From Streptomyces viridosporus (GTDB taxonomy: Bacteria; Actinomycetota; Actinomycetes; Streptomycetales; Streptomycetaceae), in NCBI RefSeq assembly GCF_002078235.1, contig NZ_MSGP01000229.1, positions 1-33,140 on the forward strand: a stretch of 33,140 bases of DNA, in the 5' to 3' direction. The notes below the pieces were generated by a model that did no database searches, was not told the DNA's origin, and saw only the letters and a list, made by a program, of their open reading frames with translations. Numbering within the stretch: the first letter of the stretch is position 1; each line of letters begins with the position of its first letter. The translations under genes and the position numbers were made by a program. Below are positions 1 through 33,140 of this stretch, one piece after another.

Positions 1-1
1 C

Positions 2-1828
2 CGCCTCGAACTCCTCGGCATAGACGCCACCCGGTTCGCCTGGGCCGCCGCCATCCTCGGCTCCGACATCACCGTCGACCTGGTGGCCCGGCTCGCCACC
101 CTCGACCACGACGACGCCGTCCGCTGCGCCGAACTCCTGCGCACCGCCCGCATCCTCACCACCCCCGACCCCTCCACCGGCCGCGCCGGACCCGACGACC
201 TCGAGTTCGTCCACCCGCTGATCGCCACCGCCGTCTACAACTCCATCCCCGACGCCCTGCGCCGCGCCATGCACGGCATCGCCGCCCGGATCGTCACCGA
301 CTCCGGGCGCGGCGCCGCGGCGGCCGCCCGCCACCTCCTCGAAGTGCATCCGGACGACGACGAGGAACTCGTCGGGCAACTGCGCGACGCCGCCCGCGAA
401 CACCTCGCCGTCGGTGCTCCGGACGCCGCCCGCCGCTGCCTCGAACGCGCCCTGGAGGAACCACCGCGCCCCGAGGTCCACGCGCAGGTGCTCTACGAAC
501 TGGGCTGCGCCACCTTCCTCACCGCACCCGCCCGGACCATCGGCCACCTGCGGACCGCGCTCGGCATGCCCGGCCTCGACGGCGAGCGGCGGGTGGACGC
601 CGTGGTCCGGCTCTCCCAGGCGCTCCTGCACAACGACCAGATGGAGGAGGCCGTCCGCACCGTCGAGGCGGAGGCCGTCCGGATCGGCTCCGGCCCCGCC
701 CATCTGCGGCTGCGCGCCGTGCAGTTCATGTGGGAGGGCATCCATGCCGGTGAGACCGCCTCCCCCGGCCGCTCCGAGCGCCTGGCCGAACTCGCCGCCA
801 CCTGCACCGGCCGGGACAACTCCGAACGCGCGCTGCTCATCCTGCGCGGCTTCGACGCCATGATGCGCGGCGAGAACGCCGAGGAGGTCGTCGAACTCTG
901 CGACCGCGCCCTCGTCAACGGCCGCCTCGCCCCCGGTCTCGGCTGGACCGACTCCGAGTGGGGCGTCGAACTGCTGCTGATGCTCACCAGCGCCTACGCC
1001 TACACCGACCGCCTCGACCGCGCGGAAAGCCTCTGCAACGAGGCCCTGCGCGCCTACGAGACCGCCGGCTGGAGCGGCGGCCACCTCGTCCTGGCCCACG
1101 CCTACGTGGGCCTCGCGCACCGCAGGCGGGGCCGGCTGGAGGCCGCGGAGCAGTCGCTGCGCGAGTCCCTGAACCTCGCCGAACGCGTCGGTCGCGGACT
1201 GCCCCTGTACTGGACGGTGACCAGCAACCTCGTCGACACCCTGCTCGCCCGCGGCCACGTCGACGAGGCCTGGGCGGTGGCCGAACGGCACGGCTTCGCA
1301 CCGCCCTACCCGTCCACCGTCGTCCTGCCCGACCTGCGCTCCGTGCGCGGTCGGCTGCTGCTCGCCGTCGGCCGCACCGAGGAGGGCGTCGACGAACTGG
1401 ATGCGGCTCAGGAGGCGGCGGCCGCCCGCGGCCACCACAACCCGGTCCACGTGTTCGGGGCCGCCGACCTCGCCCGCGCCCTCGCCACCGGGGACCCCGC
1501 CCGTGCCGCCCGGCTCGCCGTCGACGTCCGCCGGCGGGCCGAGCGCTTCGGCACGGACACCGCCGTGGGAGAGGCCCTGCGCGTCGCCGCCGCCCTGGAG
1601 ACCGGCCGGCGCGCGGTCCACCTGGCCGCCCGGGCGGTCGGATACCTGGAGTCGTCGCCCTGCCAGTACGAACACGCCGCGGCCCGCGTCGAGTACGGCA
1701 TCCTCGCCCGCTCCGGTCCCGACCTCGAGCGGGGCCTCGCGCTGGCGCGTTCCTGCGGGGCGGACGGCCTGGCGGCCCGCGCGCTGGCCGCGCTGGGGGC
1801 GGGTGCCGGACACGTGCCGTCGCGGTGA
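2..1828 (+). CDS. LAL-type (LuxR-like) ATPase/TPR protein, 3' part, no HTH
   Basis: The reading frame is open from base 2, so the gene begins left of the window; the GTG at 83 is internal. The visible 609 residues resemble the part of large LAL regulators that follows the AAA/NACHT ATPase: a winged-helix-like stretch (FVHPLIATAVYNSIP) and then many helical TPR-like repeats (for example VDEAWAVAERHG, RLEAAEQSLRESLNLAERVG, the latter in the middle). In LAL proteins a LuxR helix-turn-helix of about 60 residues normally follows the final AARALAALGA-type helix. Here the protein ends eight residues after that motif at a TGA, and I see no HTH in any frame before the terminator at 1866. It may be an ATPase that acts without binding DNA, or a truncated regulator. 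The family is clear; the signal and target are unknown. Confidence 0.8.
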   Translation, partial: RLELLGIDATRFAWAAAILGSDITVDLVARLATLDHDDAVRCAELLRTARILTTPDPSTGRAGPDDLEFVHPLIATAVYNSIPDALRRAMHGIAARIVTDSGRGAAAAARHLLEVHPDDDEELVGQLRDAAREHLAVGAPDAARRCLERALEEPPRPEVHAQVLYELGCATFLTAPARTIGHLRTALGMPGLDGERRVDAVVRLSQALLHNDQMEEAVRTVEAEAVRIGSGPAHLRLRAVQFMWEGIHAGETASPGRSERLAELAATCTGRDNSERALLILRGFDAMMRGENAEEVVELCDRALVNGRLAPGLGWTDSEWGVELLLMLTSAYAYTDRLDRAESLCNEALRAYETAGWSGGHLVLAHAYVGLAHRRRGRLEAAEQSLRESLNLAERVGRGLPLYWTVTSNLVDTLLARGHVDEAWAVAERHGFAPPYPSTVVLPDLRSVRGRLLLAVGRTEEGVDELDAAQEAAAARGHHNPVHVFGAADLARALATGDPARAARLAVDVRRRAERFGTDTAVGEALRVAAALETGRRAVHLAARAVGYLESSPCQYEHAAARVEYGILARSGPDLERGLALARSCGADGLAARALAALGAGAGHVPSR

Positions 1829-1865
1829 CCCGCGGCGCTGAGCCCGCCGAGAGCGACGGCCCACC

Positions 1866-1893
1866 CGGGGCCGCCCTCCGTGGGTCGGCCCCG
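1866..1893 (+). terminator. Hairpin after the LAL-type gene
   Basis: CGGGGCCG (1866-1873) and CGGCCCCG (1886-1893) form a perfect 8-bp stem with a 12-base loop, followed by TTGT. It sits between two convergent genes, so it could stop transcription from either side. Confidence 0.55.
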
Positions 1894-1943
1894 TTGTGCG
1901 TCAACCCTCGTAGGCGCGTGACGGGGTGAAGGGCGACACACGC

Positions 1944-3071
1944 TCAAGGGCGGTCCTCCTCCGGTTCCTCCAGCACCCGCTGGGCCGTCGCGAACGCCGA
2001 GTTGGCCGCGGGCACCCCGCAGTACACCGCCGTCTGGAGCAGCACCGCCCCGATCTCCTCGGGCGTGAGCCCGTTGCGGCGCGCCGCGCGGACGTGCATC
2101 GCCAGCTCGTCGTAGTGGCCGTGGGCGACCAGCGCGGTGAGGGTGATCATGCTGCGCTCCCGGCGGGAGAGCGTCGGATCGGTCCAGACCTCGCCCCAGG
2201 CGTAGCGCGCGATGAAGTCCTGGAAGCGTGCCGTGAACGGCGTCTGCCGGGCCTGGGCCCGGTCCACGTGCGCGTCGCCCAGCACCTCGCGGCGCACCTC
2301 CATGCCGCGCCGGGCACCCCCGTCGAAGTGCGCCCGCAGCGCCGTCAGCACCGCCTCCGGGCGCTGCGCCGGCGCCAGGTGCGAGGCCCCGGGGAGCTCC
2401 ACGAGCGTGGCGTCCGGCACCGCGTCCGCGATCTGGCGCAGATGCGCGGGCGGGGTCGCCGGATCCTCCCGGCCGGCGATCAGCAGCGTCGGCGCCCCGA
2501 TCTCCGTGAGCCGTTCGCGCAGGTCGAACGCGGCCAGCGCGTCACAGCAGGCGGCGTACGCGTCCGGGTCGGCCTCCCGGTGGTCCCGCACCAGACGCGG
2601 CACGGTGAACCCGGGGGTGAACCAGCGGGCGTCGGCGTTCTCCGCCAGCCCGGCCAGCCCTTCGCGCCGCACCAGCGCCGCCCGCTCCTCCCACGGCCCC
2701 GCGCCGTTGAAGTGCGCCGAGGAGCAGATCACGGCCAGCGACGCCACTCGCTCCGGATGGTGCACGGCCAGGTGCAGCCCCACCGCACCGCCGAGCGAGA
2801 CCCCCGCGTACCCGAACCGCTCGATGCCGAGCGCGTCGGCGAGCGCCAGCACCAGCTCCGCCAGATCGCCCACGGTCGCCCCGGGGCCGATCAGCCCGGC
2901 CGCCGAACCGCCGTGCCCCGGCAGGTCCCAGCGGACCACCCGGTGCGCGGCCGACAGTTCGGGCGCCACCTCGTCCCACAGGGCGTACGACGTGCCGAGC
3001 GAGGGGCCCAGGAGCAGCGGGGGAGCGGAAGCGGGGCCTTCGGCACGGTGGTTGAGGAGGGTGTCGGTCAA
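1944..3071 (-). CDS. pcaL: PcaD-PcaC fusion: 3-oxoadipate enol-lactonase / 4-carboxymuconolactone decarboxylase
   Basis: This 375-residue protein joins two enzymes of the protocatechuate branch. Residues 1 to about 255 are an alpha/beta hydrolase like PcaD: oxyanion region LGTSYALWDEV, nucleophile elbow GVSLG (Ser92), Asp203 in GREDPATP and His231 in GASHLAP. It would open 3-oxoadipate enol-lactone to 3-oxoadipate. Residues 260-375 are a PcaC decarboxylase domain (FQDFIARYAWGEVW, RSMITLTALVAHGHYDELAMH) that makes the enol-lactone from 4-carboxymuconolactone, so the fusion catalyses two consecutive steps. The start is TTG at 3071; its last two bases begin the TGA of pcaB (TTGA), which implies translational coupling. 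Such fusions are called pcaL in Rhodococcus and Streptomyces. It is the last gene of the operon and converges on the LAL-type gene. Confidence 0.95.
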   Translation of the reverse strand: MTDTLLNHRAEGPASAPPLLLGPSLGTSYALWDEVAPELSAAHRVVRWDLPGHGGSAAGLIGPGATVGDLAELVLALADALGIERFGYAGVSLGGAVGLHLAVHHPERVASLAVICSSAHFNGAGPWEERAALVRREGLAGLAENADARWFTPGFTVPRLVRDHREADPDAYAACCDALAAFDLRERLTEIGAPTLLIAGREDPATPPAHLRQIADAVPDATLVELPGASHLAPAQRPEAVLTALRAHFDGGARRGMEVRREVLGDAHVDRAQARQTPFTARFQDFIARYAWGEVWTDPTLSRRERSMITLTALVAHGHYDELAMHVRAARRNGLTPEEIGAVLLQTAVYCGVPAANSAFATAQRVLEEPEEDRP

Positions 3072-4399
3072 CGTCGCTCCAGAGCACGGTCGGTGAGGAC
3101 ACCGGCGGAGCCGGTGTAGCGGGCGGGGTCGGTCGGCTCGCCGAGGTCGACGTCCGTCAGTTCCGGCTCCTCGGCGAGGAGGTCGGCCAGGGACCGGCCC
3201 TCGGCATGCGTGCGCTCGGCGGCCTCGGTGAGCAGCTGCTTCGCCCGGGCCCGGCCGAGCACGGGCGCCAGTTCGGCGGACAGCCGCTCGGAGACGATCA
3301 ACCCGTGGGTGAGACCGAGGTGTTCACGCATGGTGTCCGGGTGCACCCGCAACCCCTCGGTCAGCTCGGCGGCGTCCCGCGCGGTACCGCCGACCAGCCG
3401 GAGCAGGTCCCTGAGCGGTTCCCACTCGGCGTGCCAGGCCCCGGCCGGCCGCTCGTCCTCGGCCACCAGCGCGCCGTACAGCGTGGCCGCGAGCTGCGGT
3501 GCGCGCCGGGCGGCGGCCGCGATCAGCGTCGACCGCACCGGGTTCGCCTTGTGCGGCATGGCGGACGAGCCGCCGCCGCTGCCCTCGGAGACCTCCGCGA
3601 TCTCGGTGCGGGAGAGGGTGAGGACGTCCGCCGCGAGCTTGCCCAGCGCGCCGGCGGTGAAGGCGAGGCAGCCGGCGAGGTCGGCGACCGGCGTGCGCAG
3701 GGTGTGCCAGGGCAGCAGCGGTGCCCGGAGCCCGAGCTCCCGGGCGTAGGCGGCGGTCAGCGCGGTCGCGTCGTCCGCCCCGTACGCCGTGAACGCCGCC
3801 AATGTGCCTGCCGCGCCACCGAGCTGGACGGGCAGCGAGCCGCGTACCGCCGTTACCCGGTCCCGGGCGTCCAGCACCAGCGACCGCCATCCGGCGGCCT
3901 TCAGCCCGAACGTCGTCGGTACGGCGTGCTGGGTGAGCGTGCGGCCCGGCATCGGGGTGTCCCGGTGCTCGGCGGCCAGGCCGGCCAGCGCCCGCTCGGT
4001 GCGGCCGAGGTCGGCGAGGACCGGGTCCAGGGTGCGCGCGGCGACCAGCATCGTCGCGGTGTCCATGATGTCCTGGCTGGTCGCGCCCCGGTGCACGAAC
4101 GGACCGTACGGCTCGCCGACCGCCCGCGTCAGGTCCGCGACCAGCGGGATCACCGGGTTCCCACCGCCCCGCGCCCGCTCGGCGAGGGAGGCGAGGTCGA
4201 AGCGCCCGGGGACGGCCGCCTCCGTCACCGCGGCCACGGCCTCGTCCGGGACGAGCCCCAGGGCCGCCTGGGCCCGGGTCAGCGCCGTCTCCGCGTCGAG
4301 CAGCGCCCGCAGGAACGCCGCGTCCGCCGTCCCGGCCGCGGCCGGGGAACCGGCCCACCCGGGGGCGAGCAGGCCGGTGTCGGAATCGGCCGACGTCAT
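3068..4399 (-). CDS. pcaB: 3-carboxy-cis,cis-muconate cycloisomerase
   Basis: The 443-residue protein belongs to the fumarase/aspartase superfamily and should convert 3-carboxy-cis,cis-muconate to 4-carboxymuconolactone in the cytoplasm. Seen motifs are GATSQDIMDT (about 105-114) and the family signature GSGGGSSAMPHKANP (about 273-287) with the flexible serine loop. The length fits bacterial PcaB. The frame stays open upstream, but ATG at 4399 is the right start: the preceding sequence overlaps pcaG in another frame, and the ATG overlaps the pcaG TGA as ATGA. It is coupled to pcaG in front and to pcaL behind. Confidence 0.95.
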   Translation of the reverse strand: MTSADSDTGLLAPGWAGSPAAAGTADAAFLRALLDAETALTRAQAALGLVPDEAVAAVTEAAVPGRFDLASLAERARGGGNPVIPLVADLTRAVGEPYGPFVHRGATSQDIMDTATMLVAARTLDPVLADLGRTERALAGLAAEHRDTPMPGRTLTQHAVPTTFGLKAAGWRSLVLDARDRVTAVRGSLPVQLGGAAGTLAAFTAYGADDATALTAAYARELGLRAPLLPWHTLRTPVADLAGCLAFTAGALGKLAADVLTLSRTEIAEVSEGSGGGSSAMPHKANPVRSTLIAAAARRAPQLAATLYGALVAEDERPAGAWHAEWEPLRDLLRLVGGTARDAAELTEGLRVHPDTMREHLGLTHGLIVSERLSAELAPVLGRARAKQLLTEAAERTHAEGRSLADLLAEEPELTDVDLGEPTDPARYTGSAGVLTDRALERR

Positions 4400-5001
4400 G
4401 TGAACTCCAGGAAGACCGTCTCGCCCTCGCCCTGAAGGCGGATGTCGAAACGGTACGTGCCGCGGCCCTCGTCCTTCGCGATCAGCGTGTCGCGGCGGTC
4501 GGCGTCGAGCCGGGACAGCAGCGGGTCCGCGGACAGCGCCGCCGCGTCGCCCGGCAGGTAGATCCGGGTGAACAGGTGCACCAGCAGACCCCGCGCGAAG
4601 ACGCACACACTGAGGTACGGCGCGCTGCGGCCGCGTGCCCCGGGCCGCAGGGTGCGCGCGTACCAGTGGCCGTCCGCGTCGGTCTGGATCCGCCCGAAGC
4701 CGGTGAACTCCACGCCGTTGCGGCCCAGGAAGCCGCCGCTCGCCGGGTCGCGCCGCATCGAGCCGTCCGTCGTCGGCAGGTCGCCCTCCGGATCCGGTCC
4801 CCACAGCTCCAGCAGGGCGTCCGGCAGCGGCCGGCCCTCGCCGTCGTACACGTACCCGTGCACGGTGACCGTGTCCGGGTGCCCCAGGGGCGCGACGTCC
4901 TCGCCGCCGGGGAACGGCAGCGCGTAGCCGTAGAAGGGGCCGACGGTGTGCGAGGGGGTGGGCAGAACGTTCTCCGGGCCGGCGGTGTCGGTCTTCGTCA
5001 T
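4396..5001 (-). CDS. pcaG: Protocatechuate 3,4-dioxygenase alpha subunit
   Basis: The 201-residue protein has the intradiol dioxygenase beta-sandwich: PSHTVGPFYGYALPF near the N-terminus, VTVHGYVYDGEGRPLPDALLELWGPD, and RGLLVHLFTRIYLPGD near the C-terminus. The alpha subunit partners PcaH and lacks the iron ligands; consistent with this, the Tyr/His ligand motifs of PcaH are not present here. Together they cleave the protocatechuate ring between the hydroxyls with O2. ATG at 5001 follows the pcaH stop by 6 bases; its TGA overlaps the pcaB ATG. Confidence 0.95.
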   Translation of the reverse strand: MTKTDTAGPENVLPTPSHTVGPFYGYALPFPGGEDVAPLGHPDTVTVHGYVYDGEGRPLPDALLELWGPDPEGDLPTTDGSMRRDPASGGFLGRNGVEFTGFGRIQTDADGHWYARTLRPGARGRSAPYLSVCVFARGLLVHLFTRIYLPGDAAALSADPLLSRLDADRRDTLIAKDEGRGTYRFDIRLQGEGETVFLEFT

Positions 5002-5007
5002 GGCAGG

Positions 5008-5787
5008 TCAGCGCCCTTCTTCGAGCCAGGTGGCGTTCGGCCCGTCGAGCACGATGTCCCAGTGGTAGCCGAGGGAGAACTCCGGCACGGACAGGCTGTG
5101 GTCGTAGGTGGCGACCAGCCGCTGCCGGGCCGCGTCGTCGGTCACGGACTGCAGGATCGGGTCGTGGGGGAACAGCGGGTCGTTCGGGAAGTACATCTGC
5201 GTCACCAGCCGCTGGGTGAACGCCGTGCCGAAGACGGAGAAGTGGATGTGCGCCGGCCGCCAGGCGTTGAGGTGGTTGCGCCACGGGTACGGGCCCGGCC
5301 GGACGGTGGTGAAGCGGTAGCGGCCGTCGGCGTCGGTGAGGGTGCGGCCCACCCCGGTGAAGTGGGGGTCCAGCGGGGCGTCGTGCTGCTCGCGCTGATG
5401 GGCGTACCGCCCGGCCGAGTTGGCCTGCCAGATCTCCACCAGCTGGCCGCGCACGGGACGGCCGCCCCGGTCCAGCAGCCGGCCGGATACGGTGATGCGC
5501 TCACCGAGGGGCTCGCCGGCGTGCTGCCGGGTGAGGTCGTTGTCGACCTCGGTGATGTCCCGCTCCCCGAACGCCGGGGAGGACAGCTCCACCAGTTCCG
5601 GGTCCTTGGACACGTCGACGGCGATCGGCGGCCGCTTGGGGTGGCGCAGCACCGAGGACCGGTACGGCGCGTAGTCGCGGCGCGGATGGTGCTCGACGGG
5701 CGCGCCGTCGGCGACCCGCTTCCCGTACGCGGCGCGCTCGGTCGCGATCTCCCGGTCCATGTCGGCTTGCGTCAGGGTGTCGGTCAC
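5008..5787 (-). CDS. pcaH: Protocatechuate 3,4-dioxygenase beta subunit
   Basis: The 259-residue protein carries the non-haem Fe(III) site of intradiol dioxygenases: Tyr128 in NSAGRYAHQ, Tyr167 in GPYPWRNH, and His180 and His182 in [11 protein letters not shown]. Both the N-terminal PcaH-type region ([18 protein letters not shown]) and the dioxygenase fold are complete. With PcaG it oxidises protocatechuate to 3-carboxy-cis,cis-muconate. The frame is open further upstream, but GTG at 5787 gives the family N-terminus and overlaps the pcaJ TGA as GTGA. There is no space for pcaF between pcaJ and pcaH. Confidence 0.96.
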
Positions 5788-6428
5788 GACAGGCCCTCCC
5801 CGAGGGTGAGTTCGGCTCCGGTCTTGGCGGTGATCTCCTCGACGGTCACGCCGGGGGCGGTCTCGGCGAGGACCAGCCCGCCGCCGGTGACGTCGAGGAC
5901 ACCGAGGTCGGTGATGATCCGGTCCACGCATGCCCTGCCGGTCAGCGGCAGCGTGCACTCGGCGAGGATCTTCGGCGAGCCGTCCTTGGCGGTGTGCGTC
6001 ATCACGACGAGCACGGTGCGGGCGCCGTGGACGAGGTCCATGGCACCGCCGATGCCGGTGACGAGCTTGCCGGGTATCGCCCAGTTGGCCAGGTCCCCGC
6101 GCGCGGACACCTGCATCGCGCCGAGGACGGCGACGTCGACGTGCCCGCCCCGGATCATCGAGAAGGACAGCGCCGAGTCGAAGAAGGAGGCGCCCGGCAG
6201 GACGGTCACGGTCTCCTTCCCGGCGTTGATCAGGTCCGGGTCGACGGCGTCCTCGGCGGGGTAGGGACCGGTGCCGAGGATGCCGTTCTCGCTCTCCAGC
6301 ACCACCTCGACGCCGGGCGGGAGGTGGTTGGGGATGAGCGTGGGAAGTCCGATGCCGAGGTTGACGTACTGGCCGTCCCGCAGCTCGCGGGCCGCCCGTG
6401 CGGCCATCTGCTCCCGTGTCCAGGCCAT
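5784..6428 (-). CDS. pcaJ: 3-oxoadipate CoA-transferase subunit B
   Basis: The 214-residue protein is a family I CoA-transferase beta subunit. The motif [16 protein letters not shown] is followed by LESENGILG, in which Glu47 is the expected catalytic glutamate that forms the enzyme-CoA thioester. With PcaI it should move CoA from succinyl-CoA to 3-oxoadipate. The family also contains acetoacetate (SCOT) transferases; the 3-oxoadipate assignment rests on the operon. ATG at 6428 shares one base with the pcaI stop (TGATG), and its own TGA overlaps the pcaH start. Confidence 0.93.
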
Positions 6429-7183
6429 CAGCCGCTCACCGTCCGCCGCTCGATCCGCTTGTCGGCCGCCTGCTCGGGCGTCAGCGCGACCACCCGCTGC
6501 ACGAAGACGCCCGGCAGGTGCACCGCGTCGGGGTCGATGGCGCCGGGCTCGACCAGTTCCTCCACCTCGGCGACGGTGACCCGCCCGGCCATCGCCGCGA
6601 GGGGGTTGAAGTTGCGGGCGGACTTGTTGAACACCAGGTTCCCGTGCCGGTCGCCCCGCGCCGCCCGCACCAGGGCGTAGTCGGTGCGGATACCGCGCTC
6701 CAGCACGTACTCCACACCGTCGAACTCCCGCACCTCCTTGGCCGGGGAGGCCAGTGCCACCCCGCCGGAGCCGTCGTAGCGCCAGGGCAGCCCGCCCTCG
6801 GCGACCTGCGTGCCCACCCCGGCCGGGGTGTAGAAGGCCGGGATGCCGGCCCCGCCCGCGCGCAGCCGCTCCGCGAGCGTGCCCTGCGGGATCAGCTCCA
6901 CCTCCAGCTCCCCGGCCAGGTACTGCCGGGCGAACTCCTTGTTCGCGCCGATGTAGGAACCGGTCACCCGGGAGATCCGCCCCGCCGCCAGCAGCACCGC
7001 GAGCCCGGACTCCAGCGCCCCGCAGTTGTTGGAGACGACCGACAGACCGCCGACCCCGCGCTCGTGCAGCGCCCGGATCAGCACGTCCGGCACACCGCTC
7101 AGCCCGAAACCGCCCACCGCCAGCGACGCACCGTCCGGTACGTCGGCCACCGCCTCCCCGGCGGAGGCGACCACCTTGTCCAT
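6428..7183 (-). CDS. pcaI: 3-oxoadipate CoA-transferase subunit A
   Basis: The 251-residue alpha subunit shows the family I CoA-transferase motif [19 protein letters not shown] near the N-terminus, [15 protein letters not shown], and the later [20 protein letters not shown]. It is the first gene of the pca operon, with ATG at 7183 and a purine-rich GGAATGGGG some 9 bases upstream as a weak Shine-Dalgarno. The upstream region holds two dyads and is shared with the divergent pcaV gene. The substrate assignment depends on operon context. Confidence 0.93.
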
Positions 7184-7222
7184 CCGAGGAACCCCATTCC
7201 TTCCCGAGACCCCGACCGAAAT

Positions 7223-7240
7223 TAATCAGGGCACTGAGTA
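7223..7240. promoter_or_regulatory. Operator-like dyad in front of pcaI
   Basis: An 18-bp imperfect palindrome, TAATCAGGGCACTGAGTA, pairs at 7 of 9 positions. It is 40 bases upstream of the pcaI start, in the least GC-rich part of the pcaI-pcaV gap. On the minus strand it contains TCAGTGC, close to the TCAGTAC of the second dyad at 7355-7373. I infer that it is a PcaV operator for the catabolic genes. No convincing -10 box for pcaI was found. Confidence 0.5.
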
Positions 7241-7329
7241 TTTCCACGAGGCCGCCCTCACGCTGCCATCGCGAGGAGGGGAGCGTCAATACCCCGGAAA
7301 ACAAGGTACGAAGGTGAAGGTGGGAGGGG

Positions 7330-7373
7330 CGGACAGTCGCTCCCGATGCGGGTATCGTTCAGTACACCAACGA
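7330..7373 (+). promoter_or_regulatory. pcaV promoter with overlapping operator-like dyad
   Basis: CGGACA (7330-7335) and TATCGT (7353-7358), 17 bases apart, each match the housekeeping -35/-10 consensus at 4 of 6 positions. The inverted repeat TCGTT-N9-AACGA (7355-7373) covers the -10 box and the expected start site near 7365. This arrangement fits autorepression by the MarR-type product, which is inference. Confidence 0.5.
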
Positions 7374-7404
7374 ACCGGCAGCGGAACCGACCGTGGGAGC
7401 GCAC

Positions 7405-7869
7405 ATGGCGGCGGTGGATCTCACCACCCATCCCGGGCACCTGGCCCGGCGGCTCCAGCAGGCGCACCACCTGCTGTGGAACACGATGGTCTCCGAGGAG
7501 ATCACCTCGCCGCAGTTCGCCGTCCTCAACGCGCTCGTCGCCGAGCCGGGCCTGGACCAGCGGACCGTGGGGGAGCGGGTGGGGCTGGACCGGTCCACCA
7601 TCGCCGAGGTGATCGGCCGGCTCATCCGGCGCGGGCTGCTCGACAAGGTCCGCGATCCGCAGGACGGCCGGCGCTTCCTGCTGCGCCTCACCGACGACGG
7701 TGTGCGCACCCACCGCAAGCTGACGGTGCGCACCGCGCGGATGAACCAGGTCTTCCTGGGCCCGCTCGGCGCCGACGAGCGGGCGGTGTTCTTCGACCTG
7801 GTCCGGCGGGTCGCGGACGCGGCCGAAGGGCTGCGCCACCCCGCCGGGGCCCCGGCCGACCCGCGCTGA
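7405..7869 (+). CDS. pcaV: MarR-family repressor of the pca operon
   Basis: The 154-residue protein has the MarR winged helix: SPQFAVLNALVAEPGLDQRTVGERVGLDRSTIAEVIGRL is helix-turn-helix, then RRGLLDKVRDPQDGRRFLLRLT is the wing. I place the start at ATG 7405 because GGGAG lies about 6 bases upstream; the GTG at 7393 has no Shine-Dalgarno of its own. With this start the arginine pair is at 15-16. From memory, Arg15 of S. coelicolor PcaV binds protocatechuate, so the numbering agrees. The gene is divergent from pcaI, the position of PcaV in S. coelicolor. Expected role: represses the pca operon until protocatechuate binds. Confidence 0.9.
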   Translation: MAAVDLTTHPGHLARRLQQAHHLLWNTMVSEEITSPQFAVLNALVAEPGLDQRTVGERVGLDRSTIAEVIGRLIRRGLLDKVRDPQDGRRFLLRLTDDGVRTHRKLTVRTARMNQVFLGPLGADERAVFFDLVRRVADAAEGLRHPAGAPADPR

Positions 7870-7896
7870 CCGGGGAGACCGCTGGGACCGGGCCGG

Positions 7897-8907
7897 TCAG
7901 GGGGCCTTCGCGTACACCACCCACACCTGACCGTGCGCGAAGGTCATCCGCTCGCCGTCCGCGGTGGTGAACGAGGTGCCGTCCCGGGCGGTCGGGCGGC
8001 TCCAGTTCACCCCGTACGCGCGGCCGTCGCGCAGCACGGTGGCCTTCCCGGAGCCCACCGTCTCGGTGTACGGGGTGGTGTTGCCGAGGAAGTCCCGGTA
8101 GCCGGAGGGGCGCACGGTCACGTACTGCACGACCACGGTCGCGGGTGCCGGCCGGTCGCCCTCCGTGGTGGTCGCGGGGGTGCCGTCCAGCGAGACCGGC
8201 CAGCGGCCGTCGGCGGCCGACCAGGTGAAGGTGAAACGGGCCGCCGGGTAGCGCACCGTGAGCGCGCTCTCCGGCTTCCCGCCCGCGGGGGCCGGGCCGA
8301 AGCGGAAGCCGGTGGTCAGGGCGGCCCGGCCGGGCGGGCCGCCCATGAGCCGCTCCGGCCGCAGGTACAGGTTGTGCGGGGCGGAGCGGTCGGTGCCCCG
8401 GCTGTAGGCGTCCGGTGACGACTCGGGCGTCGCCCCCTCCAGTGGCGCCCGGTCGATCAACGGCAGGAGCTTGCTCTGCGCCCCGGAGAAGGCCAGGACG
8501 GGCCGGTCGAACTGGCGCAGCAGCTCCAGATCGGACTCACGGGCGCTGCGCACCGGCCCGACGGACTCGGGGAGCCGGGTGGCGTACACCGCCAGCAGCC
8601 GGCTCAGTCCGCCCTCGACCTGCTCGACGTACACCACGTCCGCGGCGTCCAGGCCCGTGAGGGGGCGGGCGGCGGGGGTGTTGTCGATCTTCACCACGAG
8701 CGCGGGGCGGCCGCCCGACCCGTTCGGCCGCGGCTCCCGCGTGGGCGGCGCCGTCGAACCGCGCCCGTCGTCGGTCGAGCCCCCGGACGACGTGCAGCCG
8801 GTCATCAGGCCGACCGCCAGACCGGCCGCCATCAGGACGGCCGACAGCGCTCTCGCCGCCGTGCCGCGCCGTGCGCGCGCCCCTCGTCCCGTGCTCACCG
8901 TCGCCAC
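7897..8907 (-). CDS. DUF3048 lipoprotein (YerB-like)
   Basis: The 336-residue protein starts with a basic region and a hydrophobic segment ending in LMTGC (Cys38), a lipobox, followed by a Ser/Gly-rich linker; it should be a lipoprotein on the outer face of the membrane. From about residue 67 it matches the DUF3048 pattern: ALVVKIDNTPAARPLTGLDAADVVYVEQVEGGLSRLLAVY, then VGPVRSARESDLELL. The biochemical role of DUF3048 is not established. The start is GTG 8907, with a GAGGCGG stretch upstream. It converges on pcaV with 27 bases between stops. Confidence 0.88.
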   Translation of the reverse strand: MATVSTGRGARARRGTAARALSAVLMAAGLAVGLMTGCTSSGGSTDDGRGSTAPPTREPRPNGSGGRPALVVKIDNTPAARPLTGLDAADVVYVEQVEGGLSRLLAVYATRLPESVGPVRSARESDLELLRQFDRPVLAFSGAQSKLLPLIDRAPLEGATPESSPDAYSRGTDRSAPHNLYLRPERLMGGPPGRAALTTGFRFGPAPAGGKPESALTVRYPAARFTFTWSAADGRWPVSLDGTPATTTEGDRPAPATVVVQYVTVRPSGYRDFLGNTTPYTETVGSGKATVLRDGRAYGVNWSRPTARDGTSFTTADGERMTFAHGQVWVVYAKAP

Positions 8908-9103
8908 TGTGTCCGCCTCGCGTCCTGGGGTGACTCAATTGTGCGCTTTTCTGATTGTTGATGGCCCTCCCTGATCAGTGGCGATGCCGCGCGGTGGTTC
9001 CGCCGATCGGCGCAACGGCGTGCGGTTGGGGCCGGAGCCGCTCGGGTACCCGGGGCCCACCACAGCAGCGGCGCACCGGCCACGACGGAGGGAGCAGGCG
9101 GCG

Positions 9104-10294
9104 ATGAAGGCAGTGACCTGGCAGGGAAAGCGGGACGTCCGCGTGGAGGACGTGCCCGATCCCCGGATCGAGGAGCCGACGGACGCGATCATCCGCGTCA
9201 CCTCCACGGGACTGTGCGGATCCGACCTGCACCTGTACGAAGTGCTCACCCCGTTCATGACCCCGGGCGACATCCTCGGTCACGAGCCGATGGGGATCGT
9301 GGAGGAGGTCGGCGCCGCGGTGCCGGACCTCCAGGTGGGCGACCGGGTCGTGGTGCCGTTCCAGATCGCCTGCGGCAACTGCTGGATGTGCCTGACCGGA
9401 CTGCCCACCCAGTGCGAGACCACCCAGGTCAGCTCCGAGGGCATGGGCGCGGCCCTGTTCGGCTACACCCGCCTCTACGGCGCCGTCCCGGGCGGCCAGG
9501 CGGAGTACCTGCGGGTCCCGCAGGCGCAGTACGGTCCGATCAAGGTCCCGGAGGGGCCGCCCGACGACCGGTTCCTCTACCTCTCCGACGTGCTGCCCAC
9601 CGCCTGGCAGGCCGTGGCCTACGCCGGGATCCCCAAGGGCGGCAGCGTCGCCGTGCTCGGCCTCGGCCCCATCGGCGACATGGCCTGCCGGGTCGCCCGG
9701 CTCCAGGGCGCCGGGCGCGTCTTCGGCGTGGACCTGGTCCCGGAGCGGCTGCGCCGGGCGAAGGAGAGGGGCGTGGAGACCTTCGACCTGAGGTCCTTCG
9801 ACGACGAGAAGGAACTCGTCGAGGCGATCCGCGACCAGACCGACGGCCGCGGCCCCGACGCCGTGATCGACGCCGTCGGCACCGAGGCGCACGGCAGCGC
9901 GGCGGCCCGCATGGTGCAGAACGCCTCGGCGCTGCTGCCCCGCAAGCTGAGCGGCCCCATGGCGGAGCGCTTCAGCGTCGACCGGCTCGCCGCCCTCTAC
10001 ACCGCCATCGAGCTGGTGCGGCGCGGCGGCACCATCTCGCTGTCCGGCGTCTACGGCGGCATGGCCGACCCGATGCCCATGCTCACCCTGTTCGACAAGC
10101 AGATCCAGATGCGCATGGGGCAGGCGAACGTCCGCCGCTGGAGCGACGAGATCATCCCCTACCTCACGGACGAGGACCCGCTCGGCGTCGAGGACTTCGC
10201 CACCCACCACGTGCCGCTGACCGAGGCGCCGCACGCCTACGACATGTTCCAGCGCAAGCAGGAGGGCGCGGTCAAGGTGATCATGAAGCCGTGA
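9104..10294 (+). CDS. Zinc-dependent alcohol dehydrogenase (formaldehyde dehydrogenase-like)
   Basis: The 396-residue medium-chain dehydrogenase has catalytic zinc ligands Cys38 (GLCGSDLH) and His60-Glu61 (GHEPMG), the structural-zinc set Cys90-Cys93-Cys96-Cys104 (CGNCWMCLTGLPTQC) and the NAD fold AVLGLGPIGDMA (about 183-194). Length and the long insertion after the structural zinc fit the glutathione-independent formaldehyde dehydrogenase-like group; the actual alcohol cannot be read from sequence. ATG 9104 follows GGAGGGAG. The frame is open to 8978 but upstream residues are unlike the family. It appears monocistronic, divergent from the lipoprotein gene, and ends inside a hairpin. Confidence 0.9.
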   Translation: MKAVTWQGKRDVRVEDVPDPRIEEPTDAIIRVTSTGLCGSDLHLYEVLTPFMTPGDILGHEPMGIVEEVGAAVPDLQVGDRVVVPFQIACGNCWMCLTGLPTQCETTQVSSEGMGAALFGYTRLYGAVPGGQAEYLRVPQAQYGPIKVPEGPPDDRFLYLSDVLPTAWQAVAYAGIPKGGSVAVLGLGPIGDMACRVARLQGAGRVFGVDLVPERLRRAKERGVETFDLRSFDDEKELVEAIRDQTDGRGPDAVIDAVGTEAHGSAAARMVQNASALLPRKLSGPMAERFSVDRLAALYTAIELVRRGGTISLSGVYGGMADPMPMLTLFDKQIQMRMGQANVRRWSDEIIPYLTDEDPLGVEDFATHHVPLTEAPHAYDMFQRKQEGAVKVIMKP

Positions 10295-10364
10295 CCGGCG
10301 CCCGGGGCGGGGCCCGGACGCCGGTCACGGGGCCCGCCCGGTGCCGGGAGACACCGGGCGGGCC
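10289..10364. terminator. Tandem hairpins between convergent genes
   Basis: The first stem is 12 bp and perfect (10289-10300 with 10319-10330) and includes the dehydrogenase stop codon. The second is 13 bp and perfect (10331-10343 with 10352-10364) with an 8-base loop. They are adjacent, lie between two convergent stop codons, and should terminate transcription from both sides. No long T-run follows, as is usual in Streptomyces. Confidence 0.8.
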
Positions 10365-10385
10365 GTCACCGCGTCAGGACGGCCG

Positions 10386-12593
10386 TCAGGGAAGTTCCTT
10401 GATCCGGACGTCCCGGTAGGAGACCACGTCGGTCGTGCCGTGCACCTGCAGTCCGACGTAGCCGGAGGCGAACCGCCGCCCGTCCGTGCCCGGGTCGTCC
10501 GAGCGCGGCGGGGAGAAGTCCTGGCCGCCGATGTTGTCGAACTCGTTGATCAGCACACCGTTGCGGTAGACCGAGTAGTGCTGGTCCACCACGCGGATCT
10601 CGTAGTCGTTCCAGGTGCCCTTCTGCGTCACGCCCGCGCCGGCCAGGCCCACGCGGTCGAAGCCGTAGACCGACCCCGTCTTGTACATGTCGCCGGTGGG
10701 CGAGTCGAACACCTGCACCTCGTGCCCGTACTTGATGGCGACCCACTCCGGACGCGACTCCTCCGGGTGGTCGTGGATCTGCGGGAACCGCACGAACACA
10801 CCGGAGTTGGCGTTGCCGGTGCCCGGGGCGTCGTCCCGCCACTGGAGCTTCAGCGAGAAGTCGCCGTACTTGCGCTCGGGGAACCACAGCATGCCGAGCC
10901 CGCCCCTGGTGGTGCCGGAGGTGATCGACCCGTCCGGGTTCAGCGCGAACGAACCACCGCCCACGTGCTGCCACTTGGCGAACGACTCAGGACTGCCGTC
11001 GAGGATGGTGCGGTAGCCCTCGGTCTGGCCGGGCCTGCCGATGCCGGACTGACGGGCGGCCCGGTCGACGGCGCGGTGCTCCCGCTCGTCGACGACTCCT
11101 TCCTTCCGCAGCCCGTCCAGGACGGTCCGGACGTGCTTGAGGAACAGCGCCTGCGAGGTCCACTCCTTCTCGTCCTCGATCAGCTCGCCGATCCGGCACC
11201 GGTTGTTGGTGACCCGGTTGGGCACCCCCGAGTCGACCGTGCCGACGATCACCGTCAACCGCTCGTCGTACTCCGGGCAGTTGGGCGCGGGGACCCCGCC
11301 GCCCGCCACGACCGTGAAGCTCACCGTGAGCGCCTGGGAGGTGTTGCCCGCCTTGTCGCTCGCCCGGTAGGCCACGGTGTGCCGGCCCGCCCGGTCGACG
11401 ACCACCGGCCGCGTGTACGCCAGGTAGGGGCCGCCGTCGAGGGAGTACTCGATCCCGGCGACGCCGGAACCGCCCTCGTCGGTGGCGCTGACGGTCACCC
11501 TGGCGTTGCCGATGTAGGCGCCGTCGGAGTTCTTCGTGCCGGTGACGGTCGCACCCGTCACCGGCGGGGTGGTGTCCTGCGGGGGAGCGGCGACGACGGT
11601 GAACTCCACGCTCTTCTCCGCCGAGACGTTGCCCGCCCTGTCGGTGGCCCGGTAGCGCACGGTGTGCGTGCCGGTCCGGTGCACCATCACCGGCCCGGTG
11701 TACGGCTGCCAGGCGCCGTCGGCACCGATCGCGTACTCGATGGTGTTGACGCCGGAGCCGGTGTCGGACGCGGTGACGGTGACCGTCGCCATGTCGATGT
11801 AGGCGCCGTCGCCGTTCCGCTCGCCGGCCACGGTCGCCGAGGTGTCCGGCGGTGCGGTGTCGTCCGACGGCGGGGCGACGACGGTGAACTGCACGCTCTT
11901 CTCGGCCGAGACGTTGCCCGCCCTGTCCAGGGCGCGGTAGCGGACCGTGTGCGCGCCGACCTGGTCGACCACGACCGGCGCGGTGTAAGGCTGCCAGGCG
12001 CCGTCGTCGCCGATCGCGTACTCGATCCGGTCGACGCCCGATCCCTCGTCGGTGGCCTCGACGGCGACGCTCGCCGAGCCGACGTACGCGCCCTCGGCGT
12101 TGCGCGTGCCGGTCACCTTCGCCGTCGCCTCGGGCGCCGTGGTGTCCTCACCGCCGCCCTCGGTCACCGTCAGGACGCCCCGCATCTGGCCGTGGCCGGG
12201 AATCGTGCAGTAGTAGAGGTAGCGGCCCGGGGTGAGCGTGACCTCGGCGGTGTGCCGGCCGCCCTGGGCGTCGCCCGGGTTGGCCAGGATGTTCAGCTGG
12301 ACGTCGCTGTTGAACTCCGGGTCCGACGTCATGAACGTCAGCGTGTGCGGCATGCCGGTGGTGTTGCCGGTGGCCACGCTGTTCTCGAAGACGATCGTCG
12401 CCGAGCCCGCCACCGCCGTCGCCGGCGCCGACAGGTACCTGTCGATGTCGTTCCCGGCGGTCCAGGTGAGCACCTGGTCCGCCGCCCTGGCGCCGGGGGC
12501 CCCGGTGCCGGTGGCCGCGGAGGCGGTCTGCAGACCGAGCGTCATGAGCAGGGCGGCCAACAGGGCGGCCCACACTCTTCGTTGCCGTGTCAC
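10386..12593 (-). CDS. Secreted cupredoxin / three Ig-like repeats / DUF1080 (3-keto-disaccharide hydrolase-like) protein
   Basis: The 735-residue protein starts with an export signal ending near QTASA (about 26). Residues 38-146 form a plastocyanin-like domain with copper ligands His83 (MPHTLTF), Cys129 (YYCTIPGH), His134 and Met137. Three repeats follow (about 150-240, 245-335, 340-430), each with DTTAP...TGTRN..GAY, an EYAIG-like strand and a HTVRYRA-D-AGN motif, as in OmpL47-type beta-sandwich domains. A linker with two Cys leads to a DUF1080 domain (about 527-735; LQWRDD, NSGVFVRFPQ, YEVRVVDQHYSVYRNG-like). DUF1080 proteins include 3-keto-glycoside hydrolases. GTG 12593 begins 5 bases after the stop of the ThuA/dehydrogenase gene, so the two are one operon. 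The substrate is unknown. Confidence 0.87.
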   Translation of the reverse strand: MTRQRRVWAALLAALLMTLGLQTASAATGTGAPGARAADQVLTWTAGNDIDRYLSAPATAVAGSATIVFENSVATGNTTGMPHTLTFMTSDPEFNSDVQLNILANPGDAQGGRHTAEVTLTPGRYLYYCTIPGHGQMRGVLTVTEGGGEDTTAPEATAKVTGTRNAEGAYVGSASVAVEATDEGSGVDRIEYAIGDDGAWQPYTAPVVVDQVGAHTVRYRALDRAGNVSAEKSVQFTVVAPPSDDTAPPDTSATVAGERNGDGAYIDMATVTVTASDTGSGVNTIEYAIGADGAWQPYTGPVMVHRTGTHTVRYRATDRAGNVSAEKSVEFTVVAAPPQDTTPPVTGATVTGTKNSDGAYIGNARVTVSATDEGGSGVAGIEYSLDGGPYLAYTRPVVVDRAGRHTVAYRASDKAGNTSQALTVSFTVVAGGGVPAPNCPEYDERLTVIVGTVDSGVPNRVTNNRCRIGELIEDEKEWTSQALFLKHVRTVLDGLRKEGVVDEREHRAVDRAARQSGIGRPGQTEGYRTILDGSPESFAKWQHVGGGSFALNPDGSITSGTTRGGLGMLWFPERKYGDFSLKLQWRDDAPGTGNANSGVFVRFPQIHDHPEESRPEWVAIKYGHEVQVFDSPTGDMYKTGSVYGFDRVGLAGAGVTQKGTWNDYEIRVVDQHYSVYRNGVLINEFDNIGGQDFSPPRSDDPGTDGRRFASGYVGLQVHGTTDVVSYRDVRIKELP

Positions 12594-12598
12594 TGCCC

Positions 12599-15100
12599 TC
12601 ACCCGGCCTTCCGCGCCAGCTGACCGGCGGCCGGGGTCGGCCCGCCGCCCGTGTAGGTGACCCGCCACAGCGCGGACCTGGAGTCGGAGGTGAAGAAGCC
12701 CCGGCCGTAGTCGAGGACGTACAGCGCCCCGTCCGGACCGAACTTCCAGTCCATCAGGTTCTTGATGCCGTCGTTGCCGATCGGCACGATCTTCTTCAGC
12801 GACTCCGAGTGCACCGGCAGACCGCCGTCCCCTTGCGTCCTCGGGTCCATGAGCACCGCGTTGCGCGGCTGGTCGGCGTCGTAGAAGTCGCCGACGAACC
12901 ACTTGCCGTCCCAGTAGGCGGGCCACTTGGTCCCGCTCGTGCTCGCCTCGTCGTAGCGGTAGACCGGCCCGTTCATCGCGGCCTGGCCGCCGCCCTTGAG
13001 CCAGGGCAGCTTGTGGGTGGCCTCCTCCGCCTTGTACGACGGGACACCGTTCGCGTCCCGCGGGAAGTCCGGGCCGCCGCCCTGCGGCGAGTACCAGATG
13101 TTGTTGCCGGTCACCGGCGGCAGGTTGACCAGGCCGTCGTTGTTCGGCGACTCGTTCTTCGGGCGGTCGCAGTCGTACCAGCCGAGGGGCCGGGACGGGT
13201 CGGGAAGGTTGCGGTCCCGGTAGGGCTGCTTGTTGCCCATGCAGTACGGCCAGCCCCGGTTGGACGCCTTCGTGATCACGGCGAACGTGTCGTACTTCGC
13301 CGGACCCCAGGTCGTCGACGGCTGGCCGGCGTCCGGGCCGACCCAGCCCGCGTAGAGGACGTCGGTCGTCCGGTCGACGAAGATGCGCGCGGGGTTGCGC
13401 ACCCCCATCACATAGATCTCGCCGCGCGTCTTCCCGCCGCCCTCGGCGGTCTCCTTCCCGGTGAACAGATTGCCCTCGGGGAGGGTGTAGGTGCCGTCCG
13501 GCTCCGGGTGGATGCGCAGGATCTTGCCGTTGAGGTCGTTGGTGTTGCCGGCCGTGCGGCGCGCGTCCGCGAAGGAGACGCCCTTGAAGTTCGGCTCGGG
13601 GTTGTTGCCCGAGTAACCGCCGCTGAAGCCGCTGGAGTTGGTGTCACCGGTGGCGATGTACAGGTTGTCCTCGGAGTCCCAGGCCATCCCGCCGCCCGCG
13701 TGGCAGCAGCTGTGGATCTGCACCGGCCACTTCAGCAGCACCTTCTCGCTGCCCAGGTCCAGTTTGTCGGTGGCCCGGTCGAACGTGAAGCGGGAGACGC
13801 GCCGCTCGCCCATGTGCGTGTCGCGGTTGATCTCCGAGTGGGGTGTGTAGTGCAGGTACACCCAGCCGTTCCGCTCGAAGTCCGGGTCCAGCTCGATGCC
13901 GAGCAGCCCCTCCTCGACCTTGGTCAGCTCGTCGCCGCCGCCCTTGTTGCCGAAGACGGTGAGCGCCCCGGCGAGGGTGACCTTCCCGGTCTTCGGGTCG
14001 TAGACGTGGATCTCGCCCCTGCCCTTGCCGATGTCGGGGTCGTTCCAGTCGGTGACCACCGGCAGGGAGGAGTCGGTGCCGCCGCGGCCGATGTAGAAGA
14101 CCCGGCCGTCGGGGGCGGTGACCAGGCCGTGCGGTTCGCCGATCTGGTCGTTCTGCCCCGGCTGGTTGGGCCGGGTCAGCCGCTCCGCCTTGTAGTGGCC
14201 CGTGATCGTCGCCTTGCAGTCGGCCTGCACGAGCCGGGTGGTCCACAGCAGGGCGCCGCGCAGGTGCTCGCGGAAGTCGGTCTCGTCGTACGACGACACC
14301 GTGCCGCCCATGGCGGTGTAGAAGGACCGGCCGCCGTCGTAGTCACGGCACCAGCTCACGGGATGGTCCCAGCCGCTCGCGCCCGCCCCCGGCTGATAGG
14401 TCGACTCGCGCACCCGGGCCACGGTGTGCACCTCGCCGGACGGGTTCTTCACCCAGTTCAGCCACTTGTCGGGCCGCTTCCACTCCAGGGGCAGGCCCTT
14501 GGTCGCCGGATGCCGCCGGTCGCCCACCTCCACGGTGGCCCGCTGCACCTTCTCGGGGCTCGACGCGGCCGGGCGGGCGCCGATGAGGCCGGTGAACCAG
14601 TCCGAGTACGGCTCCGCGCGGGCCGCGTCGTGGAGGCCGACGAAACCGCCGCCGGCCTCCATGTACGCCTCCAGGCCCGCCTCCTGCTCCGGGTCGAGGA
14701 CATCCCCGCCGCCGGTCAGGAACACGATCGTGTTGAAGCGCCCCAGCTTCCTGCCGTCGGTGAAGACCGAGGCGTCGTCGGTGGCGGTGACCTCGAACCG
14801 CTGGTTCTCCGGACCGGACAGGCCGATCCGCTCGATCGCCGCGATCCCCGCGTTCACGAGCGGGGACTCGTCACCGCCCGCCGCCGAGCCGTGGAACAGC
14901 AGCACGCGTACGTTCGCGCCGCCCGGGGGCGACTTGACGGACATCGTTGTCGGGGACGGATCCGGGGCCGGGCGCGCACTGGCGGCGGGTGCCGACAGCA
15001 GCCCGGCGGCGACGATCCCGACGGTGGCGCCGACCGCAAGGGCCCGCCGCCCCGCTCCGGTCGCTCTCGTGCTTCTCGTGCTCAACCTCCGTAAGCGCAT
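12599..15100 (-). CDS. Secreted ThuA domain / glucose-sorbosone dehydrogenase-type beta-propeller protein
   Basis: The 833-residue protein has an Arg-rich N-terminus and a hydrophobic stretch ending in SAPAASA, an export signal. Residues about 60-290 are a ThuA domain (NVRVLLFHGSAAG, FLTGGGDVLDPEQEAGLEAYMEAGGGFVGLH, WCRDYDGGRSFYTAMG), a glutamine amidotransferase-like fold linked to trehalose and keto-sugar metabolism. Residues about 310-830 are a PQQ-type glucose/sorbosone dehydrogenase beta-propeller (EEGLLGIELDPDFERNGWVYLHY, HAGGGMAWDSEDNLYIATGD, ARIFVDRTTDVLYAGWVGPD). I use ATG 15100 because AAGGA precedes it and the signal peptide begins there; GTG 15139 and ATG 15127 in the same frame are possible. 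First gene of a two-gene operon with the DUF1080 protein. Probably acts on an extracellular sugar. Confidence 0.87.
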   Translation of the reverse strand: MRLRRLSTRSTRATGAGRRALAVGATVGIVAAGLLSAPAASARPAPDPSPTTMSVKSPPGGANVRVLLFHGSAAGGDESPLVNAGIAAIERIGLSGPENQRFEVTATDDASVFTDGRKLGRFNTIVFLTGGGDVLDPEQEAGLEAYMEAGGGFVGLHDAARAEPYSDWFTGLIGARPAASSPEKVQRATVEVGDRRHPATKGLPLEWKRPDKWLNWVKNPSGEVHTVARVRESTYQPGAGASGWDHPVSWCRDYDGGRSFYTAMGGTVSSYDETDFREHLRGALLWTTRLVQADCKATITGHYKAERLTRPNQPGQNDQIGEPHGLVTAPDGRVFYIGRGGTDSSLPVVTDWNDPDIGKGRGEIHVYDPKTGKVTLAGALTVFGNKGGGDELTKVEEGLLGIELDPDFERNGWVYLHYTPHSEINRDTHMGERRVSRFTFDRATDKLDLGSEKVLLKWPVQIHSCCHAGGGMAWDSEDNLYIATGDTNSSGFSGGYSGNNPEPNFKGVSFADARRTAGNTNDLNGKILRIHPEPDGTYTLPEGNLFTGKETAEGGGKTRGEIYVMGVRNPARIFVDRTTDVLYAGWVGPDAGQPSTTWGPAKYDTFAVITKASNRGWPYCMGNKQPYRDRNLPDPSRPLGWYDCDRPKNESPNNDGLVNLPPVTGNNIWYSPQGGGPDFPRDANGVPSYKAEEATHKLPWLKGGGQAAMNGPVYRYDEASTSGTKWPAYWDGKWFVGDFYDADQPRNAVLMDPRTQGDGGLPVHSESLKKIVPIGNDGIKNLMDWKFGPDGALYVLDYGRGFFTSDSRSALWRVTYTGGGPTPAAGQLARKAG

Positions 15101-15103
15101 GGG

Positions 15104-15198
15104 TCCTTGACGCGGTGTGCACCGCATGTGGCCACCCACCCCTCCTCGGTCGCGGCAACAGCGTCAAGGAAGCTAGACCTCTTTGCGTCACACGCCAA
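15104..15198 (-). promoter_or_regulatory. Promoter and inverted repeat in front of the ThuA gene
   Basis: On the minus strand TTGGCG (15198-15193) and TAGCTT (15175-15170) are 17 bases apart, a plausible promoter. TCCTTGACGC (minus strand, 15170-15161) is the exact reverse complement of GCGTCAAGGA (15113-15104), which contains the AAGGA ribosome site 3 bases before the ATG. If transcription begins upstream of 15170 the two could pair and hide the ribosome site; if it starts near 15163 the repeat could be an operator instead. Confidence 0.45.
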
Positions 15199-15236
15199 TA
15201 CCTATGACCGCAATGAAACGAACTTTGTCCTGAGTG

Positions 15237-15265
15237 TGGAGAAACCCTCGGAGGGCCGCTACGGT
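15237..15265 (+). promoter_or_regulatory. Possible promoter of the laccase gene
   Basis: TGGAGA (15237-15242) and TACGGT (15260-15265) are 17 bases apart and resemble the housekeeping -35 and -10 boxes. The start site would fall near 15272, about 30 bases before the ATG. Confidence 0.4.
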
Positions 15266-15301
15266 TTCACAGGTTCATGACAGCCACGTGGGGAGTTCGG
15301 C

Positions 15302-16387
15302 ATGGACAGACGCGGCTTCAACCGGCGGGTGCTGCTGGGCGGTGCGGCCGTCGCGACATCGTTGTCCCTCGCGCCCGAGGCCGTGAGCGCCACCGGACCG
15401 GCGAAGACCGCGCCCGCCGGGGGCGAGGTGAAGCGCATCAAGCTCTACGCCGAGCGGCTGGGCGGCGGGCAGATGGGCTACGGCCTGGAGAAGGGCAAGG
15501 CATCGATCCCCGGCCCCCTCATCGAGCTCAACGAGGGCGACACGCTGCACATCGAGTTCGAGAACACCATGGACGTGCCCGTGAGCCTGCACGTCCACGG
15601 CCTGGACTACGAGATCTCCAGCGACGGCACCAAGCAGAACCGGAGCGACGTCGAGCCGGGCGGCACCCGCACCTACACCTGGCGCACCCACGTCCCGGGC
15701 CGGCGGGCGGACGGCACCTGGCGGGCGGGCAGTGCCGGCTACTGGCACTACCACGACCACGTGGTCGGCACGGAACACGGCACGGGCGGCATCCGCAACG
15801 GCCTCTACGGCCCGGTGATCGTGCGCCGCAAGGGCGACGTGCTGCCGGACCGGACGCACACGGTCGTCTTCAACGACATGACGATCAACAACAGGCCGGC
15901 CCACACCGGACCGGACTTCGAGGCGACCGTGGGCGATCGCGTCGAATTCGTCGTGATCACGCACGGCGAGTACTACCACACCTTCCACATGCACGGTCAC
16001 CGCTGGGCCGACAACCGCACCGGCATGCTCACCGGCCCCGACGACCCGAGCCAGGTCATCGACAACAAGATCTGCGGCCCGGCGGACTCCTTCGGCTTCC
16101 AGGTGATCGCGGGGGAGGGGGTGGGAGCGGGCGCCTGGATGTACCACTGCCACGTCCAGAGCCACTCCGACATGGGCATGGTCGGCCTGTTCCTGGTCAA
16201 GAAGCCGGACGGCACGATCCCGGGCTACGACCCGCACCAGCACCACCACGGCGCGGCCTCCGGGAAGACGGAGAAGACGGAGAAGACAGAGGAGTCGGAG
16301 AAGCCGGGGAAGTCGGAGGAGCCGGGGAAGTCGGAGGAGCCGGGGAAGTCGGAGGAGCCGGGGAAGTCGGAGGAGCACGCGCACTGA
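15302..16387 (+). CDS. Two-domain (small) laccase, Tat-exported multicopper oxidase
   Basis: The 361-residue protein begins [14 protein letters not shown], a twin-arginine type signal, with cleavage probably after VSA (about 30). Copper motifs are HVHG (97-100), HYHDH (149-153), HTFHMHGH (226-233) and [12 protein letters not shown] (282-293), the last giving type 1 ligands Cys283, His288 and Met293. Only two cupredoxin domains are present, as in S. coelicolor SLAC, which works as a trimer and oxidises phenols with O2. The match to my memory of SLAC is nearly continuous up to about residue 310. The tail (311-361) is unusual: PHQHHHG, three KTE units, then four [12 protein letters not shown] units. 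ATG 15302 follows GGGGAG by 6 bases. Likely role is extracellular oxidation of phenolics. Confidence 0.95.
16265..16369 (+). repeat. In-frame tandem repeats in the laccase tail
   Basis: Three 9-bp units (AAGACGGAG and one variant, 16265-16291) are followed by four 18-bp units of type GAGGAGCCGGGGAAGTCG (16298-16369); the first differs at one base. They encode KTE and E(E/K)PGKS repeats. Near identity implies recent expansion or correction by slippage. Confidence 0.95.
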
Positions 16388-16471
16388 CGACCCGTGGACG
16401 GGCCGCGGGCGGGGCGTGCCCGACCGCGGGAGCCGGCGACGGCGAACCCGCCCGGGTGGTCCGGGATGATC

Positions 16472-16485
16472 CGAGAGCGCTCTCG
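16472..16485. promoter_or_regulatory. LacI-family operator
   Basis: CGAGAGCGCTCTCG is a perfect 14-bp palindrome with the central GCGCTC-type core typical of LacI-family sites (CpG centre). It lies 56 bases before the GTG of the LacI-type gene, so autorepression is likely. No second full copy was found in the window. Confidence 0.7.
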
Positions 16486-16540
16486 CCTCCCGTGGGCACG
16501 GGGCTATCCTGTCCCGCAGCCGCAGGTGAGGAGCCCCGAC

Positions 16541-17581
16541 GTGACCGAGACAGTGCCGCGTCCCACGCTGGAGGCCGTGGCCGCGCGGGCCGGGGTCTCG
16601 CGGGCCACCGTCTCCCGCGTGGTCAACGGCGCGGACGGAGTCAGGGAGCCCCTGGCCGAGCGGGTCAGGCGGGCCGTGGAGGAACTCGGGTACGTCCCCA
16701 ACCAGGCCGCCCGCAGCCTGGTGACGAAACGGCACGACGCCGTCGCCGTCATCGTGGCCGAGCCGGAGACCCGTGTCTTCGCCGACCCCTTCTTCGCCCG
16801 TCAGCTGCGCGGCATCAGCAAGGAGCTGACGGCCCACGACAACCAGCTCGTGCTGCTGCTCACCGAGGACCGCGACGACCACGCGCGGGTGGGGCGCTAT
16901 CTGGCCGGCGGCCACGTCGACGGCGCGCTGGTGTTCTCGCTGCACATCGACGACCCGCTGCCGGAACTGATCCAGCGCGCCGGACTGCCGACGGTGTTCG
17001 GCGGCCGGCCCGACTGGAGCGGCGGCGGGAAGGGCGTCGTCTACGTCGACAGCGACAACCGGGGCGGTGCCCGGGACGCCGTGCGGCATCTGCTCGGCCT
17101 CGGCCGCAGCCGCATCGCGCACATCACCGGCGCCCTCGACCAGACCTCCGCGGCGGACCGGCTCGACGGCTTCCGGGACGTCATGGTCGGCGCCGATCCG
17201 CGCCTGGTCGTGGAGGGCGACTTCACCCCGGCCGCGGGCGAGCGGGCGATGCGGGAGCTCCTCGGGCGCTGCCCCGGCCTGGACGCGGTGTTCGCCGCCA
17301 ACGACCTCATGGCGGCGGGCGCCCTGCGGGTACTGCGTGAGCACGGGCGCCGGGTGCCGGACGACGTGGCGGTGGTCGGCTTCGACGACATGCTGCCGAT
17401 CGCCGAGCAGACCGACCCGCCGCTCACCACGGTCCGCCAGGACATCGAGGAGATGGGCCGTCTGATGGCCCGCCTCCTCCTGCGCGACCTCGACCGCACC
17501 ACGAGCGCACCGGAGGACGCGGGCGGCGCCCCTTCCGGTGTGGTCCTGCCGACGACCCTGGTGCGGCGCGCCTCCGCGTGA
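16541..17581 (+). CDS. LacI-family transcriptional regulator
   Basis: The 346-residue protein has the LacI helix-turn-helix at 8-55 (TLEAVAARAGVSRATVSRVVNG, then the hinge helix NQAARSLVTKR) and a periplasmic-binding-protein-like sensor domain (ADPFFARQLRGISKELTAHDNQLVLLL; later VFAANDLMAAGALRVLREHGRRVPDDVAVVGFDD). GTG 16541 is chosen because GAGGAG lies 7 bases upstream; the frame is open to 16394 without family similarity. The effector is probably a sugar, but none can be named. A perfect palindromic operator lies upstream. The laccase and the VOC gene flank it on the same strand. Confidence 0.93.
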   Translation: MTETVPRPTLEAVAARAGVSRATVSRVVNGADGVREPLAERVRRAVEELGYVPNQAARSLVTKRHDAVAVIVAEPETRVFADPFFARQLRGISKELTAHDNQLVLLLTEDRDDHARVGRYLAGGHVDGALVFSLHIDDPLPELIQRAGLPTVFGGRPDWSGGGKGVVYVDSDNRGGARDAVRHLLGLGRSRIAHITGALDQTSAADRLDGFRDVMVGADPRLVVEGDFTPAAGERAMRELLGRCPGLDAVFAANDLMAAGALRVLREHGRRVPDDVAVVGFDDMLPIAEQTDPPLTTVRQDIEEMGRLMARLLLRDLDRTTSAPEDAGGAPSGVVLPTTLVRRASA

Positions 17582-17584
17582 GGT

Positions 17585-17602
17585 CCGGACACGCCCGTCC
17601 GG
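17585..17602 (+). terminator. Short hairpin after the LacI-family gene
   Basis: CCGGAC and GTCCGG form a perfect 6-bp stem with a 6-base loop four bases after the stop codon. A weak terminator or an RNA-stabilising stem is possible. Confidence 0.4.
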
Positions 17603-17679
17603 GTGCTTCGGCGGCGGATCCCCTGCGGGCGGTGGAAGACTCGGCGGAGCAGGCGACGGGACCTTCCGCAGGAGGCACC

Positions 17680-18474
17680 ATGCTCACCACCCGCTTCGTC
17701 GACGGCGCCCCGAACTGGATCGACGTCGGCACGTCCGACGTCGAGGGCACCACGTCCTTCTACGGCGGCCTCTTCGGCTGGGAGTACGAGCCGGCGGGGC
17801 CCGACGCCGGCGGCTACGGCTTCTTCCGGCTGTCCGGCAGGATCGTCGCGGGCGTGATGCGGACCCCGTCGGAGCGGGGGCCGGCCGCGTGGACCGTCTA
17901 CTTCCGTACCTCCGACGCGCAGGCCACGGCGCAGGCCGCCCGGCAGGCCCGGGGCAGTGTGCCCGTGCCGCCCGTGGACGTGGGGGGACAGGGCAGGTCG
18001 GCGGTCCTCGCCGACCAGGCGGACGTCTCCTTCGGCATCTGGGAGCCCGCCCTCCGCGAGGGCGTCGAGGCCGCCGGTGAGGTCGGCTCGCTGTGCTGGG
18101 TCGAGCTGTACACCCCGGACGTCGCCCGGACCGCCGTCTTCTACCACTCGGTCCTCGGCTGGGAGACCTCGGCGGTGACCTTCCCCGGCGGTGTCTACAC
18201 CTCCGTCAACCCCGCCGGGACCGGGGAGGAAGGCATGTTCGGCGGTCTGGTCCCGCTGGCCGACGACCCCACGGAGGCGGAGTCCGGACAGCCCTACTGG
18301 CTGCCCTACCTCGGGGTGGACGACCCGGACGGGGTCGTCGCCAGGGCCGTCGAGCTGGGCGGCCGGGTCCGGATGCCCGCCACCTCCCTCGCCGGGGTCG
18401 GCCGGCTGGCCCGTCTGGAGGACCCGTACGGCGCGCGCTTCGCCGTTCTCCGGGGCGACCCGCGGCAGACCTGA
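17680..18474 (+). CDS. Two-domain VOC (glyoxalase/bleomycin resistance-fold) protein
   Basis: The 264-residue protein consists of two vicinal-oxygen-chelate modules. The first begins GAPNWIDVGTSDVEGTTSFYGGLFGWEYE (about 8-36), the second GSLCWVELYTPDVARTAVFYHSVLGWETS (about 139-167); each ends in a beta strand such as LARLEDPYGARFAVLRG. Proteins of this arrangement in actinomycetes are often annotated glyoxalase or hydroxylase, but the reaction is not known. ATG 17680 is preceded by GGAGG at a 4-base distance. It is 98 bases from the LacI-type gene and may be cotranscribed with it. Confidence 0.87.
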   Translation: MLTTRFVDGAPNWIDVGTSDVEGTTSFYGGLFGWEYEPAGPDAGGYGFFRLSGRIVAGVMRTPSERGPAAWTVYFRTSDAQATAQAARQARGSVPVPPVDVGGQGRSAVLADQADVSFGIWEPALREGVEAAGEVGSLCWVELYTPDVARTAVFYHSVLGWETSAVTFPGGVYTSVNPAGTGEEGMFGGLVPLADDPTEAESGQPYWLPYLGVDDPDGVVARAVELGGRVRMPATSLAGVGRLARLEDPYGARFAVLRGDPRQT

Positions 18475-18497
18475 CCCGCCGTCTGACCGGCCGACCT

Positions 18498-18539
18498 GAT
18501 CCGTCGACCGGGACCCGTCCATCGGGATCCGTCCACCGG
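18498..18539. repeat. Three 14-bp tandem repeats
   Basis: GATCCGTCGACCGG, GACCCGTCCATCGG and GATCCGTCCACCGG follow each other without gaps, then six bases of a fourth copy. The repeats lie in the noncoding gap between the VOC and WhiB genes. Confidence 0.8.
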
Positions 18540-18713
18540 GACCCGGCGGGCCCCGGTGCGGCAGGCGGGCAACGGGCGGCCCCTCCGCGCGCCGCCGTGT
18601 GTTTCCCGCCCGGGTGGCGCCATCATCGTGCGGACACGGACGGACGAACGGCGCCGAGCCGCGTTGATGCGGCGTTGAGTGAATGTTTTTCGTCGCTCGG
18701 CACGCTCTCGGCC

Positions 18714-18959
18714 ATGCACATCGAAACGTTCCCGTCGCCCGATCTCACCTGGCAGGAGGAGGCGCTGTGTGCGCAGACCGGGGGAGACTTCTTCTTCCCC
18801 GAGCCGGGCAGCTCGGTCCGTGAGGCCAAGCGGATCTGCGGTCTCTGCCCCATCCGCGCCGCCTGCCTCGACTACGCCATGGCCCACGACATGCGCTTCG
18901 GCGTCTGGGGCGGACTCTCGGAGAAGGAGCGGCTGGAGCTGCGGCGGGCGAGCCGTTAG
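18714..18959 (+). CDS. WhiB-family iron-sulfur regulator
   Basis: The 81-residue protein has the four cysteines that hold the [4Fe-4S] cluster: Cys19, Cys42, Cys45 and Cys51 (C-x22-C-x2-C-x5-C), followed by GVWGGLSEKERLELRR, the turn and basic tail of the family. WhiB proteins bind the principal sigma factor and alter promoter choice. It lacks the AT-hook (RGRP-like) of WhiB7/WblC. The paralogue cannot be named from sequence alone. ATG 18714 has no clear Shine-Dalgarno; an in-frame TTG lies at 18675, so the start is somewhat uncertain. It is isolated by gaps on both sides. Confidence 0.92.
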   Translation: MHIETFPSPDLTWQEEALCAQTGGDFFFPEPGSSVREAKRICGLCPIRAACLDYAMAHDMRFGVWGGLSEKERLELRRASR

Positions 18960-18999
18960 GTGTCGCGGGCCAGGAGGTCGTCGGCACACCCGGCCGGTG

Positions 19000-19037
19000 T
19001 TGACCTTCGAGTGGGTCGAAGCCCGACGATGGCCGGG
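19000..19037 (+). promoter_or_regulatory. MerR-type promoter with dyad in a 19-bp spacer, leaderless start
   Basis: TTGACC (19000-19005) and GACGAT (19025-19030) are separated by 19 bases, the over-long spacer seen at MerR-activated promoters. Within it CTTCGA-N5-TCGAAG (19005-19021) is a perfect dyad. The expected start site, 7 bases after the -10 box, is base 19037, which is also the G of the GTG start codon, so the mRNA would be leaderless. The combination strongly suggests autoregulation. Confidence 0.7.
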
Positions 19038-20107
19038 TGCCGAACTCCGAACTGATGCCGATCGGGGTCTTCGCCCGACGCACCGGGCTGACCCCGAGCG
19101 CCCTGCGCTTCTACGCCGACTCCGGGCTGCTTCCTCCTGCTGAGGTCGACCCGGCCTCCGGCTACCGCTACTACGGTGCTGACCAGGTGGCACGGGCCAC
19201 CGCGCTGCGTCGGCTCCGTGAGATCGCCATGCCCCTCACCGCTGCCCGAGCCGTCCTCGACGCCGGGCCCGACGAAGCGTCCCGGCTGATCGACGAGCAC
19301 GTCGCGAAGGTGCTCGGGGACGCGGCAGCGGTGCAGCGGAAAGCCGCTTCGATCAAGTCGTCGCTTGCCGACGTGCCGAGTCTGCCGGTTGCCGCGCTGA
19401 AGGGGCCCGTGCTGGCTGACGCGATCGAGCAGGTCCTGGCCGCGGCCGTGCGCGAACCCGGTATGCCGGTACTCGGGGCCCTGCGTGTCGAGGCGACGCA
19501 GGAGGCGGTCACCTTGACCGCCACCGACCGTTACCGTCTCTCGACCCGGACCCTGGTTCCCGCCGAAGCCGGGGCCACGGCCTGGGCTGCCACGGTCAGT
19601 GGTGACGAGTTGCGGGCAGCGGTCGCCGACATCCGCCGCAGCGCGCTGGTGCGGGTCGAGGCGACGCCGCACGGGTGCCGGCTGCGCATGGCGGACCGAG
19701 AAGACCGGTACTGCCGGCTGCTGTCGGAGGAGTTTCCCGATCACAGGTCGATGCTCGGCTCGCTGCCCGAGGTCACGACCCGGGTGACGGTCGCGAAGGG
19801 TCTCCTCCGGCGAGCTCTGGAGGAGACCCCGGGAGAGCGGGTCACGCTGCGTGCGACCCGCCGGGGCCTGAACGTCCTGACGACCGATGACGAGCACCCC
19901 GGTGTCCCGCTCACGGCCACCGTGACGGGGCGGGATCTCCGGATCTCCTTCGAGCTGACCACGCTCTACCCGGCCGTCAGCACCGCCATCGGCCCCGACG
20001 TGATGCTCGACCTGAGGGGCCCGGAGCAGCCTGCCACGATCCGCTCCGCCGACCGCGGCGATCTCACCACCCTGGCCATGCCCGTCCGATCCGACCACTC
20101 CGCCTGA
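19037..20107 (+). CDS. MerR-family HTH fused to DNA polymerase III sliding clamp domains 2 and 3
   Basis: The 356-residue protein has a MerR winged helix at 7-75 (MPIGVFARRTGLTPSALRFY, SGYRYYGADQVARATALRRL) and a dimerisation-helix region at about 78-112. From about 116 it resembles DnaN: domain 2 has ALKGPVLADAIEQVLAAA, MPVLGALRVEA, ATDRYRLSTR (162-171) and EEFPDHRSML (231-240); domain 3 (about 241-352) ends GPEQPATIRSADRGDLTTLAMPVR. DnaN domain 1 is missing. Thr163, Leu168 and the MPVR end match positions that build the clamp's peptide-binding pocket in E. coli (Thr172, Leu177, Met362-Pro363-Arg365). The usual MerR metal cysteines are absent. GTG 19037 is supported by the leaderless promoter; ATG 19055 is the alternative. 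A TPR gene follows after 34 bases. Annotated proteins of this type exist, but I know of no defined function. Confidence 0.88.
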   Translation: MPNSELMPIGVFARRTGLTPSALRFYADSGLLPPAEVDPASGYRYYGADQVARATALRRLREIAMPLTAARAVLDAGPDEASRLIDEHVAKVLGDAAAVQRKAASIKSSLADVPSLPVAALKGPVLADAIEQVLAAAVREPGMPVLGALRVEATQEAVTLTATDRYRLSTRTLVPAEAGATAWAATVSGDELRAAVADIRRSALVRVEATPHGCRLRMADREDRYCRLLSEEFPDHRSMLGSLPEVTTRVTVAKGLLRRALEETPGERVTLRATRRGLNVLTTDDEHPGVPLTATVTGRDLRISFELTTLYPAVSTAIGPDVMLDLRGPEQPATIRSADRGDLTTLAMPVRSDHSA

Positions 20108-20141
20108 GCGAGAACGACCGAGAACGACGAGGAGCACTCCT

Positions 20142-20651
20142 GTGACCACCACTCCCACCAGCCCCGACCCGACCATGGAAGCCATCGGCCAAGCCGTCGT
20201 CGAAGGACGATCCGGCGGCATCGCTCCGGCCCGCCGGAAGCTGCTGGCCCTGTGGTCGACGATCGGTGTCACCGGCGACCCGCTGCACCGCTGCACTCTC
20301 GCGCACTACCTGGCAGACCTCTACGAGGACCCCGCCCGGGCCCTGGCCTGGAACATCCGTGCCCTGGACGCCGCCGACGCCGTGACCGAGCAGCGCGTTC
20401 GGGAGCATCACGCCGGTCTCCACATCGCCGGCTTCTACCCGTCCCTGCACCTCAACCTCGCCGACGACTACCGCCGACTCGGTTCCTTCGATGCCGCCAC
20501 CGAGCACATGAACAAGGCCAGGGAGCACGCCCCCGACCTCCCCCAGGACGCCTACGGCGCCTTTCTGCGTACCGCCCTCGACGAGGTGGCGGAGGCCATC
20601 TCCCGGCGGGACACCGCCCAGCGGGCCTCCGCCCCGGGGCCCGCCGCGTGA
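20142..20651 (+). CDS. Small TPR-like protein linked to the MerR-clamp gene
   Basis: The 169-residue protein is helical and soluble, without signal or membrane segment. At least one tetratricopeptide unit is clear (about 101-131, LHLNLADDYRRLGSFDAATEHMNKAREHAP), with weaker units at about 48-78 (HRCTLAHYLADLYEDPARALAWNIRALDAAD). The tail is Ala/Pro-rich. GTG 20142 follows GAGGAG at 7 bases. It is 34 bases behind the MerR-clamp gene on the same strand and likely shares its promoter. Its function is unknown; TPRs usually bind proteins. Confidence 0.78.
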   Translation: MTTTPTSPDPTMEAIGQAVVEGRSGGIAPARRKLLALWSTIGVTGDPLHRCTLAHYLADLYEDPARALAWNIRALDAADAVTEQRVREHHAGLHIAGFYPSLHLNLADDYRRLGSFDAATEHMNKAREHAPDLPQDAYGAFLRTALDEVAEAISRRDTAQRASAPGPAA

Positions 20652-20663
20652 CGCACGGGAACG

Positions 20664-20685
20664 CACCCCTCACCAGCGAGGGGTG
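20664..20685 (+). terminator. Hairpin after the TPR gene
   Basis: CACCCCTC and GAGGGGTG form a perfect 8-bp stem with a 6-base loop 12 bases after the stop codon, closing the MerR-clamp operon. Confidence 0.65.
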
Positions 20686-20864
20686 GCGTCGCCCGACCGA
20701 GTGCTGCCGCCGCGCACGGCCGAACACCCCCCGGGGCGGGGCGGGCCGGTCTTGACTGCGGCCGGGCGGCTGCCGGGGAGGCCGGGAGCGCGGGCCCCGG
20801 ACCGGACCGGCCACTGAGGGCCGGCGGCCGGTGCCCGGCGACGTCGGCGGGCTGTCGGCCGGTC

Positions 20865-21839
20865 TCAGTGGGCCGCGCGCGCCGCCATCCGGGCCTTGCG
20901 GGCCGCCAGCTTCTCGTCGAACTTCTGCGCCTCCGCGTCCAGGCCGCCCAGGAACACGCCGAGCTCCTCCTGGGCCTTGCGGCCCTCGGGGCCGAGGCCG
21001 TCGATGTCCATGACCCTCAGGAAGCGGAGCACCGGCTGGAGCACGTCGTCGTGGTGGATGCGCAGGTTGTAGACCTCGCCGATGGCCATCTGCGCGGCGG
21101 CCCGCTCGAAGCCGGGGATGCTGTGGCCGGGCATCCGGAAGTTCACGACGACGTCGCGCACCGCCTGCATCGTCAGGTCGGGGGCGATCTCAAAGGCCGC
21201 CTTCAGGAGGTTGCGGTAGAAGACCATGTGCAGGTTCTCGTCGGTCGCGATGCGGGCCAGCATGCGGTCGCAGACCGGGTCGCCGGACTGGTGGCCGGTG
21301 TTGCGGTGCGAGATGCGGGTGGCCAGCTCCTGGAAGGCGACGTAGGCCACCGAGTGCAGCATCGAGTGCCGGTTGTCCGACTCGAAGCCCTCGCTCATGT
21401 GCGCCATGCGGAACTGCTCCAGCTTGTCCGGGTCCACCGCCCGCGAGGCGAGCAGGTAGTCCCGCATCACGATGCCGTGCCGGCCCTCCTCGGCCGTCCA
21501 GCGGTGCACCCAGGTGCCCCAGGCGCCGTCCCGGCCGAACAGGGTGGCGATCTCGTGGTGGTAGCTCGGGAGGTTGTCCTCGGTCAGCAGGTTCACCACG
21601 AGGGCGATCCGGCCGACCTCGGTGACCTTGGACTGCTCCTTGTCCCAGGCCTCGCCGTCCTCGAAGAGACCGGGGAAGTTGCGGCCGTCGCTCCACGGAA
21701 CGTACTCGTGCGGCATCCAGTCCTTGGCGACCTTCAGATGCCGGTTGAGTTCCTTCTCGACCACTTCCTCCAGCGCGTACAACAGCCGGGCGTCGGTCCA
21801 GACGGACGGGCTGCCGAGATGAGGGGAAGTGAGCGTCAC
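20865..21839 (-). CDS. Soluble acyl-ACP desaturase (DesA-type)
   Basis: The 324-residue protein is a di-iron acyl-ACP desaturase. Iron ligands are Glu87 (LLTEDNLPSYH), the EEGRH motif (117-121), Glu171 (FQELAT) and DENLH (200-204). It would introduce a double bond into acyl chains bound to ACP using O2 and ferredoxin. Bacterial members occur mainly in actinobacteria. GTG 21839 is preceded by GGAG at 6 bases; the frame is open far upstream, but that sequence belongs to the operator region and to dimethylargininase in another frame. Three operator repeats lie 55 bases upstream, so expression is probably controlled by a TetR-like regulator, which is not encoded nearby. Confidence 0.93.
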   Translation of the reverse strand: MTLTSPHLGSPSVWTDARLLYALEEVVEKELNRHLKVAKDWMPHEYVPWSDGRNFPGLFEDGEAWDKEQSKVTEVGRIALVVNLLTEDNLPSYHHEIATLFGRDGAWGTWVHRWTAEEGRHGIVMRDYLLASRAVDPDKLEQFRMAHMSEGFESDNRHSMLHSVAYVAFQELATRISHRNTGHQSGDPVCDRMLARIATDENLHMVFYRNLLKAAFEIAPDLTMQAVRDVVVNFRMPGHSIPGFERAAAQMAIGEVYNLRIHHDDVLQPVLRFLRVMDIDGLGPEGRKAQEELGVFLGGLDAEAQKFDEKLAARKARMAARAAH

Positions 21840-21893
21840 GGGAACTCCAGGGGACGGTGCCGAGTACGACGGGGCCGGCGAGCGGTGCCGGAA

Positions 21894-21939
21894 CCTACGG
21901 AATCGTAGGCTACGAATCCGTAGGTTACGAAGCCGTAGG
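21894..21939. promoter_or_regulatory. Three 15-bp operator repeats in front of the desaturase
   Basis: Three dyads follow each other with an exact 15-bp period: CCTACGGAATCGTAGG (21894-21909), then CTACG-N4-CGTAG (21910-21923), then TTACG-N4-CGTAG (21925-21938). All have TACG and CGTA half-sites. The array ends 55 bases before the desaturase start and should cover its promoter. TetR-family regulators of fatty acid genes bind sites of this kind. Confidence 0.8.
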
Positions 21940-22048
21940 TTAAGAACGCCGTAAAGACCGCTGATCAGGTGTGTCGCCACGAGGGTCTTCCCGGACGGGC
22001 GGGCCCGGAGCCGTAGGTCCATGAGCCGTACGGGGGAAGGGGCGCCGG

Positions 22049-22825
22049 TCAGGCGTGCAGCTCCCGCAGACGCACCGAGAGACAGGTCACGCAGCCCTCG
22101 AGCTTCTCGAACTCGCCGATGTCCACCAGGACGGGCTCGTGGCCGAGGTCCGAGAACAGCTCCGCGGTCTTCGGCGCGCTCGAGGCCATCAGCAGCTTGT
22201 CCCCGCCGAGCAGCACCACGTGCGCCCCGGACTCCTCCGGCACCGGCAGGAAGCGGGGGAACAGCGACGGCGCGTCCACGCTCGGGAGGTGGCCGACGAC
22301 CGTTCCGTCCGGCAGCGCGGTGACCGCCGACTTCAGGTGCAGCACCTTGGCGACCGGCACGGCGACCACCCGCGCGCCCAGCGGCTCGAACACGGCCCGC
22401 ACCTGCTGGACCCCGGCCGCGTTGGTGCGCCCGCCGCGGCCCACGTACACGGTGTCGCCGATCTTGAGCACGTCGCCGCCGTCCAGCGTGCCCGGCTCCC
22501 GGACCCGGTTCACCGAGCAGCCCAGGGACGCCACGGCCTCCTCGACGCTGGCGGTCTCGCCGCGCCGGGACTCGGCGCCGGGCCGGGCGATCAGCGCCAC
22601 GTTCCGGTACATCACCACCGTGTCCTCGACGAACACGGAGTCCGGGCAGTTGTCGGCCGGGGCCACCTCGACCGTCTCCCAGCCGTGGGTGCGCAGCGCC
22701 TCCCCGTACGCTTCCCACTGCTCCATCGCCCGGCCGACGTCCACCTTCTCCCGTTCGATGTGCGTCACCAGCCCCTCGGCCAGACGGGGGCCGGGACGGC
22801 GGATCAGGGCCTTCTTGCTGGGCAC
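22049..22825 (-). CDS. ddaH: N(G),N(G)-dimethylarginine dimethylaminohydrolase (dimethylargininase)
   Basis: The 258-residue protein is a DDAH of the amidinotransferase superfamily: it hydrolyses methylated arginines to citrulline and methylamines. Motifs are DNCPDSVFVEDT (58-69), LDGGDVL (114-120), His163 in VLHLKSAVT and the nucleophile Cys248 in CVTCLSVRLREL. I choose GTG 22825, giving MPSKKALIRRP, because GGAG lies 8 bases before it; the in-frame ATG at 22831 is only 2 bases from the same GGAG. It is 209 bases from the desaturase on the same strand; the operator array between them argues for separate promoters. Confidence 0.92.
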   Translation of the reverse strand: MPSKKALIRRPGPRLAEGLVTHIEREKVDVGRAMEQWEAYGEALRTHGWETVEVAPADNCPDSVFVEDTVVMYRNVALIARPGAESRRGETASVEEAVASLGCSVNRVREPGTLDGGDVLKIGDTVYVGRGGRTNAAGVQQVRAVFEPLGARVVAVPVAKVLHLKSAVTALPDGTVVGHLPSVDAPSLFPRFLPVPEESGAHVVLLGGDKLLMASSAPKTAELFSDLGHEPVLVDIGEFEKLEGCVTCLSVRLRELHA

Positions 22826-23041
22826 GGGCATGACTCCGTATCGGACGGGGCGTGTCGGTACGGCGCCGGGGCCCCCGCGGGCGGCGGGGACCTCCTCGGC
22901 CGTCGGCGGACCATCATGCAGGGAGAACCGGGACAGGACCACCCCTGGCGGCCGGGAGACGCACCCGCGGGCGACGGCCCCGGCGGGCCCGTACCCGCCC
23001 GTCCGTGCCCGCCCGTCCGCGCCCGCGGCGGGCCCTTCGCG

Positions 23042-25312
23042 TCACCGCCCCCGCACCGCCCGCCGCAGATGCTCCCCGGTGAAGGACCCCCGGGCCGCCA
23101 GCAGTTGCTCCGGCGTCCCCTCGAAGACCACCCGGCCGCCGTCCCGTCCGCCGTCCGGGCCGAGGTCGATCACCCAGTCGGCGCGGGCGATCACGTCCAG
23201 GTGGTGCTCGACCACGACGACGGTGTTGCCCGCGTCCACGAGCCGGTCCAGAAGGGTGACGAGGCCGTCCACGTCGGCCAGGTGCAGCCCGGTGGTCGGC
23301 TCGTCCAGGACGTACACCACCCCCTTGCGGTGCAGCCGGGTGGCGAGCTTGATGCGCTGCCGTTCGCCGCCGGACAGCGTGGACAGCGGCTGCCCGAGGG
23401 TGAGGTAGGTCAGGCCGACGTCCCGCAGGGCGCGCAGCCGGCGCCGCACGCCCGGGTCGTCGAAGAAGTCCAGCGCCTCGTCGGCCGTCATGCCCAGGGC
23501 GTCGGCGATGGAGCGGCCGCCGACCGTCAGCCGCAGCACCTCCTCCTTGAAGCGCCGGCCCTCGCAGTCGTGGCAGGTCGTGGTCACCGGGTCCATGAAG
23601 GCGAGGTCGGTGTGGATGATCCCGCGGCCCTCGCAGGTCGCGCAGGCACCGGCGGAGTTGAAGCTGAACAGTCCCGGTTCCCGCCCCGTCTCCCGCGCGA
23701 AGACCTTCCGCACCGTGTCCATGATCCCGAGGTACGTCGCCGGGGTGGACCGCGCGGAGATCCCGATGGACGACTGGTCGACGACCACCGCGTCGGCGTG
23801 GGCGGCGGTGAACTCCGCGACCAGCGTGCTCTTGCCGGACCCGGCGACCCCGGTCACCGCGGTCAGCACCCCGGCCGGGAACCGCACGGTGACCTCGCGC
23901 AGGTTGTGCCGGTCGGCGCCCTTCACCCACAGCTCGCCGGCCGCCTCCCGTACGACGTCCTTGACCGCCGTGCGCCGGCCCAGGCACCGCCCGGTCAGGG
24001 TGTCCGAGGCGGCCAGCTCGCCCGGCGTCCCCTCGAACACCACGCGACCGCCCCCGGCGCCCGCGCCGGGGCCCATGTCGACGACGTGGTCGGCCAGCGC
24101 GATGACGTCGGGGTCGTGCTCGACGACCAGCACGGTGTTCCCCTTGTCCCGCAGCCGCAGCAGCAGTTCGCCGAGGTGGTGCACGTCGCGCGGGTGCAGT
24201 CCGACGCTGGGTTCGTCGAAGATGTACGTCATCCCGGTCAGGCTGGACCCCAGGTGCCGCACCGTCTTCAGCCGCTGGCCCTCGCCGCCGGAGAGGGTGG
24301 ACGTCTCCCGGTCGAGGCTGAGGTAGCCGAGGCCGATCGTCTCGATCCGCTCCAGCGCGGCGACGGCGGCCCCGGCGATCGGCCGGGCGAGGGGGTCGTC
24401 GAGCTCCCGCAGCACGGCGATGAGGTCGGTGACCTGCATCCGGGTGCAGTCGGCGATGGACAGCCCGCCCACGCGCGTCGCCAGCGCCGCCTCGTTCAGC
24501 CGGGCGCCCCGGCAGTCCGGGCAGGTGCCCTCGGCCAGGAACTCCCGCACCAGGTCGCGGGTCTTCTGGCTCATCGCCGCCAGGTCCCGCTTCAGGTAGA
24601 GCCGTTCGAACCGGTCGGCGAGCCCTTCGTACTCGGTGGTCCAGGTGCCGCCCGTGCCGTTCACGGTGACCTTGCTGCCGGGACGTCCGCGCATCAGGAA
24701 ATCCCGCTCGGCCGCGGTGAACTCGCGCACCGGCCGGTGCGGATCGAGCCCGTCGCTGTTGGTGTACGCCTGCCCCTGCCACGTCCCCGGGGCGAACGGC
24801 GGGAAGCGGACCGCCCCCTCGGCGAGGGAGCGGTCCACGTCGAGGATGCGGTCCCAGTCCGGCCGTACGGTCCGGCCCAGGCCGTCGCACCCGGGGCACA
24901 TGCCCGACGGGTCGTTGAACGAGTACGCCGTCGCCGGCCCGGCGCTCGGCGTGCCGTGCCGGGAGAACAGCACCCGGATCACCGCGTACACGTCCGTCAT
25001 CGTGCCGACCGTCGACCGGGAGTGGCCGCCGACGGGCCGCTGGTCGACGACGATCGCGGGGGTGAGGTCCTCCAGGGCGTCCGCGTGCGGCCGCTCGTAC
25101 TTGGGCAACCGGTTGCGGACGAACCAGGTGTACGTCTCGTTCAGCTGCCGCTGCGACTCGACCGCGATCGTGTCGAAGACGACCGACGACTTCCCCGATC
25201 CCGAAACGCCGGTGAACACGGTCAACCGGCCCTTCGGGATGCGGAGCGTGACGTCCTTGAGGTTGTTCTCCCTGGCCCCGGTGAGGGTGATGAACGCGCT
25301 GGACTGGCTCAT
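23042..25312 (-). CDS. UvrA-like ABC ATPase of the drug-resistance (DrrC/UvrA2) group
   Basis: The 756-residue protein has two UvrA-type ATPase halves. The first has GVSGSGKSS (about 35), signature LSGGEGQRLK and Walker B YIFDEPSVGLHPRD; the second has GVAGSGKST, LSGGERQRIK and VLDEPTTGLH. Zinc-type pairs are CPGCDGLG, CPDCRGARL, CATCEGRG and CHDCEGRRF. True UvrA is about 950 residues and has a UvrB-binding insertion that is missing here, so canonical excision repair is unlikely. Related proteins such as DrrC of the daunorubicin cluster protect DNA from intercalators. ATG 25312 begins 10 bases after the ABC-F stop, so both are one transcript. Confidence 0.9.
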   Translation of the reverse strand: MSQSSAFITLTGARENNLKDVTLRIPKGRLTVFTGVSGSGKSSVVFDTIAVESQRQLNETYTWFVRNRLPKYERPHADALEDLTPAIVVDQRPVGGHSRSTVGTMTDVYAVIRVLFSRHGTPSAGPATAYSFNDPSGMCPGCDGLGRTVRPDWDRILDVDRSLAEGAVRFPPFAPGTWQGQAYTNSDGLDPHRPVREFTAAERDFLMRGRPGSKVTVNGTGGTWTTEYEGLADRFERLYLKRDLAAMSQKTRDLVREFLAEGTCPDCRGARLNEAALATRVGGLSIADCTRMQVTDLIAVLRELDDPLARPIAGAAVAALERIETIGLGYLSLDRETSTLSGGEGQRLKTVRHLGSSLTGMTYIFDEPSVGLHPRDVHHLGELLLRLRDKGNTVLVVEHDPDVIALADHVVDMGPGAGAGGGRVVFEGTPGELAASDTLTGRCLGRRTAVKDVVREAAGELWVKGADRHNLREVTVRFPAGVLTAVTGVAGSGKSTLVAEFTAAHADAVVVDQSSIGISARSTPATYLGIMDTVRKVFARETGREPGLFSFNSAGACATCEGRGIIHTDLAFMDPVTTTCHDCEGRRFKEEVLRLTVGGRSIADALGMTADEALDFFDDPGVRRRLRALRDVGLTYLTLGQPLSTLSGGERQRIKLATRLHRKGVVYVLDEPTTGLHLADVDGLVTLLDRLVDAGNTVVVVEHHLDVIARADWVIDLGPDGGRDGGRVVFEGTPEQLLAARGSFTGEHLRRAVRGR

Positions 25313-25322
25313 ACCGCCGACG

Positions 25323-27002
25323 TTAGGCGGGATACCCGACAGCTTCTGTCGTGATTTCCTTCAGCTCTCCCTCCTCCATCAGCAGCCACCGCGTGATCCC
25401 GATCGACTCCAGGAACGGCAGGTCGTGACTGGCGACGATCAGTGCCCCCTCGTACGACTCCAGGGCCGTGGTGAGCTGCCGGGCGCTCGCCATGTCGAGG
25501 TTGTTGGTCGGCTCGTCCAGCATCAGCAGCTGCGGCGCGGGCTCCGCCAGCAGCAGTGCGGCCAGTGCGGCACGGAAGCGCTCGCCGCCGGACAGGGTCG
25601 CCGCCTTCCGGTCGGCGCGGGCGCCCCGGAACAGGAAGCGGGCGAGCCGCGCCCGGATCCGGTTGTCGGTGGCGTCCGGAGCGAACCGGGCCACGTTCTC
25701 GGCGACCGTCAGCCCGTCGTCGAGGACGTCGAGCCGCTGCGGCAGGAACCGCAGCGGGACGTGCGCCGTCGCCTCGCCCGACACCGGCTCGAGCTCCCCG
25801 GCGATCGTGCGCAGCAGCGTGGTCTTGCCGGCACCGTTGCGCCCGACCAGCGCGACCCGCTCCGGTCCCCGCAGGTCGAAGCCGCCGTTCACCCGGGCGC
25901 CGTACGCCAACTCCAGGTCCAGGAGCGTGAGGACGGTACGTCCGGGCGGCACGGCCGTGTACGGCAGGTCGACGCGGATCTCGTCGTCGTCCCGCACGGC
26001 CTCCACCGCCTCGTCGAGCCGTTCCCGGGCCCCGGCGAGCCTCTCCTCGTGCAGGATGCGGTGCTTGCCCGCGGACTCCTGCGCCGCACGCTTGCGCGCC
26101 CCCATGACGATCTTCGGCTCGCGCTTCTGGTCCCACATCCTCTGCCCGTACCGCTTGCGGCGGGCCAGTTTGACCTGGGCGTCGGCCAGCTCGCGCTTCT
26201 GCTTGCGGAAGTCCGCCTCGGCGGCCCGCACCATGCGCTCGGCCGCCTCCTGCTCGACGGCCAGCGCCTCCTCGTAGGCCGAGAAGTTGCCGCCGTACCA
26301 GACGACCTCGCCCACCCGTCCTCCACCACCACCCTCGACCGAGGTGCTGCGCGCCGCCGGGCTCACCCGGCGCAGATCCGCGATCTGGTCGACCAGTTCC
26401 AGCAGTTCACGGTCGTGGCTGACCACGACCATCACGCCCGGCCAGTCCGCGACGGCCGTGTACAGCCGCCTGCGGGCGTACAGGTCGAGGTTGTTGGTGG
26501 GTTCGTCGAGCAGCAGCACGTCCGGCCGGCGCAGCAGCAGCGCGGCCAGCCGCAGCAGCACCGACTCGCCGCCCGACACCTCGCCGACCGTGCGGTCCAA
26601 TCCGATGTGCCCGAGGCCGAGTTCACCGAGCGTGGCCAGGGCGCGCTCCTCCACGTCCCAGTCGTCGCCGACGGTCTCGAAGTGCTCCTCGGCCACGTCG
26701 CCCGCCTCGATGGCGTGCAGCGCGGCCCGCCGTGCGGCGATACCGAGCGCCTCGTCGACCCGGAGCGCGGTGTCCAGCGTCACGTTCTGCGGCAGGTACC
26801 CCACCTCGCCGGCCACCCGGACGGCGCCGCCGGTCGGCGTGAGCTCACCGGCGATCAGCTTCAGCAGGGTCGACTTCCCCGCGCCGTTGACACCGATCAG
26901 CCCGGTACGGCCGGGACCGAAGGAGACGTCGAGGCCCTCGATGACGGGGGTGCCGTCGGGCCAGGTGAAGGAGAGGGACGTACAGGTGATGGATGGTGAC
27001 AT
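25323..27002 (-). CDS. ABC-F ribosome protection-type ATPase
   Basis: The 559-residue protein has two ABC domains and no membrane segments. Domain 1: GVNGAGKST (about 37-45), VSGGESVLLRLAALLL, LLLDEPTNNLD. Domain 2: GRNGAGKTT, LSGGERFRAALAALLL, LMLDEPTNNLD. The linker between them is long and charged (AYEEALAVEQEAAERMVRAAEADFRKQKREL and onward), the part that reaches into the ribosome in antibiotic-resistance ABC-F proteins. A role in protection from ribosome-targeting antibiotics is likely; the drug class cannot be read. ATG 27002 has GGAGG at 5 bases. It is preceded by a strong promoter and a leader of about 230 nt, and followed by the UvrA-like gene. Confidence 0.9.
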   Translation of the reverse strand: MSPSITCTSLSFTWPDGTPVIEGLDVSFGPGRTGLIGVNGAGKSTLLKLIAGELTPTGGAVRVAGEVGYLPQNVTLDTALRVDEALGIAARRAALHAIEAGDVAEEHFETVGDDWDVEERALATLGELGLGHIGLDRTVGEVSGGESVLLRLAALLLRRPDVLLLDEPTNNLDLYARRRLYTAVADWPGVMVVVSHDRELLELVDQIADLRRVSPAARSTSVEGGGGGRVGEVVWYGGNFSAYEEALAVEQEAAERMVRAAEADFRKQKRELADAQVKLARRKRYGQRMWDQKREPKIVMGARKRAAQESAGKHRILHEERLAGARERLDEAVEAVRDDDEIRVDLPYTAVPPGRTVLTLLDLELAYGARVNGGFDLRGPERVALVGRNGAGKTTLLRTIAGELEPVSGEATAHVPLRFLPQRLDVLDDGLTVAENVARFAPDATDNRIRARLARFLFRGARADRKAATLSGGERFRAALAALLLAEPAPQLLMLDEPTNNLDMASARQLTTALESYEGALIVASHDLPFLESIGITRWLLMEEGELKEITTEAVGYPA

Positions 27003-27140
27003 ACGGGCCTCCGCGGTTGCTCGGGGCGGTCAGGGGCAAACGCGTATGGAGACACCGCGAGAAGACGACCGGCAGCCGGGAGGAAGCTCTGGGCACGAGA
27101 AAAGCCCTGCTCCGCACAGAAGGACGGCTCGAACGCCGAG

Positions 27141-27237
27141 GTCGCACGCGACGTGCACACCCCACGGGTGTGACGCGGTGTCTCAGAACCTCAGACGAGC
27201 AACGTCCTTCTCCCATCGACGGCAACAGAACCGTCGA
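27141..27237 (-). promoter_or_regulatory. Structured leader of the ABC-F mRNA
   Basis: Three hairpins are seen: TCGACGG/CCGTCGA with 8-base loop (27216-27237, at the expected start site), CACACCC/GGGTGTG with 3-base loop (27156-27172) and GTCGC/GCGAC with 2-base loop (27141-27152). Between the expected start near 27233 and the ATG at 27002 lie some 230 nt with possible short open frames (ATG 27225, GTG 27160) that run into the ABC-F gene out of frame. A minimal frame TTG-CTC-GTC-TGA follows GGGAGAAGG. The layout suggests ribosome-mediated attenuation, which is not proven here. Confidence 0.45.
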
Positions 27238-27239
27238 AA

Positions 27240-27276
27240 ACCGTACGAGGGGCCGGATCGGCTGTCAACGGTTTTA
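27240..27276 (-). promoter_or_regulatory. ABC-F/UvrA operon promoter, WhiB7/WblC type
   Basis: On the minus strand TTGACA (27268-27263), a perfect -35 box, is followed after 17 bases by TACGGT (27245-27240). TAAAA (27276-27272) lies exactly 3 bp upstream of the -35 box. An AT-rich block at this spacing is the mark of WhiB7 (WblC) targets, whose AT-hook binds there. This is among the strongest promoter matches in the window. Confidence 0.72.
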
Positions 27277-27309
27277 CCGATCGCGACCTCACCGACCCGA
27301 GGAGGTTCC

Positions 27310-27987
27310 GTGCCCAACGGCCCGCTCTCGCTGCCGGCCCGGCTCCACCTGCTGGCCTGGAACACCACGCGACGGGAGGTCACCGATCCGGCCCGGCTGC
27401 CCCCTCTGGTGCGGGCCGGTGCCCTCGCCGACCTGGCCCGGCGCGGTCTGCTGATCGACGACGACGGCATCGCCACCCCCCTCGACCTGGACTCCCGCAC
27501 CGGGGACGCGGTCCTCGACGGACTGCTGGAACTCGTCAGCGAGTCCTGCCCGCACCGCTGGCGCACCTGGGTGACGCTGCACGCCCGGTACACCCTGGAC
27601 GCGGTCCGCGAGCAGCTGGTCGCCGAGGGGTTCCTGCACGCGGAGAAGCGACGGGTGCTCGGGGTGTTCCCGTCCGTGGAGTACGTCCTGGACGGCGTCG
27701 CCCGCGTGGACGCCCTGCAGGACGAGGCACGGCTGGTCCTCGACGGTCCCGTACCGGCCGGGGACGTCCCCGAGGCGGACGCGGCCGTCGTCGCCCTGGC
27801 GGCCTCCGCCGGACTGCGCGCCCTGCTGCCGGACCGGGACCGGGACCGTGCCCGCCACGAGCGGCGCATCGAGGAGCTGACCGAACGGGGCGGGGCCGCG
27901 ACGCCCGTCCTCGGCGGGATCGTGCGCGAACTGCGCACGGCGGTGACCGCGGCGGTGCCCGCGCCCTCGCTCACGACGGGCGGATGA
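27310..27987 (+). CDS. GPP34 (Golgi phosphoprotein 3-like) family protein
   Basis: The 225-residue protein resembles the bacterial GPP34/GOLPH3 family: LPARLHLLAWNTTRREVTDPARLPPLVRAGALADLARRGLLIDDDG at the start, a central DAVREQLVAEGFLHAEKRRVLGVFPSVEY, and a helical C-terminal half. Eukaryotic members bind phosphoinositides; the bacterial role is unknown. GTG 27310 is preceded by GGAGG at 4 bases. The frame is open further upstream through the ABC-F leader, but those residues have no family resemblance. It diverges from the ABC-F gene. Confidence 0.85.
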   Translation: MPNGPLSLPARLHLLAWNTTRREVTDPARLPPLVRAGALADLARRGLLIDDDGIATPLDLDSRTGDAVLDGLLELVSESCPHRWRTWVTLHARYTLDAVREQLVAEGFLHAEKRRVLGVFPSVEYVLDGVARVDALQDEARLVLDGPVPAGDVPEADAAVVALAASAGLRALLPDRDRDRARHERRIEELTERGGAATPVLGGIVRELRTAVTAAVPAPSLTTGG

Positions 27988-28026
27988 GCTCCGCCCGGTG
28001 ACCGCTCCGCCGCCGCGGGGACGGGT

Positions 28027-28041
28027 CCGGCCTCGGGCCGG
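28027..28041 (+). terminator. Short hairpin after the GPP34 gene
   Basis: CCGGCC and GGCCGG form a 6-bp stem with a 3-base loop about 40 bases after the stop codon. It may end the GPP34 transcript. Confidence 0.35.
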
Positions 28042-28103
28042 CCGGACGTGCGGGTCGGATTTCCGCCGGACACGGACCCCGCTCCGCTGTGCGGGTGATC
28101 CGC

Positions 28104-28943
28104 ATGACGCGTTCCACCGCCACCCTCCGTGACCGCGCCCTCGCCTTCCGGGCCCTGCACGTCCCGGGCCGTCCGCTCGTCCTGCCCAACGCCTGGGACC
28201 TCGCCGGTGCCCGGCTGGTGGCGGAGGCGGGCGCCGCCGCCGTGGCGACCACCGGCGCCGGTCCCGCCCGGGCCCTCGGCGCGGCGGACGGGGACGGAGT
28301 GGACCGCGAGCGGGCGCTGGGGGCCGTCGCGGAGATCGCCGGAGCCGTCGGCGTGCCCGTCACCGCGGACATCGAGGGCGGCCATGCCGACGATCCGGCC
28401 GGTGTCGGTGACACCGTGCGCGCGGTCGTCGCCGCCGGCGCGGTCGGGGTGAACCTCGAGGACGCCCTGTACGGCGCGGCGGAAGACCCGTTGTGTCCCG
28501 TCACCGAGCAGGCCGAGCGGATCGCCGCCGCCCGGGAGGCCGCCGACGCGGCCGGTGCGCCGCTGTTCGTCAACGCCCGCGTCGACACCTTCCTGCGCGG
28601 CGCCGGGGGCGTGGACCGCACCCTGGAACGCGCCGCCGCCCACCGGGCCGCGGGCGCCGGCGGGATCTTCGTCCCCGGGGCCGTCGACCCGGGGACCGTC
28701 GGGGAACTCGCCGCCGGGGTCGACGGGCCGCTGAACGTGATGGCCGGGCCCGGCGCACCGCCGGTCGCCGACCTCGCCGCCCTGGGCGTCGCCCGTGTGA
28801 GCGCGGGGTCCGGCATCGCCCAGGCCGCCCACGCCCTGGTCCGTCGCGCGGCGCGGGAGCTGCTCGGTACGGGGACGTACGGCACGCCGGTCGGCGGACT
28901 CGACTACGCGGAGCTCAACACGCTGCTCGGCGGCGCGCGTTGA
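28104..28943 (+). CDS. Isocitrate lyase/PEP mutase-family protein
   Basis: The 279-residue protein has the ICL/PEP-mutase barrel pattern: RPLVLPNAWDLAGARLVAEAGAAAVATTGAG (about 23-53), the metal-binding PVTADIEGG (85-93), GVNLEDALYG (115-124), then PLFVNARVDTFL. The isocitrate lyase signature KKCGH is absent, so it is not isocitrate lyase; a C-C bond lyase or hydrolase acting on an oxo-acid is likely, but the substrate is unknown. ATG 28104 is chosen; GTG 28095 and GTG 28089 are in frame, and none has a convincing Shine-Dalgarno. It converges on ssgD with 16 bases between stops. Confidence 0.87.
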   Translation: MTRSTATLRDRALAFRALHVPGRPLVLPNAWDLAGARLVAEAGAAAVATTGAGPARALGAADGDGVDRERALGAVAEIAGAVGVPVTADIEGGHADDPAGVGDTVRAVVAAGAVGVNLEDALYGAAEDPLCPVTEQAERIAAAREAADAAGAPLFVNARVDTFLRGAGGVDRTLERAAAHRAAGAGGIFVPGAVDPGTVGELAAGVDGPLNVMAGPGAPPVADLAALGVARVSAGSGIAQAAHALVRRAARELLGTGTYGTPVGGLDYAELNTLLGGAR

Positions 28944-28959
28944 CCCGCGGGGACCCGGT

Positions 28960-29376
28960 TCAGCAGGAGTCGCGCATCAGCTCCGCGAGACCGTGGTCCA
29001 GGTCGAGCTGGAGGTGCTCCAGGCCGGTCGGCACCAGCTCGCTCGTGGCCTGGAGGAAGCGGCGCACCTCACCCGAGCGGACGTGCACGACGGCGGTGCC
29101 CTCGGGGGCGTGGAACTCCAGCACGGTGCGGTCGTAGCCGTACGGACGCACCCGTACGTCGCCGTGGCCCTCGGGGCCCTGCAGTCCCGCGGTGAGCAGC
29201 TCGCGGGAGAAGGTCCAGCAGACCTCCACGCCCTCCAGGGTGGCGGGTGCGGGGAAGGTCATGCGGACGGCGAACGGGTCCCTCCGGTCGTAGTGCAGGG
29301 TGGCGGGAATGCTCGGCATCCGCGGCGCGGCGGCGACGAGACGGGCCTCGACGGGCTGCTCGATGACGGTGGACAA
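28960..29376 (-). CDS. ssgD: SsgA-like sporulation/cell division regulator (SsgD)
   Basis: The 138-residue protein has the SALP pattern: VEARLVAAAPRMPSIPATLHYDRRDPFAVRMTF near the N-terminus, VCWTFSRELLTAGLQGPEGHGDVRVRP in the middle and GLEHLQLDLDHGLAELM at the end. SALPs control septum placement and wall events in sporulating actinomycetes. I choose TTG 29376: it has GAGGGAG upstream and gives the usual length (about 137 residues in SsgB), while the longer frame from 29466 adds 30 residues unlike the family. The name SsgD rests on synteny with my memory of S. coelicolor SCO6722, so it is less certain than the family. Confidence 0.85.
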   Translation of the reverse strand: MSTVIEQPVEARLVAAAPRMPSIPATLHYDRRDPFAVRMTFPAPATLEGVEVCWTFSRELLTAGLQGPEGHGDVRVRPYGYDRTVLEFHAPEGTAVVHVRSGEVRRFLQATSELVPTGLEHLQLDLDHGLAELMRDSC

Positions 29377-29568
29377 CGCCTTGCTCCCTCGTGACGTCTG
29401 GACGGGCTTCCGGGGCGGATCGGGTCGGCTATCGAAAGAGACGACGGAATCAGCCAATCCGTGCACACGGAGACCGAGTGACCTCTGTCACCGCCTTCAT
29501 GCACCCGGGCGACGAGGCTCTTCTCACGTACTCCGCGCGGCATGTGCGCTGTTCGCCGGATTTTCCCG

Positions 29569-29608
29569 CCGTCTCGTCGGTGCCGTCCGGACGGCACCGA
29601 CGAGACGG
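29569..29608. repeat. Perfect 40-bp palindrome
   Basis: Bases 29569-29588 are the exact reverse complement of 29589-29608, with no loop (centre TCCGGA). The element lies in the noncoding gap between ssgD (minus) and the small basic protein gene (plus), which diverge, so no gene on either side points into it. No T-run follows on either side. Confidence 0.97.
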
Positions 29609-29740
29609 AAAGGGCGGACGGGGCGGAGAAGGCGGACACGCCGCCGGGGGCGCGCCGCGGCCGTGTGCGGGGCGGTGGAGGAGGGGAGGGGCCCGCCCGG
29701 AGCACCGACGCGTGCGACGGGTCCTATTCGCCGCAGGTGT

Positions 29741-29746
29741 GGGTAC
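29741..29746 (+). promoter_or_regulatory. Possible sigma-B-type -10 box
   Basis: GGGTAC is the -10 box of Streptomyces sigma-B-type promoters; the start would be near 29753, some 27 bases before the ATG. A matching GNNT -35 box at 14-16 bases is not present (GTCC lies at 16), so support is weak. Confidence 0.3.
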
Positions 29747-29779
29747 CCGTTCGCTGAACGCGAGAGGAAGTGAGCGGAC

Positions 29780-30103
29780 ATGCCACGCGGTTCCAGCCCC
29801 AAGCGGGAGCGTCAGTACGAGCACATCAAGGAGAGCGCGCAGGACCGGGGCGAGAGCACGGGACGCGCCAAGGAGATCGCCGCGCGGACGGTGAACAAGG
29901 AGCGCGCCCGCTCCGGTGAGTCCAAGAGCGCGAGCCGCACCTCGACCCAGGACATGTCGTCCGGCAAGCGGGGCGGCCAGCGGTCCGGCAAGGGCTCCCA
30001 GGGGCCGACCTACGACCAGCTGTACGAGGAGGCCAAGCGCCGGGGCGTCGAGGGTCGTTCGAACATGAACAAGAGCCAGCTCCAGCGGGCGCTCGGCAAG
30101 TGA
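29780..30103 (+). CDS. Small basic SAP/Rho-N-like protein ('plasmid stabilization' type)
   Basis: The 107-residue protein is rich in Lys, Arg, Ser and Gly. The first half (SPKRERQYEHIKESAQDRG, TGRAKEIAARTVNKERARSGES) is charged and helical, the middle is a flexible Ser/Arg/Gly stretch, and the last 35 residues (GPTYDQLYEEAKRRGVEGRSNMNKSQLQRALGK) look like a Rho-N or SAP helix-extended-loop-helix, which binds nucleic acid. Homologues are often labelled plasmid stabilization protein without experimental basis. ATG 29780 has GAGAGGAAG upstream at a long distance. It is single, ends in a strong terminator, and may be stress-induced. Confidence 0.82.
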   Translation: MPRGSSPKRERQYEHIKESAQDRGESTGRAKEIAARTVNKERARSGESKSASRTSTQDMSSGKRGGQRSGKGSQGPTYDQLYEEAKRRGVEGRSNMNKSQLQRALGK

Positions 30104-30106
30104 GCC

Positions 30107-30171
30107 GCCCCGCGCGGCCCCGTCGGCGGTGACGTCCACCGTCCCGTCGGCGGGGCCGCCGTGCGCGGGGC
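30107..30171 (+). terminator. Strong terminator after the small basic protein
   Basis: GCCCCGCGC (30107-30115) pairs with GCGCGGGGC (30163-30171) and CGGCCCCG (30115-30122) with CGGGGCCG (30151-30158), giving a two-part stem that shares base 30115 at the junction. Confidence 0.7.
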
Positions 30172-30206
30172 CGGGGACGCCCGCCGCGCGGAACGCGCAC
30201 GCCCCG

Positions 30207-30222
30207 TAGGCTCGGGGCACCA
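30207..30222 (+). promoter_or_regulatory. -10 box of a likely leaderless endonuclease V transcript
   Basis: TAGGCT (30207-30212) ends 9 bases before the ATG at 30222, which has no Shine-Dalgarno. This is the usual look of leaderless Streptomyces genes. The -35 region is not clear. Confidence 0.5.
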
Positions 30223-30914
30223 TGACGACCGTACGCACACCGGCCGACTGGCCCGGGACCGAGGAGCAGGCCCGCGCCGTCCAGGACGCACTCCGTGCGC
30301 GGGTGGTGCTCGACGAGCCGGGCCCACCGCCCGGGACGGGCCGGGTCACCGGGGTCGACGTGGCGTACGACGACGAGCGGGACGTCGTCGCGGCGGCGGC
30401 GGTCGTCCTGGACGCGGCGAGCCTCGACGTCGTCGCCGAGGCCACGGCCGTCGGCCGGATCTCCTTCCCGTACGTGCCCGGGCTGCTCGCCTTCCGCGAG
30501 CTCCCCACCGTCCTCGCCGCCCTCGACGCCCTGCCCTGCCCGCCCGGCCTGGTGGTCTGCGACGGTTACGGCCGCGCGCATCCCCGCCGCTTCGGCCTCG
30601 CCAGTCACCTCGGCGTCCTCACCGGCCTGCCGACGATCGGCGTCGCCAAGAACCCCTTCACCTTCGCCCACGACACCCCGGACACCCCGCGCGGCAGCAC
30701 GGCACCGCTGCTCGACGGCCGCGAGGAGGTCGGCCGCGCCCTGCGCACGAGGGACGCGGTCAAGCCGGTCTTCGTCTCGGTCGGCCATCGGACGAGCCTC
30801 GACAACGCCTGCGCCCACACCCTCGCGCTGACCCCCGCCCACCGCCTCCCGGAGACCACCCGCAGGGCGGACGCCCTGTGCCGCAGGGCGCTCCGCGAGG
30901 CGGCCGGGGCCTGA
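30222..30914 (+). CDS. nfi: Endonuclease V (deoxyinosine 3'-endonuclease)
   Basis: The 230-residue protein has the endonuclease V motifs in order: GVDVAY with metal-binding Asp46, FPYVPGLLAFRE with Tyr84 and Glu93, VVCDGYGRAHPRRFGLASHLGV with Asp114, PTIGVAKNPF, and VFVSVGHRTSLDNA. The enzyme cuts the second bond 3' to deoxyinosine in deaminated DNA. Length is typical (about 225). ATG 30222 is supported by a -10 box 9 bases upstream that fits a leaderless mRNA. It stands alone, 34 bases from the convergent 70-residue gene. Confidence 0.95.
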   Translation: MTTVRTPADWPGTEEQARAVQDALRARVVLDEPGPPPGTGRVTGVDVAYDDERDVVAAAAVVLDAASLDVVAEATAVGRISFPYVPGLLAFRELPTVLAALDALPCPPGLVVCDGYGRAHPRRFGLASHLGVLTGLPTIGVAKNPFTFAHDTPDTPRGSTAPLLDGREEVGRALRTRDAVKPVFVSVGHRTSLDNACAHTLALTPAHRLPETTRRADALCRRALREAAGA

Positions 30915-30948
30915 ACCCCGGCCGACCCCGGCCCGGGCGCCGCGGAAC

Positions 30949-31161
30949 CTAGGAGACCTCCTTCTCCGCCCCGGCCGCCGTCTCGACCTTCCAGTGCCCC
31001 ACCTCGCGGTACTCCGAGTCGTAGATCACCGACCCGTCGCCGGGTTCCAGCGGAAAGTGGCGCACGTTCCCGCCCCAGTACCGCAGGATCCGCCCCAGCT
31101 CCCCGGTGGGGTCCTTCGCCAACGCTTCGCCGTCCATGGTGACTTCGAGAAGAAATCGCAT
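30949..31161 (-). CDS. Small conserved-type protein of unknown function
   Basis: The 70-residue acidic protein (MRFLLEVTMDGEALAKDPTG...LGRILRYWGGNVRHFPLEPGDGSVIYDSEYREVGHWKVE) reads as a small alpha/beta domain without signal or membrane segment. Codon use is typical of the genome and a stop lies at 30949. ATG 31161 has GAAGG only 1-2 bases before it; an in-frame ATG at 31137 is possible but would lose the first strand. No family function is recognised. Confidence 0.7.
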   Translation of the reverse strand: MRFLLEVTMDGEALAKDPTGELGRILRYWGGNVRHFPLEPGDGSVIYDSEYREVGHWKVETAAGAEKEVS

Positions 31162-31534
31162 GCCTTCAAGGGTTTCATTGAACTCCTTGTTGGCACTTCG
31201 GGGAACGGTTCCGCCGGCCGGCGTCGGGATGCCGGGCCGGGGCGGCCCGCAAGTCTCAAGTCGGGGAACACCGAGCCGCGCGCACCGGGCCGGGGGCGCT
31301 CAGGCGCGAACCGAGTACGTGCACGGAGGCCCGGCCACCACCCCCGCCGGCGGGCTCGGGCGCACGGCACCGCGCCGCGCGCCCGAGCCCGCCGCGCCTT
31401 CCGCCCGGCCCGTCGAGCGGGCCGTGACGACCGGGCTGGTCCTCGCCGTGCCGGCCGGGCCCGGCCGGATCACCGGAATGATCCGCACCGTTCTCGAACG
31501 CCTGCCGCAGGGCGGTTCCGGTCCGGTCGGCCCG
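31162..31534. other. Noncoding gap with a 16-bp hairpin
   Basis: No convincing gene is seen. Bases 31348-31363 pair perfectly with 31379-31394 (15-base loop), a strong stem that could stop the transcript of the oxidoreductase gene read leftward. Further dyads are CCGGCCGGGCCCGGCCGG (31452-31469) and GGATCA/TGATCC (31468-31485). Confidence 0.6.
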
Positions 31535-32713
31535 TCAGCGGGTCGCGGCGACGCGGAAGCGGATCCCCGCGCTCTGCAGCCGTTCGATCAGCGCGTCGCC
31601 CATCGCCACCGCCGTCGTGACCTGTCCGGACGTCTGCGGGAGGTCGTCGAGGGCCAGGCTGAGCGCCCCCTCGGCGAGCATCTTCGCCGTCTCGTCGTAG
31701 CCGGGGTCACCGCCCGAGACCTCCGTGTACACCCGCCGTCCGCCGCCCTCGCCCACGAAGCGGACGGTGAACCAGCTCCGGGCGCGCTTCTGGGGGCTCG
31801 GCCCCTCACCGGGCTTGAGCCGGTCGGAGAGCAGGCGCCGCGCGGCGGGCAACTGGGCCGCCGCCACCAGCGCGCCCACGGCCGCGGCCCCGCCGACCGC
31901 CACGGGAAGACGGCGGACGGCCGCGTAGTGCCGGTAACGGAAGTCGGGCCCGTACCGGTCGAGCGTCCTCGCCGACCGGCGCACGATCTGCGCGTCGACG
32001 GTCGGCAGCGGCAGGGCCCAGGCGCCCACCTCCGGGGCGTAGCGCGGCGCGCCCGACGGTACCGAGACCCGGCGGCCCACCAGCCGCGGCTCATGGCGCC
32101 GGCGGTCCCGGGCCGCCGCGCGGAGCTGCCGGGGCCGGGCGAACTGGCCCAGCGCCGAGGCGAACGTGCCGCCCGAGAAGGCCGCGTCGGCGGTCACGAA
32201 GCCGTCCACGGTCAGCGGCACGCCCTCGGGCAGCTGCCGCACGGTGAAGTAGGCGCCCAGGTCGTGCGGCACCGAGTCGAAGCCGCAGGCGTGCACCAGC
32301 CGTGCGCCGGTCTCCCGCGCGCGTGCGTCGTGGCGGACGTACACCAGGTCCACGAACTCCGGCTCACCCGAGAGGTCGACGTGGTCCGTGCCGGTGTCCG
32401 CGCAGGCGGCGACGAGTTCCTCGCCGTACTCCACGTAGGGGCCCACCGTGGTGGCCACCACGCTTGCGTGTTCGGCGAGTTCGCGCAGCGAGGCCGGGTC
32501 GGACGCGTCCGCCCTCAGCCGGCCGATCCCGGCGCCCCCGGGCAGCCGCTCGCACAGCCGCTCCAGCTTCTGCGCGCTGCGGCCCGCGACCGCCCAGCGC
32601 AGCCCGGCGGGCGCGTGGGCGGCGAGGTACTCCGCGGTGAGCGCCCCGACGAAGCCGGTGGCTCCGAAGAGCACGATGTCGTACGGACGGTCCGTCCTGT
32701 TCAGCCTGCTCAT
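31535..32713 (-). CDS. Saccharopine dehydrogenase-like / trans-acting enoyl reductase-like oxidoreductase
   Basis: The 392-residue protein has an N-terminal Rossmann fold (DIVLFGATGFVGALTAEYLA, 12-31; WAVAGRSAQKLERL) and the conserved VVATTVGPYVEYGEELVAACADTGTDHVDLSGEPEF (about 86-120) and HACGFDSVPHDLGAY (141-155) of the saccharopine-dehydrogenase-like group that includes mycobacterial trans-acting enoyl reductases. A hydrophobic segment at 270-290 may bind the membrane. It is therefore more likely a lipid or polyketide reductase than a lysine enzyme. ATG 32713 is preceded by AAGGGG; the frame is open upstream to 33121 but without family similarity. Confidence 0.88.
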   Translation of the reverse strand: MSRLNRTDRPYDIVLFGATGFVGALTAEYLAAHAPAGLRWAVAGRSAQKLERLCERLPGGAGIGRLRADASDPASLRELAEHASVVATTVGPYVEYGEELVAACADTGTDHVDLSGEPEFVDLVYVRHDARARETGARLVHACGFDSVPHDLGAYFTVRQLPEGVPLTVDGFVTADAAFSGGTFASALGQFARPRQLRAAARDRRRHEPRLVGRRVSVPSGAPRYAPEVGAWALPLPTVDAQIVRRSARTLDRYGPDFRYRHYAAVRRLPVAVGGAAAVGALVAAAQLPAARRLLSDRLKPGEGPSPQKRARSWFTVRFVGEGGGRRVYTEVSGGDPGYDETAKMLAEGALSLALDDLPQTSGQVTTAVAMGDALIERLQSAGIRFRVAATR

Positions 32714-33140
32714 GACACCCCTTGGTCGTGCAGCCGCGCCGCTGTCGGTCGCCGAGGTTAGCGCGCGGCGGGCGGAGCACGACGGCGGCCCCGAAGGAAT
32801 CCGGACGGGCCTGTTCAGGACGGCTCCGACACCGTGACGGCGCCGGCCGCGGCGGGAGCACCGCATCGGAGCCGCGGCACGGATCTTCGCGGCCGGCCGG
32901 GAGCCCGACGACACCGGCTTCCCTCCGCCCGGAGACCGGGTCCGCCCGCCGGGGCCGACGGACCCGGCGGACCCGGCGGTGCACCCGCACGAGCATCCGG
33001 CCGAGCCGCTCGCTCCCGCGCGGCCTGCCCCCGGCACCGGGCGGCAGGGCGGCACGCGCCCCGTGTTTCCCGCCGTCGCAGGGGTACGCGCCCGGCATGC
33101 GGACGAAGCGCAGGACCTCACGGCACACGTCCGGCGGCCG
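32714..33140. other. Gap with a sigma-B-type promoter and a possible gene start
   Basis: No complete gene is seen. GTGT (33063-33066), 15 bases, GGGTAC (33082-33087) fits GNNT-N14-16-GGGTAC, the sigma-B-type pattern of Streptomyces. An ATG at 33097 opens a frame (MRTKRRTSRHTSGG) that runs off the window without a stop. No Shine-Dalgarno is evident, so the gene call is weak. Confidence 0.35.

Follow-up and report, generated by a model that had tools for sequence, protein, structure and literature searches.

Why should a transcription regulator carry two domains of the sliding clamp of DNA replication, and what might it do with them? The question is raised by a gene in a stretch of 33,140 nucleotides from Streptomyces viridosporus (assembly GCF_002078235.1, contig NZ_MSGP01000229.1, positions 1 to 33,140; hereafter the window), whose product joins a MerR-type DNA-binding domain to domains 2 and 3 of the clamp protein DnaN. 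We address it here from the architecture of the protein, the conservation of its clamp pocket, its promoter, its gene-neighborhoods and its relatives in other genomes.

Domain architecture and loss of the ring interface

The gene (19037..20107, forward strand, as are all features of the unit) starts with GTG and codes for a protein of 356 residues, delineated by its ORF, Pfam and NCBIfam matches, a predicted model and a structure match. Its N-terminal residues 6-75 (19052..19261) form a MerR winged helix-turn-helix, recovered by the Pfam MerR_1 profile at residues 7-76 (e-value = 7.7e-15; 55.2 bits against a cut-off of 21.6). In the AlphaFold model (m01cc26435066; pLDDT 88) the MerR part begins at residue 6 and is followed by a long helix of residues 78-110 (19268..19366), predicted to be the usual MerR dimerization coil, and by clamp-like elements that extend to residue 347. 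DnaN domain 2 (approximately residues 116-235; 19382..19741; Pfam, model and alignment) is matched by DNA_pol3_beta_2 at residues 121-235 above the cut-off (e-value = 1.5e-7), and domain 3 (approximately residues 236-351; 19742..20089; model and alignment) gives a Pfam match under the cut-off for the window protein (0.002). The NCBIfam profile TIGR00663 for DnaN aligns its positions 128-366 of 367 with residues 120-351 (e-value = 7.8e-12), with a whole-protein score of 44.8 bits that lies below the cut-off of 137.65 for a three-domain clamp. A weak Pfam match to domain 1 (1.5e-4, below cut-off) falls on residues 125-207 and thus coincides with domain 2, so that no separate domain 1 is seen. 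The best chain recovered by sequence is the DnaN of M. smegmatis (5.5e-11), and the clamp part superimposes on a mycobacterial DnaN structure with a VIA Z of 27.9 and an rmsd of 2.0 across 240 residues. The initial annotation had described a MerR helix-turn-helix joined to two DnaN-like domains, with domain 1 lost; Pfam, TIGR00663 and the clamp-like fold of the model bear this out, and the ORF starts and ends where it had been placed.

Searches of genome contigs recovered 56 relatives of this protein, mostly from Streptomyces. Given these relatives and a dN/dS of 0.27-0.45 (8 pairs tried), the gene is a real one. A FastTree phylogeny of 54 chosen sequences resolved three clades, A (support 0.987), to which the window's protein belongs, B (0.992) and C (1.0), with one sequence, L212, left unplaced at 0.62.

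We then aligned 62 relatives (47 of clade A, 7 of clade B and 8 of clade C) with the DnaN proteins of E. coli and of the host itself. The columns of E. coli DnaN residues 270-275 are gaps in 47/47 clade A and 7/7 clade B sequences, as are those of residues 273-275 in all eight from clade C. These columns include I272 and L273, which are given as dimer-interface residues of the E. coli clamp in the available part of one study (PMC11139829); these residues of the ring-closing interface are hence deleted from domain 3 in 54/54 sequences of clades A and B. Since domain 1 is absent and these residues are gone, it is unlikely that the regulator forms a ring, and the earlier suggestion that it might bind DNA as one falls away.

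Selective retention of the clamp pocket

The residues lining the two subsites of the clamp pocket, to which the binding motifs of clamp ligands dock, were taken from the same partial source (PMC11139829). The core of subsite I comprises eight positions, namely L155, T172, H175, L177, P242, V247, V360 and M362 of E. coli DnaN, which correspond to L146, T163, Y166, L168 and P234 in domain 2 and M239, L346 and M348 in domain 3 of the window's protein. At these positions the retention of residues like those of the host DnaN is 1.00 in all clades, compared with 0.39 over 214 columns outside the pocket (p = 6e-6). Similarly, among 55 columns identical in the E. coli and host DnaN proteins, the 8 belonging to the pocket show a retention of 0.86, compared with 0.32 for the other 47 (p = 1.5e-4); both p values serve as a guide only, because the statistics treat alignment columns rather than lineages as independent and the sequences are related. 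Broken or partial copies (L054, L056, L059, L063, L064 and others) were left out of these tables, and L070 was used only behind an apparent frame change. Among 47 close relatives T163, D164, R165, R167, L168, M348 and P349 are invariant, and position 166 is a tyrosine in 46/47.

The retention of subsite II does not differ from the background (p = 0.26). Compared with the host DnaN, its consensus is kept at 2/6 positions in clade A, 3/6 in clade B and 6/6 in clade C, with the changes in clade A including N320 to glutamate or others, Y/F323 to threonine and V/T344 to aspartate. Thus, hydrophobic subsite I has been conserved far more strongly than the remainder of the domain, and subsite II is kept only in the sister clade C and is remodelled in that of the window. 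The view that the pocket residues are preserved accordingly stands for subsite I, the TDRYRL motif and the MP of the terminal MPVR; it does not stand for subsite II in the window's clade or for the last arginine of MPVR, which is a lysine in 23/47 and an arginine in just 5/47 close relatives. Because subsite II, the seat of the glutamine of the clamp motif, is changed, the ligand of the window's clade may also have changed: it need not resemble griselimycin, and ordinary clamp ligands perhaps do not bind at all.

These patterns also bear on a highly improbable reading, that the two DnaN domains bind no ligand and serve simply as a scaffold or dimer prop, or that they tether the regulator to the replisome. 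In its favor, half or more of the DnaN residues have drifted, and subsite II and the ring interface are lost. Against it stand the almost perfect retention of subsite I amid this drift and an internal start predicted in clade C (see below), from which the clamp domains would be produced free of the DNA-binding part.

The promoter and its single operator

The regulator gene is preceded by a -35 hexamer TTGACC (19000..19005) and a -10 hexamer GACGAT (19025..19030) separated by a 19-bp spacer, within which a dyad, CTTCGA-GTGGG-TCGAAG (19005..19021), is the predicted MerR operator on the basis of its sequence and conservation. The operator was found at up to 2 mismatches in 52 of 57 loci (the window and its 56 relatives), and in those 52 both TTGACCTTC and the -35 hexamer are invariant. 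The second and fifth positions of the -10 hexamer are A in 52/52 and the sixth is T in 51/52, which supports the earlier proposal of a promoter at 19000-19037. The start codon lies 37 nt past the first T of TTGACC in 48/52 loci, and since it is only 6 nt from the -10 hexamer in the window, the transcript is probably leaderless or nearly so. The same operator, in some cases with more mismatches, precedes relatives in Rhodococcus, Nocardia, Stackebrandtia, Amycolatopsis and Antrihabitans.

A search of the host's own genome recovered one exact match to the operator, the site in the window, along with three others that have 2 mismatches, and no match to the reversed control; a wide regulon was accordingly rejected. 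Across 246 Streptomyces genomes, 76 have the operator at up to 1 mismatch, against 4 with a match to the reversed control. When 30 operator loci were read, 15 carried exact sites, 13 of them before a MerR-DnaN gene, one before a fragment (L096) and one before nothing (L099). One-mismatch sites such as TTGACCGTCGAGGAGTTCGAAG recur without a nearby MerR-DnaN gene (13/30 loci read). Because the exact sites almost all precede MerR-DnaN genes, the operator appears to have few targets beyond this gene, and the unit appears to control only itself. With a single operator, at its own promoter, the regulator may control its own transcription as regulators of the TipA class do.

A TPR protein or a predicted internal start as the source of a second product

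Behind the regulator, after 34 nt, lies a second gene (20142..20651) with its own ribosome-binding site, GAGGAG (20129..20134), which codes for a protein of 169 residues, defined by conservation and by a model (pLDDT 90.4) with eight helices in a TPR fold. A fold search returned generic TPR neighbors only, with Z up to 15.8, a range common for helical repeats. The protein resembles no known resistance protein and has a conserved, disordered tail that mostly ends in R-x-S-A-P-G-P, with low pLDDT at its C-terminal end.

The TPR gene follows the regulator in 52 of the 56 loci searched (short or broken matches in L022, L041 and L063), and was found in none of L027, L051, L053 and L064. An independent sample of the class recovered it in 16/18 clade A and B loci, the window's own included, one of them with just 39 matching residues. 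Distances between the regulators agree with those between their TPR partners (Mantel r 0.89; 30 loci). The survey of neighbors in other genomes thus delimits a two-gene unit: a wider conserved neighborhood was rejected, as the WhiB-like gene and the ORF at 20868 that flank the unit recur in 1/56 loci only. The WhiB-like regulator lies directly upstream (18714-18959, forward strand; Pfam 1.5e-23) and is not conserved with the unit. Elsewhere the window holds two adjoining ABC-type ATPase genes (23042-27002, reverse strand), matched by Pfam ABC_tran only and by eye UvrA-like and ABC-F-like, respectively, and an Endonuclease V gene (30222-30914, forward strand; Pfam 7.3e-68). In one locus (L063:7853-8561) the clamp part has been lost and the TPR gene begins almost directly behind the MerR part.

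Clade C, to which 17 of the 54 tree sequences belong, differs in several respects. Its operator, TTGACCCTCGAC-N3-GTCGAGG, is distinct from that of the window's clade; five of seven clade C genomes have a single such operator, immediately before the clade C gene, and two have none at 1 mismatch. In the class sample no TPR gene was found behind the clade C regulator (0/11 loci). Instead, 16 of 19 clade C loci have a predicted internal start, with GGGAG, AGGAG or a similar sequence followed by ATG or GTG, near residue 118 in the stretch that separates the coil from domain 2. Such a start is absent from the other three clade C loci, is present in 1/52 clade A and 1/12 clade B loci, and was looked for in the window's own gene and not found there. 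The internal site opens on an arginine codon in 13 clade C loci (AGG in 11), and AGG makes up 31 of the 753 arginine codons of these genes. Judged from these signals, translation from the internal start would yield a free clamp part, much as TipAS is made from TipA. Because clade A has the TPR gene and clade C the internal start, the two branches both seem to need a second product and to obtain it differently.

Spread of the unit

The MerR-DnaN unit is an accessory element that moves horizontally. Counting its own genome, the regulator was recovered in 17/61 near genomes (threshold 1e-20) and in 31 of 394 genomes of the class, belonging to 14 of 137 genera (threshold 1e-30), and broken copies are frequent. 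Linear plasmids carry the unit: 23 plasmid records match, 8 of which cover at least 80% of the protein, and two at 68-69% identity have a TPR-sized gene behind the regulator. On the linear plasmid pADI95-16b (L085) the unit, 69% identical to that of the window, lies a few kb from genes annotated as Ku and dnaE. Streptomyces muensis has two copies in different places (L011 and L026), 81% and 72% identical to the window's. A phage origin was rejected, as the 8 phage records that match do so over the MerR part only.

The TPR family and DNA repair genes

Relatives of the TPR protein are far more widespread than the unit, being present in 231 of 246 Streptomyces genomes, mostly unpaired with a regulator of this kind. 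In 16 of 20 loci chosen from this list the TPR gene lies directly behind ung on the same strand, and in the class sample the same order is seen in 24/29 loci, which are all 24 of the Streptomyces ones (41-435 nt between the matches); the other five comprise two MerR-DnaN units and three loci from other genera. The identity of ung was confirmed by NCBIfam. The arrangement is found in the host's own genome (L149:8733-10070; G000:C13) as well as in 40 other Streptomyces loci, and many of these ung-linked relatives end in a conserved GPPRQRP tail. Further TPR relatives lie immediately before the error-prone polymerase gene dnaE2 in 3/4 genomes of one genus of a single family, f6 (L267:3907-7960, L270:3908-7794 and L275), convergent to ligA in two loci, or next to a UvrD/PcrA-like helicase gene. 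A constant association with repair genes was rejected outside Streptomyces: of 30 TPR loci read in one family, 15 have unrelated neighbors and 12 are MerR-DnaN units. The link of the TPR family to DNA repair is therefore firm for Streptomyces only, where the partner of the regulator leads to an uncharacterised family of proteins associated with ung in almost every genome sampled.

What does the unit sense?

We propose that the unit is an accessory, autoregulated one-component sensor of a ligand of the clamp pocket, be it an antibiotic or a peptide, laid out like TipA with another receptor, a reading in which we place somewhat better than even confidence. The unit probably senses a clamp binder because the pocket has been kept in a switch that seems to control only itself. 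In the switch that we infer, the MerR part would bind the dyad in its own 19-bp-spacer promoter and the receptor made of DnaN domains 2 and 3 would capture, chiefly via hydrophobic subsite I, a ligand otherwise bound by replication clamps. Binding would twist the promoter in the usual way of MerR proteins, giving more of the regulator and of the second product, which would be the TPR protein in the window's clade and the clamp part released by the internal start in the sister clade. That released part might then sequester the ligand, and the TPR protein might protect a clamp-dependent repair step. As to the ligand, our first guess is a small-molecule or cyclic-peptide inhibitor of the clamp, which is in keeping with the accessory spread, a layout resembling that of TipA and the short form of clade C; the second guess is a protein clamp-binding motif, with which the links of TPR relatives to repair genes agree.

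More tentatively, and as a version of the proposal that we would sooner doubt than assert, the clamp piece could be the receptor of a mobile family of Actinomycetes sensors for natural clamp-targeting compounds, with one branch making clamp decoys and the other a TPR guard of uracil or translesion repair. If so, it would represent a receptor class for antibiotics that hit the clamp, of which, to our knowledge, only the griselimycins and mycoplanecins are known.

It is unlikely, if less so than the other alternatives, that the pocket instead takes the motifs by which repair proteins of the host, or phage inhibitors of the clamp, bind to clamps, the sensor then reporting replication stress, DNA damage or infection and not a drug. 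The placing of TPR relatives beside ung, dnaE2 and ligA, which stand for several clamp-using processes, is consistent with such a role, and phage proteins are known to plug the clamp (Gp168 in 7evp, going by the title of that entry). However, a patchy, mobile unit would be odd for a housekeeping stress sensor, subsite II has been remodelled, and many TPR relatives outside Streptomyces have unrelated neighbors (the 15/30 loci of one family). In PADLOC the regulator gave only a MerR-type match, to mad1, and the TPR protein gave none, which also led us to reject a defence system.

Very doubtful is a paired feedback module, in which the TPR protein would bind the clamp and the clamp mimic of the regulator would be its cognate decoy, sensing free TPR protein in an antitoxin-like manner. 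One would expect of it what is seen in the unit, two genes with the regulator first under one promoter, co-inherited (the Mantel r of 0.89), and a conserved disordered tail on the TPR protein. This tail has, however, no evident clamp motif, the sister clade does without the TPR gene, most of the TPR relatives in the 231 Streptomyces genomes lack such a regulator, and in one genome (G077) just the end of the regulator is left beside the TPR gene (L192).

Should the pocket work as a receptor, as the sensor that we propose would have it, the protein would clearly exemplify how a component essential to replication can be trimmed and given a new task as a sensor, retaining its docking pocket and giving up the ring. 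The sliding clamp is a validated tuberculosis target, and we know of few natural inhibitors of it; such regulators would be ready-made biosensors for compounds of this type, and the spread of their genes would say that clamp-hitting compounds, or proteins acting alike, are common in soil.

Comparison with known systems

The clamp part of the regulator shares the fold of domains 2 and 3 and subsite I with DnaN clamps, and differs from them in being fused to a regulator, in having no domain 1, in the deletion of the interface residues and in scoring under the DnaN cut-off. The available part of one report (PMC10817943) describes GriR and MypR as second clamps in the producers of griselimycin and mycoplanecin, accessory copies that act against clamp antibiotics. 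A search of the host genome with the window protein showed one DnaN locus, and hence no second clamp of this resistance type was seen; no gene cluster for a clamp antibiotic was identified near the unit.

The closest functional parallel is TipA of Streptomyces lividans and relatives, in which, according to the accessible part of a published account (PMC7762955), alternative starts yield a long regulator (TipAL) and a short, receptor-only form (TipAS). TipA likewise combines a MerR DNA-binding part with a C-terminal receptor and is autoregulated, as the MerR-DnaN regulator is predicted to be, and the internal start predicted in clade C sits at the same junction as that of TipAS; the analogy with TipA drawn in the initial annotation gains from this coincidence. 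The receptor, in contrast, consists here of DnaN domains 2 and 3, with no TipAS domain (PF07739) among the Pfam matches up to an E of 1, and the second product in the window's clade comes from a separate TPR gene and not from an internal form, which is absent in 51/52 clade A loci.

BmrR, Mta, CueR and other one-component regulators of the MerR family have a helix-turn-helix, a long helix and a promoter with a 19-bp spacer. The protein studied here has all three, and annotated plasmid records name it simply a MerR family regulator; the literature searched gave no paper on a MerR-DnaN protein by title and abstract. It differs from BmrR, Mta and CueR in its new receptor domain and in having seemingly one target operon per genome. 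We accordingly rate it as a one-component regulator of the MerR family whose receptor domain has not been seen before in that role.
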